From Butyrivibrio sp. (lineage in GTDB: Bacteria > Bacillota > Clostridia > Lachnospirales > Lachnospiraceae): a stretch of DNA of 64,000 nucleotides. A program made the translations under genes and the position numbers. The DNA is taken from assembly GCA_017446685.1 (NCBI GenBank), contig JAFSQI010000054.1:62001-126000 (forward strand), given 5' to 3'. The notes under the pieces were generated by a model. The model did not search any database. It saw only the letters and a program-made list of their open reading frames with translations, and was not told the origin of the DNA. How positions within the stretch are numbered: the first letter of the stretch is position 1; every line of letters begins with the position of its first letter. This document shows positions 1 to 64,000 of the stretch, piece by piece.

Positions 1-1092
1 CTCATGTCCATAGTTATCATTTATCTTTTTAAGGCAGTTTAAATCTATCATTACAATTCCAAAAGCCGCAAAGCCACTTAGAATGTCTTCATCAACTCTA
101 TCTTTTGTCTTATCATACCAGGCCTTATTTTTTACATGAGTCAGAGCATCCTGATAAGCAACCATATCCATATGAGTTACCTTGTTTTTCATATCGGCAA
201 CTTTGCCTTCAGCGTCAATGATATTCTGTACATATTCACGCATATCTGCCGACATCATCACAACAGCATTCGACAAGGACTCAACTTCATTATGAGTATG
301 GATTTCCGGCGGAATATACTCAAGTTCTTCCGGATTCTTTTGGTCATGGGATTTTTTGGCGAAAGCGACTACACTTTTTTCAAGTTCACTTATAGGCTCA
401 GTAATATTTCTGTTCATCCAAAGTAAAAAGAATGTGATAAACAAAATAGCCAGTGCCGCAATAAGAATAATATTAAGAACTGTGTATGTCTGAATGTTTC
501 TTCTTAGCTCTGAAACTTCAATATCAACACAAAGAGCTGCAAACTTCTCACCTTCGGAATTTACAAGCGGAATAAGCCCTGTATAATCATATCCCCAGAC
601 GCTGAAATTCTTGAAAAAAGTGATGTGGGCTCCATCGTTTGAACTAATAGCAGTATCATATCTCTTTAGCTCTTCGTAATCATAATCATCATAGGAAATA
701 GAGCCCAGATAATACCCGTCGGGCTCATATTCTCTGCCATATTTGGTATCAGCAGAAAGAACATTCATCATCCCCGGCTTGTCACCCATTATGGGGCGAA
801 TGATATACAGGAAATGAATATCAAAATCTTCCATAATACCATCCATAAAGTTCATGAGCTCTTTATATTTTTCAGATTCTTCTCCTGTTTCTACGCAGGT
901 AGAGAGATCTTCGATATCAATATGATTCTTTACATAATTTAATATATCAGTCATTCTCTCTTCATAAGAATGATAAAGAGATCTGGTATAGGTTGTGTAC
1001 GTCAATACGCTCAAAATAAAACAAAGAAGCACAAAAAATACCGAGAATCCTAAAAAAATACTTTTCTTTAACGGTCGTTTATTAATCGGCAT
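1..1092 (-). CDS. membrane sensor diguanylate cyclase (GGDEF), C-terminus cut by window edge
   Basis: Open reading frame starts at ATG 1092-1090 after a GGGAGA ribosome site and runs without a stop off the left edge, so only the first 364 codons are seen. A hydrophobic segment lies at about residues 11-31, followed by an extracellular sensor region of roughly 160 residues, a second membrane segment near residue 200, and a HAMP-like linker containing NRNITEPISELE. The GGDEF domain begins with YQDALTHVKNKAWYD and continues to the metal/substrate segment IDLNCLKKINDNYGHE, where the window ends. The catalytic GGDEF loop itself is outside, so activity cannot be judged. The expected role is synthesis of cyclic di-GMP from two GTP in response to an outside signal. 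It lies downstream of icd on the same strand without a clear terminator between, but carries its own ribosome site. Confidence 0.85.
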   Translation of the reverse strand, partial: MPINKRPLKKSIFLGFSVFFVLLCFILSVLTYTTYTRSLYHSYEERMTDILNYVKNHIDIEDLSTCVETGEESEKYKELMNFMDGIMEDFDIHFLYIIRPIMGDKPGMMNVLSADTKYGREYEPDGYYLGSISYDDYDYEELKRYDTAISSNDGAHITFFKNFSVWGYDYTGLIPLVNSEGEKFAALCVDIEVSELRRNIQTYTVLNIILIAALAILFITFFLLWMNRNITEPISELEKSVVAFAKKSHDQKNPEELEYIPPEIHTHNEVESLSNAVVMMSADMREYVQNIIDAEGKVADMKNKVTHMDMVAYQDALTHVKNKAWYDKTKDRVDEDILSGFAAFGIVMIDLNCLKKINDNYGHE

Positions 1093-1186
1093 AATTATTC
1101 TCCCGAAAAAAGATTTTTATATGTTAATACTACTATAATCAGGGAATCTTTTGTGCATCTTTATGCTTTATTTTATTTATTTTTTA

Positions 1187-2389
1187 TCATTTTAACATTT
1201 CTGCAGCAATAGCATCCAAAAACTCTTCACTGCCTAGTTTTACAGGATTTGGAATTGTTGTAATAAGAGCAAGATCACCGGTCATACGTCCTGATTCTAT
1301 TACAGACAAAGTAGCCTTTTCAAGTTTGTCCGCATATTCTATAAGCTCCTTAATTCCATCAAGTTCCCCTCTCTTTCTAAGAGCACCTGACCAGGCAAAA
1401 ATAGTAGCTACAGGATTGGTGGATGTAGGCTCACCCTTTAAATACTTGTAATAATGTCTTTGAACTGTGCCGTGCGCTGCCTCATACTCATATACACCAC
1501 TGGGTGATACAAGAACTGATGTCATCATGGCAAGTGAGCCAAATGCAGATGAAACCATATCACTCATAACATCACCGTCGTAGTTTTTGCATGCCCAGAT
1601 AAATCCGCCTTTTGACTTCATTACACGGGCAACAGCATCATCAATAAGTGTATAGAAATATGTTATGCCTGCTTCTTCAAAATCCTTCTTAAATTCCTGC
1701 TCAAAGACTTCATCGAATATTTCTCTGAATCTTCTGTCATAGGTCTTGGAAATTGTGTCTTTTGTACCAAGCCAAAGCTCTTTCTTTTCAGCAAGAGCAT
1801 ACTTAAAGCAGGCTCTTGCAAAGCTTCTGATTGATGAATCCTTATTGTGAATTCCCTGAATAATTCCGGGCTCGTCAAATTCGTGAATAGTTTCTCTTAT
1901 TTCTGTTCCATCAGCGCCGGTAAAAACAAGCTCAGCCTTACCTGCACCGGGAACTCTGATTTCCACGTTCTTGTAAACATCACCATATGCATGCCTTGCA
2001 AGTGTGATAGGACACTCCCAGGTTCTTACGTTTGGCTCAATTCCCTTGACCATAATAGGTGTACGGAAAACAGTTCCGTCGAGAATTGCTCTTATTGTGC
2101 CATTTGGACTCTTCCACATCTTTTTAAGTCCGTATTCCTTAACTCTTTCATTGTTTGGTGTAATAGTGGCACATTTTACAGCCACTCCATACTTAAGAGT
2201 AGCATTGGCACTGTCTACAGTAACCTGATCATCAGTTTCATCTCTATGCTTAAGTCCAAGGTCATAATACTCGCTCTTTAAGTCCACAAAAGGAAGTATC
2301 AGCTTATCCTTTATAAGCTGCCAAAGAACTCTTGTCATCTCATCTCCATCCATCTCTACAATGGGGGTTGTCATCTGAATCTTGCTCAT
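1187..2389 (-). CDS. icd: NADP-dependent isocitrate dehydrogenase
   Basis: A 400-residue enzyme that oxidatively decarboxylates isocitrate to 2-oxoglutarate, giving NADPH and the carbon skeleton for glutamate. It belongs to the homodimeric, eukaryote-like IDH class rather than the E. coli type: the N-terminus [13 protein letters not shown], the block [20 protein letters not shown] and the substrate loop [16 protein letters not shown] are typical of that class, as is the length. The C-terminal part keeps [14 protein letters not shown] and [13 protein letters not shown]. The start is ATG 2389 with GAGGAG upstream. It is the last gene of a minus-strand group (Re-citrate synthase candidate, gntR, icd) with gaps of 67 and 57 bases, which fits a biosynthetic citrate-to-2-oxoglutarate branch. 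No aconitase is present in the window. Confidence 0.96.
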
Positions 2390-2446
2390 TAGATTTTTCT
2401 CCTCTACATACTTATTTCTGATACTTGATTTTATGGCTTTTAAAGC

Positions 2447-3127
2447 TTATTCGTATAAATCCAAAAGTCCCTTATCAACCATATTTTCATATGCGTTTAT
2501 CATATGCTGATTTGCAAGCTCTTCTGCTTTATCAGGATTATTTTCTTTAATGGCTTCCATGATAAATTTATGCTCTACATTTGAAACAGCACCTCTGCTG
2601 CTGGAAAGAGTCTTCTGTCTGACTCTCCATACATACTGATGATAATCCTTCAAAAGATGCTCAAGCATCTTGGAATTACATGACTCATACAATATAGTAT
2701 GGAATCTGTTGTCAAGCTCTGCCATCTGTTCCATGTGACCTCTTGCAGCATGAAACTCAGCAAGATAGATGTTTTCTTCCATCTCTTCAAGCTGTTCTTT
2801 TGTAATATTCTCACATGACCATCTCGCACATAAACCTTCAAGCTTGGATCTTATCATATAAATATCCTGAATATCTTTTACCTTGATACCGGTTACATAT
2901 GCTCCCTTATTCGGAATGATCTGAATGAGCCCCTCAAGTTCAAGCTGTCTGAAAGCTTCTCTTACAGGTGTCCTGCTGACGCCAAGCTCCTGACCTATCG
3001 CAACTTCCTTAAGCTCTTCATGATCCTTGTACTTTCCATTTAAAATATCCTCACGGATTCTGTGAAAGACTCTTCCTCGAAGAGAATATTGGTCTGTAAC
3101 TTCTTCTTTTAAATCACTGCTTCCCAT
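2447..3127 (-). CDS. GntR-family transcriptional regulator, FCD (FadR-like) subgroup
   Basis: This 226-residue protein has an N-terminal winged helix of GntR type (residues about 15-80, with VSRTPVREAFRQLELEGLI as recognition region and wing IPNKGAYV) and an all-helical FCD ligand domain (about 90-215). The FCD metal-binding pattern of Asp and His residues is visible as LDNRFH, then EHKFI and NQHM. Such proteins usually repress operons for organic-acid metabolism and respond to a carboxylate bound with a metal ion. It sits between the Re-citrate synthase candidate and icd in the same operon. A perfect palindrome overlaps the operon promoter at 4700-4711, so autoregulation and control of both enzymes is the simplest reading. 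The ligand is inferred to be a citrate-cycle acid and is not shown by the sequence. Confidence 0.9.
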   Translation of the reverse strand: MGSSDLKEEVTDQYSLRGRVFHRIREDILNGKYKDHEELKEVAIGQELGVSRTPVREAFRQLELEGLIQIIPNKGAYVTGIKVKDIQDIYMIRSKLEGLCARWSCENITKEQLEEMEENIYLAEFHAARGHMEQMAELDNRFHTILYESCNSKMLEHLLKDYHQYVWRVRQKTLSSSRGAVSNVEHKFIMEAIKENNPDKAEELANQHMINAYENMVDKGLLDLYE

Positions 3128-3194
3128 ATTTTTCCTCTTATCGCAGGTTACTGCATGCGGATAAAAAAATTCACACCGGTAACATTTTCGCCAA

Positions 3195-4628
3195 TTACTG
3201 CTTATTTACAATTTCTCCCTCTCTGACCTCTATACCAAGCTCATCACTAACCTTTTTAATCTCGCCTACAAGCTCTGTATCTGTCATTACTGTAACACGA
3301 CCACCGGCATATTCAGCATCAACCCACTCCTTGATTTTGGTAACAAGAGGTGATGTCTTTGAGAGAACATGCTCATCTTTAAGCTTGTAGTGTACATTGA
3401 TCCAATGTGCGATTCCGGCTAGTCCTGAAGTATTTGAAACAGCACTTACAGGAGGACGCCTTAAAAATTTCTCTGTATCAAAGATATTGTAAATTTCCTC
3501 ATTTTTCAAAAGACCGTCAGCATGGATACCTGCTCTTGTAACATTAAAATTCTTGCCTACAAAAGGAGTATTGGCTGGAACCGTAAATCCTATCTCCTTT
3601 TCATAATATTCCGCAAGGTCTGTAATAACGGTAGTATTCATACCATTTAAAGTTCCCTTTAACTGGGCATATTCAAATACCATAGCTTCAAGAGGTGTAT
3701 TACCTGTTCTCTCACCGATACCAAATAAAGATGTATTAACGGAAGAACAACCATATAACCACGCTGTAGTGGAATTGGTAACAGCCTTGTAAAAATCGTT
3801 GTGACCATGCCACTCTATAAGCTCACTTGGAACACCTGCATTAGTATTGATAGCATAAATAATACCCTGAACGCTTCGCGGAATAACAGCACCTGAAAAG
3901 TTTACTCCATATCCCATGGTATCGCAAGCACGAACTTTAATCGGGATTTTATATTCATCTTTAAGCTTCATAAGTTCAAGGCAGAAAGGAACAACAAAAC
4001 CAAAAATATCTGCTCTGGTAATATCCTCAAGATGGCACCTTGGACTGATTCCTTCCTCAAGGCACGCGCGCACAACGCTAAGATAATGGTCCAAAGCCTG
4101 CCTTCTTGTCATCTTAAGCTTTAAAAAGATATGGTAATCAGAGCAGCTTACCAGAATACCTGTCTCTTTCATACCAATTTCTTTTACCAGCTTAAAATCC
4201 TCCTGGCTTGCCCTTATCCAGCTTGTAACCTCAGGAAATTTGTAGCCTCTTTCCATGCACTTATATACAGCATCTCTGTCGCTCTTACTGTATAAAAAGA
4301 ATTCACTCTGACGTATCATGCCATTTGGTCCGCCAAGTTCATGGAACATATCGAAAATATGCACAATCTGATCTGTGGTATATGGCGCTCTTGACTGCTG
4401 ACCATCACGGAAGGTTGTATCAGTTATCCATATTTCCTTTGGCATATTATGGGGAACTATCCTGTCGTTAAACGGAATCTTAGGCACTTCCTCATAAGGG
4501 AACATATTTCTAAAAACATTTGGCTTTTCAACGTCATCAAGAATGTACATATGCTCTTCAATCTGCAACAGATTGTTTTTGTCATTCATTGTGACCGGAC
4601 GGTTCTGGAAAGTATTTGTATCCTGCAT
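3195..4628 (-). CDS. HMGL-family synthase, probable Re-citrate synthase
   Basis: A 477-residue member of the isopropylmalate/homocitrate synthase (HMGL-like) family. The TIM-barrel signature DTTFRDGQQ is at about residue 70, the metal-binding HGHND motif near 270 and FGIGERTGNTPLE near 300. The protein lacks the long LeuA regulatory domain typical of leucine-regulated isopropylmalate synthase. In Clostridium kluyveri and related anaerobes this kind of protein is the Re-face-specific citrate synthase, condensing oxaloacetate with acetyl-CoA. The operon with isocitrate dehydrogenase supports that assignment. Homocitrate synthase (NifV-like) is an alternative worth considering because nitrogenase-like genes lie 12 kb away, but the icd linkage favours citrate. 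The start is ATG 4628 with AAGGGGG upstream. It is expected to be cytosolic and active without oxygen. Confidence 0.72.
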   Translation of the reverse strand: MQDTNTFQNRPVTMNDKNNLLQIEEHMYILDDVEKPNVFRNMFPYEEVPKIPFNDRIVPHNMPKEIWITDTTFRDGQQSRAPYTTDQIVHIFDMFHELGGPNGMIRQSEFFLYSKSDRDAVYKCMERGYKFPEVTSWIRASQEDFKLVKEIGMKETGILVSCSDYHIFLKLKMTRRQALDHYLSVVRACLEEGISPRCHLEDITRADIFGFVVPFCLELMKLKDEYKIPIKVRACDTMGYGVNFSGAVIPRSVQGIIYAINTNAGVPSELIEWHGHNDFYKAVTNSTTAWLYGCSSVNTSLFGIGERTGNTPLEAMVFEYAQLKGTLNGMNTTVITDLAEYYEKEIGFTVPANTPFVGKNFNVTRAGIHADGLLKNEEIYNIFDTEKFLRRPPVSAVSNTSGLAGIAHWINVHYKLKDEHVLSKTSPLVTKIKEWVDAEYAGGRVTVMTDTELVGEIKKVSDELGIEVREGEIVNKQ

Positions 4629-4699
4629 TTTACTGCCCCCTTGGAATTATAGAAGCTCATTAGCTATAGTTAGAATAATAAAAATGTTTTATGTGCATA

Positions 4700-4728
4700 A
4701 TTGTATACAATCATACCATTTGTGTCAA
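4700..4728 (-). promoter_or_regulatory. sigma-A promoter with overlapping operator for the citrate operon
   Basis: On the minus strand there is TTGACA (4728-4723), a 17-base spacer and TACAAT (4705-4700), an almost perfect vegetative promoter giving a leader of about 65 bases before the gene at 4628. The 12-base perfect palindrome ATTGTATACAAT covers 4700-4711 and contains the -10 box. Short palindromes of this form are typical operators of FCD-type GntR repressors, and the operon's second gene encodes one. Confidence 0.8.
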
Positions 4729-4733
4729 GGCAT

Positions 4734-4776
4734 AAAAAAAGAGGCGTTACACGGTCATTGCACAGTAACACCTCTT
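4734..4776 (-). terminator. intrinsic terminator of the EAL gene
   Basis: A 12-base-pair stem (arms 4739-4750 and 4765-4776, one G:U pair) is followed on the minus strand by seven T residues. It lies just beyond the stop of the EAL gene at 4785 and immediately upstream of the citrate-operon promoter, so it insulates the two. Confidence 0.88.
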
Positions 4777-4784
4777 AATGATAA

Positions 4785-6731
4785 TTAAAACTTTGTTTTT
4801 CTGTTAAAGTACTTCTTGACTCCTTCTATTGGTTCAGGCTTAGCATAATGATATCCCTGAATATAATCAAATCCATGTTCAAGACTGTACTGGCTCTGGG
4901 ATTCATCCTCAACACCCTCAACAAGTGTTACAAAGCCGTTCTTTTTAAACACCTCTATCATATAGGTCATGATATCATCCATGCGGTTATCGTCAAGTGA
5001 CTTATACAGCAGCGTCTTATCAAATTTAATTGTTCTGAAAGGACACTCCATAACTCTTTCAAGCGATGAATAACCTGTACCAAAATCATCAAGATAAAAC
5101 TGTATTCCTGCCCTTGAAAGAAATTTCATGTTTTCATTGGCAACATCAAAGTTTTCAAACATTGCCGATTCAGTAATTTCAAGTCTGATCTTAGAAGTGT
5201 CAAATTCATAATTATTTATTATTTCAAAGAGTTCAATATGAGCGTTGTTCTGAGATATTTCTTTTGATGAAACATTGATTGATATTGCATCAAAATCATA
5301 ATAATTTTCAATACTTTCTATAACTCTGCATACCTTATTTAGAACTATGCATGTAACAGCGTGAATTGTTCCACTGTTCTCAGCTATAGGAATGAACTTA
5401 TCAGGATTTATAATCTTATCTCCGAGCTTAAGCCTTGTAAGAGCCTCTGCTACTCTGAAGCTTCCTGTATCTACACTGTAAATAGGCTGCGCATAGACTA
5501 CAATTCTATCATCATCAAGGTCAAGTCTGTTTCTGATATCCTCAAGAGCCTTTGTGATTTCATAGTCTTCCATAAAATCACTGTAGTCAGTAGGCTTTAC
5601 CAGATAGAAGTGACTGCTGTTCAGATCTTTGAACTTCCTTGAAATGTATTCGTAGAATTGTCTGCATTTAAGTGGTTCGTCAAAGCTTTCATCAACTTTG
5701 CCAGATACTATAATATAGTTAATCGGAATTGAAACTTCAGTTTTAGCAGCATCAAAAACGCCTCTTATCTGATTGGCAAAATTCAAAAATTCGCTTTCTT
5801 TATCCGTCTCAATTATATTTACATATTTATCTTCAGAAACTCTGAATATCTTTACCTTATTACTGATAGACTCCACAGATCTGCAGGCAGCTATACCCTT
5901 TAGTATCAGGTCATCTCTGTCATATACCAGATTTTCAACTCCGGGATAAGTTAGTTTTACATAAGAAACATAAATTTTTCTTTTACCCAGATTTTTATGC
6001 ATATATGCATTTAGAGCATGACTTCCCTGCGCGCCTGTAACTTCATCATATGGATTGGAATGAAACAGCATATAGCCAAGTAAAAACACAGGTACATAGG
6101 TAAGTGCAGTAAAAATGGTATTAAAACGACTCAAAATAACTATCTGAGCAATCAAAAGAGTCAAAATAAGCGGAGCTATAGCAAATACTGAATGCTTTAT
6201 TACTCTTGAAACCGAGTTTTTATTGCTAAGCGTCGCATTGAAGCAAAAAATTGTACAAACAATCCCCGCGCAGCAATAATATCTAGTGAAATGTCTAATA
6301 TCAATGCCTTCAATTCCAAGCTTGTACAGACCGCTTGCCGCTATCTCAATAACAACTCCAAGAAGGTACACAAGTGTCATAATCCCGTACATTATAAGGA
6401 ACTCTTTTCTTTGTTTGCGCCGGACTATGGACATCATATTTACATAAGAAAAGATGCAGTAAAGTATTCCCATATATACTATAAGGAACAACATAAGCTG
6501 CGCCATAAAAATATATTTGTTGTAATAATTCTCCGGATTATTGGCAACAAATATAATACTGATATGAACAAGTATAGATACTATAGATAGAATAGTTCCA
6601 TAGAAAATATACTTGTAAACAAAAGTATCCTTAGGCTTACTATAGAGCATAATAAGAAGCATTAGCCCTGCTATAATAAGTCCCGCAATTTCACCTATAT
6701 AATTATAATGGAAAAAAATCTCTCTCGTCAT
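4785..6731 (-). CDS. membrane-bound EAL-domain cyclic di-GMP phosphodiesterase
   Basis: A 648-residue protein. Residues 1 to about 225 hold seven hydrophobic segments resembling a 7TM sensor module. The middle (about 235-380) looks like a GGDEF-derived domain that has lost its signature, and residues about 395-640 form an EAL domain. EAL hallmarks are present: AEALTRL, ISINVSSKEISQ, RLEITESAMF, LDDFGTGYSSL, IKFDKTLL and LVEGVEDESQ, so metal-binding acidic residues and the general base look intact. Predicted role: hydrolysis of c-di-GMP to pGpG under control of a membrane signal. No good Shine-Dalgarno is visible before ATG 6731, so the start is slightly uncertain. It is monocistronic, bounded by terminators on both sides. 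Confidence 0.9.
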   Translation of the reverse strand: MTREIFFHYNYIGEIAGLIIAGLMLLIMLYSKPKDTFVYKYIFYGTILSIVSILVHISIIFVANNPENYYNKYIFMAQLMLFLIVYMGILYCIFSYVNMMSIVRRKQRKEFLIMYGIMTLVYLLGVVIEIAASGLYKLGIEGIDIRHFTRYYCCAGIVCTIFCFNATLSNKNSVSRVIKHSVFAIAPLILTLLIAQIVILSRFNTIFTALTYVPVFLLGYMLFHSNPYDEVTGAQGSHALNAYMHKNLGKRKIYVSYVKLTYPGVENLVYDRDDLILKGIAACRSVESISNKVKIFRVSEDKYVNIIETDKESEFLNFANQIRGVFDAAKTEVSIPINYIIVSGKVDESFDEPLKCRQFYEYISRKFKDLNSSHFYLVKPTDYSDFMEDYEITKALEDIRNRLDLDDDRIVVYAQPIYSVDTGSFRVAEALTRLKLGDKIINPDKFIPIAENSGTIHAVTCIVLNKVCRVIESIENYYDFDAISINVSSKEISQNNAHIELFEIINNYEFDTSKIRLEITESAMFENFDVANENMKFLSRAGIQFYLDDFGTGYSSLERVMECPFRTIKFDKTLLYKSLDDNRMDDIMTYMIEVFKKNGFVTLVEGVEDESQSQYSLEHGFDYIQGYHYAKPEPIEGVKKYFNRKTKF

Positions 6732-6804
6732 GTTTTTATATTATCACAATACCGTCTTTTTATTATTTAAAAGATTATTAAAATTTCATAGCTTCTAATA
6801 TTGA

Positions 6805-6861
6805 CACAAAAAACAGGCAGATGTCAATCTGATTTAGATAAATCAGTAGCTACATCTGCCC
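6805..6861 (-). terminator. intrinsic terminator of the EF-G-like gene
   Basis: The arms GGCAGATGT (6816-6824) and ACATCTGCC (6852-6860) pair, with a second perfect 8-base-pair hairpin nested inside (6829-6846). On the minus strand the stem is followed by GTTTTTTGT. It lies 50 bases past the stop of the EF-G paralogue. Confidence 0.85.
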
Positions 6862-6907
6862 GAATTTTATTTTAATTTTCAATATTTTCACTTATAGTGA
6901 AATAAAA

Positions 6908-8998
6908 TTACTCTTCAGAATTTGCTGCTGCAACTTTTTCAGCTCTGTCAGCAACTTCTTTTGCCTGTACATCGGAAGGAGCCTGCTCATATCTGTTGAA
7001 CTCGTACTCGTATTCTCCGCTTCCGCCTGTCATAGAACGAAGCTGTGTGCAATAGCCATAGAGTTCCATCATAGGAACTTCAGCTTCTATCACCTGTTTG
7101 CCGGTAAGTGATGGATTCATTCCAAGAACACGGCCTCTTCTCTTATTGAGATCTCCCATAACATCACCTGTATAGTTGTCAGGTACAGTAACCTTGAGAG
7201 ATACGATTGGTTCAAGAAGAACAGGTGAAGCCTCCATAAAGCCCTTCTTAAATGCACCGGATGCTGCAACTTTAAATGCCATTTCCGAAGAATCTACCGG
7301 ATGATAAGAGCCATCATAAAGTGTAGCCTTTACTCCAACAACAGGATATGCTGCGAGCGGTCCACGAAGTACTGATTCTGCAATACCCTTTTCTACTGCA
7401 GGGAAGAAGTTCTTAGGAACTGCACCACCTACAACTTCCTGGTCAAACTCATATGACTTTGTTACATCACCCAAAGGGGCAAAGCGCATCTTAACGTGTC
7501 CATACTGACCATGTCCACCTGTCTGCTTCTTGTACTTGTATTCCACATCAGAGGTCTTGCGAATCGTCTCTCTAAATGCAACCTTCGGCTTTGTCAGGTC
7601 TATCGCAACCTTATAAACATTCTGAAGCTTGCTCTGAATAACTTCCAGATGCATATCACCCATACCATAAAGAAGTGTCTGACGGTTCTCAGCGTCATTT
7701 ACTACTTTAAGTGTCTGATCTTCAGCTGAAAGCTTGGCAAGTGACTGTGCAATCTTATCGATATCACTCTTATTCTGAGCATGATATCTCATATAAGTAT
7801 ATGGCTGTGAAATATCCATCTTTGCATACTGTATAGGATTAGCCTTTGTAGAAAGAGTATCTCCTGTAGCAACATCAAGCTTTTGAAGTGCTCCAAGATC
7901 ACCGGCATGAAGCTCAGGCACTTCTGTAGTCTTGTTACCCTGAAGCACATAGAGCTTACCAACCTTAACCTCCATGTCCTTACTTGCCACATACATTACG
8001 TCATCAGGCTTAATAACACCTGAGCGAACCTTTATAAGTGAATATTTTCCGATAAACGGATCTACCATTGTCTTGAATACAAAAGCTGTCTTGGGCTTTG
8101 AGAAATCAAAGTCAGCTTCAAAAATTTCATTTGTATTGGTGTTGATTCCCGCCATTTTGCGGTTTTCCGGACTTGGCATATATTTTACAATATCATCCAA
8201 AAGAGTATAAATGCCCTGGCAAAGTGTACTTGAGCCCATCTCAATCGGAACTATTGTGCCGTCGCAGACATTAGAACGGACTGCTGCTCTTATCTCAGCC
8301 TCAGAAAATGTTTCGCCGTTAAAATATCTTTCCATAAATTCTTCAGATGTCTCGGCAACTGACTCAATAAGAGTATCCTTGAAGAGTCTTAAGTTTGCCT
8401 GATTATATTCAGGAACCTCACACTCTACTACCTCTTTGCCTTCCCATCTAAAGCCTTTTTCCTGAATGACATTTACATATCCGACAAATTTTTCATTCTC
8501 ACGGATAGGAAGATTAAACGGAGCCATCTTCTTACCATATTTGTCAGTGAGATCCTGAACAACCTGTCTGTATGAAACATCATCAATGTCCATGTCTGAA
8601 ACAAAGAACATTCGAGGAATCTTATATTTCTCACAAAGATCCCATGCTTTCTCGGTACCCACTTCTATACCGGCCTTACCTGAAACAACAATAATTGCTG
8701 CATCTGCTACGCTGATTGCTTCTTCAACTTCACCGACAAAATCAAAAAATCCGGGAGTGTCTAAAAGATTGATTTTGTGTCCATCCCATTCCAGCGGAAT
8801 TGTTGAAGTGCTGATAGAAATATGTCTTTTCTGCTCTTCTTTATCGAAGTCACTTAAAGTATTTCCATCTTCTACTTTGCCCATTCTTGATGTAATGCCG
8901 GCAAGGTAAGCCATTGCCTCAGAGAGACTTGTCTTGCCTGCTCCACCATGTCCGAGCAGCACTACGTTTCTAATCTTGTCAGTCGTATAAACGTTCAT
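6908..8998 (-). CDS. elongation factor G paralogue (EF-G-like translational GTPase)
   Basis: A 696-residue protein with the EF-G layout: G domain with P-loop GHGGAGKTS at about residue 15 and DTPGFFDFVGEV near 78, domain II, domain III, domain IV with the GGHGQYGHVKMRF stretch, and domain V ending in RSMTGGSGEYEYEFNRY. It resembles the EF-G2-like or FusA2 group found beside canonical FusA. The guanine-specificity motif, normally NKxD, reads SDMD, and the His-containing domain IV tip region differs from true EF-G. It may act in ribosome recycling or a stress-related translocation step, but its role is not established. The start ATG 8998 follows GGAGG at good spacing. It has its own promoter and terminator, and no ribosomal protein genes are adjacent. 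Confidence 0.88.
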   Translation of the reverse strand: MNVYTTDKIRNVVLLGHGGAGKTSLSEAMAYLAGITSRMGKVEDGNTLSDFDKEEQKRHISISTSTIPLEWDGHKINLLDTPGFFDFVGEVEEAISVADAAIIVVSGKAGIEVGTEKAWDLCEKYKIPRMFFVSDMDIDDVSYRQVVQDLTDKYGKKMAPFNLPIRENEKFVGYVNVIQEKGFRWEGKEVVECEVPEYNQANLRLFKDTLIESVAETSEEFMERYFNGETFSEAEIRAAVRSNVCDGTIVPIEMGSSTLCQGIYTLLDDIVKYMPSPENRKMAGINTNTNEIFEADFDFSKPKTAFVFKTMVDPFIGKYSLIKVRSGVIKPDDVMYVASKDMEVKVGKLYVLQGNKTTEVPELHAGDLGALQKLDVATGDTLSTKANPIQYAKMDISQPYTYMRYHAQNKSDIDKIAQSLAKLSAEDQTLKVVNDAENRQTLLYGMGDMHLEVIQSKLQNVYKVAIDLTKPKVAFRETIRKTSDVEYKYKKQTGGHGQYGHVKMRFAPLGDVTKSYEFDQEVVGGAVPKNFFPAVEKGIAESVLRGPLAAYPVVGVKATLYDGSYHPVDSSEMAFKVAASGAFKKGFMEASPVLLEPIVSLKVTVPDNYTGDVMGDLNKRRGRVLGMNPSLTGKQVIEAEVPMMELYGYCTQLRSMTGGSGEYEYEFNRYEQAPSDVQAKEVADRAEKVAAANSEE

Positions 8999-9100
8999 AT
9001 CATGTCCTCCAGTCGCAATAAATTGGGTATTTTTATGAGAATATAAAGACGTTCAAATTGAACAATGAAAATCCCCGCCCCATACAAATCTCATAACAAT

Positions 9101-9129
9101 ATTTTACTAAAAGTATTGTACCAAGACAA
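9101..9129 (-). promoter_or_regulatory. probable promoter of the EF-G-like gene
   Basis: On the minus strand there is TTGTCT (9129-9124), a 17-base spacer and TAAAAT (9106-9101), about 100 bases upstream of ATG 8998. The match to the vegetative consensus is moderate. Confidence 0.5.
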
Positions 9130-9211
9130 GTATTTTGGTCTTTTTGCACAAAATAAATTATTTTTCTCAAAAAATCTGTTAAAATAATGTTACGTCCTTA
9201 TTAACAATGCG

Positions 9212-9240
9212 TTGACTTTCACGCGCCACAGTGTTATAGT
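9212..9240 (+). promoter_or_regulatory. sigma-A promoter of tyrA-aroA
   Basis: TTGACT (9212-9217), 17 bases, then TATAGT (9235-9240), one or two mismatches from consensus. The inferred transcript starts near 9247, leaving a short leader of about 37 bases before ATG 9284 and no room for an attenuator. Confidence 0.75.
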
Positions 9241-9283
9241 GAAAGTTACATAAATATGCATGTTTAGGGGGATTATAACCTTT

Positions 9284-10381
9284 ATGGATATAAAAACATA
9301 CGGTTTTATCGGTCTTGGACTGATTGGCGGTTCAATAGCACGTGCAATTAAGCAAAAGATGCCGCAGGCGAGAATAATAGCCTATACACCGCACAAGTCT
9401 ACTGTCGATGAGGCTTTTCAGGACAGGATCATTGATAAGCCGCTTTATGAAATCGGGCAGGATTTTAATGATTGTGATTATATTTTTTTATGCGCACCTG
9501 TAGAACTTAATAATTCAAATCTTGACCTTTTATTACCATATATTAATACGAAGACAACTATTACTGATATTGGAAGTGTCAAAAACAGCATTCATGAGAA
9601 AATAAAAGAGCTTGGTCTTGAGAATCAGTTTATAGGCGGCCATCCTATGACCGGAACCGAGAGAATCGGTTACAAGAATTCAAAGGCCTCGCTTCTGGAA
9701 AATGCTTACTATATTCTTACTAAGACAGACAATTGTGATGAAAACAGACTTAAGGATTACCAGGAGCTTGTATCTGCACTCGGCGCAATTCCGCTTATTG
9801 TTCCGTATTTGCAGCATGACTACATTACAGCAGCCATAAGTCATGTTCCGCATGTCATTTCGGCTTCACTTGTCAATCTGGTAAAAGACAATGATTCCAA
9901 GGATCATCTCATGAAAACCATTGCTGCCGGAGGTTTCAAGGACATAACAAGAATATCCTCTTCTTCTCCTATAATGTGGAAACAGATTTGTATGACCAAT
10001 TCTGACAATATTTCTCAGCTTTTAGGGAAATACATAGATTCACTTTATGATATAAAGCTTGCAATAGATGAACATGAGGGAGAAAAGCTTGAGGCATTTT
10101 TTGCAAAGGCCAGAGAGTACAGAGAATCATTTATCGAAACCTCAAGTGGTCCAATTCAAAAGACCTATGTTCTGCATGTCGACATTAATGACCAGCCGGG
10201 ACAACTTGCTGCTGTTGCAGTTCTTTTATCAGAAAACGATATAAATATCAAAAATATCGGAATTGTACATAACAGAGAATATGAGCGCGGAACTCTGCGC
10301 ATCGAGCTGCATGATAAGGCCGGTCTTGATAAAGCCGCTTTGCTGCTTGAAAAAGAGAAATATCTGACTGCTGTCAGATAA
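9284..10381 (+). CDS. tyrA: prephenate dehydrogenase with ACT domain
   Basis: The enzyme oxidatively decarboxylates prephenate to 4-hydroxyphenylpyruvate for tyrosine synthesis, using NAD(P). Near the N-terminus is a Rossmann motif GLGLIGGS. The catalytic core contains DIGSVKNSI, GGHPMTGTER and, further on, the SHVPHVIS helix with conserved His. The last 80 residues (from about KTYVLHVDINDQPGQLAAVA) form an ACT domain, expected to bind tyrosine as feedback inhibitor. An in-frame ATG at 9260 exists but has no ribosome site, whereas AGGGGG lies upstream of ATG 9284, giving 365 residues. aroA follows after 52 bases on the same strand, so the pair forms an aromatic amino-acid operon. Confidence 0.92.
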   Translation: MDIKTYGFIGLGLIGGSIARAIKQKMPQARIIAYTPHKSTVDEAFQDRIIDKPLYEIGQDFNDCDYIFLCAPVELNNSNLDLLLPYINTKTTITDIGSVKNSIHEKIKELGLENQFIGGHPMTGTERIGYKNSKASLLENAYYILTKTDNCDENRLKDYQELVSALGAIPLIVPYLQHDYITAAISHVPHVISASLVNLVKDNDSKDHLMKTIAAGGFKDITRISSSSPIMWKQICMTNSDNISQLLGKYIDSLYDIKLAIDEHEGEKLEAFFAKAREYRESFIETSSGPIQKTYVLHVDINDQPGQLAAVAVLLSENDINIKNIGIVHNREYERGTLRIELHDKAGLDKAALLLEKEKYLTAVR

Positions 10382-10433
10382 GTAGACATCTATAGTTTCA
10401 TCAACACCATAACGCGCAGGAGGCGCAAAGAAA

Positions 10434-11762
10434 ATGATTGCTTTAGAAAAAGCATCCCACCCATTAAAGGGAGACATTTTTGTACCCGGTGATAAATCTA
10501 TTTCACACAGAAGTATTATGTTTGGAGCTCTGGCTGAAGGAACCACTGAAATAACCGGCTTTCTGGAAAGTGCAGACTGCATATCAACCATTGAATGCTT
10601 CAAAAAGCTTGGCATCCTCATTGACCACAGCATCCGGCCGACAAACGGAGTCCCTACAATCACAGTTCATGGAAAGGGATTAAATGGACTAAAAGCGACG
10701 GATTCCACACTTTATACCAGAAACAGCGGCACTACCACAAGACTCATGTCAGGAATTCTCGCTGCACAGCCCTTTGATTCAAATATTACAGGTGATATGT
10801 CAATTGAGAAAAGACCTATGACTCGCATCATCACTCCTCTTACGAAAATGGGAGCTGATATAAGCTCAGTTATGGGAAACGGTTGCGCTCCGCTTCATAT
10901 TAACGGCGGCCGTAAACTCCATGGCATTTCCTACAGAAATCAGGTTGCATCGGCTCAGGTTAAATCCTGCATTATTCTCGCAGGGCTCTACGCCGATGGA
11001 GAAACCGTTGTTTATGAGCCTGCACTTTCAAGAAATCATACTGAAATTATGTTAAGCTCATTTGGTGCTGACATACACAATGAAATTGCAGCCGATGGAA
11101 GCGCCGCAGCAATATTAAAACCAGGAATGCCACTTAGAGGCACCAAAATAAACGTTCCCGGAGATATATCTTCCGCTGCATATTTCATCGCTGCTGCACT
11201 TATGGTTCCCGGCTCAGAACTTCTTATCCGAAACGTAGGCGTAAACAAAACACGCTGCGGAATAATTACTGTGCTTAAGCAGATGGGCGCTGATATAACC
11301 CTTCTTAATTACAGTGACGTTGGTGAAGCCAGAGCTGACATTTTAGTTAAATATTCTGAACTGCACGGAGGACGTGACAAGAAATTTGAAATCGGCGGAA
11401 AAGATATCCCTACTATGATAGACGAGCTTCCGATGGTTGCTGTACTTGCCGCTACCGCCGACTGTGACACTATAATTAAAGATGCGGCAGAACTTAAGGT
11501 CAAAGAATCTGACCGAATAGCTACTGTAGTTGAAAATCTTGAGGCCATGGGATGTGACATCACTGCCACTGATGACGGAATGATAATTCACGGAGGAAAG
11601 CCGCTTCACGGAGCTGATATAAAGACACATCAGGATCACCGCCTTGCCATGAGCTTTGCGGTAGCAGCACTTGGTGCAGAAGGAACCACAAGAATCCTTG
11701 ACGATTCCTGCGTCGGCATCTCCTATCCAAGCTTTTTCAAAGACCTGCAGAGTCTTCTTTAA
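10434..11762 (+). CDS. aroA: 3-phosphoshikimate 1-carboxyvinyltransferase (EPSP synthase)
   Basis: A 442-residue shikimate-pathway enzyme transferring the enolpyruvyl group of PEP to shikimate 3-phosphate. Signatures are GDKSISHRSIMFGALAEG at about residues 19-36, the LYTRNSGTTTRLMSGILA segment, ISSAAYFIAAALM, and the C-terminal KESDRIATVVENLEAMG with HQDHRLAMSFAVAAL. All are typical of the class found in Gram-positive bacteria. The GNAGTA motif of many family members reads RNSGTTTR here, which is common in clostridial forms. The start ATG 10434 is preceded by AGGAGG. It is cotranscribed with tyrA and closed by a terminator. Confidence 0.97.
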   Translation: MIALEKASHPLKGDIFVPGDKSISHRSIMFGALAEGTTEITGFLESADCISTIECFKKLGILIDHSIRPTNGVPTITVHGKGLNGLKATDSTLYTRNSGTTTRLMSGILAAQPFDSNITGDMSIEKRPMTRIITPLTKMGADISSVMGNGCAPLHINGGRKLHGISYRNQVASAQVKSCIILAGLYADGETVVYEPALSRNHTEIMLSSFGADIHNEIAADGSAAAILKPGMPLRGTKINVPGDISSAAYFIAAALMVPGSELLIRNVGVNKTRCGIITVLKQMGADITLLNYSDVGEARADILVKYSELHGGRDKKFEIGGKDIPTMIDELPMVAVLAATADCDTIIKDAAELKVKESDRIATVVENLEAMGCDITATDDGMIIHGGKPLHGADIKTHQDHRLAMSFAVAALGAEGTTRILDDSCVGISYPSFFKDLQSLL

Positions 11763-11769
11763 AAAAGTA

Positions 11770-11808
11770 AGCGTCAAAAGTTATCATTTAAACTTTTGAC
11801 GCTTTATA
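11770..11808 (+). terminator. terminator of tyrA-aroA
   Basis: A perfect 13-base-pair stem (11770-11782 with 11791-11803) with an 8-base loop is followed by TTATATATA. It starts 8 bases after the aroA stop and also faces the end of the PilZ gene, so it may act in both directions. Confidence 0.82.
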
Positions 11809-11815
11809 TATAATC

Positions 11816-12160
11816 TTAACTCAGCTTTGCTTTTTCATCTTCTACAGTCTCATAAACCTGTATTCTCATCTTAATATCTTCAGGCATTCCAATGAAAAGA
11901 CTGCCATAATGATAACCATCCTCTTCCTTGACTGCTCTGACAATCTGCAAAAAAACATGCAGCTTTTCTTTATTCCAGATAACCAGATTAGCCTCGTAAT
12001 TATCACCAATAGTAAGCTGCTCAGTTGTACTAAATCCAATTCCCGAGGTAGAACAATCTGTAATATTTATATCAACCTTTTTACCTTTTGAACCACCAAT
12101 CTCTTTTATCTCAATATCACCCAAAAGCTCCAGTCTCTTAGCTCTTCTTTTTTCTTCCAT
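11816..12160 (-). CDS. PilZ-domain cyclic di-GMP receptor
   Basis: A 114-residue single-domain PilZ protein. The two c-di-GMP-binding signatures are visible: an RxxxR motif in KRRAKRLEL near the N-terminus, and the DxSxxG motif in ITDCSTSGIGF about 30 residues later. The remainder is the beta-barrel with the typical GSLFIGM segment. An upstream in-frame ATG at 12211 exists, but AGGGGG precedes ATG 12160, which also starts right at the conserved domain, so that start is chosen. The gene is alone, and its output partner cannot be told. It fits the abundance of c-di-GMP turnover enzymes in this window. Confidence 0.86.
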   Translation of the reverse strand: MEEKRRAKRLELLGDIEIKEIGGSKGKKVDINITDCSTSGIGFSTTEQLTIGDNYEANLVIWNKEKLHVFLQIVRAVKEEDGYHYGSLFIGMPEDIKMRIQVYETVEDEKAKLS

Positions 12161-12309
12161 ATTCAGCCCCCTTTTATCTTGAGAAGCGCAGATTATTATC
12201 CTTATGCACATGCGCGTAATTACGTCTACATATACATAATACCCTAAAGATAAATTGTAAGCAAGAATGTTGTATTATATGCTAAAATTCAGGTGCCAGT
12301 CAAAGTTAC

Positions 12310-12458
12310 AATTCAGTTGTCAGCCAATATATGAGTGGACATAAATGCTTATTTTCGTCTACGCTGTATGACATTTCACTAAGCTCGAAAAAACCTCGCT
12401 AAGTGATCTGCACATCCGTCGTAATTCATACAGATTCAAATACAAGAACAACTGAATT
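12310..12458. repeat. imperfect 150-base palindromic intergenic element
   Basis: AATTCAGTTGT (12310-12320) is repeated in inverted form at 12448-12458. Inside, CTGTATGA (12364-12371) pairs with 12426-12433, and TCACT (12376-12380) with 12402-12406, so either strand can fold into one long interrupted hairpin. Its left end matches the element at 54117 in 20 of 23 positions from GTTAC to the end of TTGTCAGC plus 3. No coding potential is seen. It occupies most of the gap between the importer genes and the PilZ gene. Confidence 0.6.
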
Positions 12459-12466
12459 TTCCCCCT

Positions 12467-13219
12467 TTAGATGACATATGAATCCTGCGGGATTATCCGG
12501 GAAAGGAACTGCCTTGTTCGCTCTTCCTTTGGTTTATAGAATATTTCATCCGGCTTTCCTTCTTCTACTACCACTCCTCCATCCATAAAAATAACTCTGT
12601 CAGCAACATCTTCGGCAAAAGACATTTCATGTGTCACAACTATCATGGTAATTCCCATTTTTGCGACATTTTTTATTACTTCGAGTGTTTCTCCTACAAG
12701 TTCAGGGTCAAGGGCTGATGTCGGCTCATCAAAAAGTATCACTTCAGGCTTAAGTGCGACAGCTCTGGCAATTCCAACTCTTTGCTGCTGACCTCCGGAA
12801 AGCTGTGAAGGATAGAAATCCTTTTTATCAATAAGTCCAACCCATTTTAGCGCATCCTCCGCAATTTTAGTTGCCTCAGCCTTTGATTTCTTTTGAACCT
12901 GTGTAAGCCCCTCCATAACATTTTGAAGTGCTGTCTTATGGGCAAACAGACCGTAGTTTTGAAAAACAAAAGCTGTATGCCTTCTTACATCAAGAATTTC
13001 TCTTTTCCTTGCTCTTTTTAAATCTATCTCTTTTCCGTCAAACTTCAAAATGCCACTGTCAGCACGTTCCAGAAAGTTAATGCACCTTAGAAATGTTGTT
13101 TTTCCAGAACCGCTAGGACCTAATATAACAACTACTTCACCATTATTAACCTTAACCGAAACATCCCTTAAAACTTCCTGTTTTCCAAAACTTTTCTTAA
13201 CTCCAACAAGTTCAATCAT
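12467..13219 (-). CDS. polar amino-acid ABC importer, ATP-binding subunit
   Basis: A 251-residue ABC ATPase that energises import. It has Walker [10 protein letters not shown], a Q-loop in [12 protein letters not shown], signature [14 protein letters not shown], Walker [14 protein letters not shown] and the switch His in [15 protein letters not shown], the pattern of GlnQ/TcyN-type transporters. A longer frame begins at 13303, but ATG 13219 overlaps the stop of the upstream permease by one base (TAATG) and follows AGGGAC, so it is preferred. It closes the operon of binding protein and two permeases. Placement directly after the nitrogenase-like and cysteine genes suggests a sulfur compound such as cystine as substrate, which is an inference. 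Confidence 0.93.
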
Positions 13220-13929
13220 TATACTGTCCCTTTTTTCAAATATTTCCCTGAATTTTTTTCTGCAAAATATGCCAAAAGCTCTATAAATGCTCCAATCAGC
13301 CAATATACAAGTGCTGCTGCCACATATCCTTCAAGATAACTGTAATATAAAAGACTGGGTAAAAGAGCTCCCGTCATGATCTCCACAACTGCAATAGCAC
13401 TTACAAGATTTGATGCCTTCAAAAGTCCTATAAGAGAATTCTGCAATCCCGGAAGAAGAATCGGAACCATCTGCGGATAAATAATTCTTGTAAGAGTCTT
13501 CACTTTACTTAGACCAATACTGTATCCTGCCTCATACTGGATTTTTGAAATTCCTCTAAAGGCTCCCCTTACGCTCTCACTTATAGAACAGGTAGTTCCA
13601 AGTATCAGCGTAAAATAACCGATTATAATAGGATTTATATCTGTGATCGGGATATTGATATTAAGAGCTTTCGCGACATCATTATAGAAAGTCATAAAGA
13701 TCAGATTGTACAGAATAAGAGCAACCATTGTGGGAAGTCCCATATATACAGTGACAAATACTGAAAAAAACTGAGAAAGAACCGGTATCTTATAATATCT
13801 TACAGTTGCCACTATAGTCCCCAATATAAGACTTATAACAAAGGTGATAAATGTCAGCTTAAGAGTTACAGGTGCATACAAAAAAGCTGATTTTAATGAA
13901 TCTAAAAAATTGGATATTCCAAATGACAT
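13219..13929 (-). CDS. polar amino-acid ABC importer, permease subunit
   Basis: A 236-residue membrane protein with about five hydrophobic segments. The coupling-helix region around [32 protein letters not shown] is the EAA loop typical of HisM/TcyL-type permeases. Together with the neighbouring permease it would form a heterodimeric pore. It starts at ATG 13929 after GAGGAGG, 15 bases after its partner gene, and its stop overlaps the ATPase start. Confidence 0.9.
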
Positions 13930-13944
13930 ATCATACGCACCTCC

Positions 13945-14637
13945 TCAATCAGCCAGCTTTTTTTCTATGAGGATAAATGCCCCCTTTAATAAAAGGCTGA
14001 AAGTAATATATATCACTGTAGCCGCCACATATCCTTCAAGGGTATGCCCGGTTGCTGCTCCAAGCGTTTTGGCCTTTCCAAGGATATCTACGACGCCTAA
14101 AGTAAACACCAGTGAAGTATTCTGAAAAACTCCGACAAGATCAACTCCATAATGCGGAATTGCCACCTTAAATGCCTGCGGGAGCACAATTCTTGTAAAA
14201 GTTTGTGCTCCCGTCATTCCTATGGAATAACCTGCTTCTGTCTGAATATACGGAACAGAAGTAATCGCACCTCTGAATATTTCACCAAGAAATGCTCCTT
14301 CATTCAGAATGATAGCTATCTCAACAAATATTACAGGCTCTATCCTATTTAAATTTATCCCAAAAGCATTCATAAATAGTGAACCAAATACAATCGGTAT
14401 TCCATAAAAAGCTATCATCATCTGTACCAGAAGAGGAGTTCCACGCATAAAGGATATATATACTCCAAGAATCTGCCCTATTACCGGAATCCTCTTTAGT
14501 CTGAGTACAGCGACAAACACCGCAAGTATTGTTCCTAGAAGCATCGACCAAAACACTATATGGAAATTCACGGATACATTTGAAATTATTTTAGGAAAAA
14601 CATATATGAATCTTTCAAAGCTAAAATAATTTCCCAT
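13945..14637 (-). CDS. polar amino-acid ABC importer, permease subunit
   Basis: A 230-residue membrane protein of the same family as the next gene, with about five transmembrane segments and the EAA-type loop EIFRGAITSVPYIQTEAGYSIGM followed by RIVLPQAF. The RGTPLLVQMMIAFYGIP stretch is the usual HisMQ motif. It starts 5 bases after the stop of the binding-protein gene, with GAGGAA upstream, so translation is probably coupled. It is likely paired with the permease at 13219-13929. Confidence 0.9.
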   Translation of the reverse strand: MGNYFSFERFIYVFPKIISNVSVNFHIVFWSMLLGTILAVFVAVLRLKRIPVIGQILGVYISFMRGTPLLVQMMIAFYGIPIVFGSLFMNAFGINLNRIEPVIFVEIAIILNEGAFLGEIFRGAITSVPYIQTEAGYSIGMTGAQTFTRIVLPQAFKVAIPHYGVDLVGVFQNTSLVFTLGVVDILGKAKTLGAATGHTLEGYVAATVIYITFSLLLKGAFILIEKKLAD

Positions 14638-14642
14638 AACCG

Positions 14643-15512
14643 TTATTCCTCTTCTGTCACATCATAACCCACCCACTTGATTGCAAGTTCTGAAAGGGTT
14701 CCGTTTTCCTTAAGTGTCTTTAAAGCACCGTCAACAGCCTTTTGAAGCTCAGTTTCATCTTTTCTGTAAAGATAATATGTCTTTGAATTATTTATTGGCT
14801 CTCCAACCGATTTTACCCAGTCTTTTCCATCATCACTGAAGTTTTTATTGTATTTAATCACATCACTCTTTTTAAGCACTGTAGCTGCTGCCGCTCCGGA
14901 CTTAAGAGCTGCTGCCCCTTCTTCATCGGTACTTGAGTCAGTGTTTACTATTACAACTTCCTGCCCGGGATGTTCCTCATTCCACTTGGTAAGAATCTGT
15001 GTAGTTGCACTTGTTGCTCCGCCTGACCTGATATTCTTACCTGCAAGATCTTCAAGTGAAGTAACATCACTATCTATCAAAACCGCAAGATATGTTATAT
15101 ATGAAGTATAGGTTTCCTCTGAGAAAAGATACTTCTCTGCCCTCTCATCTGTATATTCATACTGGTGTGCGGCAAGATCAATCTTTCCTGCTTCAAGTGA
15201 AAGAACAAGCTGATCAAAAGCCATTGACTGATATTCAAATTCATACTGGGGAAGCAGCTCATCTATAGCCGCAAGAACATCATATTCATATCCTACCGCG
15301 TTACCTTCCTCATCCAGATAGCAATAAGGATTGTAGTTAATGCCTGAGCCGATCACAACCTTGGTTACTTCTGAATTTCCATTTTCAGTTTTGCTGACAT
15401 CTGCTGCAGAAGAATTAACACTAGAAGATGAACCGCATCCCACCATCTGAGCCATCATCGCTGCAGTAACTCCAATTACCGTTATTTTCCTGATTATTTC
15501 TGATTTTCTCAT
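14643..15512 (-). CDS. extracellular amino-acid-binding lipoprotein of the ABC importer
   Basis: A 289-residue solute-binding protein. The N-terminus has a lipoprotein signal: basic start, hydrophobic run, lipobox MVGC near residue 26 and a Ser-rich linker. The mature part is an SBP_bac_3 fold of two lobes (from VVIGSGINYNPYCYLDEEG, with YEYDVLAAIDELLPQYEF and the KIDLAAHQYEYTDERAEKYLFSE segment). This cluster is seen in cystine and polar amino-acid binding proteins. It would sit on the outer face of the membrane and hand the ligand to the permeases encoded next. The gene follows the nifX-like gene by 27 bases, linking the importer to the nfl operon. Confidence 0.9.
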   Translation of the reverse strand: MRKSEIIRKITVIGVTAAMMAQMVGCGSSSSVNSSAADVSKTENGNSEVTKVVIGSGINYNPYCYLDEEGNAVGYEYDVLAAIDELLPQYEFEYQSMAFDQLVLSLEAGKIDLAAHQYEYTDERAEKYLFSEETYTSYITYLAVLIDSDVTSLEDLAGKNIRSGGATSATTQILTKWNEEHPGQEVVIVNTDSSTDEEGAAALKSGAAAATVLKKSDVIKYNKNFSDDGKDWVKSVGEPINNSKTYYLYRKDETELQKAVDGALKTLKENGTLSELAIKWVGYDVTEEE

Positions 15513-15539
15513 ACCCTTCTCCTCCTTTTTTTTATAAAT

Positions 15540-16010
15540 TTATACACCATCTTTTCTAAGTGAAATGTGTCTGTCTATCTTGTCAAAATATGCAGAGATT
15601 TTTGTAAGAGCATCGTTTACACTACAGTCAACATCAAAAGATGTAATTTTCTTTTGTTCCAGCTGCTTTTGTGCCTGAAAGCCGATTTTTTTGCATACAA
15701 GGCTTCTGCAATCCGATATAAGTTCAACCTTGGGAAGTAAACCACCAGCTCCATGGCAGCCACTTCCACATCCTTTACCGCTTCCACATTGCGGCCTCTC
15801 ACTGCATTCAACGTTTTCAGGAAGACTATCACTTATTTTCTTCTGCACTGAGTTATTCAAATTTGGTTCCTTGTTTTCCTCAAGCTTTCTGTAGCCAATT
15901 TTTTTTATTTCCAAGCCATCTATGCTATATACATGGAAACCTTCTGCAGCCCCAAAAGACAGGTCAACATTCTTTTCATCTAAAGAAGCGACAGCTATTA
16001 AATAAGACAT
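15540..16010 (-). CDS. NifX/NafY-type metallocluster-binding protein
   Basis: A 156-residue protein of the dinitrogenase iron-molybdenum-cofactor biosynthesis family (NifX, NafY, NifB C-terminal domain). The N-terminus MSYLIAVASLDEKNVDLSFGAAEGFHVY gives the typical beta-strand and ligand-pocket start. The C-terminal half (VELISDCRSLVCKKIGFQAQKQLEQKKITSF) is the second part of the fold. Between them lies an unusual Cys/Gly-rich insertion with CSERPQCGSGKGCGSGCHG. Such proteins carry NifB-cofactor-like Fe-S clusters between scaffold and enzyme. It lies 28 bases after nflK, so it would be made with the reductase and could deliver or protect its cofactor. This is one of two nifX-like genes in the locus. 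Confidence 0.82.
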   Translation of the reverse strand: MSYLIAVASLDEKNVDLSFGAAEGFHVYSIDGLEIKKIGYRKLEENKEPNLNNSVQKKISDSLPENVECSERPQCGSGKGCGSGCHGAGGLLPKVELISDCRSLVCKKIGFQAQKQLEQKKITSFDVDCSVNDALTKISAYFDKIDRHISLRKDGV

Positions 16011-16038
16011 TTTCCTAACGCCTTTCTAAAAATTTTTA

Positions 16039-17337
16039 TCAGTTAAATCTCTGTGAAGCCACAGTATAAATATCTTCAATAAGCCTTATTCCACCTGTGT
16101 ATCCAACAATAAAGTCATCAAATACCACCTTGTCTCTTACCGGCCAGGAGATGTTCAGGAAATTGCCCTTTAAATCCTCTGTGATTTCTTTGTCATAATA
16201 GCCTCCAAGAACAAGCGGATAACCGTGATAATCATGTTCCTTTATTGCTTCGTGAATCTTATAGCTGTCTGTTTCAAATACAGCTTCTGCTTCAAGTCCA
16301 TAATTAAGATTCTTAAATTCTGCTGCTATATCTTCCCTGTACTCCTTTGGCGTGTCATCTACAATAAACTGTTTAGCGGGAACCAGTCCAAGGTCATTTG
16401 TAAGGAATTTTGTAATTCCAAGGGCGTACTGCGCATCCGCAACCACGGAAAACTGCTTGTTGATAACTCTGTTTTCAAGGAAAAGATCTGCATATCTTTC
16501 TATGAGATAGTAATAATATTTCTCGTGCTGTGTGATTACTTCTTCAACTTTACTTTCATCAAGCTTTGCAAACTTTCCTACTTCCCTCAAAAATTTACTG
16601 GTTTCAAACGCACCTACAGGAAGCGTCTTGTAATGAAGATACGGAATTCCGAGTTTCTTTTCCATCTTTTTTACATTTTTTAAAGATACCCAGGGTGAAA
16701 CCAAAAGGTTAAACTCGGCGTATGGGATGTTTTTTATATTCTCAATTCCTCTTCCATAGCCAAAAATTGTATTCGGTGTAAGTCCGATCTCTTTAAGCAG
16801 ATTTTCAAGCTCCCTTATATTTCCAAGCCAGTAAAGATCCTGGTATGGGACATCAGCCCATATATTTACAAAACCTTTGCGACGTGCCTCTGCTTTTTCC
16901 AGAAACTGATCTGTTATCGCATCTATAACCTGCTCATGGCCTTTGTAGTTATTTCCCTTAAATCCAGCTGTAGGAGCATAAATAACAGGCTTTTCTGCAT
17001 CAGCGAATTCTGAAACAACCTCTCCTGAATCATCACCTACTATTTCGGGAATACAACCAGTCAAAACCACATATAGATCAGCATCTATGACCTTAAGTGC
17101 ATTATCTATAGTTGAATGAAGCTTTTTAACACCTCCAAACACTACATCTTTCTCATTTATGCTGGTACATGGAAAAATATTAGGAGAAAAATATCCGCTG
17201 CTTCCTGTCCCGTCTGAGAGTTTCTGTGCACACCCGGGTCCGGAATGAAGAACCGGAATTGCTCTGTCAATCGCCTGAACTGTCTGCATTGCAGCAAGCG
17301 CACACTTATATCTTTGTTTATCAAGTAATTTTGCCAT
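16039..17337 (-). CDS. nflK: nitrogenase-like component 1, beta-type subunit (NflK)
   Basis: A 432-residue member of the NifD/NifK/BchN family, shorter than NifK because the N-terminal arm is missing. The three P-cluster cysteines expected in NifK are seen at Cys12 (YKCALA), Cys36 (HSGPGCAQ) and Cys95 (LTGCIPEIVGDD). With three in NflD this gives a full set for an [8Fe-7S] cluster. No cofactor-binding Cys/His pair is expected in this subunit. The gene starts 18 bases after nflD with GGGAGG upstream. Absence of nifE/nifN homologues and the short N-terminus separate it from nitrogen-fixing nitrogenase; group IV (methylthio-alkane-reductase-like) is the best fit. The symbol is used in the generic nitrogenase-like sense. 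Confidence 0.85.
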   Translation of the reverse strand: MAKLLDKQRYKCALAAMQTVQAIDRAIPVLHSGPGCAQKLSDGTGSSGYFSPNIFPCTSINEKDVVFGGVKKLHSTIDNALKVIDADLYVVLTGCIPEIVGDDSGEVVSEFADAEKPVIYAPTAGFKGNNYKGHEQVIDAITDQFLEKAEARRKGFVNIWADVPYQDLYWLGNIRELENLLKEIGLTPNTIFGYGRGIENIKNIPYAEFNLLVSPWVSLKNVKKMEKKLGIPYLHYKTLPVGAFETSKFLREVGKFAKLDESKVEEVITQHEKYYYYLIERYADLFLENRVINKQFSVVADAQYALGITKFLTNDLGLVPAKQFIVDDTPKEYREDIAAEFKNLNYGLEAEAVFETDSYKIHEAIKEHDYHGYPLVLGGYYDKEITEDLKGNFLNISWPVRDKVVFDDFIVGYTGGIRLIEDIYTVASQRFN

Positions 17338-17355
17338 TTTTGCTCTTCCTCCCGA

Positions 17356-18825
17356 TCATACCTTTTCCTGTACCAGGAATTCGCCAACACTCTGCTTGTA
17401 CCACCAGTCTGTATAAGGAAGTTTTGTTCTCTTTGCCAGATTTTTTTCAAAACTTCGGTTTCTGATACTATCAAGAATAGAATTAGCAAAATCCAAAGTG
17501 TGTTTATAACCGAATATCATATATTCGTCTGCCACATATACTGCGGGCGTACCATTTTTAATCGCCCATACAGTTGAACCGGGATGTCTTGAAAGATACA
17601 GATCCGGCTGGTACTTGTTCAGCACATTCATAACTTCATAGTTCTGCTGATCTGAAATGCTTGTTCCAAAATCTATATCATTTTCAAGCAGATATTTCAT
17701 TGAAGGAGGAACATCACCGTTTTCATATTTCTTGTCATAATGCCATGCAAGAGCCCATACTACCTCAATGCCAAGCTCATTTAGAACTCTTGAAACCTCG
17801 AAGGTGTACCCGGGGCCCATTCCGATAACTGCTTTAAGTCCTTTAAGTTCTTTTTTGACCTCTTCAATCTTTGGAAGATATATTTCTCTTTGTTCTTTAA
17901 TATATTTTTCAATCTTTTCACTTCTTCCTGTTACCTTACCAATCTCGCGAAGCCAGGTCTCAAAGCCTACAATTCCGCACTGGTTTATTGACCGTACATA
18001 CGGAACGCCATACTTTTCTTCAAGAGCATTTCCAAGATAGTTTCCTAAGGTTCCGCAAATACAGGTAGTTGCCAATGCCTCAGATATATGTGAAAGCTCC
18101 TCAACAGTAGAATTACAGTAAAGAAATGTGGGCTCAAGATCAAAGTTTTTAAACATTTCTATAATCTCAGGCCTTGCGCTTTCATAGAAATTCTTGAAAT
18201 TTATCTTATTTGACTTAATGCCTTCTCTCGGAGGCTTTACAATAGACTGAAGAACAGCATGATCTGAAACATCAAATCCTGTAGCCCATATTCTTGATTT
18301 AAATCCCTCACAATGAACCGCAACTATTGGCACATTTACCTGATCTTTGATTTCATCAACAACGCTGTCTATATCTTCACCGATAATTCCTGTTGCACAG
18401 GAACTTGTCACAAAAATTGCCTTGGGGCTGTAGCGTTTGTTAACTTCCAATACGATTTTCTTTAGCTGCTCAGTAGAGCCAAATATCGTATCATTTTCAT
18501 TCATATCAGTTCCGACATAAACCGTATCGTTAGTAACACCTCTCTTTTTTGCCATTACTTTATCAAGGTAATAGGAACCTGCTGCCGCTACAGAACATCC
18601 TGCAGGGCCGTGATGGATAATTGCCACATCTCTTATAGCTGATAACTGCCCCAGAGCACAGCTTGAAAGACACGTACTTGACTGAGAAAAGCATCTTGAG
18701 CATCCCTTTAATGTCCCGCATTCACTCTGGCTTGCCAGATCATGCAATGAACCAAGATATCCTGTAATGGAGCCTATTCGGTTTTCTCTTGTCGCAACAT
18801 TCGAATTGTTTAAATTTATAGCCAT
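17356..18825 (-). CDS. nflD: nitrogenase-like component 1, alpha-type catalytic subunit (NflD)
   Basis: A 489-residue homologue of NifD. P-cluster ligands align as Cys56, Cys77 (HHGPAGC) and Cys143 (SSCATGIIGED). The two FeMo-cofactor ligands of NifD also have counterparts: Cys257 (CICGTLGNY, same spacing to NY as in NifD) and His442 (FGYKHTLDF). A NifB-derived cofactor is therefore expected. In the CEGF segment, however, the residues aligned with Azotobacter Gln191 and His195 are Trp180 and Phe184, and Arg96 aligns with Tyr85, so the N2-reducing surroundings are gone. Four extra N-terminal cysteines (36, 42, 45, 52) are unusual. With nflH, nflK and sulfur genes around it, a C-S bond-reducing enzyme like methylthio-alkane reductase is the leading idea. 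Confidence 0.87.
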   Translation of the reverse strand: MAINLNNSNVATRENRIGSITGYLGSLHDLASQSECGTLKGCSRCFSQSSTCLSSCALGQLSAIRDVAIIHHGPAGCSVAAAGSYYLDKVMAKKRGVTNDTVYVGTDMNENDTIFGSTEQLKKIVLEVNKRYSPKAIFVTSSCATGIIGEDIDSVVDEIKDQVNVPIVAVHCEGFKSRIWATGFDVSDHAVLQSIVKPPREGIKSNKINFKNFYESARPEIIEMFKNFDLEPTFLYCNSTVEELSHISEALATTCICGTLGNYLGNALEEKYGVPYVRSINQCGIVGFETWLREIGKVTGRSEKIEKYIKEQREIYLPKIEEVKKELKGLKAVIGMGPGYTFEVSRVLNELGIEVVWALAWHYDKKYENGDVPPSMKYLLENDIDFGTSISDQQNYEVMNVLNKYQPDLYLSRHPGSTVWAIKNGTPAVYVADEYMIFGYKHTLDFANSILDSIRNRSFEKNLAKRTKLPYTDWWYKQSVGEFLVQEKV

Positions 18826-18848
18826 TTTTTCCTCCTACAATTTACAAC

Positions 18849-19712
<864 letters not shown>

Positions 19713-19735
19713 TTATATATGTAAAAATTTTCCAA

Positions 19736-19772
19736 TAAAAAAGGAGGCTCACCAGTACTTAAGTGAACCTCC
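19736..19772 (-). terminator. intrinsic terminator between cysK and nflH (possible attenuator)
   Basis: Arms GGAGGTTCAC and GTGAGCCTCC (19772-19763 and 19752-19743 on the minus strand, one G:U) are followed directly by TTTTTTAT. The distance to the nflH start is only 39 bases, too short for a full separate promoter downstream. A CCGGacaaCCGG sequence just upstream overlaps the 5' arm and could form an alternative structure. Either partial read-through or regulated antitermination would then set nfl expression. Confidence 0.8.
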
Positions 19773-19803
19773 GGTTGTCCGGTCAGTTAATATTTTATTT
19801 TTA

Positions 19804-20739
19804 TCAGTTAGAAAAAAGTGGTGTAGTAAGATATCTGTCTCCGGAATCAGGTAAAAGAACTACGATGTTCTTGCCCTTATACTCCGGTCTTGCTGCTACG
19901 ATTGTAGCCGCCTTAAGCGCTGCGCCTGATGAGATACCTACAAGAATTCCCTCTGAAAGTGCAAAATTTCTTCCCTCTGTAAATGCATCATCATTTTCAA
20001 TTGCAATTACTTCATCATAAACCTTTGTGTTAAGAACATCCGGAACAAATCCTGCACCGATGCCCTGAATCTTGTGAGCACCTGCCGTTCCCTTTGAAAG
20101 TACAGGGCTTGTTGCAGGTTCTACTGCAATAACCTTGATATCAGGATTTTTCTCCTTTAAATATTCGCCTACACCTGTGATTGTTCCGCCTGTACCAACT
20201 CCTGCGATAAATACATCAACTTTTCCGTCTGTCTGTTCCCAGATCTCAGGACCTGTTGTAGCCTTATGAACCGCCGGGTTAGCGGGATTTACAAACTGTC
20301 CAAGAATTACAGAGCCTTCAATCTCGTTAAGAAGCTCATCTGCCTTTGCAATTGCTCCCTTCATTCCCTTTGCTCCCTCTGTAAGAACAAGTTCAGCACC
20401 ATAAGCCTTTAAAAGATTTCTTCTCTCTACGCTCATAGTATCGGGAAGTGTAAGGATTGCCTTGTATCCCTTAGCTGCTGCAACTGCTGCAAGACCAATA
20501 CCTGTATTTCCTGATGTTGGTTCGATAATTGTTGCTCCCGGCTTTAACTTACCACTCTTTTCAGCTTCTTCAATCATTGCAAGAGCAACTCTGTCTTTTA
20601 CAGATCCGGCAGGATTTAAGTACTCAAGCTTGGCAAGGATAGTAGCTCCTGTTACTCCAACCTTCTTGCTGTATCCGTTTAATTTAAGAAGTGGTGTGTT
20701 TCCGATAAGTTCAAGTGCGCTTTCTTTAATCTGTGACAT
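19804..20739 (-). CDS. cysK: cysteine synthase A (O-acetylserine sulfhydrylase)
   Basis: A 311-residue PLP enzyme that makes cysteine from O-acetylserine and sulfide. The PLP lysine is in [11 protein letters not shown] near residue 45. The substrate loop [12 protein letters not shown], the [18 protein letters not shown] phosphate-binding loop and the C-terminal [12 protein letters not shown] all match CysK rather than CysM or cystathionine beta-synthase. The start ATG 20739 follows AAGGGAG. The gene is downstream of the metB/mgl-like gene on the same strand and upstream of nflHDK. In this setting it can capture sulfide released by the neighbouring lyase or reductase. Confidence 0.95.
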
Positions 20740-20850
20740 ATTTAATATTCTCCCTTCGAATTTGTTTTTGTTTTACTAAAATGAATTCTAGCACAATAAT
20801 TCACGTCCTAAAATCAGCTTTTACTTATTGCCAGGTATAAGTTTATATTA

Positions 20851-22041
20851 TTAGCCGCATATTTTTTCAGCTACAGAAAAGACTCTGTTAAACTCGCAGA
20901 TAAGGTCATTTATTCCCTCAATTCCTACAGAAAGCCTTAAGACTCTGTCATTTATCCCGTTTTTTTCAAGAACATCCTTGGGAACATCTGCATGCGTCTG
21001 GGTAATAGGATAAGTTATAAGTGTTTCTGTTCCCCCAAGACTCTCCGCAAAGTATATCAGTTCAACATTATTTAATATGGCTTTTGCAAAAGAAACCGAA
21101 TCAACCTCAAAGGTAAGCATTGCACCAAAGCCCCTTGCCTGTTTTTTCATTATATTGTAGCCCGGATGATCCTCAAGTCCCGGATAAATCACCTTGGTAA
21201 CATGCTTATTTAACTTTAAAAATCTTGCGAGCTTAAGCGCATTTTCCTGCGCCCTCTCAAGACGTACCGCCAAGGTCCTTATTCCTCTTAAGATAAGCCA
21301 GCTGTCAAAAGGACTAAGCCCCGCTCCTGTCGTCTTATATAAAAATCTCAGCCTTTCATCTATCGCTTTATCTTTTACCACCACAAAGCCGCCTATTGTA
21401 TCATGATGCCCTCCAAGGAATTTCGTACCTGAATGAATGACTATATCAGCGCCAAGGTCAAGAGGATTCTGAAAATACGGAGATAAAAAAGTATTATCAA
21501 CTATCAGAATAAGACCGTTCTCATGTGCTGCCCTTGATAGTTCTTCTATATCAGTTACATTCATCATAGGATTGGTGGGCGTCTCAAGATAAACAGCCTT
21601 TGTGTTATCCTGTATCAAAGGTCTGATATCATCAGTGCTTAAGTTTGCTGCTGTAAAGGTAAGTCCGTTTTTTTTGCTGATTTCATTAAAAAGCCTTATA
21701 CTACCACCATAGAGATCCGAGTCAATAATAAAATGGTCGCCCGGCTGCAATAGTTCCATGACTGTTGCAACTGCCGCCATACCGCTTGAAAAAGCTATGG
21801 CATCTGTCCCGTTTTCAAGGTAACTTACAATTGACTCAAGCTGCTGCCTTGTCGGATTCTGCATTCTGGTATAATCATAGCCTGTGCTTTGACCAAGTCC
21901 CGGATGCGCAAAGGTTGCAGTCTGGTATATAGGAAAACTGATAGCTCCGTATTTATCCATTAAGCTTCTATCAAGCTGCTGACATTTAGTATCTATGCTG
22001 CAATTAATTTCTGTACATCTGTTACAACCACTACAATCCAT
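20851..22041 (-). CDS. Cys/Met-metabolism PLP enzyme (cystathionine gamma-synthase / gamma-lyase / OAH sulfhydrylase family) with Cys-rich N-terminus
   Basis: A 396-residue fold-type-I PLP enzyme. YQTATFAHPG, YDYTRMQNPTRQQLE, SSGMAAVATVMELL, ETPTNPMMNVTDI, DNTFLSPYFQNPLDLGAD and the PLP lysine in HSGTKFLGGHHD are all present. The C-terminal ESLGGTETLITYP and RLSVGIEG are those of MetB, methionine gamma-lyase and cystathionine gamma-lyase, and residues visible by eye do not settle which reaction. The first 20 residues carry five cysteines (3, 6, 9, 14, 20), replacing the usual TKLIHGG start, and may bind metal. Its place between patB- and cysK-like genes suggests thiol incorporation or transsulfuration. 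The ribosome site AAGGAAGG precedes ATG 22041. Confidence 0.88.
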   Translation of the reverse strand: MDCSGCNRCTEINCSIDTKCQQLDRSLMDKYGAISFPIYQTATFAHPGLGQSTGYDYTRMQNPTRQQLESIVSYLENGTDAIAFSSGMAAVATVMELLQPGDHFIIDSDLYGGSIRLFNEISKKNGLTFTAANLSTDDIRPLIQDNTKAVYLETPTNPMMNVTDIEELSRAAHENGLILIVDNTFLSPYFQNPLDLGADIVIHSGTKFLGGHHDTIGGFVVVKDKAIDERLRFLYKTTGAGLSPFDSWLILRGIRTLAVRLERAQENALKLARFLKLNKHVTKVIYPGLEDHPGYNIMKKQARGFGAMLTFEVDSVSFAKAILNNVELIYFAESLGGTETLITYPITQTHADVPKDVLEKNGINDRVLRLSVGIEGINDLICEFNRVFSVAEKICG

Positions 22042-22087
22042 CCTGCTTTACCTTCCTTTTTTGTTAAATACTGTAAACTTTTCTTAA

Positions 22088-23302
22088 TTATGGTATTTTT
22101 ATATCTAACTTCTTTTTGCTTAAGCGATAACTTTTAACCGCCTTATCAAGCTGTAAAAGCGCTCTTTTTAGCACACTTCTTTGACATGCAATATTTATCC
22201 TTGCAAAAAGAGATGAATCCTTCCCGAATATTTTTCCAAAATCAAGCCAAAGGTGCGCTTCATCCACTACCAGATGTCTTAAATCTTTGTAATTATCCGT
22301 AAGAAAAGAAAAATCAAGCCAGACAAGATAGGTCCCTTCAGGTTCTGTAAGCCTTATCTCAGGGATATTCTCTTTCAAAAAAGCCTTTAAATATTCAAGA
22401 TTACCGTTTAAATAATCTAAAAGTTCATCTACCCAATCAGCCCCCTTTTCGTAACAGGAAGCCGTTGCTGTTAATCCAAGCGCATTTGGCTGACTATATC
22501 CTCCGGCATCATTTTCCCTTCTAAACGCCCTTCTGATTTTCTCATCAGGGATAATAATATTTGCTATCTGAAGACCTGCAATATTAAAGGTCTTACTAGG
22601 AGAAGTAGCAAGTATTAGCTTTTTATGGTATTTTTCATCCAGATTCATAAAAGATAAATGCTTATATCCCGGATAAATAAAATCAGAATGTATTTCATCT
22701 GCCAAAATAATAACATCGTGCTTTAAACAAATATCTCCGAGCCTTTCAAGTTCACTTTTTCCCCATACTCGCCCAACCGGATTATGAGGACTGCAAAGTA
22801 AAAACAGTTTAACGTTATTATCAGCAATCTTTTTTTCAAAATCTTCAAAGTCTATTTCATAATGCCCATCTTTGTTAATAAGCTTATTATTTATGACCAC
22901 CCTATTGTTTAACTCAATTGTCTCTCTGAAAGGATAATAGACAGGCTCCTGTATAAGAACTCCATCCCCTTTTTCGGTAAAGGCTCTGACAGCAATAGCA
23001 ATAGAAAAAACCACTCCCGGAACAACCGTATTCCATTCACCTTGAATTTCAAAGCCATGTCTTTTCAAAAACCAGTTACTTACCGACTGGTTGTAATCAG
23101 CTTTAACTTCAGTGTAACCAAATACCCCATGTTCAATTCTTTTTTGCAAATCAGCAAGAATTTCATCGGGAAGTCTGAAGTCCATATCTGCAACCCACAT
23201 GGGAAGAAGATCATCTCTCCCTATACGCTCGATGCCAAAATCAAATTTAAGACTTGATGTACCTCGTCTGTCTATCACTTCATCAAAATTGTATTTTCCC
23301 AT
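22088..23302 (-). CDS. patB: MalY/PatB-family PLP C-S beta-lyase (cystathionine beta-lyase type)
   Basis: A 404-residue class I/II aminotransferase-fold enzyme of the MalY/PatB subgroup, which splits the C-S bond of cystathionine or cysteine conjugates giving pyruvate, ammonia and a thiol. Diagnostic segments are the N-terminal DRRGTSSLKFD and LPMWVADMDFRLP, the central LCSPHNPVGRVW, DEIHSDFIYPGYKH and the PLP lysine in ATSPSKTFNIAGLQIAN. The C-terminal ARINIACQRSVLKRALLQL holds the substrate-carboxylate arginine. The start ATG 23302 has GAGGAA upstream. The gene precedes the metB/mgl-like gene by 46 bases. It would release homocysteine or simple thiols for methionine synthesis. Confidence 0.88.
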   Translation of the reverse strand: MGKYNFDEVIDRRGTSSLKFDFGIERIGRDDLLPMWVADMDFRLPDEILADLQKRIEHGVFGYTEVKADYNQSVSNWFLKRHGFEIQGEWNTVVPGVVFSIAIAVRAFTEKGDGVLIQEPVYYPFRETIELNNRVVINNKLINKDGHYEIDFEDFEKKIADNNVKLFLLCSPHNPVGRVWGKSELERLGDICLKHDVIILADEIHSDFIYPGYKHLSFMNLDEKYHKKLILATSPSKTFNIAGLQIANIIIPDEKIRRAFRRENDAGGYSQPNALGLTATASCYEKGADWVDELLDYLNGNLEYLKAFLKENIPEIRLTEPEGTYLVWLDFSFLTDNYKDLRHLVVDEAHLWLDFGKIFGKDSSLFARINIACQRSVLKRALLQLDKAVKSYRLSKKKLDIKIP

Positions 23303-23378
23303 GTATTTTTCCTCGTAATCCTGAAACTAATGATAAATAATCCGGACTATTTCTATCAATTCGAAAATATGCGACTTT

Positions 23379-23525
23379 GGTTACTGTTCAAACAGAAATG
23401 CGCACTAAGCTGCGCATTTCGTGAGAACCTGATGCAGGAGTGAGCGCATTCCATCGACGAAGTCGATTTGGAATGAATGCGCGAAGTGGTTACTGGAGCG
23501 AGCAGTATGCGAGTGAACAGTAACC
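23379..23525. repeat. nested palindromic intergenic element inside the nfl locus
   Basis: GGTTACTGTTC (23379-23389) recurs in inverted form at 23515-23525. Between them is a hairpin with ATGCGCA/TGCGCAT arms (23398-23417 region) and a second with GCGCATTCC paired to GGAATgaATGCGC (23444-23482). No open frame is conserved. It fills the gap between the nifX-like gene and patB and shares its GGTTACT end with the element at 54117, so it is likely a REP-like dispersed repeat. Confidence 0.62.
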
Positions 23526-23548
23526 GACTTTGTCGTCAATAGCTGTAG

Positions 23549-23911
23549 TCAGATTGTTCCGTTTAGCTCCTGCAATAGTTTTATATATCCATCAAGTCTT
23601 TTTATAGAATCAGCTACATTTCCCGGAAGCTCAAAACAGGCAATTCCTCTCTCTTTAAGCTCATAAGAAGCACCCGGTCCGATTTTTGCAGCAAGCACAA
23701 AGTTACAGTCAAGCAGCACCTCAGTAGCTTTTTTTAATTTTTCACTGTCGTGATACCCGCCCATACAGACAGGTGTTACAAATCTTTGTTCAATTTCCTC
23801 ATAGCTCCCATCTTCATTTACATCAACTATCAAAAAGCTTTCTGCCCTTCCATAGTGCTGATCAACATGCCTGTTATCAGTTGATGCTATAGCAACCCTA
23901 TATGATACCAT
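23549..23911 (-). CDS. NifX-like cofactor carrier (detached NifB C-terminal domain)
   Basis: A 120-residue single-domain protein of the NifX/NafY/NifB-C family. It begins VSYRVAIASTDNRHVDQHYGRAESFLIVDV, the usual start with a His-containing ligand loop, and continues through VCMGGYHDSEKLKKATEVLLDCNFVLAAKIGPGA. The gene begins 28 bases after nifB, whose product lacks this domain, so the two together reproduce a full-length NifB split into separate chains. It is expected to hold NifB-co and hand it to the NflDK apoenzyme. A second, longer nifX-like gene lies downstream of nflK. Confidence 0.85.
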   Translation of the reverse strand: MVSYRVAIASTDNRHVDQHYGRAESFLIVDVNEDGSYEEIEQRFVTPVCMGGYHDSEKLKKATEVLLDCNFVLAAKIGPGASYELKERGIACFELPGNVADSIKRLDGYIKLLQELNGTI

Positions 23912-23939
23912 TTATATTCCTCTATTTTTTTAGAATAAC

Positions 23940-24812
23940 TTAACCATGCGAAAAAGTCTCTCGGACATTTAATCTGTTTTGATAAACGAGTTTAGAATAC
24001 TCAGATATTCCGGGAACACCTACGGCATCAGCTCTGCAATGAGCGCAGTGTCTAAATACCTTAATGTACTTTTCTGCATCCTCTCTCGCTTTTTCAAGCT
24101 GCTCACAGGTTGGTCTTGGAATCCCGCTAAGCTTATGCTGCGGAATAAGAGGAATAATGTTGTACATCAAAGCCCCCAGTTCTTTTACCGTTCTTGCTAT
24201 TTCAGAAATATGCTCATCATTTATCCCCGGTACCAGAACTGTGTTTATTTTTATTGTCACGCCTGCATCCGCAACCTTCTTAATGCCTTTTAGCTGATTT
24301 TCAATAAGAATCCTCGCGCCCTCAACTCCTTCATATTTTTTCCCGTGAAAGATTATGAAATCATTTAGTTTTGCCTCTATTTCCGGATCAACTGCATTTA
24401 CTGTAACTGTAAGTGTATCAATTCCTACCTCTAAAAGTTCATCAGCTCTTTCATACAAAAGAAGTCCGTTTGTACTCATACAGCTAAGAAGTTCAGGATG
24501 CCTGCCTGATATTTTTCTAAAGGTTTCAAAAGCAAAATCAGTTGCCAGTGTATCGCCGGGGCCTGCAATTCCGGCTACCTTGATTGTCGGAACAAGTTCA
24601 AGCGCCCTATCTATAAATGTATTTGCTTCATCCGGTGATATTACCTTAGATGTCACACCTGGCCTTTGCTCAACATCATTTATTGACCTGTCACAGAATT
24701 TGCATGCGATATTACATCCGGGGCTGACCGGCAAATGAATTCTTCCTGCATTAAATTTGCATCCACCAAAGCAAGGATGATTTTTTTCAAGTTCTTCTAT
24801 TGTTCTAGCCAT
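23940..24812 (-). CDS. nifB: radical SAM cofactor maturase NifB
   Basis: A 290-residue NifB core. It builds the carbide-containing [8Fe-9S-C] NifB cofactor from two [4Fe-4S] clusters and SAM. Residues from ATG 24812: HPCFGGC at 13-18 with Cys14 and Cys18, the radical SAM motif Cys33-x3-Cys37-x2-Cys40 (CNIACKFC), QRPGVTS shortly after, AGPGDTLA, and the C-terminal HCAHCRADAVG with Cys256 and Cys259. These are the residues NifB uses for its RS, K1 and K2 clusters. The C-terminal NifX domain is missing and encoded by the next gene. GTG 24821 is also in frame, but GGGGTG is correctly spaced for ATG 24812. NifB beside nfl genes argues for a real NifB-type cofactor in the enzyme. Confidence 0.93.
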   Translation of the reverse strand: MARTIEELEKNHPCFGGCKFNAGRIHLPVSPGCNIACKFCDRSINDVEQRPGVTSKVISPDEANTFIDRALELVPTIKVAGIAGPGDTLATDFAFETFRKISGRHPELLSCMSTNGLLLYERADELLEVGIDTLTVTVNAVDPEIEAKLNDFIIFHGKKYEGVEGARILIENQLKGIKKVADAGVTIKINTVLVPGINDEHISEIARTVKELGALMYNIIPLIPQHKLSGIPRPTCEQLEKAREDAEKYIKVFRHCAHCRADAVGVPGISEYSKLVYQNRLNVRETFSHG

Positions 24813-24828
24813 ATTTATCACCCCGTAC

Positions 24829-24987
24829 TTAGAATCTTTGCTTTTTTACAGTTTCAAGCTGAACGATTTTTCCCTCATGGATAGTAATACTTACATTTCC
24901 GAATTTTATGCCCTCAACCTGATTTTTTATCTGTTCCCAGATTTTTTCATTGCTTTCCCAAAAATCTTCTCTGTTCTCTTTTGCCAT
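24829..24987 (-). CDS. YezD-like small protein (DUF2292)
   Basis: A 52-residue protein whose second half, EGIKFGNVSITIHEGKIVQLETVKK, matches the YezD/DUF2292 family pattern of a short helix followed by a beta-hairpin. Members are commonly linked with sulfur-assimilation genes, but no biochemical role is known to me. The start chosen is ATG 24987 because GGGAGGA lies at good spacing. ATG 25038 is in frame and has a weaker GGAG, which would add 17 residues unlike the family. It is the first gene of the yezD-nifB-nifX group, 16 bases before nifB, and may mark sulfur-responsive control of the locus. Confidence 0.75.
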   Translation of the reverse strand: MAKENREDFWESNEKIWEQIKNQVEGIKFGNVSITIHEGKIVQLETVKKQRF

Positions 24988-25001
24988 ATATAGTCCTCCC
25001 G

Positions 25002-25034
25002 TGGCAACCGTCTGCCAGGCATGTATATAGCCTG
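25002..25034 (-). promoter_or_regulatory. tandem hairpins in the leader of the yezD-nifB operon
   Basis: Two adjoining stem-loops lie just upstream of the ribosome site: CAGGC/GCCTG arms (25034-25030 with 25020-25016) and TGGCA/TGCCA arms (25017-25013 with 25006-25002). They overlap by two bases, so they may compete. An in-frame upstream ATG (25038) precedes them. A translational control element is possible, but no known riboswitch family is recognised. Confidence 0.4.
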
Positions 25035-25073
25035 CCATCAGTGCATCTCCATACCTTGTTTTATGTTGTTTGT

Positions 25074-25102
25074 ATTATGCTTTAGAACATCACAGTTGTA
25101 AA
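25074..25102 (-). promoter_or_regulatory. probable promoter of the yezD-nifB operon
   Basis: On the minus strand there is TTTACA (25102-25097), a 17-base spacer and CATAAT (25079-25074). The transcript would start near 25067, leaving an 80-base leader with the hairpins described separately. It lies downstream of the queA terminator, which makes the operon independent of queA. Confidence 0.6.
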
Positions 25103-25164
25103 ACAAACATATCTTATCGGAAGGTATAACTTTTTCTTAATGAATGCGGAAAAATTTCTTATAT

Positions 25165-25195
25165 CATAAAAAATGACTACCACAAAGTGGTAGCC
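25165..25195 (-). terminator. intrinsic terminator downstream of queA
   Basis: A 9-base-pair stem with a TTT loop (arms 25195-25187 and 25183-25175 on the minus strand, one G:U) is followed by ATTTTTTATG. It ends transcription through queA and the structured element at 25212-25306. Confidence 0.8.
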
Positions 25196-25211
25196 AAAAA
25201 TTTATGAAATA

Positions 25212-25306
25212 TGACTTCTTGCAGGCAAAACCGGAACCCCCACAAGAATCTGGCTTCGACAGATACGCTTTCATATAAAGATGAAAGCTAGTGTAGCTGT
25301 CAAGTC
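25212..25306 (-). ncRNA. structured RNA element in the queA 3' region, family unknown
   Basis: The minus strand can fold into a junction. GGACTT/AAGTCA ends close it (25307-25302 with 25217-25212). GACAG/CTGTC (25301-25297 with 25262-25258) and a perfect CTTTCAT/ATGAAAG hairpin (25287-25281 with 25274-25268) form one arm, and CTTG..CAAG forms another around a GGGGGTTCCGG loop. It begins four bases after the queA stop and is followed by a terminator. It could be a 3'-UTR-derived RNA or an aptamer-terminator pair, and no family was recognised. Confidence 0.4.
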
Positions 25307-25309
25307 CGA

Positions 25310-26359
25310 TTATTTAAAGAAACATGCATCTCCAAAGGAGAAAAATCTATATTTGTTTTCTATAGCTTCCTGATAGGCAGCAAGTACATGTTCACGCCCT
25401 GCAAGAGCTGAAACAAGCATAACAAGTGTTGACTCCGGAAGATGGAAATTAGTTATAAGCTGATCTAAAACTTTAAATTTATAGCCCGGATAAATAAATA
25501 TTGAGGTATCACCGCTGCAGGCAGAAAGATGTCCATTTTCATCTGCCGCACTTTCAATAGTTCTGCAGCTTGTTGTTCCAACGCAAATAACTTTGTGTCC
25601 ACTTTCCTTCGTCTTGTTTATAGTATCAGCTGCTTCCTGAGTAACCTGATACCATTCAGTGTGCATGTGATGTTCTTTTACATTGGTTACTTTTACAGGT
25701 CTAAATGTGCCAAGTCCAACATGTAAAGTTACAAATGCAAGGTTAATTCCCTTTTCACGAATTTTCTGAAGAAGTTCTTCTGTAAAATGAAGACCTGCAG
25801 TTGGAGCCGCAGCAGAACCTTCATACTTGGCATATACCGTCTGGTACATGTTTTTATCCTGAAGCTTATGTGTTATATATGGAGGAAGCGGCATTTCACC
25901 AAGTTTATCCAAAACCTCTTCCCATATTCCGTCATAATAGAATTTGACAAGTCGGTTTCCTTCCTCGACTATATCAAGTATCTCTGCCTTTAATATTCCT
26001 CCGCCAAAAGATACTCTTGCTCCGGGTCTAAGCTTTTTCCCCGGTTTTACCAGCGTTTCCCAAACATCTGCCTCTTTTCTTTTAAGTAACAGAATTTCAA
26101 CAGCAGCTCCTGTTCCCTCTTTTTCTCCAAGGAGCCTTGCCGGAATAACCTTCGTATTATTTAGTACAAGACAATCACCTGGCTCAAGATAATTAATTAT
26201 CTCACTAAAAACATGATGAGAAGTCTCTCCTGTCTTTTTATCAACCACAAGGAGCCTGCACTCATCTCTTTTCTCCATAGGGTCCTGCGCTATTAGTTCC
26301 TGTGGGAGATCAAAATAGTAATCGGCTGTTGATAAGCCTATTTCCTGTTTTTCTTCCAT
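25310..26359 (-). CDS. queA: S-adenosylmethionine:tRNA ribosyltransferase-isomerase
   Basis: A 349-residue enzyme that moves the ribosyl part of SAM onto preQ1 in tRNA wobble position 34, giving epoxyqueuosine. Family motifs from the N-terminus are [35 protein letters not shown], then central [40 protein letters not shown] and the C-terminal [19 protein letters not shown] with [11 protein letters not shown]. All are strongly conserved in QueA. The length is normal. The gene follows the chemoreceptor gene by 55 bases that hold a perfect 13-base-pair hairpin. tgt is not in the window. Confidence 0.97.
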
Positions 26360-26377
26360 TATTTTTCTCTTTCCATA

Positions 26378-26408
26378 ATATAGGGAGCCAAATAATGGCT
26401 CCCTATAT
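26378..26408. other. perfect intercistronic hairpin between chemoreceptor gene and queA
   Basis: ATATAGGGAGCCA (26378-26390) and its exact complement (26396-26408) are separated by five bases. Neither side has a T-run, so it is a poor intrinsic terminator. A transcript-stabilising or processing role is possible. Confidence 0.6.
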
Positions 26409-26414
26409 GAATCT

Positions 26415-27380
26415 TTAATTATTTTTTAAAATTGGTTCAATCTGTGATACCAGATTGTCGATGTGTTCAAATACACTACTCTTGGTTGTACCAAGATTAT
26501 TAACTTTATCAAGCTGACTTACCAGCTCATCATATCTTCTGTTGATGTCATCAAAGCCGCCGCGGATTCTCTCAAGCTCATCTGTTGCATCCTCAGCAGT
26601 ATCCGAAATTTCTTTCTGAACTGCATTGGCGCCATTAGCACTTTGAATGATTTCATCAAAGGTTTTATTGGTTTCCTCAACCTCATTAAGACTTCTATCC
26701 ATCGCAGCAATGGAATTTTCCATGCTGATCGTGAGTTTCTCGCTCTCGGCTCCTGCATTATCGATTGATGCATTAACCTGATCGATCATTACTTTTATCT
26801 CATCTGCAAGCTCTCTAACCTCTGTTGCAACAACGGCAAATCCCTTACCTGCCGCACCTGCTCTGGCTGCCTCAATAGAAGCATTAAGTGCCAAAAGATT
26901 AGTCTGAGAGGCAATGTTGATGATTTTTTTCATATAATCTGAAATCTGTTCAACTGACTGTTTAAAGTTTTCAAATCCCAAAGCCATCTCATCGAAGCTT
27001 GCTCTTACCTCATTGGAACTGCTCTTAAGCTCTCCAACTTTATCCTGTGCATTTTGAACACTATTCAGGATATTAACCTTTACATCTTCAAATTTAGATG
27101 CACTCTGATTAACTTCAGCAAATTTCTCATTAAAGAGTTCCATCTGATCACGTAACTTGGCATTGGAATCAATGACATTCCCAATTGCAGTACCCATGTC
27201 GTGGATTTCAGTCAGAGAATTCACCTCATTGTTTACCAAATCCTTTTGGTAGGTCTTTATAGAATTGGCAATATAGACCAGTGAATCTTTCTTTTCCTTG
27301 AACTGTTCTATTTCAAGCTTTTCACGACTTACCGGAGCGCTTTCGACTTCTTCATTTTTCTTTGCAAAAAAATCAAACAT
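26415..27380 (-). CDS. soluble methyl-accepting chemotaxis-type signalling protein
   Basis: A 321-residue protein without transmembrane segments. The C-terminal two thirds are a coiled-coil MCP signalling domain, with the hairpin tip sequence [40 protein letters not shown] at about 155-195. The N-terminal 40 residues are short and charged, with no recognisable sensor. ATG 27401 is in frame but overlaps the FIST stop, whereas ATG 27380 directly follows AGGAGAG and is preferred. It is paired with the FIST-domain sensor encoded just upstream, which could supply the missing input module. It would signal through CheA/CheW, which lie elsewhere. Confidence 0.9.
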
Positions 27381-27393
27381 TTTTCTCTCTCCT

Positions 27394-28449
27394 TTATTCA
27401 AATACCACGCATGTCATGGTCTGGTTAACAAACTGTGTGTTATAATGCTCACCAAATCCTACAAGTCCGCAGGAAGTGCCAAGCGTACCAATCTTACCAA
27501 GGTACTGGTTTATTCCACCATTTTCCTGGAATACAAGGTATCTGAATATGCAGTTGACAGAGAAAATTGCTGACACGCTCGAAAAATCTCTTTTAATGCT
27601 ATCGATTGTGTTCTGAGCTACTTCAGCCATGTCTCTCATCTCCAGGATTGTGAGAATGTCTGAGTCATTGATCTGCCTGTATAATATTAGTCCGCTTCCG
27701 GAAACATCTTTAAGAGAAACAATGCAAACATCTTCTCCAACCATTTTTCCGAAAGGATTTTTGAAAGTCTGATCTACTATTTTTCCTTCCTGTGCACCTG
27801 TAAGCTGCATATAAACCTGTTTAGCAGGCTTTCCGTTTAGCTCTCCAAGATAATATTTGCTCTTATCGGTCTTGGATGCGATAAGCTGCAAATTGTCTTT
27901 TGGTGCATACAGATTTTCTTTATATGTTTTAACCTTACCCGTCTCATTCCTTATAACAGCAAAGGCCATTGCATCAGAGTAAATTTTTCCATTAACAGAT
28001 ACTTTACCGGCATCTGCTGTGGCTCCCATAATCTGAATGCCATATTTTTCTGTTATTCCGGATAATGTAGTAAGTACAGCTGCATCATTTCCGGAGCAAA
28101 AATCAATAATTGCAGTATTATTTTTTCCCGGCTTAACAGCCTCGACAGCGGCTTTTACCCTGTCAATATATCTTGCCGGTGCCTGGGATACATTCTCAAG
28201 AACATCCGTCTTAACAGTCACGCCATCAGTGAAGGCAGTAACGGAAACTCCCTTTTCAACAATTGTAGTACTATATCCCATAGCAATACAGCCAATGCTT
28301 GGGACACCCGGATATAATTTTTCTAATGTCGCAACGTTTTCCTCGAATTTTTCAGCGCTACTTGTCATTATAAGCAGTTTCGGATTTCTAAGTCCGCTAA
28401 CTGCCTCAGATACACTTCCGGAATTGCTCTTGCCATAATAGGTTTTCAT
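27394..28449 (-). CDS. FIST-domain sensory protein
   Basis: A 351-residue cytosolic protein with FIST_N (about 25-210) and FIST_C (about 215-345). [29 protein letters not shown] and [12 protein letters not shown] represent the N-terminal part. FIST_C ends with [27 protein letters not shown] and [23 protein letters not shown], the usual end with conserved Cys and Gly residues. FIST domains are thought to bind small ligands such as amino acids. The ribosome site AGGAGA before ATG 28449 sets the start. The chemoreceptor gene follows at once, so the two are probably a sensor and transducer pair. Confidence 0.88.
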
Positions 28450-28558
28450 AATCAATCTCCTTAAAAAATGATGATTGTAACCTATTTCATTTTACCATTT
28501 TTCGAAGAAAACGTTGCTACTATTACGTAAAAAATATATTAACTTTTAATAAATATAA

Positions 28559-30085
28559 TTATTCATTTCTGAAATCAATATTCTTAAGGAATGCAATATA
28601 TCCTCTGTAAGCTTCATAAAGGTCAGCTTTGTCAATTACTTCCCACGGTGCATGCATGTTAAGAACAGCAACACCTGAGTCAATAACATTCATTCCGTAA
28701 AGTGCAAGGATATAAGCGATTGTTCCGCCACCGCCAACATCTACTTTTCCAAGCTCAGCTGTCTGATAAACAATACCCTCGCCCTCAAATGCTCTTCTGA
28801 TTTCTGCAATATACTCAGCATTGGCATCATTTGAACCGGATTTTCCTCTTGAACCTGTAAACTTATTAAATACAAGACCATGTCCGAGGAAAGCTGCATT
28901 CTTTTTCTCAAAGCTTGATGCGTATGAAGGATCAAAACCGGCACTAACATCAGATGAAAGCATGCAAGAATTAGCAAGGCATCTTCTAAGTGCAAGATCT
29001 GAATATCCCTCTTTTGTAAGATTCATGAGTTCTGCTACAGCATTCTCAAAGAATCTGCTCTGCATTCCGGTAGCACCAACGCTTCCGATTTCTTCCTTAT
29101 CAACAAGAATGCAGCAGGCTGTTCTCTTAAGATCCTTTGCTTCAAGAATAGCTCTCATTGAAGGATATGCGCAAACTCTGTCGTCATGACCATAGCCAAG
29201 TACCATGGATCTGTCAAAGCCTGCATCTCTTGCCTTTCCTGCAGGAACTATCTCAAGCTCTGCAGAAATAAAATCTTCTTCCTCGATACCGTAAAGATCA
29301 TAAAGAATTGCCATTACACCACGCTTTACAGCCTTAGTAGCATCAATAGCATCTTTGATTTCCTTCTTTACGTATTCAGCAGCATACTTCTCGCCTTCTG
29401 TAAGATTATCCTCAGCTTTATCTTTCTCTTCAGCCTTTTCATCATCCTTGGCTGCCTTACCCTTGATCATAAGAGGTCTGTGACCAACAATTATATCAAG
29501 AGCCTCTCCTTCGATAACATTTGAAGCCTTTTTGCTAAGCTGATCTGCAGCAAGGTGAATAAGAAGATCAGAAATAAAGAATACAGGATCATCCTCATCC
29601 TCACCTACATTAAGCTGAACTGTTGTGCCATCCTTTTTGACAACTACACCGTGAAGGGCAAGAGGCATTGCAACATACTGATACTTCTTGATACCACCAT
29701 AGTAATGAGTATCAAGGAAAGCAAAACCACCATCCTCATATAAAGGATTCTGCTTAACATCAAGTCTTGGAGAATCAATGTGTGCACCAAGAATATTAAG
29801 ACCTGCCTCAAGTGGATCAGAACCAATCTGGAAAATAATGATAGACTTGTTCATCCATACTGAATAAACCTTATCGCCCTTCTTGAGCTTTGTCTTTCCA
29901 CCTATAAGAGTATTTAATTCTCTGTAACCTGCAGCCTCGATATCATTTACTATTGTATCGATTGCCTCTCTCTCTGTCTTTGATTCATTTAAGAAATTTT
30001 TGTAATCATCAGCAAATTCATAAACTGCCTTTAACTGAGTCTCATCATAGGACTCCCATACGTTTTTAACCTGCATATTCTGCAC
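28559..30085 (-). CDS. M18-family zinc aminopeptidase
   Basis: A 508-residue cocatalytic metallo-aminopeptidase of family M18 (aspartyl aminopeptidase and yeast Lap4 relatives). Metal and catalytic regions are visible: GAHIDSPRLDVKQNPLYE (His and Asp), VDKEEIGSVGATGMQSRF with the Glu-Glu pair, SSDVSAGFDPSYAS, and the final NMHAPWEVIDKADLYEAYRGY His. A charged insertion near residues 205-225 (Lys/Glu/Asp-rich) is peculiar to this branch. It removes N-terminal residues from peptides in the cytosol. AGGAGG precedes ATG 30085. It is transcribed alone, with the pheT terminator upstream. Confidence 0.93.
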   Translation of the reverse strand: MQNMQVKNVWESYDETQLKAVYEFADDYKNFLNESKTEREAIDTIVNDIEAAGYRELNTLIGGKTKLKKGDKVYSVWMNKSIIIFQIGSDPLEAGLNILGAHIDSPRLDVKQNPLYEDGGFAFLDTHYYGGIKKYQYVAMPLALHGVVVKKDGTTVQLNVGEDEDDPVFFISDLLIHLAADQLSKKASNVIEGEALDIIVGHRPLMIKGKAAKDDEKAEEKDKAEDNLTEGEKYAAEYVKKEIKDAIDATKAVKRGVMAILYDLYGIEEEDFISAELEIVPAGKARDAGFDRSMVLGYGHDDRVCAYPSMRAILEAKDLKRTACCILVDKEEIGSVGATGMQSRFFENAVAELMNLTKEGYSDLALRRCLANSCMLSSDVSAGFDPSYASSFEKKNAAFLGHGLVFNKFTGSRGKSGSNDANAEYIAEIRRAFEGEGIVYQTAELGKVDVGGGGTIAYILALYGMNVIDSGVAVLNMHAPWEVIDKADLYEAYRGYIAFLKNIDFRNE

Positions 30086-30098
30086 CTCCTGTTATTAT

Positions 30099-30137
30099 GA
30101 CAAATTAAGAGGATGACGTGTCATTTTCACATCATCC
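30099..30137 (-). terminator. probable terminator of pheST
   Basis: Arms 30137-30128 and 30120-30111 form a 10-base-pair stem with one mismatch, followed on the minus strand by TCTTAATTTG. It is about 90 bases beyond the pheT stop. The T-run is weak. Confidence 0.5.
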
Positions 30138-30228
30138 CCATATTATACGGAAAAATATTAAATAATTCCTCTTTTAAAGCATTATACTATTCTATGCATA
30201 AAATTCAATAGCATAAAATGTATTTTTA

Positions 30229-32652
30229 TTATGAACGAAGTTCAATGCCAAGTGACTCAAGACCATTCAGAATCTTCTTCATTGCTGAATTGATTTCATC
30301 GTCCTCAAGAGTCTTCTCCTTGTCTCTAAATGCAAGAGAATAAGCCATTGACTTAAATCCGCTCTTAATCTGAGCTCCTTCATAAATATCAAAAAGTTCA
30401 AGTGACTCAAGCTTTTTGCCGCCACGCTGACGTATCATCTTCTCGATATCGCCTGCAAGAACTGACTTCGGTACAACCATTGAGATGTCTCTTGTAACTG
30501 CAGGGAACTTGGCAATTCCTGTATAAACTGTATCAAATTTTGCATGAGCAACAACATGAGGCATATCAATAACTGCTACATAAACTCTTGTATCAATATC
30601 GTAGTTGTCACAAACAGCAGGATGAACCTCACCAAGATAGCCTATTACTTCACCGTCATAAACTACATTTGCCTGTCTTCCAGGATGAAGGAAAGTCTTG
30701 CCTGCTTCAGGATCATAGCTTACTTTATCAAGCATATGAACGCTATCAAGGAATTCCTCAACAACACCCTTCATTGTATAGAAATCGCCTTCACCGTAGA
30801 AGCCAAGAGTAAGCTGCATTCTCTCATCAGGAAGTTCTGTAAGAGGAAGGCTCTTTGGTACATAAATATTTCCCATCTCATAAAGACGAACATCTTTATT
30901 TCTACGATTATAGTTGGTAGCAAGGCTTGTAAGCATTCCGTTAAGAGGTATAGTTCTCATAATTGAGAAGTCTTCGCCAAGAGGGTTTGAAATCTTAATA
31001 GCCTGTCTCTCTTTTGCATCCTCAGGTAAAAGAAGCTTATCAAATACCTTGGGGCTTTCAAATGAATATGTATATCCCTGTGAAAATCCGCAGAACTGTG
31101 CAACTTCTCTTGCCTTCTTTTCTACTCGCATCTTGAAGGATATTCCACCTGTTGTAGCACTGTTCTTAGGAAGAGTTGTAGGAATCTTGTCATAACCAAA
31201 GAATCTTGCAACTTCTTCTGCAATATCACACATCTGATTAAGATCCTGTCTGAAAGAAGGTATGATAACTTCATCAGTTGCTGCATCATATTTAACTTCT
31301 TCTTTTTCAAGTATCTTTATCATATCTTCCTTGGAAATATCTGTTCCAAGAAGCTTATTGATTTTATCAGCCTGAAGTCCGATTCTCTTAAGAGGCTTAA
31401 TAGGAAGTCCCACCTGTACAACACCCGGAACAACCTTTCCGCATCCAAGCTCCTCAACAAGCTGACATGCTCTGTTTATAGCATCAAGAGCATTTGCCGG
31501 ATCAAGTCCTTTTTCAAAAATACCTGAAGCATCTGTACGAAGTCCGACTCTCTTTGAAGACTTTCTGATATTTGGTCCGTTAAATGTAGCAGCCTCGAAA
31601 AGAACTGTGTTTACATCGTCAGTGATCATTGAGTTCTCACCGCCCATGATTCCTGCAATTCCGACCTCTTTTTCTCCGTCACAGATCATAAGAACTTCAC
31701 TGTCAAGCTTTCTCTCCTGACCATCGAGAGTTACGAATGTATCTCCGTCAGAAGCTCTTTTTACAATAATCTTGTTGCCGGCAATAGTACTCATATCGTA
31801 AGCATGCATTGGCTGACCGTATTCCATCATAACATAGTTTGTAATATCAACCAGGTTATTGATAGGTCTGATTCCTACACTGGACAGCCTTCTCTGCATC
31901 CACTTTGGTGAAGGTGCAATCTTGATATCCTTGACTACTCTTGCGCAGTAATTTGTGCAAAGATCTGTATCCTTAATCTCAACACTTATCATGTCAGCTG
32001 CGTTTCCTTCAGCCTCTTCCTTAACTGTAACAACAGGAGGATTAAAAGGAAGATTGAAGGTTGCAGCAGTCTCTCTTGCAAGACCAATCATACTGTAGCA
32101 GTCAACTCTGTTAGAAGTAACTTCAAATTCAAAAACTGTATCATGAAGTCCCAATACTTCAACAGCATCTGCTCCTACCTCTGTATCCTCAGGGAAAATA
32201 TAAAGTCCCTCTTCAGGTGCTTCCGGATAAAAATCTCTTGTAGAGCCAAGTTCCTCGATTGAGCACATCATACCAGCAGAAGGTACTCCGCGAAGCTTTC
32301 CTGCCTTGATCTTGATTCCGCCTTCGGGAAGCGGGCCACCATCATGACCACCTGCAACTCTTCCTCCATCAAGAACTACAGGAACCTTGTCACCCTCTTT
32401 CATATTGTTGGCGCCGGTAACTATCTGAATTGTCTCTGTTCCTACATCGACCTGACAGATCACGAGCTTATTGGCATCAGGATGCTGCTCAATCTTCTTT
32501 ATCTGACCTACTACAATTTTATCAAGGTTCTTGTCCATGGGCTCGAATGTTTCCGTCTTGGTTCCGGAAAGTGTCATGGCGTCGAAATATTCCTGATCAG
32601 TGCAGTTTAAATCCGGTACATATGCTTTAATCCATGATTTGGATGTATTCAT
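30229..32652 (-). CDS. pheT: phenylalanyl-tRNA synthetase beta subunit
   Basis: An 807-residue beta chain of the alpha2-beta2 PheRS. Visible parts in order are an N-terminal region MNTSKSWIKAYVPDL, the EMAP-like tRNA-binding fold (VGQIKKIEQHPDANKLVICQVDVG at about 45-70), the B3/B4 editing domain with EVTSNRVDCYSMIGLARE, the B5 region, the catalytic-like core (YTYSFESP, NPLGEDFSIMRTIPLNGML) and the C-terminal anticodon-binding FDX-ACB domain (FPAVTRDISMVVP). The length is standard. It follows pheS by 43 bases and is controlled by the T-box upstream of pheS. Confidence 0.97.
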   Translation of the reverse strand: MNTSKSWIKAYVPDLNCTDQEYFDAMTLSGTKTETFEPMDKNLDKIVVGQIKKIEQHPDANKLVICQVDVGTETIQIVTGANNMKEGDKVPVVLDGGRVAGGHDGGPLPEGGIKIKAGKLRGVPSAGMMCSIEELGSTRDFYPEAPEEGLYIFPEDTEVGADAVEVLGLHDTVFEFEVTSNRVDCYSMIGLARETAATFNLPFNPPVVTVKEEAEGNAADMISVEIKDTDLCTNYCARVVKDIKIAPSPKWMQRRLSSVGIRPINNLVDITNYVMMEYGQPMHAYDMSTIAGNKIIVKRASDGDTFVTLDGQERKLDSEVLMICDGEKEVGIAGIMGGENSMITDDVNTVLFEAATFNGPNIRKSSKRVGLRTDASGIFEKGLDPANALDAINRACQLVEELGCGKVVPGVVQVGLPIKPLKRIGLQADKINKLLGTDISKEDMIKILEKEEVKYDAATDEVIIPSFRQDLNQMCDIAEEVARFFGYDKIPTTLPKNSATTGGISFKMRVEKKAREVAQFCGFSQGYTYSFESPKVFDKLLLPEDAKERQAIKISNPLGEDFSIMRTIPLNGMLTSLATNYNRRNKDVRLYEMGNIYVPKSLPLTELPDERMQLTLGFYGEGDFYTMKGVVEEFLDSVHMLDKVSYDPEAGKTFLHPGRQANVVYDGEVIGYLGEVHPAVCDNYDIDTRVYVAVIDMPHVVAHAKFDTVYTGIAKFPAVTRDISMVVPKSVLAGDIEKMIRQRGGKKLESLELFDIYEGAQIKSGFKSMAYSLAFRDKEKTLEDDEINSAMKKILNGLESLGIELRS

Positions 32653-32695
32653 TTTCTATTTCCTCACTTAACTTTATTTTTTATCAATAGTATTA

Positions 32696-33718
32696 TCAGA
32701 ACTGATTAAGGAATCTGATATCATTCTCATAAAGTAGTCTCATGTCATCGATTTCATATTTAAGAAGAGCGATTCTTTCAAGACCTACACCAAAAGCAAA
32801 TCCGGTATATTCATTAGGATCAATTCCGCTCATCTCCAAAACATGAGGATGTACCATTCCACATCCCAAAATCTCGATCCAGCCTTCTCCTTTACAGAAA
32901 CGGCATCCTTTTCCGCCACATTTAAAGCAGCTTACATCCATCTCAGCAGAAGGCTCTGTGAATGGGAAGTGGTGAGGTCTGAACTTAGTCTTTGTGTCAG
33001 GTCCAAAGAGCTGCTTGGCAAATTCTGCAAGTGTTCCCTTAAGATCAGCAAAAGTAACATCTTTATCTATTACAAGTCCTTCAACCTGGTGGAAAGAAGG
33101 AGAATGAGTTGCATCAACTTCATCGGCACGGAAAACTCTTCCCGGTGCGATCATCTTGATAGGAAGCTTGCCTTTCTCCATCTCATGCACCTGTGTTGAA
33201 GAAGTCTGTGTTCTAAGAAGGATATCTCCGCTTATATAAAATGTATCCTGTTCGTCCTTAGCAGGATGATCTGCAGGAATGTTAAGTGCTTCAAAGTTAT
33301 AATAATCTCTTTCAACCTCAGGACCTTCTGCCACTTCATAGCCCATTCCGATGAAAATTCTCTCAAGCTCTTCCAATGCAACATTATTTGGATGATTATG
33401 TCCAACCTTATTCTTTTTTGCAGGAAGAGTTACATCGATAACTTCAGCTTTAAGCTTGGCATCTCTTGCAGCAGCTTCCATTTTTGCCTTGGTTTCTTCA
33501 AGAACTTTTTCAATAGCTTCTCTTGTCTCATTTACAAGCTGACCAACTTTTGGTCTATCCTCAGGAGCTACATCCTTCATGCTTTTAAGAATGCCTGTAA
33601 GCTCACCTTTTTTACCAAGTACACTTACTCTGATCTCATTGAGTTTATCAAGGCCTTCAGACTGAGAAATCTGTCTTATAGCCTCCTCTCTGATCTTTTC
33701 AAGCTGTTCACTAATCAT
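32696..33718 (-). CDS. pheS: phenylalanyl-tRNA synthetase alpha subunit
   Basis: A 340-residue catalytic chain. It has an N-terminal coiled-coil arm (residues 1-85, with LGKKGELTGILKSMKDVAPEDRPKVGQLVNE), then class II motif 2 (GRVFRADEVDATHSPSFHQVEGLVID) and motif 3 (GFAFGVGLERIALLKYEIDDMR). A zinc-like CFKCGGKGCRFCKGEG segment at about 265-280 is characteristic of bacterial PheS of this group. The start ATG 33718 follows AAGGAG. It is the first gene of pheST, with a leader of about 370 bases containing a T-box. Confidence 0.97.
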   Translation of the reverse strand: MISEQLEKIREEAIRQISQSEGLDKLNEIRVSVLGKKGELTGILKSMKDVAPEDRPKVGQLVNETREAIEKVLEETKAKMEAAARDAKLKAEVIDVTLPAKKNKVGHNHPNNVALEELERIFIGMGYEVAEGPEVERDYYNFEALNIPADHPAKDEQDTFYISGDILLRTQTSSTQVHEMEKGKLPIKMIAPGRVFRADEVDATHSPSFHQVEGLVIDKDVTFADLKGTLAEFAKQLFGPDTKTKFRPHHFPFTEPSAEMDVSCFKCGGKGCRFCKGEGWIEILGCGMVHPHVLEMSGIDPNEYTGFAFGVGLERIALLKYEIDDMRLLYENDIRFLNQF

Positions 33719-33753
33719 TTTTTCTTTCTCCTTTTTAGGTAAATGCTCTACGC

Positions 33754-34088
33754 AAAAAAATCCCTTGCAAAGTATTTCTACTATGCAAGGGACGAATTAT
33801 TATTCCGCGGTACCACCCATGTTCCTGTCTATAAAATAAACAGGCTCTCAGTTTATTAATAGAAGCCCTTCAGGCTCTACTCTCCACTTAATCTGTAACG
33901 TAGACATACGTTCCAAGCTACTAAGATCATCTCCGATCACATTTTCACTCAGACAGCTCCGGTGCGAAAATTCCGCGATTGTTTCCTTTTGAAGCTCTCA
34001 GCCAGTGACTCCAATTCTCTTTAAAGGATTGACAATGCATCCCGAGGCAAAGCCTCACACCTTCATTGCTTTTAACTTATTCACTAAT
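33754..34088 (-). promoter_or_regulatory. T-box leader (tRNA-Phe responsive) with terminator
   Basis: The minus strand carries the T-box core GGGTGGTACCGCG at 33818-33806, stem I-type sequences around 34020-33890 and a terminator whose 10-base arms lie at 33793-33784 and 33770-33761, followed by TTTTTTT. Uncharged tRNA-Phe pairing with the specifier loop and T-box bulge would stabilise the antiterminator and allow pheST transcription. A TTC triplet near 33975 is a candidate specifier. Confidence 0.93.
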
Positions 34089-34093
34089 AAGTT

Positions 34094-34122
34094 ATTCTAT
34101 TTTGCAATGAGAGAATTGTCAA
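34094..34122 (-). promoter_or_regulatory. pheST promoter
   Basis: TTGACA (34122-34117), 17 bases, TAGAAT (34099-34094) on the minus strand. The transcript starts at about 34088 and enters the T-box leader at once. Confidence 0.85.
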
Positions 34123-34150
34123 GTATAAAAGAATAATGTATAGATTCTAA

Positions 34151-34396
34151 TCAGCAAAAATTTCCTTTATTTGCGAAATCACCAGACATAAGTTTGTTGT
34201 CAATATCCTTTTTATCACTTGCCATAAGCTTTGTAGCCTTGGGCTTTTGACCTGTCATAACTGCGCTTGATGCCTTTGGCTTTCCACCGTTTTCGCTTTC
34301 CTTGAAAACAAGGCTACTTGCCTTTCCAATATTTTTTCCACCTGTAACATTCTCAAGTTCATCATCATTCATCTGATTTAATTCCATTTTGCTCAT
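34151..34396 (-). CDS. small double-glycine leader peptide precursor
   Basis: An 81-residue peptide (from ATG 34396, after GAGGAGG) beginning MSKMELNQMNDDELENVTGG, a classical leader with the ELxxVxGG cleavage motif used by peptidase-containing ABC exporters. The following 61 residues are Lys- and Ser-rich (KASSLVFKESENGGKPKASSAV...), with one terminal Cys and no Trp or other features of a pore-forming bacteriocin. No modifying enzyme, immunity gene or exporter is nearby. It may be a secreted signal, an orphan bacteriocin-like peptide, or a non-exported protein using the same N-terminus. A frame extends upstream to 34432 but without a ribosome site. Confidence 0.72.
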   Translation of the reverse strand: MSKMELNQMNDDELENVTGGKNIGKASSLVFKESENGGKPKASSAVMTGQKPKATKLMASDKKDIDNKLMSGDFANKGNFC

Positions 34397-34545
34397 ATTT
34401 TTCCTCCTCGTAATGTCAAACATATGAATCATCTAAATGAACCACATTTTTTTATCATGTAAATCGTATTACATTTATTTATACGAACTTAAAAAACAAA
34501 TGGCAAAAAAAATAATTAATTTATTGGTTTAAGCTGATAATTTTT

Positions 34546-35190
34546 TTATGAAAAGAATACCTCTATGCCTATTCCTATAAGAATAAGACCGCCAATAATC
34601 TTGGCGTAACTTGCAAGTCTTGTTCCGAATGTAATGCCTAGTTTAAGCCCCACATGGCAAACTGCATAAGTAACAACTGCAATAATTCCCGCAGAAGCAA
34701 AAACCTGACCGTATGTATATTTAGAAATTGTAAAGCCTACGGAAAGGGCATCAATTGAAGTAGCTATGCCCTGCATAATAAGAACTTTATTTGAAACTGC
34801 TCCGGCATCCGGATCAATACCATATTTGCGACATTCTTTTATGTCGCATTTGCCGCAGTCATGATTGCCTTCACATTTCATCTCTGCTTTTCTATCCAGA
34901 CACCCCTCAATTAACATTTTAGAGCCGATTACAGCCAATAAAATCAAAGCGATCCATGGAATAAACTTTTGAAAGCCAAGAAACAAATTAGAGGCATTGT
35001 GGACCAAAAAGAAACCGATTACCGGCATTGCAAACTGAAAAAGAGCATATGTCCCGGCTATCTCCACTCTCCTCTTTTGACTCATCCTTGAATCTGCAAA
35101 GCCATTTGCAAGTGACACCGAAAAAGCATCCATTGCAAGGCCAAATCCCAGCATAATGCTGTTGAATAACAATAATAAATTTTCTGCCAT
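34546..35190 (-). CDS. mntP: manganese efflux pump MntP
   Basis: A 214-residue membrane protein with six hydrophobic segments. The two signature repeats of the family are present: GLAMDAFSVSLANGF near residue 18 and the corresponding TSIDALSVGFTIS near residue 145, each with the Asp thought to bind Mn2+. A Cys-rich cytosolic loop (CEGNHDCGKCDIKECRKYG) lies between them. It exports excess manganese. No yybP-ykoY riboswitch fits in the 75 bases upstream, so control here is by other means. AAGGTAGG precedes ATG 35190. Confidence 0.92.
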   Translation of the reverse strand: MAENLLLLFNSIMLGFGLAMDAFSVSLANGFADSRMSQKRRVEIAGTYALFQFAMPVIGFFLVHNASNLFLGFQKFIPWIALILLAVIGSKMLIEGCLDRKAEMKCEGNHDCGKCDIKECRKYGIDPDAGAVSNKVLIMQGIATSIDALSVGFTISKYTYGQVFASAGIIAVVTYAVCHVGLKLGITFGTRLASYAKIIGGLILIGIGIEVFFS

Positions 35191-35216
35191 AAAAAACCTA
35201 CCTTAAAATAATATGG

Positions 35217-35241
35217 AAAATGCGCACTTTTGGTGCGCATT
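35217..35241 (-). terminator. terminator of the GGDEF gene upstream of mntP
   Basis: AATGCGCAC/GTGCGCATT arms with a short loop are followed on the minus strand by TTTCC. It lies 25 bases past the stop of the GGDEF gene. The T-run is short, so partial read-through to mntP is possible. Confidence 0.6.
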
Positions 35242-35265
35242 AACATAATATCATCATATGAACTT

Positions 35266-37005
35266 TTAGCCAAGAGAATAAAGTGACAACAAATCCGCAA
35301 ATGCTCTGTAAAACTTATAATGAGTCTGATTCCATTGCACTTTCTTACCAATACTGGCAAATATCAAAAAACACTCTCTTTTATCTTTATCTGAAAATTT
35401 AATTCGCACATAGGATTGAACATCCAGTTCGCTTAAAAAATTTTTCACACTGTTTGCATATGGCGGAAGCGCATCTAATCTGTTTACCACAATGAAATTA
35501 TCATCCAAAAGATATTTTTTTCCAGCTTCACCGTTTAATATTCCAAGAACAAAATCACGTGCAGATTCTTCCTTTATGCAATCGCTTCCTGTCGTATATC
35601 TGCAAAAGAACGGCTCCCCAACAAATAATGTCATATGCTGAAATTCAAATGCCTCAGCAAACTCGTCCATAAGATGTTCTACGGAACACGGATTTCCATG
35701 AAGTGTCAGGTCAAACATCTTAACGATCATATCTCCGTAAGACTGGTCTCTTTCATTTATCTTTTTGGAAAAATATCTTTTTTCCCTTATAGCATCCAAT
35801 GTACCATGTTTCGACATAGTATATATTACATAACGATTACGTCCTTTATCCTTAGCCATATAAAGGGAATAATCTGCAAGCATAAATACATCTTCATAAT
35901 TGTCTGCGTCATTCGGAAAACCGGCAGCTCCTATTGATACAGAAAGCGGATTATCCATATCAATCCCTTTATCAGGGAAGGTTGCGCTTACAAGATTTTT
36001 GATGCTCTTAAGCTTAGCTCTAAGCCCATCTTCATTCTGTATGTTATAAAAGACAACCAGAAATTCATCACCGCCAAATCTTCCGGCGATTCCATCATTT
36101 CCAACTTCTGTGGAGATAATGTCAGAAATCTTTTTTATAACTTCATCTCCAAACTGATGTCCGTAAGTATCATTGATGCTTTTAAAAAAATCTATATCAA
36201 TAATTGCAAGTGTTGTTCCCGAAAGTCTGCGACCGTCTATTCTTTCCTTGGCTATCCTTATAATATCAGCTTTGTCCACCAGTCCGGTAAGAGAATCATG
36301 TTTTATACTTGCAGCGTAGTTTTTTCCTTTTGAAGTACCAAGATGAATATGACCTACCACACCTTCAGATTCTCTGCCGTAGAAAACAAATGACTCATCC
36401 ATTATAGTATGTGTCACATTAACATCATCGTTAATAATATTTCCATCAATCCTGGTAGAACTGCGGCCCACACCGGATTTAATCTGCCTGACGAAACTTT
36501 TCACAGCCTCACGTTGCCGGCCTTTAGCCTTTTCAAGCAATAAATCTTCAAATTCACCAAGAGAATATATACCTGAGTCAAATCTCGCATTATCCGTATT
36601 AAAAACAGCTACAGTATCCCTGGATGGAGTATATTCAAAGAAAACATCCTCATACAATTCAAGTTGCGCTTCAAGTGAACCTATTGTATGCGTAAGCTCA
36701 TCGTGCTTTGCCATAATCTCGTCCAAATCAGCAAGCTGAAGCCTTATCATTTTTTCATTGTCTTTAGGCGTTGACCTGACATAATAAAAACTTCGATTAT
36801 TTCCATACCCGATGCGGGCAGGAAACCATTTTCCATCTGCCATATCAACTTTTTCTATAAACTGCTTTCTAAAAGCCGGATCAACATATTCATCCAGTCC
36901 ATTTATAAGATCATTGCTGATAATACTGTATGCCTTTGCATCTGCAGAAATCAGTCTGTGCTTATCTTTTGAAATTATTATTTCGTAAAAGTATTTATCC
37001 TTCAT
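35266..37005 (-). CDS. cytosolic diguanylate cyclase with PAS-like N-terminus and a C-terminal regulatory domain
   Basis: A 579-residue protein without membrane segments. Residues 1-90 look PAS-like (YFYEIIISKDKHRLISADAKAYSIISNDL). After a second region of unclear fold, residues about 240-405 form a GGDEF domain: HDSLTGLVDKADIIR, IIDIDFFKSINDTYGHQFGDEV and the intact active site RFGGDEFLVVF. No RxxD inhibitory site precedes the GGDEF motif. About 170 C-terminal residues resemble the tail of the GGDEF protein at 41252-42640 (phrases such as MSKHGTLDAIREKRYF versus NPDIHGKVVDGILDENF), suggesting a paralogous pair. Predicted product is c-di-GMP; the signal is unknown. Confidence 0.86.
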   Translation of the reverse strand: MKDKYFYEIIISKDKHRLISADAKAYSIISNDLINGLDEYVDPAFRKQFIEKVDMADGKWFPARIGYGNNRSFYYVRSTPKDNEKMIRLQLADLDEIMAKHDELTHTIGSLEAQLELYEDVFFEYTPSRDTVAVFNTDNARFDSGIYSLGEFEDLLLEKAKGRQREAVKSFVRQIKSGVGRSSTRIDGNIINDDVNVTHTIMDESFVFYGRESEGVVGHIHLGTSKGKNYAASIKHDSLTGLVDKADIIRIAKERIDGRRLSGTTLAIIDIDFFKSINDTYGHQFGDEVIKKISDIISTEVGNDGIAGRFGGDEFLVVFYNIQNEDGLRAKLKSIKNLVSATFPDKGIDMDNPLSVSIGAAGFPNDADNYEDVFMLADYSLYMAKDKGRNRYVIYTMSKHGTLDAIREKRYFSKKINERDQSYGDMIVKMFDLTLHGNPCSVEHLMDEFAEAFEFQHMTLFVGEPFFCRYTTGSDCIKEESARDFVLGILNGEAGKKYLLDDNFIVVNRLDALPPYANSVKNFLSELDVQSYVRIKFSDKDKRECFLIFASIGKKVQWNQTHYKFYRAFADLLSLYSLG

Positions 37006-37064
37006 TCCGTCCTCATGTAAACGTGTGTATACCTTGTACTATATTCTTTATTATAGACGAAAAG

Positions 37065-37096
37065 AACCTGCTATTAAATGATAATAACAGGTTTTT
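37065..37096 (+). terminator. terminator-like hairpin in a gene-free gap
   Basis: AACCTG..TATTA and TAATA..CAGGTT arms (37065-37076 with 37082-37093, one mismatch) are followed on the plus strand by TTTTT. No plus-strand gene ends here, so the transcript it would stop is unknown. It could also mark the leader of the GGDEF gene on the other strand. Confidence 0.4.
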
Positions 37097-37143
37097 AATC
37101 AGTTTATAGAATTTTTATTCATTTTTTATAATATAAAAATGCA

Positions 37144-37407
37144 AAATAAAAACGGGCATCCATTAAGCTAATGAACACCCGTTTTTATATAAAATTTTCC
37201 AAGGGACTGCTCCTCTTCTTTCTGTAGCTCATCCGAGCTACCTTTATTTATATAAATCACACCCTTTAGCGACATCTTGACATTCCCTGGCTCCGATGAA
37301 GCATCGCCACCCTCGCTGTAAATGTCAGCCGCTCCGAAAACCGTTGCTCGTCTTTGATGAAGCTTAAGCCATCTAAACTGCTTTGGTTTTATCTGCAATG
37401 TGATTGT
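37144..37407 (-). ncRNA. strongly expressed-looking structured ncRNA, family not recognised
   Basis: About 260 bases lie between an almost ideal promoter (37442-37414) and a strong terminator (stem 37187-37150 followed by TTTTTATTTT). Internal helices are clear: TGACATT/AATGTCA enclosing a CGATGcttCATCG hairpin, and GTAGCTC/GAGCTAC with a GGAT loop. The only frame inside (TTG at 37398) has no ribosome site and runs into the terminator, so it is not called a gene. No match was recognised to SRP RNA, RNase P RNA, tmRNA, T-box or common riboswitches; 6S RNA is possible on size. It is followed by 138 bases before the GGDEF gene. Confidence 0.65.
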
Positions 37408-37413
37408 ATATAT

Positions 37414-37442
37414 AATATAACATCGTCAAACCTTTTTGTCAA
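37414..37442 (-). promoter_or_regulatory. near-consensus promoter of the ncRNA
   Basis: TTGACA (37442-37437), 17 bases, TATATT (37419-37414) on the minus strand. Among the promoters in this window it is one of the closest to consensus, which fits a stable RNA gene. Confidence 0.8.
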
Positions 37443-37576
37443 CCATTTCAAATAATAATATGCTATTTTCAGACTATTCAAACAATTCCTGTATTTATCA
37501 ATAAACAATTCATTTACAATGATTTGTTAAAAAAATAGCCTAAAAAACATTTATAAATAAACTATAAATTTATTAA

Positions 37577-37605
37577 TTGATACATGTTTTTTTTTAATGT
37601 ATCAT
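37577..37605 (+). promoter_or_regulatory. degV promoter overlapped by an inverted repeat
   Basis: TTGATA (37577-37582), 17 bases, TATCAT (37600-37605). The inverted repeat TGATACAT (37578-37585) / ATGTATCA (37597-37604) covers both promoter boxes and is a likely operator, although part of the symmetry comes from the boxes themselves. The remainder of 37443-37576 is AT-rich with nothing recognised. Confidence 0.6.
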
Positions 37606-37647
37606 GTAATAGTGTTTTAAGTGAAATGTCAAAAGAAAGGATACAAT

Positions 37648-38535
37648 ATGAAAGATTATATTTTAAGCTGCTGTTCCACCGCAGATTTAGACGAGCAGCA
37701 CTTTGACAGACGCGATATTCATTATGTTTGTTTTAATTTTGAAATAGATGGTGAGTCATTTCCTGATGATCTTGGCAAATCCATTCCATTTAAAGAGTTC
37801 TATGACAGAATGGCAAAGGGAGCAATTACAAAAACTTCACAGGTTAGTGTAGGTTCATATCTTGAATACTTCGAAGAATTTTTAAAAGAAGGCAAGGATA
37901 TATTACATCTGACACTTAGTTCAGGAATTTCAGGGACTTTAAACTCTGCTACTATCGCCAGAGATCAGCTCCGCGAAAAATATCCTGACAGAAAAATCTA
38001 TGTAGTCGATTCTCTTGCCGCTTCTGCAGGATTTGGTCTTATTATGGACAGACTGGCTGACTTTAGAGATGAAGGCAAAACCATTGATGAACTTTATGAA
38101 TGGGTTATCGAGCACAGGCTGGAATGTCAGCACTGGTTTTTCCTGTCAGACTTATCTTACCTTGTACGCGGAGGAAGAGTTTCAAAGGTTGCAGGTACTA
38201 TCGGAAATGCTCTAAATATCTGCCCTTTATTGAATGTAGATTACCAGGGAAGACTGATCGTAAGATACAAAAAGCGTGGTAAAAAAGCTGTCATGAAGGC
38301 GACTGTAGATAAGATGGCAGAACTTGCAGAAAATGGAACTGACTATAACAGAGAATGCTATATTTCCAACTCTGACTGTTATGATGACGCAAGACAACTT
38401 GCAGATATGATTGAGGCAAGATTCCCTAATCTAAAGGGAAAGATCAGAATTTACAGCATCGGAACAACTATTGGAAGTCACACAGGCCCTGGCACTGTTG
38501 CACTTTTCTTCTGGGGGTCTCAGAGAATCGATTAA
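37648..38535 (+). CDS. degV: DegV-family fatty-acid-binding protein
   Basis: A 295-residue protein of the DegV (EDD) fold that binds a fatty acid and serves FakA-type fatty-acid kinases in Bacillota. Typical blocks are SCCSTADLDEQHFDRRDIHYVCF, KTSQVSVGSYLEYFEEFLKEGKDILHLTLSSGISGTLNSA, VVDSLAASAGFGL, FLSDLSYLVRGGRVSK and the C-terminal IGTTIGSHTGPGTVALFFWG. GTG 37621 is in frame, but AGAAAGG precedes ATG 37648, so that start is chosen. No fakA/dak gene is adjacent. It is monocistronic, with a promoter carrying an inverted repeat and a bidirectional terminator. Confidence 0.92.
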   Translation: MKDYILSCCSTADLDEQHFDRRDIHYVCFNFEIDGESFPDDLGKSIPFKEFYDRMAKGAITKTSQVSVGSYLEYFEEFLKEGKDILHLTLSSGISGTLNSATIARDQLREKYPDRKIYVVDSLAASAGFGLIMDRLADFRDEGKTIDELYEWVIEHRLECQHWFFLSDLSYLVRGGRVSKVAGTIGNALNICPLLNVDYQGRLIVRYKKRGKKAVMKATVDKMAELAENGTDYNRECYISNSDCYDDARQLADMIEARFPNLKGKIRIYSIGTTIGSHTGPGTVALFFWGSQRID

Positions 38536-38591
38536 TTTTTAGCGGAGCGTTTTTTATTTCATAGGAATGCGGAGCAATTTCCTATGAAATA

Positions 38592-38633
38592 AAAAGAGGT
38601 ATCGTAAGATCAACATCCTACGATACCTCTTTT
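38592..38633. terminator. bidirectional terminator between degV and the HPr-like gene
   Basis: A perfect 15-base-pair stem (38592-38606 with 38619-38633) has A-runs before and T-runs after, so it serves converging genes on both strands. A second inverted repeat (TTTCATAGGAA...TTCCTATGAAA) lies just before it at about 38557-38589. Confidence 0.92.
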
Positions 38634-38649
38634 ATTTTGATTAAACCAA

Positions 38650-38895
38650 TCAGCTGATAAGAAGCTGGTTTGCACAGTACTTGTCAATGAGATCTGTGAT
38701 CTTATTGTCATCTCCAATTACTGTAACATCCAATGGTTTAAATAAATTAAGTGATAATAAGCCAACAATCGATTTACCATCGATGAAGCTGTGTCCATCC
38801 TGCACATCAATTTCGCAGGACGACTTGGAGTTCATGTTAATGAACTTCACAATTTGGGACTTGCATCCCAGTGAAACCTTTACTTCTTTTTTCAT
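38650..38895 (-). CDS. HPr-like protein lacking the phosphorylatable histidine (Crh-like)
   Basis: An 81-residue protein with the HPr fold pattern. The Ser46 region is conserved as GKSIVGLLSLNL, placing Ser42 at the HPr-kinase site. The His15 active-site segment (GxHARPA in HPr) is replaced by LGCKSQIVKF, with Cys11 at the histidine position. It therefore cannot take phosphate from PTS enzyme I but could be phosphorylated on Ser by HPrK. That is how Crh works as a CcpA corepressor in Bacillus. Sequence similarity to Crh itself is limited. No PTS genes are near. Confidence 0.72.
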   Translation of the reverse strand: MKKEVKVSLGCKSQIVKFINMNSKSSCEIDVQDGHSFIDGKSIVGLLSLNLFKPLDVTVIGDDNKITDLIDKYCANQLLIS

Positions 38896-39039
38896 ATCTA
38901 AATCCCTCTCTCATAAGCCGCAGGCTTTAACCGGCAACAGAGATTAGTTTAGCACCATGTGTCCAAAATGTGAACACATTAATTATAAAATTTTTATAAA
39001 ATCTAGTAAATTAGTTTCCATGAAACCGCTTACAATTCG

Positions 39040-40701
39040 TTATTCCGTATATACCCTCTTAATTAATCGTTTCTCAAAATCCTTCTCAGGCATAGGATTG
39101 TCATAAAAGAATCCCTGCACATACTTACACCCTACTGATTTAAGCAGTTCCAGCTGGTCAGAGCGCTCAACGCCCTCTGTAAGCACATCAATTCCAAGCT
39201 CTCCTGCCATATTGATAATATTTCTCAAAACAATTTCATCATTCTTATTAACTGTCTCGTTATCTATAAATGATCGGTCTATTTTAATCTGTGAAACAGG
39301 AAAATCCCTTAGATTTGAAAGTGAAGAATAGCCTGTTCCAAAGTCATCTATTGCAGTATCAACACCCCACTCTTTCAGCGTACTCAAGAAGGTAGTCATC
39401 AAAAGTCTCTCATCTTCACTGGCAGTTTCCGTAACTTCTATCTGAATATTTTTTCTCTCAATACCGGATTCATCAATTATCTGAACTATTTCTTTAGCAA
39501 GATTTTTGTAGCTCAAATCTCTTCTTGAAAAATTTACCGAGACCTGAACCGGATCTATGCCTTTCTCTATCCACCCTTTTATATATTCACAACTCTTTTT
39601 TAGAACATAGAGGTCAAGTGAAGCCACCATTCCCTCCTGCTCAAGAATCGGAACGAATTCAGTCGGATAAAGAACTACTCCGTTGCAAAACCATCTGGCT
39701 AAAGACTCAGCGCCTACAATTTCCCCGGTTGTTATATCAACCTTGGGCTGAAGATAAATTCTAAATTCATCACTTGAAAGTGCTTCCTCATAGCGTTCTT
39801 CAATCTGTTTCTGTCTGTATATTCTGGTACTCATAGCCTTATTTACGAATACATAAGGCTTATTCGCAGTATTTTTTGCATAATTAAGAGCCATGGCAGC
39901 TCGCGAAATAAGCTGTCCCGGTTCCTTTAATGACCCATCAACAGCATATACTCCGGTAACAGCAGCAATTTTAAATTCTTCCTTTTTGTCGTTTCGCATA
40001 CCATAAACCGGTACCTCTGACAAGAATTTTAAAAACTGTTTGGTTCTGTTCTTTTTTATCAATGCAGTATAATTATCGCCTCCAAAATGAGCAATAATCT
40101 CATCTTTTTCACAAAATTCTCTTAACTTCGCCGCATATCTTTTCATTATTTCATCGCCCTCGGCAAGACCGTAACGACGACTTATAAGTCCATAGTTTTT
40201 AAGATTAAAGTAAAATGCATCATAATTCATGATTTCTCTGCTCTGGAACAGTTCTTTGGCATAAGCTATAAAACCGCCCGAATTGGGAAGTCCGGTAAGA
40301 TACTGTGTCAATGCGCTTTCACGTACAAATCTGCCAAGAAGGAACTTTTCCATATGGATTATCAAAATATCCATTATAATCGCAAAGTTCTTATATTCCT
40401 CCTCATTCCAGGATTTATCATCATGAAGAAAGATATTGTAGGTAACTGTTTTCTTACCTGCAAAAGAATGCTTGAATAAATAAGCCGGAGCTTCTTTTTC
40501 CGGAACAGGCCCGAATAAAGGAATTACAACCTCAGGCTCTTTGGATTGCTTTGAATCTTTTAAATCGGATACAATAGCCACTATTGAACGGAGTGAAAAC
40601 TCTTTTGCCACATCTGCCAGGGCACTTGGTGTTATCTCAGGTGTTATCTCTTCTTCTGATAATATCTGAACATAGTTCTGGAAGCTTCTTTCAAACGTCA
40701 T
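39040..40701 (-). CDS. GGDEF-EAL protein, probable c-di-GMP phosphodiesterase
   Basis: A 553-residue protein. Residues 1-125 form an unassigned input domain, about 130-290 a GGDEF domain whose active site has decayed to HFGGDNYTAL, and about 300-545 an EAL domain. EAL features are present though the name-giving triplet reads ESL (GAESLARWF): VSVNFSRRDL, IEVTETASEDE, DDFGTGYSSLSNL, KIDRSFIDNE, LTEGVERSDQ and YVQGFFYDNPM. The Glu is retained, so c-di-GMP hydrolysis remains likely, with the dead GGDEF acting as GTP sensor in known relatives. No membrane segments. It starts at ATG 40701 with AAAGG upstream, and no partner gene is beside it. Confidence 0.88.
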   Translation of the reverse strand: MTFERSFQNYVQILSEEEITPEITPSALADVAKEFSLRSIVAIVSDLKDSKQSKEPEVVIPLFGPVPEKEAPAYLFKHSFAGKKTVTYNIFLHDDKSWNEEEYKNFAIIMDILIIHMEKFLLGRFVRESALTQYLTGLPNSGGFIAYAKELFQSREIMNYDAFYFNLKNYGLISRRYGLAEGDEIMKRYAAKLREFCEKDEIIAHFGGDNYTALIKKNRTKQFLKFLSEVPVYGMRNDKKEEFKIAAVTGVYAVDGSLKEPGQLISRAAMALNYAKNTANKPYVFVNKAMSTRIYRQKQIEERYEEALSSDEFRIYLQPKVDITTGEIVGAESLARWFCNGVVLYPTEFVPILEQEGMVASLDLYVLKKSCEYIKGWIEKGIDPVQVSVNFSRRDLSYKNLAKEIVQIIDESGIERKNIQIEVTETASEDERLLMTTFLSTLKEWGVDTAIDDFGTGYSSLSNLRDFPVSQIKIDRSFIDNETVNKNDEIVLRNIINMAGELGIDVLTEGVERSDQLELLKSVGCKYVQGFFYDNPMPEKDFEKRLIKRVYTE

Positions 40702-40796
40702 ATATTACTGCCTTTCGAATTTTATGGATGCAAACAGAAATCCTAATACTAATGATACATCAAATCATTTTGCTATTTCAATGACAATTAATCACT

Positions 40797-40828
40797 AAAA
40801 AAAGACTGTTACACAATGTGCAACAGTC
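40797..40828 (-). terminator. terminator of the HU gene
   Basis: An 11-base-pair stem with one mismatch (40828-40818 with 40814-40804) is followed on the minus strand by TTTTTTTA. It lies 20 bases beyond the hup stop. Confidence 0.88.
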
Positions 40829-40847
40829 CCCTTAAATATGTATTAAA

Positions 40848-41126
40848 TTATTTCTTGTTTACAAGATCCTTAAGAGCCTTACCAGCCTTGAACTTAGGTG
40901 CTACAGATGCAGGAATCTTGATAGCTTCGCCAGTCTGAGGATTCTTACCTGTTCTAGCAGCTCTCTTTGTTGTCTCGAATGTACCAAAGCCAACAAGCTG
41001 AACCTTGCCCTTCTTCTTAAGCTCCTTTGTTACTGTCTCTGTGAATGCATTAAGTGCTGCAGCAGCATCCTTCTTTGAAAGTCCTGCTTCTTTAGCAATT
41101 GCATCGATAAGTTCTGTCTTGTTCAT
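40848..41126 (-). CDS. hup: HU-family histone-like DNA-binding protein
   Basis: A 92-residue HU protein: MNKTELIDAIAKEAGLSKKDAAAALNAFTETV (helices of the dimer body), VQLVGFGTFETTKRAARTGKNPQTGEAIKIPAS (beta-arms with the Pro that inserts between bases) and the C-terminal helix KAGKALKDLVNKK. It bends and compacts DNA as a homodimer and is expected to be abundant. GGAGGG is placed before ATG 41126. It is monocistronic with a strong terminator. Confidence 0.97.
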   Translation of the reverse strand: MNKTELIDAIAKEAGLSKKDAAAALNAFTETVTKELKKKGKVQLVGFGTFETTKRAARTGKNPQTGEAIKIPASVAPKFKAGKALKDLVNKK

Positions 41127-41251
41127 CTAATTTCCCTCCAAAAAGAAATATTTTACTACTTGCCCATTTTACCACTATTACACACATATAACAAGCGAAA
41201 AAGACGAAAAAATAGCCATTTTTGCAATTTTTCCATGCTTTTTCCCTTGAT

Positions 41252-42640
41252 TTATCTGCTTTTCAAAGCAACTTCTATCATTTTAGCAAGATAAGTGAAG
41301 TCTGTAATGTCCGGTTGTGAAAATTTTCGTGATAACTCCCTTGTATTATATAGTACTACAAAGCTATCTTTTCCCAGATGAGTCATCTTATAAATAAATG
41401 CATGCTTTATATTTCTGCGATTAAAAAATGAAAGTCCTTCCCTGGAAGAATTAAGTTGCTTTTCAGGACTATCAATAACTAATACTCCGTTAGAATTAAA
41501 CTTATCCTCTACCGAAAGTTCAGTTAAATAAGTTGCCTCCAAATCGGCTTCGATAACTCTCGTGACACCCTTCTTATCCGCAAGTGCAGAACTTTCAACT
41601 CTCATGTAGCCTAAAAAGCTCTTTTTCAAATTACCGTAGTAAATATATGCCTCATCAAGATTGTAGGTTGCAACAACATTGGTTAAGACTTCTCCGACAG
41701 ACAATTCCATATTACTGGAAAAAAAGCCGTCAATTGTACCAAGTACAAGCTTCATCTTGTCCTGCGGCGCGGCATCCTGTATAGTCTTGAAATTCTCATC
41801 AAGTATTCCGTCAACCACTTTACCGTGAATATCAGGATTATACATGACATACCTGTTCTTGCCCCTGTTTTTCGCCCTATAGAGCATTCTGTCAGCCAGA
41901 TTAAAAAGTGATTCATAGCTCTTTGTATATGTAGGGAATGTGGCTGCACCAACTGATACTGTAACAAGAGGAAGTCCGTTCATATCATGATAAAGTGCCT
42001 CAATTTTTTCTCGTATTGGCTTTAAATACGATCTAAGCTGAGTTCTGTCTATAGCCTTGTCAATTACGAGCATCAGCTCATCCCCGCCAATTCTTCCCGC
42101 TCTACCACCATCAGCAAGAACTGTTTTAATGATACCGGCGACATCCTTAAGAACCTGATCTCCAAAAGAATGTCCCCTGGTATCATTAATATTTTTAAAA
42201 TTATCAATATCAAGAATACATAAATTGACTATATTATCTTCGCTTTCACATCTTTTTCTGGCATAATCTATGATTGCTTTTTTAGTCAAAAGACCGGTGC
42301 TAAAATCAAGCTCTTCTTCTTTATCCTCAGTTTCAAAAGAAGACACATCACGTAAACTGATTTTGATATTAAATGATGATGAATAGGTATTTTTATGACA
42401 AAAAGCCATAACCCACCCATATTCGCCGTTTTTCTTAAGAAGTCTGAAGCACAAGGAAGCTTTTTCTTCTTTTTCAAACAACGCAATCATATCACTTAAA
42501 AGATATCTATCCTCCGGCTTTACACAATCGATAAAGCTATTTCTTTTACCTCTTAAGCAAAAATCTAAATAGTTCTCCTGAACCTCAACCAAATTCAGTT
42601 CTCTGTCAACAATAATTGTCCCCGTGCCGTTAGTAATCAT
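41252..42640 (-). CDS. cytosolic PAS-GGDEF diguanylate cyclase
   Basis: The protein begins with a PAS-type domain (from MITNGTGTIIVDRELNLVEVQENYLDFCLRG). It continues with a GGDEF domain, FSTGLLTKKAIIDYAR, ILDIDNFKNINDTRGHSFGDQV and active site RIGGDELMLVI, and ends with about 190 residues like those of the GGDEF protein at 35266-37005. GGDEL is a tolerated variant. The open frame runs back to ATG 42754, which overlaps the PFK gene by 71 bases and has the ribosome-like AGGGGG directly abutting. ATG 42640 lacks a clear ribosome site but begins the domain exactly, so the start is uncertain. It is closely linked to the PPi-PFK gene and may be cotranscribed. Confidence 0.82.
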   Translation of the reverse strand: MITNGTGTIIVDRELNLVEVQENYLDFCLRGKRNSFIDCVKPEDRYLLSDMIALFEKEEKASLCFRLLKKNGEYGWVMAFCHKNTYSSSFNIKISLRDVSSFETEDKEEELDFSTGLLTKKAIIDYARKRCESEDNIVNLCILDIDNFKNINDTRGHSFGDQVLKDVAGIIKTVLADGGRAGRIGGDELMLVIDKAIDRTQLRSYLKPIREKIEALYHDMNGLPLVTVSVGAATFPTYTKSYESLFNLADRMLYRAKNRGKNRYVMYNPDIHGKVVDGILDENFKTIQDAAPQDKMKLVLGTIDGFFSSNMELSVGEVLTNVVATYNLDEAYIYYGNLKKSFLGYMRVESSALADKKGVTRVIEADLEATYLTELSVEDKFNSNGVLVIDSPEKQLNSSREGLSFFNRRNIKHAFIYKMTHLGKDSFVVLYNTRELSRKFSQPDITDFTYLAKMIEVALKSR

Positions 42641-42683
42641 AAAATTGTACCATGAAAAATCAGTGCTAAACGTTCTCAAACAA

Positions 42684-43943
42684 TCAAAGAATTTCCTGGA
42701 ATCCAGGTCTGTAAAGATGACGCGGAATACCATCAACCATGATAGGTCCGACATCCCCCTGAATAAGAGGTCTTACATAAGTAATAAACTCATTAGTAAC
42801 ATATGTACCATCCTTACTGATCCACTCTCTCGGAACGGTACGCTCATCATTGGCAATCTTGTGTACATCCTTAACTTCTGTACCTGCCTGATAAGGATCA
42901 TCAGAAAGTCTCTCGATAACAACCATCTTTCCGCTGTCACCTTCGTCTGCAGCCTTCATTGCAGCACCACCAACTTCATAAGCTTCAAGGATATCAACAC
43001 GTGAAGCACAGTGGCTTGCAGCTCTCTGAAGTGTACTAAGCTCAATTGCTCTTGTCTTACAGCCACACTCCTGTGCAACTACATTACAAAGATACCTTGC
43101 TGTACCTGTAAGCTGCTTGTGACCAAAAGCATCAACATACTCAATGGAATTATCCATTTCACTTACATATTTTCCATCTTTTGTTCTGATTCCTTCAGAA
43201 ACAGCTACAACGATAGAAGCTTTATTCTTTAAGAGACCTTTGATTTTCTTAATAAATGCATCCATATCAAAAGGAAGCTCCGGAAGATAAATAGCATCCG
43301 GTCCGTCACAGTCCTCACCCTTTGCAAGAGCAGTCGCGCCTGTAAGCCATCCGGCATTTCTTCCCATTACTTCAACAATAATAACCTGTCCGTTACTGGT
43401 TTCAAGTGACCAGCTGTCTCTGATAATCTCTTTTACAGAAGTTCCGATATATTTAGCTGCTGAGCCATAGCCCGGTGTGTGATCTGTAAGAGCAAGGTCA
43501 TTATCAATTGTCTTAGGGCAGCCTACAAATCTGATATCAGAGCCTGTAATAATGGCATAATCAGACAACTTCTTGATTGTGTCCATGGAATCATTACCGC
43601 CGATATAAATAAAGCAGTCAATTTCAAGTTTGACAAGTATTTCAAAGATTTTCTCGTAAATCTCTTTACTTTCAAAAATTTCAGGAAGTTTATATCTGCA
43701 AGAACCAAGATAAGCAGAAGGAGTTCTCTTAAGCAGCTCGATATCAAGTCCACTCTGGATGTGATCAGACAGATCAACATATCTGCCTTCCATAAGACCC
43801 TGAACTCCGTGGATCATTCCGTAAACCTTCTGATATCCACGGTCAATAGCTGTCCTGTAAACCCCCGCAAGAGAAGAATTTATAGCTGCGGTAGGCCCCC
43901 CTGACTGCCCAACAATAACATTTCTTTTCTTTTTCTGTACCAT
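42684..43943 (-). CDS. pfp: pyrophosphate-dependent 6-phosphofructokinase
   Basis: A 419-residue PFK of the group containing PPi-dependent enzymes. VGQSGGPTAAINSSLAG binds the phosphoryl donor. The two residues that separate PPi from ATP use are Asp in GGNDSMDT (Gly in ATP enzymes) and Lys in GCPKTIDNDL (Gly in ATP enzymes), so PPi is the expected donor. The catalytic TIDND, EVMGRNAGWL and AVSEG motifs are present. PPi use makes the step reversible and saves ATP, common in fermentative clostridia. GGAG precedes ATG 43943. The GGDEF gene follows on the same strand. Confidence 0.93.
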   Translation of the reverse strand: MVQKKKRNVIVGQSGGPTAAINSSLAGVYRTAIDRGYQKVYGMIHGVQGLMEGRYVDLSDHIQSGLDIELLKRTPSAYLGSCRYKLPEIFESKEIYEKIFEILVKLEIDCFIYIGGNDSMDTIKKLSDYAIITGSDIRFVGCPKTIDNDLALTDHTPGYGSAAKYIGTSVKEIIRDSWSLETSNGQVIIVEVMGRNAGWLTGATALAKGEDCDGPDAIYLPELPFDMDAFIKKIKGLLKNKASIVVAVSEGIRTKDGKYVSEMDNSIEYVDAFGHKQLTGTARYLCNVVAQECGCKTRAIELSTLQRAASHCASRVDILEAYEVGGAAMKAADEGDSGKMVVIERLSDDPYQAGTEVKDVHKIANDERTVPREWISKDGTYVTNEFITYVRPLIQGDVGPIMVDGIPRHLYRPGFQEIL

Positions 43944-44052
43944 TATCTCCAGTCCCCTTTCAATGTTTATTACTATAATTTAAATAAGAAAAACAAAAAC
44001 CTATACATTTAATTATAGTTTATAAAACGTTTTCGTACAATAATGATGCACG

Positions 44053-45135
44053 TTATTGCAACGAAAATTTTAGAACCACCGGATTATGATCTGCATATTT
44101 AAATTCTGTATTTATTGTAGTCACAGATGTAACTTCCACATTGTCTGAAACAATGTAACCATCAAGCATATAATACTGGAAATGCTCAGGATCTTTTAAT
44201 TGTGCATCTGCAAGCACACTGTCCAAAGATCTGCATGTAGGATATTCGGAATCTGTCAAAAACTCGAAATTCTCGCCAAAGTCCTCAACATTTATTGTTC
44301 CTGCCTCCCATTTTCCCTCAAGAACCGGATATTTACTCATATCAACATTTGAAAAGGTCTGATTAAAATCTCCTGCCACAATGACATACTTACCTTTTTG
44401 AGCTTCCTGCTGCATCAGTTCTTTAAGCATATTTGTCTGGGCAATTTTTCCTTCTCCTGAATCATAAGCTTCAAGATGAAGATTTATAAGTACAAGCTTT
44501 TTATCAGAGTCCTCGACAGGAACTCTCATAACCTGGAGACATCTCTTTAAATTGAATGTTCTAAGTGGCCAGGAAAAAGGACATGGAAGCTTTATTCTCT
44601 CAGCAGAATCAATTTTATATTTTGAGATAACTCCAAGTCCTGCTTCAACCTTTCCAATGGGTGGAACAGGAAGCGGAACGAACGCAACTTTAAAATTTGG
44701 TGCAAATGCATTCTGCAAATACTCATTATCAGCAGAAAGCGATTTATATAAATAATCGAGCTCATCAATGTAGTATGATCTTGATGAGTTTCTGTCTATT
44801 TCCTGAAGAAAAAGAATGTCAGGCTCAACTTCACTTATATTACTGAATATTCCAGCAAGATTTTCCTGTACTCTCTCCTCATCAGCAGAATAAACCATCT
44901 TTCCGCCATCCATAAAAAAATCGGCATTATCTCCAAGAGCCCCATATCCGATATTCCATGTCATAAAAGTTAATTCGTCGCCTGTACTTAGTTTTTTTTC
45001 TGACTCTCCAAAGATTTCAAGCTTTTCAACATCATCTGGGTTGTATTCATCTATCGTCAGATATCCAACCAAAGTTGCAGCCACAAACACTACAACAAGT
45101 AAAACAGCTCCAAAAATCTTTAATGCCTTTTTCAT
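44053..45135 (-). CDS. membrane-anchored endonuclease/exonuclease/phosphatase-family protein
   Basis: A 360-residue protein with one N-terminal transmembrane segment (about 7-28) and an EEP domain facing outward. Catalytic landmarks are TWNIGYGALGDN (Asn), FLQEIDRNSSRSYY (Glu), NLHLEAYDSGEGK, VAGDFNQTFS (Asp and Asn) and the terminal ADHNPVVLKF (Asp-His). Family members are nucleases, sphingomyelinase-like lipases or inositol phosphatases, and the substrate cannot be told from sequence. It starts at ATG 45135 with GGAG upstream and follows the small membrane-protein gene after a terminator. Confidence 0.88.
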   Translation of the reverse strand: MKKALKIFGAVLLVVVFVAATLVGYLTIDEYNPDDVEKLEIFGESEKKLSTGDELTFMTWNIGYGALGDNADFFMDGGKMVYSADEERVQENLAGIFSNISEVEPDILFLQEIDRNSSRSYYIDELDYLYKSLSADNEYLQNAFAPNFKVAFVPLPVPPIGKVEAGLGVISKYKIDSAERIKLPCPFSWPLRTFNLKRCLQVMRVPVEDSDKKLVLINLHLEAYDSGEGKIAQTNMLKELMQQEAQKGKYVIVAGDFNQTFSNVDMSKYPVLEGKWEAGTINVEDFGENFEFLTDSEYPTCRSLDSVLADAQLKDPEHFQYYMLDGYIVSDNVEVTSVTTINTEFKYADHNPVVLKFSLQ

Positions 45136-45168
45136 TATAAAAAATCTCCAATCCTAATACATAATATT

Positions 45169-45200
45169 AAAGGCATCTGCACTAGTATGCAGATGCCTTT
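45169..45200 (-). terminator. hairpin terminator after the small membrane protein gene
   Basis: A perfect 13-base-pair stem (45169-45181 with 45188-45200), AT-rich on both flanks. It lies between the stop at 45212 and the next gene start at 45135. Confidence 0.7.
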
Positions 45201-45211
45201 TCTAACTTTAA

Positions 45212-45427
45212 TCAAAAATCATCTTCTTCAAGGGCAACCTTTTTACCATGGGCAGTTCCAAGTCCGTAAGCTATTCCCACGGCAACAATCACCAAACAAG
45301 CAGCGGCTGCGCAACCCAAGTAAAGCTTTTTCTTATCCTCATCAAGATCATTCCAAAACTTTACTGCCCTACTGATTTGTTTTTTAGTAAACTCTATTGC
45401 AGTGTCAATACTCTTTACAATATCCAT
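45212..45427 (-). CDS. small single-pass membrane protein, unknown function
   Basis: A 71-residue protein. An amphipathic N-terminal part (MDIVKSIDTAIEFTKKQISRAVKFWNDLDEDKKK) is followed by one hydrophobic helix (LYLGCAAAACLVIVAVGIAYGLG) and a short charged tail ending in EEDDF. No domain is recognised. GGGGG precedes ATG 45427, and a terminator follows. It shares strand with the permease-like gene upstream (45472-46617) with a 44-base gap, so it may be part of that operon. Confidence 0.7.
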   Translation of the reverse strand: MDIVKSIDTAIEFTKKQISRAVKFWNDLDEDKKKLYLGCAAAACLVIVAVGIAYGLGTAHGKKVALEEDDF

Positions 45428-45471
45428 ATTTATTTACCCCCATAAAGTTAACAATGATTGCAACTTATATA

Positions 45472-46617
45472 CTATATATTGTACTGCTTAGCATGCCTTT
45501 CCTCAAGTTTTTTTAACGCATAATCTTTCCACGTAAAATCGATAATAGCAGATACAGGAATAGCCAAAAGAATTCCTACTACCCCAAACAATCTCCCGCC
45601 GAGAATGATGGATATCAAAATCATGAGCGGTGAAACGCCAAGGCTTCCGCCAAAAAGCTTGGGTTTAAGTATATATCCATCAAAAGTCTGTAGTATTATC
45701 GTAAATACAATAAATGCCAGACCAAACCAGGGATTAACAAGTACAAGTATAAATCCCCCAATTGCTCCGCCAATAATCGGACCAAAGGTAGGAGCAAGAT
45801 TAGTAATTCCAACCACAAAAGAAACAAGCACTGAATAAGGCATGCCGGCAATCAGCATAAAAATAAAATTGACAACACCAACAATGATACCGTCTATGAT
45901 ATCAAAGCTTATATATCTTATCATAATGTCATTGCATCTTCTAATGAAATCTGCTGTATTGGAGTAAGATTCCGGCTTCATGATAAGCTCCATTAAATAT
46001 GAAAATGCAGACTTTAATTTCTTTTTATCAAGCAAAAGATAAATTGCCAAAATAAATGCCAGTATTGCATCAAATACGCTTTTACCTATGCTTGCAGAAG
46101 TATTTACAACCTCGCTGACACTACTTGAGAAGGAAGTTCCTATAGTTCCAAGGATTTTCTCACCAAAGTTTGCAATTGCTGAAAGATCAACTCCAAAAAT
46201 ATGGCTAGGAGTATCATTTTCAAATTCTCTAAGCAGTTCCTGCAAGGCATCGACATATCCGCCAACATTTGACAAAAATGTCGCCACACTGTCTACAAGC
46301 TGTGGAATAAGAGCGACAAATAAAAGAACAACTGCCAGAACGATAACAATTATTGTAAATGCTACAGAAATCGCCCACTTAGTGCTTTCTTTTTTGACCT
46401 TTTTAAATACTTTTGATTCAAAGATCTTGGCAACAGGATTAAAAACATAAGCAATAACTATTCCGGTTACAATAGGTCTTATAAATCCATACAATGAAGA
46501 AAAACCGGAAAAAATGCCTTCCAAATTAGAAAGAATCATAAACAGAATAACCGCCGAGCATGTTGCAATCGTGTAGGATACCCATTTTCGCTTAAACCAT
46601 TTTTCACTAATTTTCAT
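45472..46617 (-). CDS. AI-2E family (PerM/UPF0118) membrane transporter
   Basis: A 381-residue integral membrane protein with about seven to eight hydrophobic segments in the usual arrangement: N-terminal pair, a long soluble loop (about 115-165), then a C-terminal block containing FIFMLIAGMPYSVLVSFVVGITNLAPTFGPIIGG, typical of this family, and DGYILKPKLFGGSLGVSPLMILISIILGG. Members export autoinducer-2 or exchange ions with protons, and which applies here is not visible. AAGGGAG lies before ATG 46617. It is 17 bases after the YihY/BrkB-family gene, so the two are cotranscribed. Confidence 0.9.
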   Translation of the reverse strand: MKISEKWFKRKWVSYTIATCSAVILFMILSNLEGIFSGFSSLYGFIRPIVTGIVIAYVFNPVAKIFESKVFKKVKKESTKWAISVAFTIIVIVLAVVLLFVALIPQLVDSVATFLSNVGGYVDALQELLREFENDTPSHIFGVDLSAIANFGEKILGTIGTSFSSSVSEVVNTSASIGKSVFDAILAFILAIYLLLDKKKLKSAFSYLMELIMKPESYSNTADFIRRCNDIMIRYISFDIIDGIIVGVVNFIFMLIAGMPYSVLVSFVVGITNLAPTFGPIIGGAIGGFILVLVNPWFGLAFIVFTIILQTFDGYILKPKLFGGSLGVSPLMILISIILGGRLFGVVGILLAIPVSAIIDFTWKDYALKKLEERHAKQYNI

Positions 46618-46634
46618 TCCTTTACTCCCTTCTT

Positions 46635-47552
46635 TTATCCAAATTCATCATATTTTCTTTTATGCCTGGGTGGTCTGGTACTCTTTTTCTTGGCATTTTT
46701 CCTGACAACCTTTTGATGATGGTCATCATACAGCGCCTTAACCGCAGGATGAAAAAATCTGTTTATAAAAGCACCAATAAGAAAAATATATATACAAAAA
46801 TATAGCCAGAACATCACAATCACAGGAGTTGCAAGGCTTCCATATACCGAATAATTATCCGTTTCCTGAACATAAATTGAAAATATCCAGGAAAAAACAT
46901 ACCACACAATCGCAGAAAAAATGGCCCCCGGAAGCTGATAAACAAATCTCATCTTTGCACTTGGAACATACGTATAAATAAAGGCAAAAAGAACCATTGC
47001 CACGCCTATTACCACAACAAATCGGAAATTTACAAAAAATGATACCACAGTCCAGATACGAGGGAAAGCACTTATAATAACGTGACGGACTATATCCCCA
47101 AACACCATGAGTACAAGCATTATAAGGACTATTACGATCATAAAAAGCGTGTATATGGCGGCAATAAACCTAAGATAAAAATAATTTCGCCTCTCGTCAA
47201 CATCATAGATTGCATTTAACCCTCTTATAAGTGCAAGCATTCCCAACGCTCCGGACCATATGGTTACAAGAGCTGAAATCGAAAAAACAGCGATTGAAGC
47301 GTCATATGCCTCATCCACAAGTCCTGCTATAAGGCTGTCTGCAAAATCAGGAGTTATTTCCGCAAGTATTCTTACAAGATCGACCTCTGTAAGATTAGTG
47401 TACGGTAAAAAAGATGACATCATAATAAGCAGCGGAATAAGCGAAAGAATAAAAAAGAAGGCACAACTTCCTGCAAAAGCTGCAATATTCTTTTTTTGCA
47501 TTCTGGTAGCAAAATCTCTGGCCAGTCCTATAATAGCAGCCCTTACGTTCAT
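46635..47552 (-). CDS. YihY/virulence factor BrkB-family membrane protein
   Basis: A 305-residue protein with six hydrophobic segments. The N-terminal amphipathic region with ARDFATRMQKKNIAAFAGSCAFFFILSLIPLLIM and the IWSGALGMLALIRGLNAIYDVDERRNYFYLRFIA block are diagnostic of the family, and the C-terminus is a basic cytosolic tail (KKSTRPPRHKRKYDE). Function is not established. An in-frame ATG at 47582 has no ribosome site, and GGGGG precedes ATG 47552, so the latter is chosen. It is the first gene of a pair with the AI-2E-type transporter. Confidence 0.87.
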   Translation of the reverse strand: MNVRAAIIGLARDFATRMQKKNIAAFAGSCAFFFILSLIPLLIMMSSFLPYTNLTEVDLVRILAEITPDFADSLIAGLVDEAYDASIAVFSISALVTIWSGALGMLALIRGLNAIYDVDERRNYFYLRFIAAIYTLFMIVIVLIMLVLMVFGDIVRHVIISAFPRIWTVVSFFVNFRFVVVIGVAMVLFAFIYTYVPSAKMRFVYQLPGAIFSAIVWYVFSWIFSIYVQETDNYSVYGSLATPVIVMFWLYFCIYIFLIGAFINRFFHPAVKALYDDHHQKVVRKNAKKKSTRPPRHKRKYDEFG

Positions 47553-47629
47553 ATTTCCCCCGCAAATGGAAAAAGCAGCCATATAAATGACTGCTTCTAT
47601 TTCCTTAATAATCCCAAAATGCCGTTTCC

Positions 47630-47835
47630 TGTTATTTGACTCCTAGCTAACGCCAGGTGGGTTACCGCAACCAAACACATCTGTCTTCCTCTCCCATAGC
47701 TTATCTGCGCATGCGCAGCACCGAAGGCGTGACATCAAATGTGGTAATGTAGGAGTCCCGTTTAAAGTAACTGTAGGTTCAAATTACACAGGAGTTGTCG
47801 GACATCCCAGGAGAACTACCAAGTAGTTCTTTTAA
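47630..47835 (+). ncRNA. structured ncRNA, possible raiA-motif RNA
   Basis: On the plus strand an 8-base-pair closing stem GACTCCTA (47638-47645) / TAGGAGTC (47750-47757) encloses GGTTaccgcAACC (47660-47672), a CTGCGCATGCGCAG palindrome and a CACCGAAGGCGTG hairpin. After the closing stem come a T-loop-like TTCAAAT inside CTGT..ACAG and an intrinsic terminator: AGAACTAC/GTAGTTCT (47812-47819 with 47823-47830) followed by TTTTAAT. The terminator orientation fixes the strand. Both flanking protein genes are on the other strand. The size and motif arrangement resemble the raiA RNA of clostridia, but this is from memory and unverified. No good promoter is seen upstream. Confidence 0.6.
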
Positions 47836-47893
47836 TATTATTATATTCAATACACTTCTTTTTTCAAGCATTTATCGGCAAATTTAGATTTTT

Positions 47894-49714
47894 TTAACCG
47901 ATAGCCCTTGTAGCTTCCTTAAGCCAGCTCTTTATATTCTCATCCTGAATAAACGGACTTACCTTGTCGTAAACCATCTTGTGGTAATCATTTAACAGTT
48001 TGATACACTCAGGTTTCATGTATTTTGTGTCAATAGCTTCAAGATCGATTGGCGCATAGGTAAGATGTCTGAATCCAAGGAACTGACCAAAGCTGTTATT
48101 TTCTTTTTCTACAACTTCAACAATATTCTCTATACGGATTCCATGGCTGCCCTCAATATATACACCTGGTTCATCAGAAACAATCATGCCGGGTTCAAGA
48201 ACAGCTTCCTCTGCTCCCTTTGCAAATCTCCATCTGATATTCTGAGGTCCTTCATGAACATTAAGAACATATCCTATACCATGTCCGGTTCCGTGATTAT
48301 AATCAATTCCCATCTCCCAGAGAGGCTGCCTTGCAAAAATATCTACGTTTCTTCCGGTTGAGCCATGCATAAATGTTGCGTTGGCAAGCTGCAGCATACC
48401 TGAAACAGTACCTGTGTAATGCTTTTTGATCTCATCGGAAATCTCGCCCACAACAATTGTCCTGGTAACATCTGTAGTTCCGCCCATGTATGTTCCGCCT
48501 GAGTCTACAAGAAGCATTCCCTGAGCCTTAACTTCAGCAGCATTATCCTTAGTAGCTTCATAATGTGCCATAGCTGCATTTGCATTATAAGCACTTATAG
48601 TAGGGAAAGATAGCTCGATAAATCCGGGAAGCTCTGCTCTCATGCTGTCAAGCTTCATTGCCGCAGTATACTCTGTCATCGGAATCTTGCCGACATTATT
48701 CTTTACCCAGTAAATAAACTCAGTAAGTTTTACGCTGTCTCTAAGATAAACTTCTCTGATATTCTTAAGCTCTGTCTCATTCTTTACTGCCTTCATGATT
48801 TCTGTAGGATTATTGCAGTTTTTGAGTTCTGCCTTATAACTCTCAGCCTTCTTCAAAAGAGCTTTACATGTAAGGAAATTAGTATTTCTCTTATCGTACA
48901 TGATATCACCGGAAAGCTCCAAACCATCGATAAATGTAGTAAGTTCATGATAATCTTTAAGAATTATTTCATTTTTCTCACAGTAAGCTTTTACTTCCTG
49001 CGTAACCTCTTTTTCCTGTACAAAAAGATAAAACTCATCCATTGTAATGTAGGCATAAGAAAGAGCTACAGGATTACACTCAACGTCATTTCCGCGAAGA
49101 TTTGTAAGCCACATGATATCGTCAAGTTTTGAAAGAAGATGAGACTTTACGCCTTCCTCTTCCATCTTTTTCCTGACATCAGACAGCTTTTCTTTAAATG
49201 ACTTGCCGCAAAGCTCATCAGAAAGAATATACATATCATGACATGGAAGATCAGGTCTATCAGTCCATACTTCTTCAGCAAGATCCTTATCAATTTTCAA
49301 AGTAACCTTGTTCTTTGAAAGCTTCTTTTCAAGGCTCTCACCTATGCTGCAGGAAACAACTCTTCCGTCAAATCCAAGAACCTGTCCTTCCTTCATATTA
49401 GCAGCAAGATATTCCTCGATAGTTGGAACCCCGGGATTCATCATCTTAAAGAGTTCTACTCCTGTGCCTGCCATCTGATTTTCAGCCTGGATGAAATAGC
49501 GGCCGTCAGTCCACATTCCGGCAAAATCCTTGCTTACAACAAGTGTTCCGTTTGATCCGTCAAATCCGCAAAAGTACTCTCTTACTTTAAAAAAGTCAGC
49601 AGAATACTCTGAATTGTGAAAGTCAGAAGTAGGCATCATATAATAATCAATGCCATTTTCCAGCATTTTGGCTCTAAGTTTCTCAAGCCTTCCTTTAATA
49701 ACTGTATTTTCCAT
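47894..49714 (-). CDS. Xaa-Pro aminopeptidase (M24B, aminopeptidase P family)
   Basis: A 606-residue three-domain enzyme. Two creatinase-like N-terminal domains (about 1-140 and 150-300, beginning LRAKMLENGIDYYMMPTSDFHNSEYSADFF) precede the C-terminal pita-bread metallopeptidase. Metal ligands are visible as LLVDSGGTYMGGTTDVTRTI (two Asp), NHGTGHGIGYVLNVHEGP (His) and SDEPGVYIEGSHGIRIEN plus the downstream Glu. The long form matches eukaryotic-type aminopeptidase P. It releases the first residue of peptides with Pro in second position. AAAGGAG precedes ATG 49714, and the gene stands alone. Confidence 0.95.
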   Translation of the reverse strand: MENTVIKGRLEKLRAKMLENGIDYYMMPTSDFHNSEYSADFFKVREYFCGFDGSNGTLVVSKDFAGMWTDGRYFIQAENQMAGTGVELFKMMNPGVPTIEEYLAANMKEGQVLGFDGRVVSCSIGESLEKKLSKNKVTLKIDKDLAEEVWTDRPDLPCHDMYILSDELCGKSFKEKLSDVRKKMEEEGVKSHLLSKLDDIMWLTNLRGNDVECNPVALSYAYITMDEFYLFVQEKEVTQEVKAYCEKNEIILKDYHELTTFIDGLELSGDIMYDKRNTNFLTCKALLKKAESYKAELKNCNNPTEIMKAVKNETELKNIREVYLRDSVKLTEFIYWVKNNVGKIPMTEYTAAMKLDSMRAELPGFIELSFPTISAYNANAAMAHYEATKDNAAEVKAQGMLLVDSGGTYMGGTTDVTRTIVVGEISDEIKKHYTGTVSGMLQLANATFMHGSTGRNVDIFARQPLWEMGIDYNHGTGHGIGYVLNVHEGPQNIRWRFAKGAEEAVLEPGMIVSDEPGVYIEGSHGIRIENIVEVVEKENNSFGQFLGFRHLTYAPIDLEAIDTKYMKPECIKLLNDYHKMVYDKVSPFIQDENIKSWLKEATRAIG

Positions 49715-49859
49715 AACTTAACTCCTTTAGTTAGCTATTAGTAACATTTTTTCCTTATGCATTGTATCACAACTTTTTAAAAGATAAAAATATAGTAAAT
49801 AAATTTATCTGAGTATATAATAAATATGGTTTATACTTAAGCAAAGAAAGGAAACTGTT

Positions 49860-50519
49860 ATGGAAGAAAAAGATATTTTAAAACTTATTGATCACACTCA
49901 GCTTCAGGCTGACGCAAAGTGGGAAGACATTGTTTCTCTCTGCGACGAGGCTGTTAAATACGGAACAGCTACAGTCTGTATCCCTCCTACATACTTAAAA
50001 AGAGTAAACGAAAAATACGGCGACAGCCTTAAGCTCTGCACAGTTATAGGTTTTCCTCTCGGATACAGCTGCGCAGCTTCTAAGGTTGTAGAAGCTAAGG
50101 AAGCAATTAAAGACGGTGCTTCAGAAATTGACACTGTTGTAAATGTAAGTGATGTAAAGAATCACAGATATGATGAAGTAAAAAAAGAGCTTGAAATGAT
50201 CCGTGAAGCATGCGGTGACAAGCTTCTCAAGGTTATCATTGAGACCTGCTATCTTACAGAAGAAGAGAAAATTGAGCTCTGCAAAATAGTTACAGAGGTT
50301 AAGGCAGATTACATTAAGACTTCTACAGGATTCGGAAGCGCAGGCGCTACACTTGCCGATATCGAGCTTTTCAAAAAGCACATCGGACCTGATGTAAAGA
50401 TCAAGGCTGCCGGCGGAATCCGTACAATTGAAGATGCTTTAAGCTATGCAGAAGCAGGATGCAGCCGTATCGGTTCATCCAAGGTTGCTCCTTTGATTGC
50501 TGCAAAATACGGACTTTGA
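49860..50519 (+). CDS. deoC: deoxyribose-phosphate aldolase
   Basis: A 219-residue class I aldolase that splits 2-deoxyribose 5-phosphate into acetaldehyde and glyceraldehyde 3-phosphate. It begins with LIDHTQLQADAKWEDI. The Schiff-base lysine is in KADYIKTSTGFGSAGAT, the proton-relay lysine in DVKIKAAGGIRTIEDA, and the phosphate-binding Gly/Ser stretch near RIGSSKV closes the barrel. The size is usual. AAAGGAAA precedes ATG 49860. No deoxynucleoside phosphorylase or kinase is adjacent. Confidence 0.97.
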   Translation: MEEKDILKLIDHTQLQADAKWEDIVSLCDEAVKYGTATVCIPPTYLKRVNEKYGDSLKLCTVIGFPLGYSCAASKVVEAKEAIKDGASEIDTVVNVSDVKNHRYDEVKKELEMIREACGDKLLKVIIETCYLTEEEKIELCKIVTEVKADYIKTSTGFGSAGATLADIELFKKHIGPDVKIKAAGGIRTIEDALSYAEAGCSRIGSSKVAPLIAAKYGL

Positions 50520-50544
50520 TTTTATATATGTGAATTAGCATTAT

Positions 50545-50599
50545 AAAAAAGCCTTGCTTTGGCAACTTAACAAAAGCCAAAGCAAGGTCTTTATATATT
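50545..50599. terminator. bidirectional terminator between deoC and gltA
   Basis: A perfect 12-base-pair stem (50552-50563 with 50576-50587). On the plus strand it is followed by TCTTTATATATTT, on the minus strand by CTTTTTT. It serves the converging genes deoC and gltA. Confidence 0.9.
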
Positions 50600-50646
50600 T
50601 AGCGTCAAAAACGCTTGTCATTTACTATAGCTTAGAGCCGCAAAAC

Positions 50647-52020
50647 TCAGGTTCTGTCTTTCATATCTACAAATTCTTTACGAGGCTCAATTGCCATATA
50701 TGCAGGACGGATAATCTTTCCATTATTGGCAAGCTCTTCCATTCTGTGAGCACTCCAGCCAACAATTCTCGCCATAGCAAAAATAGTAGGATAAAGTTCC
50801 TCCGGAAGATCCAGCATCCTGTATACAAAACCGGAATAAAAGTCCACATTGGCACTTACGCCCTTATACATGGTTCTTTCACCCGCAATAAGCTCAGGTG
50901 CAATTCTTTCTACCATCTCATAAAGAGCAAGCTCATCCTCTCTTCCCTTTTCAACAGCAAGTTTTTCAACAAAACTCTTCAGGATAACAGCTCTTGGGTC
51001 AGATTTTGAGTAAATAGCATGTCCGATACCATAAATAAGTCCAGCTTTGTCAAAAGCCTCTTTATTAAGAATCTTGTCAAGATATGCGCGAACCTCATCC
51101 TCATCCTTCCAGTCCTTGACATTTTCCTCGATGTCATCAAACATGTGAACAACCTTGATATTAGCACCACCATGGCGCGGGCCTTTAAGAGAGCCTATTG
51201 CCGCAGCAATTACTGAATAAGTATCTGTCATACTGGAACTAACAACATGGGTCGTAAAGGATGAATTATTACCACCTCCGTGCTCCATATGAAGCACCAG
51301 ACAGATATCCAAAAGCTTAGCCTCAAGCTGTGTATATTTACTGTCCGGACGAAGCAGGTAAAGAATAGTCTCAGCAGTAGACAACTCCTCTTTCGGAGGA
51401 TGAATGATGAGGGAATTTCCCTCATGATAATGGTTATACGCATGATATCCGTATATAGACAAAAGCGGAAACATGCTTATAAGCTGAAGAGACTGCCTAA
51501 GCACATTTGCAAGCGACACATCATCAGCCAAATCATCATAGGCGTAAAGGGTAAGCACACTCCTGGCAAGAGTGTTCATCATATCTCTGCTCGGAGCCTT
51601 CATGATAACATCTCTTACAAAGCTGGATGGAAGCGACTTGTAAAATCCAAGGAGCTTTTCAAATTCAAAAAGTTCTTTTCCCGTAGGAAGCTTATCAAAT
51701 AACAAAAGATACGTACACTCTTCAAATGCAAATCTGTTTTCTCTTACAGCAGCATCTATGAGTTCATGAACATCATAACCTCTGAAAAAAATCTCACCGT
51801 CTGCAGGGATTTCTTTTCCATCAACTACTTTTTTTGCAACAATCTCTGATATCCTGGTAAGGCCGGTGAGAACACCTTTTCCATTTAAATCACGCAGACC
51901 TCTTTTTACATCATATTTGATAAAAAGATCATTTTCAATCAAATCAGCTTCTCTTGAAAGCTCTGAGAGTTCTACAATTTCGGGAGTGTTTTCCGAGTAA
52001 TAGCCTTTGCCTAAATCCAT
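50647..52020 (-). CDS. gltA: citrate synthase (Si type)
   Basis: A 457-residue member of the classical citrate/2-methylcitrate synthase family. Catalytic His and surrounding motifs are HMEHGGGNNSSFTTHVV, GPRHGGANIKVV and YGIGHAIYSKSDPRAVIL. The C-terminal Asp region is in NVDFYSGFVYRML, followed by IVGWSAHRMEEL. It condenses acetyl-CoA with oxaloacetate. The frame opens at GTG 52026, but AGGAGG is correctly spaced only for ATG 52020. It follows a small membrane-protein gene. Together with the HMGL-family enzyme at 3195-4628 the window has two unrelated candidate citrate synthases. Confidence 0.93.
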   Translation of the reverse strand: MDLGKGYYSENTPEIVELSELSREADLIENDLFIKYDVKRGLRDLNGKGVLTGLTRISEIVAKKVVDGKEIPADGEIFFRGYDVHELIDAAVRENRFAFEECTYLLLFDKLPTGKELFEFEKLLGFYKSLPSSFVRDVIMKAPSRDMMNTLARSVLTLYAYDDLADDVSLANVLRQSLQLISMFPLLSIYGYHAYNHYHEGNSLIIHPPKEELSTAETILYLLRPDSKYTQLEAKLLDICLVLHMEHGGGNNSSFTTHVVSSSMTDTYSVIAAAIGSLKGPRHGGANIKVVHMFDDIEENVKDWKDEDEVRAYLDKILNKEAFDKAGLIYGIGHAIYSKSDPRAVILKSFVEKLAVEKGREDELALYEMVERIAPELIAGERTMYKGVSANVDFYSGFVYRMLDLPEELYPTIFAMARIVGWSAHRMEELANNGKIIRPAYMAIEPRKEFVDMKDRT

Positions 52021-52039
52021 ACGCACCTCCTGATATATT

Positions 52040-52381
52040 TTAATAAAATTTCCTCTTACCTTTCTCTATAAAAATATTTCCGACCAGCAATACCACAAGC
52101 GCTATTACATATATTATAACATGAATATCGCCTCTACCGATAAGATCTAACGCAATTCCGACAACTCCTAAAATTGCAAGCGCAAGTCCCTGAGCTACAT
52201 GTCTGGGATATGCATAATTTTTAAAACCTTCACGGTCTTTCATCTTGAGCACATTAACATCAGGTGGGATTATGACTCCAACCTTTATTTTATCCGCAAT
52301 TTTCATCTGTACGGCAAAATAAGTAATGTATACACCGCCAATGATAATTGCCAGATCAAATATATTATTAAAAGTATCCAT
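52040..52381 (-). CDS. small membrane protein upstream of gltA, unknown function
   Basis: A 113-residue protein with an N-terminal hydrophobic helix (about 8-25), a polar middle (MKIADKIKVGVIIPPDVNVLKMKDREGFKNYAYPRHVA) and two further hydrophobic helices near the C-terminus separated by GRGDI. No family is recognised. GAGGAATAA is placed before ATG 52381. It ends 19 bases before the gltA start, so the two are very likely cotranscribed. Confidence 0.72.
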   Translation of the reverse strand: MDTFNNIFDLAIIIGGVYITYFAVQMKIADKIKVGVIIPPDVNVLKMKDREGFKNYAYPRHVAQGLALAILGVVGIALDLIGRGDIHVIIYVIALVVLLVGNIFIEKGKRKFY

Positions 52382-52427
52382 TTATTTATTCCTCAAAAAC
52401 CAGATTTTTGCGAGCGATTTCCGTTTT

Positions 52428-52481
52428 GCCCGTAAGAAATTAAAGTTCTTGCGGGCATTTTTCCGCTTTTGCCCGCAAGAA
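52428..52481 (-). terminator. terminator region of thrC with three competing arms
   Basis: The sequence has three related arms: 52428-52438, 52446-52456 and 52471-52481. The middle one can pair with either flank. On the minus strand the first hairpin met (52481-52471 with 52456-52446, 11 perfect pairs) is followed by CTTTAATTTCTT. The alternative hairpin (52456-52446 with 52438-52428) has one mismatch. Confidence 0.65.
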
Positions 52482-52491
52482 GTCAATATTT

Positions 52492-53985
52492 TCAGTGAGA
52501 AAGAAACTCCAAAACTTTTGTCTTCATATCAGATTTATCTACAACTATATCATGAAGAATCTTTGCTGTTCTGATAGATGAAACCGCCTCAGGTATTTCC
52601 ACACCTGAAACTGCAGAAAGCTCATCTGCAAGTGCGAAATCATCCTTGCTGTCATCGCCCTTACCAAGTGCATTCATGACACTTCTTGTAAATTTGAATG
52701 GACTTGCTGTTGAAGCAATTACCGTAGGAGTCTTATCACCTGTCTCATTTACATATTTGTCATATACAGCACTAGCAACTGCTGTATGTGTATCCATTAA
52801 ATAGCCTGTATTATCAAATACCTTCTTGATTGTCGCAAAGGTTTCTTCCTCAGTAGCATATCCGCCAAAGAAATCTGTAAGCTTTGATCTCATTTCATCT
52901 GTTATATCGTACTTGCCTGTCTCTGAAAGTTTTTTCATGAGTTCTGCATCCTTTTCAGAGCTATCACCTGCAATATGATAAATAAGTCTCTCAAGATTTG
53001 ATGAAATAAGAATATCCATTGAGGGTGATGCAGTAAGCACAAATTCACGGTTTCTGTCATATTCTCCGGTCTTAAAGAAATCAAACAATACCTTATTTGA
53101 ATTGGAAGCACAAATAAGTTTTGCAATCGGAACACCCATTTTCTTTGCATAATATGCAGCAAGTATATTTCCAAAATTACCTGTCGGAACAACTACATTA
53201 ATAGCATCGCCATCTGCAATTCTGTTTTCTTTTATCAGTCTTGTGTATGAATAAACATAATATACAATCTGAGGAACCAGACGACCAATGTTAATTGAAT
53301 TCGCGGAAGAGAACTGGAATCCCTTGGCATCAAGCTCTTTTGCCAGCTCTTTATCTGTAAATATCTTCTTAACTCCGGTCTGGGCATCGTCAAAATTGCC
53401 CTCAATACCGATAACGCAGGTATTAGCTCCTTTCTGAGTAACCATCTGCTGTTCCTGGATAGGGCTTACGCCATGCTTGGGGTAAAAGACAATTATTCTT
53501 GTGCCCGGTACATCTGCAAATCCAGCAAGAGCAGCTTTTCCTGTATCACCGCTTGTAGCTGTAAGAATAACGATTTCATTTTTTACATTATTCTTTTTGG
53601 CAGCTGTAGTCATAAGATATGGAAGAATTGAAAGCGCCATATCCTTAAAAGCTATTGTTGCTCCATGATAAAGCTCAAGATAAAAAGATCCTGCCGCCTC
53701 AGATAACGGAGCAATCTCCTCTGTATCAAATTTGGAGTCATAAGCATGAGAAATACAGTATTTTAATTCTTCCTCTGTATAATCGGAAAGAAGCAGCTTC
53801 ATAACTTCATAAGCTACTGACTGATAATCCATCTGAGATATTTCACTCAAAGACTTCTCCAAAGCCGGGATATGATCCGGAACATATAATCCGCCATCGG
53901 GTGCAAGCCCTCTCAAAATAGCTTCTGATGCCTTGATCTGACCCTGTGCACCTCTTGTGCTACTGTATAAAACTTCCTTTGCCAT
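52492..53985 (-). CDS. thrC: threonine synthase
   Basis: A 497-residue PLP enzyme converting O-phosphohomoserine to threonine. It begins VLYSSTRGAQGQIKASEAILRGLAPDGGLYVPDHIP, typical of the long ThrC class shared by E. coli and yeast. The PLP lysine is in YHGATIAFKDMALSIL, and TATSGDTGKAALAGF and VPTGNFGNILAAYYAKKMG form the cofactor site. The length fits this class rather than the short Bacillus type. GAGGAG precedes ATG 53985. It stands alone. A thrH-type enzyme at 62328-62927 could make the substrate phosphohomoserine. Confidence 0.95.
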   Translation of the reverse strand: MAKEVLYSSTRGAQGQIKASEAILRGLAPDGGLYVPDHIPALEKSLSEISQMDYQSVAYEVMKLLLSDYTEEELKYCISHAYDSKFDTEEIAPLSEAAGSFYLELYHGATIAFKDMALSILPYLMTTAAKKNNVKNEIVILTATSGDTGKAALAGFADVPGTRIIVFYPKHGVSPIQEQQMVTQKGANTCVIGIEGNFDDAQTGVKKIFTDKELAKELDAKGFQFSSANSINIGRLVPQIVYYVYSYTRLIKENRIADGDAINVVVPTGNFGNILAAYYAKKMGVPIAKLICASNSNKVLFDFFKTGEYDRNREFVLTASPSMDILISSNLERLIYHIAGDSSEKDAELMKKLSETGKYDITDEMRSKLTDFFGGYATEEETFATIKKVFDNTGYLMDTHTAVASAVYDKYVNETGDKTPTVIASTASPFKFTRSVMNALGKGDDSKDDFALADELSAVSGVEIPEAVSSIRTAKILHDIVVDKSDMKTKVLEFLSH

Positions 53986-54116
53986 TGTTTTACTCCTCTT
54001 TTATTGATAAAATATTATTATCTTAATTCTTATAGAAACAATTTGACTTAGTATACCATAATACACTCAATAATATCCACAAATATTTTAACACTTTGAA
54101 TTATTAAAGCAAGCAC

Positions 54117-54181
54117 GGTTACTATTAAGTTGTCAGCAAAATCATGTTACTCATATATCTTTTAACAACTAAGCAGTAACC
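54117..54181. repeat. palindromic intergenic element upstream of the AP2-like gene
   Basis: GGTTACT (54117-54123) and AGTTGT (54128-54133) recur in inverted form as ACAACT (54165-54170) and AGTAACC (54175-54181). The left side resembles the 12310 element, and the GGTTACT end is shared with 23379. No coding signal. The rest of the gap (53986-54116) is AT-rich with nothing recognised. Confidence 0.5.
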
Positions 54182-54203
54182 CAACACAAATGTGAGGGAA
54201 ATC

Positions 54204-55001
54204 TTGAGTCAGCAAAAATATACAGGAGTCTACAATTCAACTTTAAAAGACGGCACTCTTTCATTCAGAGCGTCAATCACTTTTAATGGAAAACACATAG
54301 CCCTAGGGTCTTTTAATGATGCCAAAAAAGCTTCGTCCGTATATCAAGAGGCTGCAGACGTCCTAAGAAACACTGATTACATGATAGGTTCCTATTCTTC
54401 TTCCATGAATCTTCCTTTTGAAAAATATGTAAGCCTCATAAACTACCGCGATAAAGGAATGTATATAGCAAACCCAATTTACCTTGAAAAAAAATATTTT
54501 TTCTACTATCTTTCTCCACAAAGAGCTTTAAAATTTGATATTGAGGATTTATTCTATTATTCATCTCACAAGATCATGCAAAGAGGATCTCATCTTTTTG
54601 TTGCTGATTATGGCAGCCAGTTGTCCGTGCTGCAGCGCTACGGCATAAAAAGCTATGCAGTTTTAGGACGTGATTATCACTTTGCCAATGATGACTTCAA
54701 CGATTTTCGTTATGAAAACATCATTATTCTCAACAGATACCACGGAGTAAGACAGTTTGCCGAAAAAGGCTTCATAAAATATAAGGCAGTTATCCACCTT
54801 AAAAGCAATTATGTCATCGGTAAATATAATTCTGAAGCAGAAGCTGCAATTGCATACAACAAAGCAGCCGATATACTTATCAAAAACGGAATCAAAAAAA
54901 ATTTTCAGCAAAACTATATAGAGGATATGTCAGCATCACAATATGCCGACATCTATATTAAGCTTAAAATTTCACCCAAAATTTACGAAATAAGAGTTTA
55001 A
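54204..55001 (+). CDS. tandem AP2-like DNA-binding domain protein with decayed HNH-like centre
   Basis: A 265-residue protein. Residues about 3-55 (YTGVYNSTLKDGTLSFRASI, then IALGSFNDAKKASSVYQEAADVLR) have the AP2 fold pattern: three strands and a helix ending in AYxxAA-like text. A second AP2-like unit is near 190-230 (YKAVIHLKSNYVIGKYNSEAEAAIAYNKAADIL). Between them YHFANDDFNDFRYENIIILN resembles the HNH-linked block HxNxxxxDNRxxNL but lacks the catalytic His pair. Such proteins derive from AP2-HNH homing endonucleases. Here a DNA-binding or regulatory role is more likely than cleavage. AGGGAA is spaced for a TTG start at 54204; GTG 54192 is the alternative. Confidence 0.65.
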   Translation: MSQQKYTGVYNSTLKDGTLSFRASITFNGKHIALGSFNDAKKASSVYQEAADVLRNTDYMIGSYSSSMNLPFEKYVSLINYRDKGMYIANPIYLEKKYFFYYLSPQRALKFDIEDLFYYSSHKIMQRGSHLFVADYGSQLSVLQRYGIKSYAVLGRDYHFANDDFNDFRYENIIILNRYHGVRQFAEKGFIKYKAVIHLKSNYVIGKYNSEAEAAIAYNKAADILIKNGIKKNFQQNYIEDMSASQYADIYIKLKISPKIYEIRV

Positions 55002-55107
55002 CCATAACAATAGCTTTTTCATGTTGCATTTTAGCCGTGTTTCCAATATAATACCAAATGTTGCAAAGAATAGTTTTTTCTTTAATATATGTGAGGTCGG
55101 TTTTTAA

Positions 55108-56748
55108 ATGATAAGTGCTAATAATGTAACATTAAGAGTTGGTAAAAAAGCTCTTTTCGAAGATGTAAACATCAAATTCACTCCCGGCAACTGCTACGGA
55201 ATCATCGGAGCAAACGGTGCCGGTAAATCAACATTTCTAAAAATCTTATCCGGTCAGATTGAAACCACTAACGGCGATGTAGTTATCTCCGATGGTGAGC
55301 GTCTCTCTTTCCTTGAGCAGGACCATTTCAAATATGATGACAATGTTGTTCTTGATACTGTAATTGCCGGAAATGCGCGTCTTTTCGAGATTAAAAATGA
55401 AAAAGATGCCATTTATGCTAAAGAAGACTTTACAGACGAAGACGGTATCCGTGCCAGCGAACTTGAGGCTGAATTTGCTGAAATGAACGGCTGGGAAGCT
55501 GAGTCTGACGCAGAAAGCCTTTTGAACGGACTTGGAATCGAGACAGAGTACCACTACAAGCTCATGAAAGATCTTGATGGTGCACAGAAGGTTAAGGTTC
55601 TTTTGGCAAGAGCTCTCTTTGGTAACCCTGATATTCTTCTTTTGGACGAGCCTACCAACCACCTTGATCTTGATGCTATTGCATGGCTTGAGGAGTTCCT
55701 TATCAACTTCGAGAACACAGTTATTGTTGTCTCCCACGACAGATATTTCCTCAATAAAGTTTGTACATACATTGCTGATATTGATTATGGAAAGATTCAG
55801 CTCTATGCTGGTAACTATGACTTCTGGTATGAATCTTCACAGCTTATGATCCGCCAGATGAAGGAAGCCAACAAGAAGAAAGAGGAACAGATCAAAGAAC
55901 TTAAAGAGTTCATCGCCCGTTTCTCAGCTAACGCTAGTAAGTCCAAGCAGGCTACATCAAGAAAGAAGGCTCTTGAAAAGATTGAGCTTGATACTATCAA
56001 GCCTTCAAGCAGAAAATATCCTTATATTGACTTTAGACCAAATCGTGAAATTGGTAATGAAGTTCTTACTGTTGACGGAATTTCCAAGACAATCAACGGT
56101 GAAAAGATACTTGATAATATTTCTTTTGTTGTACAGCGTGAAGACAAGATTGCTTTTGTAGGCGGCAACGAGCTTGCCAAGACTACTCTCTTCCAGATCC
56201 TTACAGGAGAGATGGAGCCGGACGAGGGTACTTACAAATGGGGAGTAACTACTTCTCAGGCATACTTCCCCAAGGACAACACAAAGGAATTTGATAATGA
56301 TTACACCATTACCGAGTGGCTGACAGGCTATTCAGAGATTAAGGATGCTACTTATGTAAGAGGCTTCCTTGGACGTATGCTTTTTGCAGGTGAAGATGGA
56401 GTTAAGAAAGTTAAGGTTTTATCCGGTGGTGAGAAGGTAAGATGTCTTTTATCCAAGATGATGATAAGCGGTGCAAACTGTCTTATCTTTGATGAGCCTA
56501 CCAACCACCTTGATATGGAATCCATCTCCGCTCTCAATGACGGAATGATCAAATTCCCGGGCGTAGAATTATTCGCCTGCCGTGACCATCAGGTAGTACA
56601 GACAACAGCAAACAGAATAATGGAAATCCTTCCTGATGGAAGTCTTGTAGACAAGCGCTCTACTTACGACGAATATCTTGAAAGTGATGAAATGGCAAGA
56701 AAACGTACTGTTTACAATACAGCCATTGACGAAGAGGAAGACGACTGA
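55108..56748 (+). CDS. ABC-F family ATPase (YkpA/YbiT-like)
   Basis: A 546-residue soluble protein with two ABC domains and no membrane part, joined by a charged linker (about 240-300, EANKKKEEQIKELKEFIARFSANASKSKQATSRKKALEKI). Domain 1 has Walker A GANGAGKST, signature DGAQKVKVLLARAL and Walker B ILLLDEPTNHLD. Domain 2 has Walker A GGNELAKTT (Ala where Gly is usual, common in this subgroup), signature LSGGEKVRCLLSK and LIFDEPTNHLD. ABC-F proteins act on ribosomes stalled at particular sequences or by antibiotics. This subgroup is a housekeeping one and not diagnostic of resistance. GAGGTCGG precedes ATG 55108. Confidence 0.93.
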   Translation: MISANNVTLRVGKKALFEDVNIKFTPGNCYGIIGANGAGKSTFLKILSGQIETTNGDVVISDGERLSFLEQDHFKYDDNVVLDTVIAGNARLFEIKNEKDAIYAKEDFTDEDGIRASELEAEFAEMNGWEAESDAESLLNGLGIETEYHYKLMKDLDGAQKVKVLLARALFGNPDILLLDEPTNHLDLDAIAWLEEFLINFENTVIVVSHDRYFLNKVCTYIADIDYGKIQLYAGNYDFWYESSQLMIRQMKEANKKKEEQIKELKEFIARFSANASKSKQATSRKKALEKIELDTIKPSSRKYPYIDFRPNREIGNEVLTVDGISKTINGEKILDNISFVVQREDKIAFVGGNELAKTTLFQILTGEMEPDEGTYKWGVTTSQAYFPKDNTKEFDNDYTITEWLTGYSEIKDATYVRGFLGRMLFAGEDGVKKVKVLSGGEKVRCLLSKMMISGANCLIFDEPTNHLDMESISALNDGMIKFPGVELFACRDHQVVQTTANRIMEILPDGSLVDKRSTYDEYLESDEMARKRTVYNTAIDEEEDD

Positions 56749-56801
56749 TTTTGTTATTTCTGCCCTGTCATTTATTGATATGGGTTTAAATAAATACTAT
56801 T

Positions 56802-56846
56802 GAGTTCGCGAACCTCTTTGCCAAAAGAGAATGTAAGCGCGAACTC
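56802..56846 (+). promoter_or_regulatory. inverted-repeat leader hairpin upstream of purC
   Basis: A perfect 9-base-pair stem GAGTTCGCG (56802-56810) / CGCGAACTC (56838-56846) encloses a second helix CTCTTT/AAAGAG (56814-56819 with 56824-56829). It ends 30 bases before the purC start. It could fold in the mRNA or be a repressor site. No T-run follows, so it is not a terminator. Confidence 0.5.
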
Positions 56847-56875
56847 CATAAATGAAAATTGCGGAGGACAAGAGC

Positions 56876-57748
56876 ATGCAGGAATTTAAGCCAGTAAAAG
56901 AAGGAAAAGTCAGAGAAATCTATGACGTTGGGGAAAACCTTATAATGGTTGCCACAGACCGTATCTCAGCTTTTGATGTTATTCTTAAAAACAAGGTAAC
57001 AAAAAAAGGAACCGTGTTAACACAGATGTCCAGATTTTGGTTTGATTATACCAAGGATATCGTAAACAATCATATGATCAGCGTAGATACTGCTGACATG
57101 CCTGAGTTCTTCAGAACTCCTGATTTTACCGGAAACAGCATGCTTTGCAAAAAGCTTGAAATGATTCCTGTTGAATGTATAGTAAGAGGTTACATTACAG
57201 GAAGCGGTTGGGCAAGCTATAAAGAAAACGGAACTGTTTGCGGAATCAAACTTCCGGAAGGTCTTAAGGAATGTGACAAGCTTCCTGAACCCATCTACAC
57301 TCCCAGCACAAAGGCAGAAATCGGTGACCACGACGAAAATATTGATTTTGAGCGCAGCATCGAAGTTCTTGAAAAGGCATTTCCCGGACACGGACTTGAA
57401 TACGCAACAAAAATCAAGGATTACACAATCGCTCTTTACAAAAAATGTGCTGACTACGCTCTCACTCGCGGCATAATAATCGCCGACACAAAATTTGAGT
57501 TTGGTATCAATGAAAACGGAGAGGTAGTTCTTGCTGATGAAATGCTCACTCCCGACAGCTCAAGATTCTGGCCATTAGACAGCTATGAGCCAGGTAAGAG
57601 TCAGCCATCCTTTGATAAACAGTTTGTTCGTGATTATCTCAAAGCTAATCCTGAATGTGATTATAATCTTCCTCAAGATGTTATTGACAAGACAATCGCT
57701 AAATACCTTGAGGCATACAAGCTTCTTACAGGTTCTGAACTTGCATAA
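56876..57748 (+). CDS. purC: phosphoribosylaminoimidazole-succinocarboxamide synthase
   Basis: A 290-residue SAICAR synthase of the longer type, joining CAIR with aspartate in purine synthesis. Motifs are [27 protein letters not shown] (ATP phosphate loop), the [19 protein letters not shown] block, [19 protein letters not shown] and [33 protein letters not shown]. All catalytic regions appear intact. ATG 56852 is in frame, but GGAGG is at correct spacing for ATG 56876. It stands apart from other pur genes, with a hairpin leader and a terminator. Confidence 0.97.
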
Positions 57749-57751
57749 AAC

Positions 57752-57794
57752 AAAAAGAGTCTCCCGATATTTATTTATCGGAAGGCTCTTTTTT
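57752..57794. terminator. bidirectional terminator between purC and the lipase gene
   Basis: AAAGAG..CCCGATA and TATCGG..CTCTTT arms are followed by TTTT on the plus strand, with an A-run on the other side, serving both converging genes. The stem has a small internal loop. Confidence 0.75.
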
Positions 57795-59421
57795 AATCTT
57801 CATAAAAGCCTGAAGTTCCCGCACTATTATCCTGTGCCTGTTCAAATATCTGTATAATGAGTCTCACAAAACCAAGTAGAATAAGGTAACTGCCAACAGT
57901 AATAGACTTACCGTAATCAAGTCTTGCGGGCATAGCTAAAGAAACCATTCCTATATTTAAGTTTACAACTGCAAGAAGTATCATCCAAAACTTTGCTTTA
58001 GTTGAGATTGTTGCTTTATTCTTTACTACATATCTGACACTGACTACTGCAAGAGTAAAGAAAACAATTGCCATAAGTACATTTGTCCAGGTAGGTATTC
58101 TTTCAATATTAGAAAGAATAAAGACCATAAAGCACATGACAACAATATGAAATATCATACGTCCTCTTTTTATAAAAGGCTTTTCATCTCTCATACCTGC
58201 TTTTAAGAGCATGACTGCATTCCAGGCAGCGGCCACCAATGCAATTGCGCCGCCAAGAACACTGTATACAGCTTCAGGAATAGTCAAAAAGATTACACCC
58301 AAAAACATCAAAAATACATCGATAATACCCTGTCTTGATTTTATGGCATCTATAATCCTTATCTTTTCTATTGATCTCCATAAGGATCCAAAAAACTTTC
58401 CAACGACTATTTTGGTCTTACTCTCAGAATTTGCCCCGGACAAAAGAATAGTTCCAAAATCATGGAATCCGCCTTTTGATATGTCATAAAGCGAAACTGC
58501 ACCGGCAGCCTTCATTGAATCAAATATGTCCTTTGTAAAGGCTCTGCGCTGCTCCATAGTAGCATTACCTATCCAGTCGTCGATAGCCCTGTTATACACA
58601 GAGCTTTCCTCCGTCAGATACATTCTTCTGACAAAATGGTCTCCTTCTACCTTCCAGGTCATTCCGGAATGCTGCAATATTTTATCTGCATCACTTGCAA
58701 CTATCTCATGGGCAACCTTAAGTTCAAAAATCATGCCAACTACGCAAAACGACGGTACAATATGTATGATTCTGTCCTTGATGTTGTAAAACATCTTTTC
58801 ATCAATAAGCTCAGGGCAAAAACCCGGTCCGTCATTGCTGTAGATTCTCTTTATTCTGCCACGTACTATTGACGGAACATGCATTGCAGAATATACAGCC
58901 AGATTACCGCCTTTAGAATGGCCACCAACATAGATATTTCCGGCATATTTCTTTAATATATAATGCAAATATTCTGCAGCAGCTTTCTGAGCATCGATTT
59001 CTTCAAAGCTCATCTGAAAATCAAGTCGCCAATCATCTATATCCATCGTAGTTCCACGAAATGCTACATAATGGCTGCCATCAGGGAGATGAACAGTAAA
59101 TGCTGTAAACATAACATTTCTGTCCTCTCCTTTGACATCAACATAATCAGATAAATATAAACTTCCGAATCTTCTTGATTTTGCCATGTAGTAGAGAACC
59201 CAGTCAAAATCAAGTCTGCCCAGATTTTCGATGCTGTGACTCTTAAAATAGAGTTCGGAAGCATCTGATATCTTTATGCTGCCATCTACGCCTCTATCAG
59301 GTACAATTCCTCCAAAATCATTGTATATGAGCAAAGACAGACCAAGATTGTCAACTTCATTAAAGGTGTTTTTCTTTAACTCAAGATCGCCTCTCCATTT
59401 AATATAATTAATTATATTTGC
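57793..59421 (-). CDS. Mbeg1-like lipase (DUF2974) with C-terminal membrane domain
   Basis: A 542-residue protein. The N-terminal 300 residues form an alpha/beta-hydrolase of the Mbeg1/DUF2974 type: MANIINYIKWRGDLELKKNTFNEVDNLGLSLLIYNDF, VAFRGTTMDIDDWRLDF, and the nucleophile Ser in GGHSKGGNLAVYSA. The C-terminal 170 residues hold about five hydrophobic segments. An esterase or phospholipase tethered to the membrane is likely, acting on the cytosolic side because no signal peptide is seen. TTG 59454 opens the frame, but ATG 59421 has AAGG upstream and starts the conserved region, so it is preferred. A HIT gene follows on the same strand upstream. Confidence 0.85.
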   Translation of the reverse strand, partial: ANIINYIKWRGDLELKKNTFNEVDNLGLSLLIYNDFGGIVPDRGVDGSIKISDASELYFKSHSIENLGRLDFDWVLYYMAKSRRFGSLYLSDYVDVKGEDRNVMFTAFTVHLPDGSHYVAFRGTTMDIDDWRLDFQMSFEEIDAQKAAAEYLHYILKKYAGNIYVGGHSKGGNLAVYSAMHVPSIVRGRIKRIYSNDGPGFCPELIDEKMFYNIKDRIIHIVPSFCVVGMIFELKVAHEIVASDADKILQHSGMTWKVEGDHFVRRMYLTEESSVYNRAIDDWIGNATMEQRRAFTKDIFDSMKAAGAVSLYDISKGGFHDFGTILLSGANSESKTKIVVGKFFGSLWRSIEKIRIIDAIKSRQGIIDVFLMFLGVIFLTIPEAVYSVLGGAIALVAAAWNAVMLLKAGMRDEKPFIKRGRMIFHIVVMCFMVFILSNIERIPTWTNVLMAIVFFTLAVVSVRYVVKNKATISTKAKFWMILLAVVNLNIGMVSLAMPARLDYGKSITVGSYLILLGFVRLIIQIFEQAQDNSAGTSGFYED

Positions 59422-59485
59422 CATAGGCTTAACCTTCGTTAGTGCTTTATCCAATTTCCGCGAATACGTATTTCTAATACTTTAT

Positions 59486-59905
59486 TTATAGACACTTCTT
59501 GATTTTTTCGATCATTTCATCGTATTCTGCATCGCTTAGGAATTTCTTGCCTGGATTCATTTCAAACACACCGCCCCACTCATACTCATCCTTGTATTTA
59601 GGAACGAGATGCATGTGAAGATGACATCCGGTATCGCCATATGCTCCATAATTTACCTTGTCAGGATGAAAAGCCTCATGGATAGCCTTAGCAGCTCTGT
59701 TCACATCTGCAAAAAAAGCATTTCTCTCCTCATCTGAAATATCAACTATTTCACTTACATGATCTTTGTAAGCAACGATACATCTTCCCGGATGGCTTTG
59801 CTCCTTAAACAAAATAAGCTGGCTCACATCAAGATCACAGATCTTAATACCAAATTTTGCAAGTGGTTCCCCACCAACACAATATCCACAATTATTGTCT
59901 ATCAT
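59486..59905 (-). CDS. HIT-family nucleotide hydrolase
   Basis: A 139-residue histidine-triad protein. The catalytic HxHxHxx motif is CHLHMHLVPKY near residues 93-103. The upstream strands contain QSHPGRCIVAYKDHVSEIVDIS. An N-terminal CGYC pair is at residues 6-9. Members hydrolyse AMP conjugates or dinucleoside polyphosphates, and the substrate is not resolvable. GGAGGA precedes ATG 59905. It lies 64 bases upstream of the lipase start, same strand. Confidence 0.93.
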   Translation of the reverse strand: MIDNNCGYCVGGEPLAKFGIKICDLDVSQLILFKEQSHPGRCIVAYKDHVSEIVDISDEERNAFFADVNRAAKAIHEAFHPDKVNYGAYGDTGCHLHMHLVPKYKDEYEWGGVFEMNPGKKFLSDAEYDEMIEKIKKCL

Positions 59906-59924
59906 TTTTTACAGTCCTCCTAAA

Positions 59925-59994
59925 ATAAAAAAATTTACAAAAATGGTGTCAGGATGAAATATAAGTTTTTTCTTAACTATCACATCCTGACACC
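59925..59994 (-). terminator. terminator of the chemoreceptor gene at 60021
   Basis: A perfect 12-base-pair stem (59994-59983 with 59956-59945) with a 26-base loop is followed on the minus strand by ATTTTTGTAAATTTTTTTA. The large loop is unusual, but the T-tract is strong. Confidence 0.85.
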
Positions 59995-60020
59995 TATTAT
60001 CATACCATTAATTCAATGCT

Positions 60021-62066
60021 TTATCCCTTAAAGAACTTCATTTCATCATTAAGTTTTTCTGCGATATCTTTCAAGCTATTTGCCGATCCGGCAAGAGTTG
60101 TAACCGTTGCGGAAAGTTCTTGCATAGAAGCTCCGGTTTCTTCTGAAGATGCAGCATTTTCTTCTGAGATAGCCGAGAGAGCACTCATTGTATCAGCAAC
60201 AGCATTTTTAGATGCTTCGCAGGTATCTGCTCCCTTAGAAATAAGCTGCACACCATCCACTGTATTTCCAATATCCGCAAGCATTCCATTCATAGCCTCA
60301 AGAGTCTCACCAAGAGCAATCTGCTGATCAGAATTGCCCTGCTTCACATCCTCTGCAGCCATAACGGCAGCCTTGGACTGTTCAAGAAGAACATCCATTT
60401 CTTTTCTGATATCATCTGCCATTGCCTTTGAATCTTCCGCCAATTTGCCGATTTCTTCAGCAACAACCGCAAAGCCTTTTCCTGCCTCTCCTGCTCTTGC
60501 AGCCTCAATACTTGCATTAAGCGACAAAAGATTGGTCTGCGTGGCAATAGAAGTAATTCCCTCAACCTTATCACTTATATTATTAACGGCATTCTGAGTT
60601 GCAAGAATAGTCTTTGAAATATCATCAATTTTGTCAGTCATCTCAGATGAAGAACTCTGAAGTGATGAAAGTGACTGACTTGATATCTCTGAAGCTTCTT
60701 TCATCTTTCCTGCGATGTCAGACAATTTTCCTGAAGAAGTCTGAACATCATTAACAGCGTCACTGATTTTTCCAACGTTATCAGAAGCTTCCTGAATTTC
60801 ATCAGCCTGCTGGGTTGCACCCGATGCGATTTCCTGAACTGCATTTGAAACATCCTCGGTAGTCTGCGAAATCTGATTAGCCATATCAGAAAGTTCTTCT
60901 GCTGAAGATCTGACATTTTCAGCAGATGCTTTTATATTTCCTACTATCTTTTCCAATGTATCCATAACAGAGTTTGTTGATCTTGAAATTGCTCCAAATT
61001 CATCTTTTCTGTCTGTATAGCCATCAACTTTTTCAAATCGTCCTTCTGAAAGAATAACAAGTGATTTTCCAACTGCAACTAACGGTTCAGAAAAACTCTT
61101 AGCCATAATAAATGAAATAATAGCGGCAACAATCAATAAAACAATTCCAATTATAATTACGATAATGGCAGATTTATTTGCTTCAGCCATCACTACAGCG
61201 TCCTTTTCAGCTATTGCTATCGTATAACCTGTCACAGGTTCTCTTATCCAGGAAATATATGCTAGTGAACCTGTTGCCATACTTTCATATCTGCCACTCA
61301 TAGCAGAAGAAGTCATAAATTCAGAAGTTGAATGATCTTCCGGCTCATCATCCACACCAATTTCATGCATGGCATGAGCTGCAACTATGCCTGTTTTATC
61401 AGCTATATAACCGTCTTCTACACTTGAAGCCAAAAAATCATGAAGATTCGAAAGATCAAAGCTCCTTTGAATTGTTCCAATAAGTTCGCCTGTCTGATCA
61501 TCAAAAATCGGAACTATTATAATAGTAATTCTGTTTCCGGCAGATTTACTTACAACTATATTTGAAACAGCAATTTTTTTATTGGATATACATTCCTGAA
61601 AATAATCTCTGTCAGCAATATTAGCCAAAGCATTCCTATCTGCTCTTATCAGTTGTTCTCCGCTTGGCAATGAAAGAATTACGCTTACATTTCCATCATT
61701 TATATTTGAATTAATTAAATCCATCTGATTTAATATAACTTCAGTCGGAATTGGCGGTTCAGGATCATTAATAGTATTTAAATATGTTATCGTGCTGGGT
61801 GCTGAAGCAAAAGTCTGAAGTGCGATTATATTCTTTTGTACAATTTCCGAAAACTGCGACTGTACATAATTAGCATTTGCATCAAGCAGCAAAAGTGCAT
61901 CATTCTTTGATTTATTCGTGGAAATAATATAGCTGACCAAACAAGAAATGATGATTGGAACAATTGCAACGCCAAGCAAAATTGCAATTAGCTTAGTCTT
62001 TATGCTATCCTTTGCATTAACATATTTTTTTTCTTCACTTTCTTCTACATTCTTTTTCTTTGCCAT
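60021..62066 (-). CDS. transmembrane methyl-accepting chemotaxis protein
   Basis: A 681-residue chemoreceptor. Transmembrane segment 1 is at about 22-45 ([26 protein letters not shown]), followed by an extracellular Cache-type sensor (about 50-290, with SGKRI-like [25 protein letters not shown] and [11 protein letters not shown]). Transmembrane segment 2 is at about 300-325, then HAMP, and a long methyl-accepting coiled coil with the tip [41 protein letters not shown]. It senses a small molecule outside and signals to CheA. The basic, Lys/Glu-rich cytosolic N-terminus is odd but common in clostridial MCPs. GGAGG sets the start at ATG 62066. Confidence 0.94.
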
Positions 62067-62242
62067 AATGTACCTCCGATAATCAGTCGCGAACAATAAT
62101 TGACGTAAATTCGTAATATGATTATACTCTTTTACATGTGGAAATGTTGTATTTTTAATGTTTTTTTATATTTTTTCATTTTTCTTAAGACCTTGCAAAC
62201 ATTCATAAATACTGGTTTTTTTATTAAATCTGCATTTAAAAA

Positions 62243-62301
62243 CAAAAAAAATACCAATATTTGTGCATAATTATGATGCATAAAATATTGGTATTTTTTA
62301 T
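62243..62301. terminator. terminator downstream of thrH
   Basis: AATACCAATATTT (62250-62262) pairs with AAATATTGGTATT (62283-62295), and T-runs follow on both strands. It stops the trpB2-thrH operon on the minus strand. The remaining gap to 62066 has no further feature. Confidence 0.85.
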
Positions 62302-62327
62302 ATTTATTTCAAAGCTTTATTTCAAAT

Positions 62328-62927
62328 TTATAAAGAATTCTTTATTGCATCAAGCAGATCACTATACTCCTCAAATGCAGGAAGCTCGGGATAATCCGAT
62401 TTTATCTTGTCAGTTGACCTAAAGAGAAATCCAGCTTTACTTGCCTTAATCATCGCAAGATCATTGTAGCTGTCTCCACTGGCAATTGTCTCATAACCAA
62501 TGGACTGAAGTGCCTTAACAGTAGTGAGCTTCGAATTCTCAATTCGCATTTTAAAGCCTGTGATTTCACCACTGTCAGCTACTTCAAGAGAGTTGCAGAA
62601 AATTGTTGGCCAGCCAAGCTTTTCCATAAGCGGTGTAGCAAACTGTGTAAATGTATCACTTATAATAATAACCTGAGTAATCTTCCTGAGCTCATCCAGA
62701 AACTCTTTTGCCCCCGGAAGCGGATCAATCTTTGCAATCGTATCCTGAATTTCCTTTAATCCAAGTCCATGCTCCTTTAAAATACCGATTCTCCATTTCA
62801 TAAGCTTATCATAATCAGGTTCATCTCTTGTAGTCCTTTTAAGCTCAGGAATACCACTAGCCTCTGCAAAAGCTATCCAAATTTCCGGAACCAATACGCC
62901 TTCAAGATCAAGACAAACTATATTCAT
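62328..62927 (-). CDS. thrH: ThrH-type phosphoserine phosphatase / homoserine phosphotransferase
   Basis: A 199-residue HAD-superfamily enzyme. The nucleophile motif DLEGVLVPE is at residues 5-13, which is the ThrH form (DLEGV rather than DxDGT). The conserved Ser/Thr is in IIISDTFTQFA, and the motif III/IV region is in SKLTTVKALQSIGYETIASGDSYNDLAM. ThrH dephosphorylates phosphoserine and can pass the phosphate to homoserine, giving phosphohomoserine for threonine synthase. AAAGGAG precedes ATG 62927. It follows the trpB2-type gene by 28 bases and is likely cotranscribed. thrC lies 9 kb away. Confidence 0.9.
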   Translation of the reverse strand: MNIVCLDLEGVLVPEIWIAFAEASGIPELKRTTRDEPDYDKLMKWRIGILKEHGLGLKEIQDTIAKIDPLPGAKEFLDELRKITQVIIISDTFTQFATPLMEKLGWPTIFCNSLEVADSGEITGFKMRIENSKLTTVKALQSIGYETIASGDSYNDLAMIKASKAGFLFRSTDKIKSDYPELPAFEEYSDLLDAIKNSL

Positions 62928-62955
62928 TGTATGCTCCTTTGTTAACATTTATCGT

Positions 62956-64000
62956 TTATAGATTGATATTTGGAAGAGTTGCAAAACTCTTTTGAAGTTC
63001 CTCATCTGAAGGAATATAGTCCATCATTACGCCGTCATTGAACTTCTGGTATGCAACCATATCAAAGTAGCCTGTTCCTGTAAGTCCAAAGAGAATAGTC
63101 TTCTCTTCTCCTGTCTCCTTGCACTTAAGAGCCTCATCAATTGCAACCTTGATAGCATGTGAGCTTTCAGGTGCAGGTAAAATACCTTCAACTCTTGCAA
63201 ACTTCTGCGCAGCCTCAAATACAGAGGTCTGTTCTACAGAAACTGCCTCCATATATCCATCAGCATAAAGCTGTGAAAGAATAGGACTCATTCCATGATA
63301 ACGAAGCCCTCCTGCGTGATTGGCTGATGGAATAAAGTTGCTGCCAAGAGTATACATCTTAGCAAGAGGACAAACCATACCTGTATCACAATAATCATAC
63401 GCAAACTTTCCTCTTGTAAGACTGGGACAGCTTGCAGGTTCAACCGCTATAAATCTATAATCTTTTTCTCCTCGAAGCTTTTCACCCATAAAAGGAGAAA
63501 TAAGACCACCAAGGTTAGAACCGCCACCTGCGCATCCAATGATAATATCAGGAGTAACTCCGTATTTATCAAGAGCCGCTTTAGCTTCAAGTCCAATAAC
63601 TGTCTGATGTAAAAGAACCTGATTGAGAACACTTCCAAGTACATATCTGTAGCCTTCTGTCTTGGTAGCAACCTCAACAGCCTCAGAAATTGCACATCCA
63701 AGGCTTCCTGTTGTTCCAGGGTGCTCTGAATTTATCTTTCTTCCAACCTCTGTATCCATTGAAGGAGAAGGAGTAACGCTTGCTCCGTAAGTACGCATAA
63801 CCTCACGTCTGAAAGGCTTCTGCTCATAGGAAACCTTAACCATATATACCTTGCAGTCAATTCCAAGATATGCTGATGCCATAGAAAGAGCTGTTCCCCA
63901 CTGACCTGCTCCTGTCTCTGTGGTTACGCCCTTAAGTCCCTGCTTCTTGGCATAATATGCCTGAACAATTGCAGAATTAAGCTTATGGCTTCCGCTGGTG
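62956..64000 (-). CDS. tryptophan synthase beta chain, TrpB2 type (5' end outside window)
   Basis: The frame enters at the right edge, and 348 codons are seen. The PLP lysine lies in the edge segment SGSHKLNSAIVQAYYAKKQGL, followed by GVTTETGAGQWGTALS and CKVYMVKVSYEQKPFRREVMRTYGA. The cofactor phosphate loop IIGCAGGGSNLGG and the C-terminal APESSHAIKVAIDEAL are typical. The longer TrpB2 form (GSVLNQVLLHQTVIG, AVEPASCPSLTRG) differs from TrpB1, which sits in trp operons with trpA. TrpB2 joins indole with serine and is often unlinked, as here, where it pairs with thrH. Confidence 0.93.
   Translation of the reverse strand, partial: TSGSHKLNSAIVQAYYAKKQGLKGVTTETGAGQWGTALSMASAYLGIDCKVYMVKVSYEQKPFRREVMRTYGASVTPSPSMDTEVGRKINSEHPGTTGSLGCAISEAVEVATKTEGYRYVLGSVLNQVLLHQTVIGLEAKAALDKYGVTPDIIIGCAGGGSNLGGLISPFMGEKLRGEKDYRFIAVEPASCPSLTRGKFAYDYCDTGMVCPLAKMYTLGSNFIPSANHAGGLRYHGMSPILSQLYADGYMEAVSVEQTSVFEAAQKFARVEGILPAPESSHAIKVAIDEALKCKETGEEKTILFGLTGTGYFDMVAYQKFNDGVMMDYIPSDEELQKSFATLPNINL

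What the first reader, a model, noticed from the sequence alone, without database searches (positions are those of the whole stretch)
12467..25102. Nitrogenase-like reductase locus wired into cysteine/methionine metabolism
Seen: thirteen genes on one strand, namely yezD, nifB, nifX-like, patB-like, metB/mgl-like, cysK, nflH, nflD, nflK, nifX-like, and a polar amino-acid importer of four subunits. No nifE, nifN, anfG or nitrogen regulators are present. Known: group IV nitrogenase-like enzymes include methylthio-alkane reductase, which cuts C-S bonds to supply thiols for methionine. Inference: this is a sulfur-scavenging reductase of that type or a related, undescribed substrate class, in a gut/rumen-type clostridium, with dedicated uptake and thiol-capturing enzymes.
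Basis: partly seen in the sequence, partly recalled or inferred. Interest (0 to 1): 0.92.

Follow-up and report, generated by a model that had tools for sequence, protein, structure and literature searches.

The report
Nitrogenase-like sulfur-scavenging operon of gut bacteria
A Butyrivibrio carries an operon that pairs a nitrogenase look-alike enzyme with a cysteine-making enzyme and a sulfur-amino-acid-type importer, so many gut genes now labelled "nitrogen fixation" are probably for pulling sulfur out of organic molecules instead.

The parts
24829..25038 (-). DUF2292 small protein (YezD/OscA-type), first gene of the operon
   Evidence: Pfam PF10055 44.8 bits vs 22 cut-off; NCBIfam OscA (sulfur starvation response) 31.1 vs 85, below cut-off
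23940..24821 (-). NifB-like radical SAM protein, proposed maker of the [Fe8S9C] precursor cluster
   Evidence: TIGR01290 E 3e-81, 273 bits vs 344 cut-off; best solved match NifB 7bi7, E 1e-95
23549..23911 (-). NifX-like protein 1, proposed cluster carrier
   Evidence: PF02579 E 9e-18
22088..23302 (-). PatB-family C-S lyase
   Evidence: TIGR04350 458.6 bits vs 340 cut-off
20851..22041 (-). Cys/Met PLP enzyme, cystathionine gamma-synthase/gamma-lyase type
   Evidence: PF01053 E 8e-139; best solved matches cystathionine gamma-synthase 4l0o and gamma-lyase 7d7o
19804..20739 (-). CysK cysteine synthase, proposed sulfide acceptor
   Evidence: TIGR01139 449 bits vs 351 cut-off
18849..19697 (-). NflH, NifH-type Fe protein (reductase component)
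   Evidence: TIGR01287 464.6 vs 394 cut-off; best solved match 1cp2 nitrogenase Fe protein 479 bits vs MarH 291; groups with NifH-type rows, not MarH
17356..18825 (-). NflD (D1), catalytic alpha subunit with MAR-type active-site residues
   Evidence: best solved match MarD 9fmg E 1e-88; fold TM 0.90/0.94; C52, C77, C143, C257, R413, H414
16039..17337 (-). NflK (K1), catalytic beta subunit
   Evidence: best solved match MarK 9d9u_C E 2e-108, next 1mio_B 6e-22; C12, C36, C95 match MarK P-cluster ligands
15540..16010 (-). NifX-like protein 2, proposed cluster carrier
   Evidence: PF02579 E 3.5e-12
14643..15512 (-). ABC substrate-binding protein of YtmK/Lmo2349 type
   Evidence: best solved matches Lmo2349 5e-44 and B. 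subtilis YtmK 7e-42, next 8e-23
13945..14637 (-). ABC permease A
   Evidence: cystine ABC permease model best, E 1e-33, below cut-off
13219..13929 (-). ABC permease B
   Evidence: cystine ABC permease model best, E 3e-24, below cut-off
12467..13303 (-). ABC ATPase (true start probably near 13219)
   Evidence: L-cystine TcyN model best, 312.6 bits vs 406 cut-off, homology from residue 29

Best explanation
An anaerobic organic-sulfur scavenging operon built around a nitrogenase-like C-S-cleaving reductase. Proposed working: the YtmK-type ABC importer takes up a sulfur amino acid (for example S-methylcysteine, cystathionine or a relative); PatB and the cystathionine-type PLP enzyme can release its thiol part; NifB and the NifX-like proteins build and carry an [Fe8S9C] cluster, which goes into NflDK without NifEN; NflH, a NifH-type Fe protein, feeds electrons with ATP hydrolysis through a P-cluster to that cluster; NflDK reductively cuts a C-S bond; the released sulfur, most likely as sulfide, is captured by CysK as cysteine. 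Shown here: gene content, MAR-like predicted fold, conserved ligand residues, clade position, linkage to cysteine synthase, importer kinship, a SAM riboswitch in one relative. Inferred: cluster identity, the C-S reaction, the substrate, the sulfide-level product, expression on sulfur shortage. My estimates: C-S reductase for sulfur assimilation 0.85; product caught by cysteine synthase as sulfide 0.5; any named substrate at most 0.2.
Against: No substrate, product or expression data. The Fe protein is not MarH-type. Cysteine synthase is not special to D1: it is near 10 of 20 D2 loci and 6 of 9 loci of other Nfl classes. The amino-acid importer type does not separate D1 (21 of 62) from MAR (4 of 15; p 0.76), and 13 of 62 D1 loci have a sulfonate-type and 6 of 62 a MetQ-type binding protein, so importer identity does not fix the substrate. 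Fisher tests treat related loci as independent. Only 1 of 27 scanned D1 loci has a SAM riboswitch and the window has none. Within Butyrivibrio the sulfite reductase contrast vanishes: 1 of 10 D1 carriers vs 6 of 27 others tested for both. PatB is near only 25 of 62 D1 loci.
Confidence: 0.7

Rival explanations
1. It is functionally plain MAR: it splits 2-(methylthio)ethanol, dimethyl sulfide or ethyl methyl sulfide to methanethiol plus a hydrocarbon, and the methanethiol feeds methionine.
For: MarD ligands and the hallmark Arg-His are kept and fold agreement is very high; MAR-clade proteins occur in the same genus.
Against: D1 is outside the MAR clade; O-acetylhomoserine sulfhydrylase, the enzyme that would use methanethiol, is near 6 of 62 D1 loci and absent from this operon, whereas cysteine synthase is near 49 of 62. 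MarD His194 is Ile in 87 of 87 D1 rows, though it also varies in the MAR clade.
Confidence: 0.18
2. It releases or reduces sulfonate sulfur: an isethionate-reductase-like (Isr) or sulfite-reducing enzyme.
For: Sulfonate-type binding proteins lie near 13 of 62 D1 loci; the second pair D2K2 of this genome sits with a sulfonate-type importer, an Fe-alcohol dehydrogenase and a HisC-type transaminase. D1 carriers usually lack a sulfite reductase domain, so a sulfite-to-sulfide step would be useful.
Against: IsrD keeps one of three P-cluster cysteines and lacks the cofactor cysteine (PMC11423573, first part of its discussion read); NflD1 keeps all. IsrB is only distantly NifB-like by that paper; this NifB is close to solved NifB. 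No NIR_SIR enzyme was found here to reduce released sulfite. The window importer is amino-acid type.
Confidence: 0.1
3. It is a simplified nitrogenase of the group IV kind claimed for Endomicrobium proavitum, fixing N2 without NifEN.
For: The Fe protein is NifH-type. N2 fixation is reported for E. proavitum with a group IV enzyme (PMC11257099 and PMC9147875, passages read), NifEN-free nitrogenase assembly is published (PMC11573651, search listing only), and 15N2 incorporation was measured in human faeces that held Butyrivibrio-like nifH (PMC4995403; Klebsiella nifH was present too). The E. proavitum protein could not be placed.
Against: NflD scores 138 bits against nifD (cut-off 654), sits outside NifD/NifE, has the MarD Trp and Phe in place of nitrogenase Gln191/His195 (PMC12552129 section read), lies beside cysteine synthase and an importer nearest to YtmK, and purified MAR does not reduce N2 (PMC12552129).
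Confidence: 0.05

Closest known systems
Methylthio-alkane reductase MarBHDK of Rhodospirillum rubrum (PDB 9FMG, 9D9U; PMC12552129)
   Same: D and K subunits: nearest solved sequence and, for D, fold; P-cluster and [Fe8S9C] ligand residues, Arg428-His429, NifB-like maturase, no NifEN
   Different: separate sister clade; NifH-type Fe protein; cysteine synthase rather than O-acetylhomoserine sulfhydrylase as usual neighbour; MarD Cys73 and His194 replaced. The 14-residue N-terminal insert of R. rubrum MarD is absent, as it is from the other MAR-clade rows
Isethionate reductase IsrBHDK (PMC11423573)
   Same: Nfl enzyme with radical SAM partner, used for sulfur assimilation
   Different: IsrD lacks two P-cluster cysteines and the cofactor cysteine; proposed to release sulfite
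Cys275-bearing Nfl genes beside cysteine synthase or O-acetylhomoserine sulfhydrylase (Dos Santos 2012, PMC3464626, passages read)
   Same: this gene association and a possible sulfur role were noted there in 2012
   Different: the passages I saw give no subfamilies, MAR ligand set or link to gut nifH, and no function
Group IV nifDK in an operon with a cysteine synthase in a termite-gut spirochete (PMC13067680, passage read)
   Same: gut bacterium, DK pair with cysteine synthase, sulfur role suggested
   Different: nifB and nifH lie elsewhere; sequence not compared here
Group IV-A MarHDK-like genes near type I methyltransferase clusters (PMC10418091, passages read)
   Same: Nfl genes with sulfur and methionine genes
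   Different: tied to corrinoid methyltransferases, none of which is in this operon; whether D1 is IV-A was not tested
Mo-nitrogenase NifHDK
   Same: Fe protein family and overall architecture
   Different: D and K sequence class, cofactor-site residues, maturation set and neighbours

Membership tests
Methylthio-alkane reductase (MAR) | D subunit falls inside the clade with R. rubrum MarD | tested here: not met
   MAR clade of 14 rows 100/98 excludes D1; D1 18 rows 100/99; joint clade of 34 rows 99/97
Methylthio-alkane reductase (MAR) | six P-cluster cysteines (MarD 66/91/158, MarK 32/56/121) | tested here: met
   window C52, C77, C143 and C12, C36, C95; 86-87 of 87 D1 and 88 of 88 K1 rows
Methylthio-alkane reductase (MAR) | [Fe8S9C] ligands Cys270 and His429 with Arg428 | tested here: met
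   C257, H414, R413; 87 of 87 rows
Methylthio-alkane reductase (MAR) | MarD fold | tested here: met
Methylthio-alkane reductase (MAR) | NifB-like maturase, no NifEN | tested here: met
   genome 88.75% complete
Methylthio-alkane reductase (MAR) | MarH-type Fe protein | tested here: not met
   NflH in the 35-row NifH-type group; MarH in a 7-row group, 100/100
Methylthio-alkane reductase (MAR) | reduces methylthio-alkanes to methanethiol and hydrocarbon | not testable with these tools
   needs enzyme assay
Isethionate reductase (Isr) | IsrD with a single P-cluster cysteine and no cofactor cysteine | tested here: not met
   all four cysteines present; definition from PMC11423573; no IsrD sequence was aligned
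Mo-nitrogenase | NifD and NifE/NifN | tested here: not met
   NflD 138 bits vs nifD cut-off 654; four Oxidored_nitro genes in an 88.75% complete genome, best nifD score 142 bits
Mo-nitrogenase | NifH-type Fe protein | tested here: met
   464.6 bits vs 394 cut-off
DPOR (BchLNB) and CfbCD | score above curated family cut-offs | tested here: not met
   bchN 52.9 vs 420, bchB 57.9 vs 490, CfbD 62 vs 268 for NflD
Nfa group IV-A nitrogenase of Endomicrobium | clade with E. proavitum NfaDK | not tested
   no Endomicrobium sequence was obtained
TcyJKLMN-type sulfur amino acid importer | binding protein orthologous to YtmK/TcyK | tested here: inconclusive
   YtmK 7e-42 and Lmo2349 5e-44 stand far above the rest, but no tree was built; the equation YtmK = TcyK and the ligands of TcyJKLMN are recalled

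The most novel reading that the evidence does not exclude
D1 NflDK is a sulfide-releasing member of the [Fe8S9C] reductases (for example methanethiol or S-methyl compounds to H2S plus methane), carried by gut and rumen bacteria of three phyla. It mostly uses NifH-type Fe protein, so most 'nifH' of gut Lachnospiraceae marks sulfur scavenging, and these bacteria could make small amounts of methane or other hydrocarbons without methanogens. The second pair D2K2, in the genomes searched never found without D1, is an obligate accessory: a NifEN-like cluster scaffold or the enzyme of a linked step.
Probability: 0.22. Interest if true: 0.92.

Novelty: new variant of a known kind. Interest (0 to 1): 0.75.

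Why it matters
A survey scored 23% of 501 rumen genomes as nitrogenase-bearing by NifH and notes that in situ N2 fixation in the rumen is negligible (PMC6776011, passages read). Human-gut Cluster III nifH sequences, found in 10.7-31.7% of people in four populations, are 83-100% identical to Clostridiales (Lachnospira, Butyrivibrio) NifH, and their owners were called candidate N2 fixers (PMC4995403, passages and discussion read). Here 23 of 30 genomes of the family that pass NCBI's nifH cut-off have no NifD-level protein but have MAR-type or other Nfl D subunits. MAR also reduces acetylene (PMC12552129), so acetylene assays would not tell the two apart. Against a sweeping claim: PMC4995403 also measured 15N2 incorporation in faeces and states that some gut Clostridiales of that clade keep the nitrogenase histidine, and 7 of the 30 genomes here do have NifD. 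If right, gut nifH counts, acetylene data and H2 budgets need re-reading, and a new substrate class of [Fe8S9C] enzymes is open to test in cultured strains. One bovine study lists NifB, NifH and a sulfonate/nitrate/taurine transporter among genes positively associated with methane emission (PMC7181398, passages read); that is only a lead.

Tried and rejected
Rejected: the idea that NflK keeps an extra nitrogenase-type P-cluster cysteine (C57). Checked against NifK rows of genuine nif clusters it is not conserved there; the match of MarK C32/56/121 to NifK C70/95/153 rests on recalled NifK numbering.

Rejected: IsrD identity of D1 or D2, because both keep the P-cluster cysteines and the cofactor cysteine.

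Corrected on re-checking: my first neighbourhood counts (52 of 65 and 6 of 65 D1 loci) held four pairs of loci with the same D1 sequence, fetched twice from unnamed and named collections; one search keeps one of each. Butyrivibrio genomes G061-G084 were tested for sulfite reductase but not for D1, so they are left out of that comparison.

Led nowhere: no riboswitch in the window operon; no RNA family hits in seven of the closest loci. Searches for the YtmK/S-methylcysteine link found one weak paper, so TcyJKLMN substrates are recalled. In the papers listed (lists capped, open-licence library only) I saw none on this operon or on MAR-type enzymes in Butyrivibrio or the rumen. E. proavitum NfaD and R. 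capsulatus IsrD sequences were not obtained. The D2K2 scaffold idea was not decided: the D2 model also matches MarD best (TM 0.77/0.80), ahead of NifD and NifE.
Full report
What is there. The window carries a minus-strand run of 14 intact genes at 12467-25038: DUF2292 (YezD/OscA type), NifB-like, NifX-like, PatB, a cystathionine gamma-synthase/lyase-type PLP enzyme, CysK, NflH, NflD, NflK, a second NifX-like protein and a four-part amino-acid ABC importer. It is flanked by a PilZ gene and aroA on one side and queA on the other. The window lies on contig C4 of a 3.24 Mb draft genome, 88.75% complete. Two relatives of the same genus have contigs with the lengths of named Butyrivibrio records, sp. 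M55 and isolate RGIG6732, so I call the host Butyrivibrio and its family Lachnospiraceae.

Active site. The MAR structure paper (PMC12552129; introduction, structural, cofactor, coordination and evolution sections read) gives P-cluster ligands MarD C66/C91/C158 and MarK C32/C56/C121, [Fe8S9C] ligands C270 and H429, and R428-H429 as a possible MAR hallmark. Mapped by alignment, the window protein has C52, C77, C143, C257, R413, H414, W180 (MarD W195), F184 (F199) and H362 (H375). In 87 D1 rows (84 distinct sequences; at least 55% identical to the window protein) all are kept in 87, except C66 in 86 (one gap). MarD C73 is Gly, Ser, Ala or Asn (one gap), and H194 is Ile in all 87; but H194 is also Val, Ile, Thr or Met in other rows of the MAR clade, so it is not diagnostic. 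All 88 K1 rows (84 distinct) keep the three MarK cysteines.

Phylogeny. In a 57-row tree D1 (18 rows, one of them only 48% identical) forms a clade (100/99) sister to two unusual rows (L034, L036); these plus a MAR clade of 14 rows, which holds R. rubrum MarD, form a 34-row clade (99/97). A second class, D2, and a third group (L045, L049, L050) lie outside, and NifD, NifE and VnfD further out. The program flagged long branches among the outer rows, so only the inner structure is used. NflH behaves differently: in a 42-row tree the window NflH sits in a 35-row NifH-type group together with Fe proteins of genuine nif clusters (L047, L048), while R. rubrum MarH sits in a separate 7-row group, 100/100. 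Two D1 loci (L130, L133) have a MarH-type Fe protein instead, so Fe proteins have been exchanged.

Distribution. Many titles name rumen, omasum, cecum or other gut samples. They include Butyrivibrio and other Lachnospiraceae, Ruminococcus, Treponema and Bacteroidales, and cultured Lacrimispora, Ruminiclostridium hungatei, Propionispira, Clostridium acidisoli and C. aminobutyricum. A Treponema saccharophilum plasmid carries a similar core with two DK pairs, one D1 and one MAR-clade. The spread over Bacillota, Spirochaetota and Bacteroidota points to horizontal transfer.

Neighbourhood. Genes within 8 kb were assigned by best BLAST hit to a reference set made from these loci and recounted with duplicate D sequences removed. 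Among loci with at least 5 kb on both sides: CysK or a CysK paralogue (CysK2) in 49 of 62 D1 and 4 of 15 MAR-clade loci (Fisher 2.3e-4); O-acetylhomoserine sulfhydrylase in 6 of 62 and 7 of 15 (0.0024); amino-acid-type binding protein in 21 of 62 and 4 of 15 (0.76); sulfonate-type in 13 of 62 and 5 of 15 (0.32); MetQ in 6 of 62 and 5 of 15. With all distinct loci, cut ones included: CysK/CysK2 68 of 86 vs 6 of 22, sulfhydrylase 6 of 86 vs 8 of 22. Other Nfl classes also have cysteine synthase (D2 10 of 20, rest 6 of 9), so it is MAR that stands apart. Loci are related, so p values are descriptive. The contrast suggests that MAR-clade enzymes hand methanethiol to methionine synthesis while D1 hands sulfide to cysteine synthesis. 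CysK2 (60 of 86 distinct D1 loci) often sits between NflH and NflD but is absent from the window operon.

Importer and regulation. The window binding protein is nearest to Lmo2349 (5e-44) and B. subtilis YtmK (7e-42), next 8e-23. YtmK (TcyK) belongs to TcyJKLMN, which from memory imports cystine, cystathionine, djenkolate and S-methylcysteine. Of 27 D1 loci scanned for RNA families, one has a SAM riboswitch: in C. acidisoli, 134 bp before a same-strand run of importer genes (with one unassigned gene), D2K2, D1K1 and NifB. Of 7 MAR-clade loci scanned, one (L027) has two, 57 bp before a run of weakly Met-importer-like genes, NflH, NifX, NifB and the MAR-type D and K, and 94 bp before a sulfhydrylase gene. 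The window has none. SAM riboswitches are common in Clostridia (recalled), so only the positions, not the number, carry weight.

Sulfur background. The genome has no NIR_SIR sulfite reductase domain. In 200 genomes of the family, nearly all from different genera and at least 90% complete apart from G000, it is present in 1 of 13 D1 carriers (one known only from a contig-end fragment, G269) and 98 of 187 others (Fisher 0.0026). Inside the genus there is no contrast: 1 of 10 carriers vs 6 of 27 others among the 37 genomes tested for both.

A second pair. D2K2 of this genome (contig C96) keeps the P-cluster cysteines and the cofactor cysteine. In 28 of 28 D2 rows (27 distinct) Arg428-His429 are missing and His375 is Thr; in 27 of 28 Trp195 is Cys. 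It has no Fe protein or NifB beside it and the genome has one strong NifH, so NflH of the window probably serves both pairs. In other genomes D2K2 and D1K1 share one cluster. In the 200 genomes D2 occurs in 9, all of them D1 carriers (13); the class of all nine was checked by sequence (p 6e-13 with genomes taken as independent). One weaker D-like hit (G214) was not classed. Among 37 genomes of the genus, 8 of 10 D1 genomes have D2 and none has it without D1.

The nifH problem. In those 200 genomes, 30 have a protein above NCBI's nifH cut-off. Seven have a NifD of 631-684 bits (two above the cut-off of 654, five just below); the best nifD score in any other genome is 159 bits. The remaining 23 of 30 all have a nitrogenase-like D subunit matching NflD at 1e-20 or better, some of other Nfl classes than D1. 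Earlier work described pseudo-nifH lacking any nifDK (PMC8597730, passages read); here a partner is present but is not NifD.

Judgement. The finding is a real, widespread operon of a known superfamily but a distinct lineage, best read as a sulfur-scavenging C-S reductase. Association of such genes with cysteine synthase was noted in 2012 (PMC3464626) and for a termite-gut spirochete in 2026 (PMC13067680; passages read of both); MAR was described in 2020 (recalled; cited in PMC10418091) and Isr in 2024 (PMC11423573). Not seen in the papers found are the separate D1 lineage with MAR ligands and mostly NifH-type Fe protein, its contrast with MAR in sulfur-capturing partner, the D1-dependent second pair, and the share of gut nifH that goes with Nfl enzymes.

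Noticed in passing
genome G000 contig C96:4388-12416 (L005): Second nitrogenase-like pair D2K2 in an operon with a sulfonate-type ABC importer, a GldA-like Fe-alcohol dehydrogenase and a HisC-type transaminase; similar dehydrogenase, transaminase and importer genes lie near D1/D2 genes in L038, L116, L119, L132 and L133.
   Followed up: partly
G131:C32, G254:C23, G264:C47, G275:C48: Single open frames of 739-769 aa match both NifH and a nitrogenase-like D subunit, suggesting NifH-NflD fusion proteins in this family.
   Followed up: no
L130:14058-14948 and L133:9018: D1K1 clusters with a MarH-type Fe protein instead of the NifH-type, evidence that Fe proteins are exchanged between classes.
   Followed up: partly
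L075:10392-11774 and the same cluster (u10) in four other loci: A LanC-like (lanthionine synthetase C-like) protein recurs in 5 of 80 loci; possibly tied to a thioether substrate.
   Followed up: no
L165 (G121:C5:44000-52000): A second NifB-NifX-NflH-CysK2 core placed directly before D2K2, away from the D1K1 locus on contig C8.
   Followed up: no
window 26415-28455, minus strand: FIST-domain protein next to a methyl-accepting signalling protein; the FIST protein weakly matches the NosP nitric-oxide sensor model.
   Followed up: no
window 47607-47816, minus strand: 6S RNA gene.
   Followed up: no
L125:16173-16358: Cobalamin riboswitch just after the Megamonas D1 cluster.
   Followed up: no
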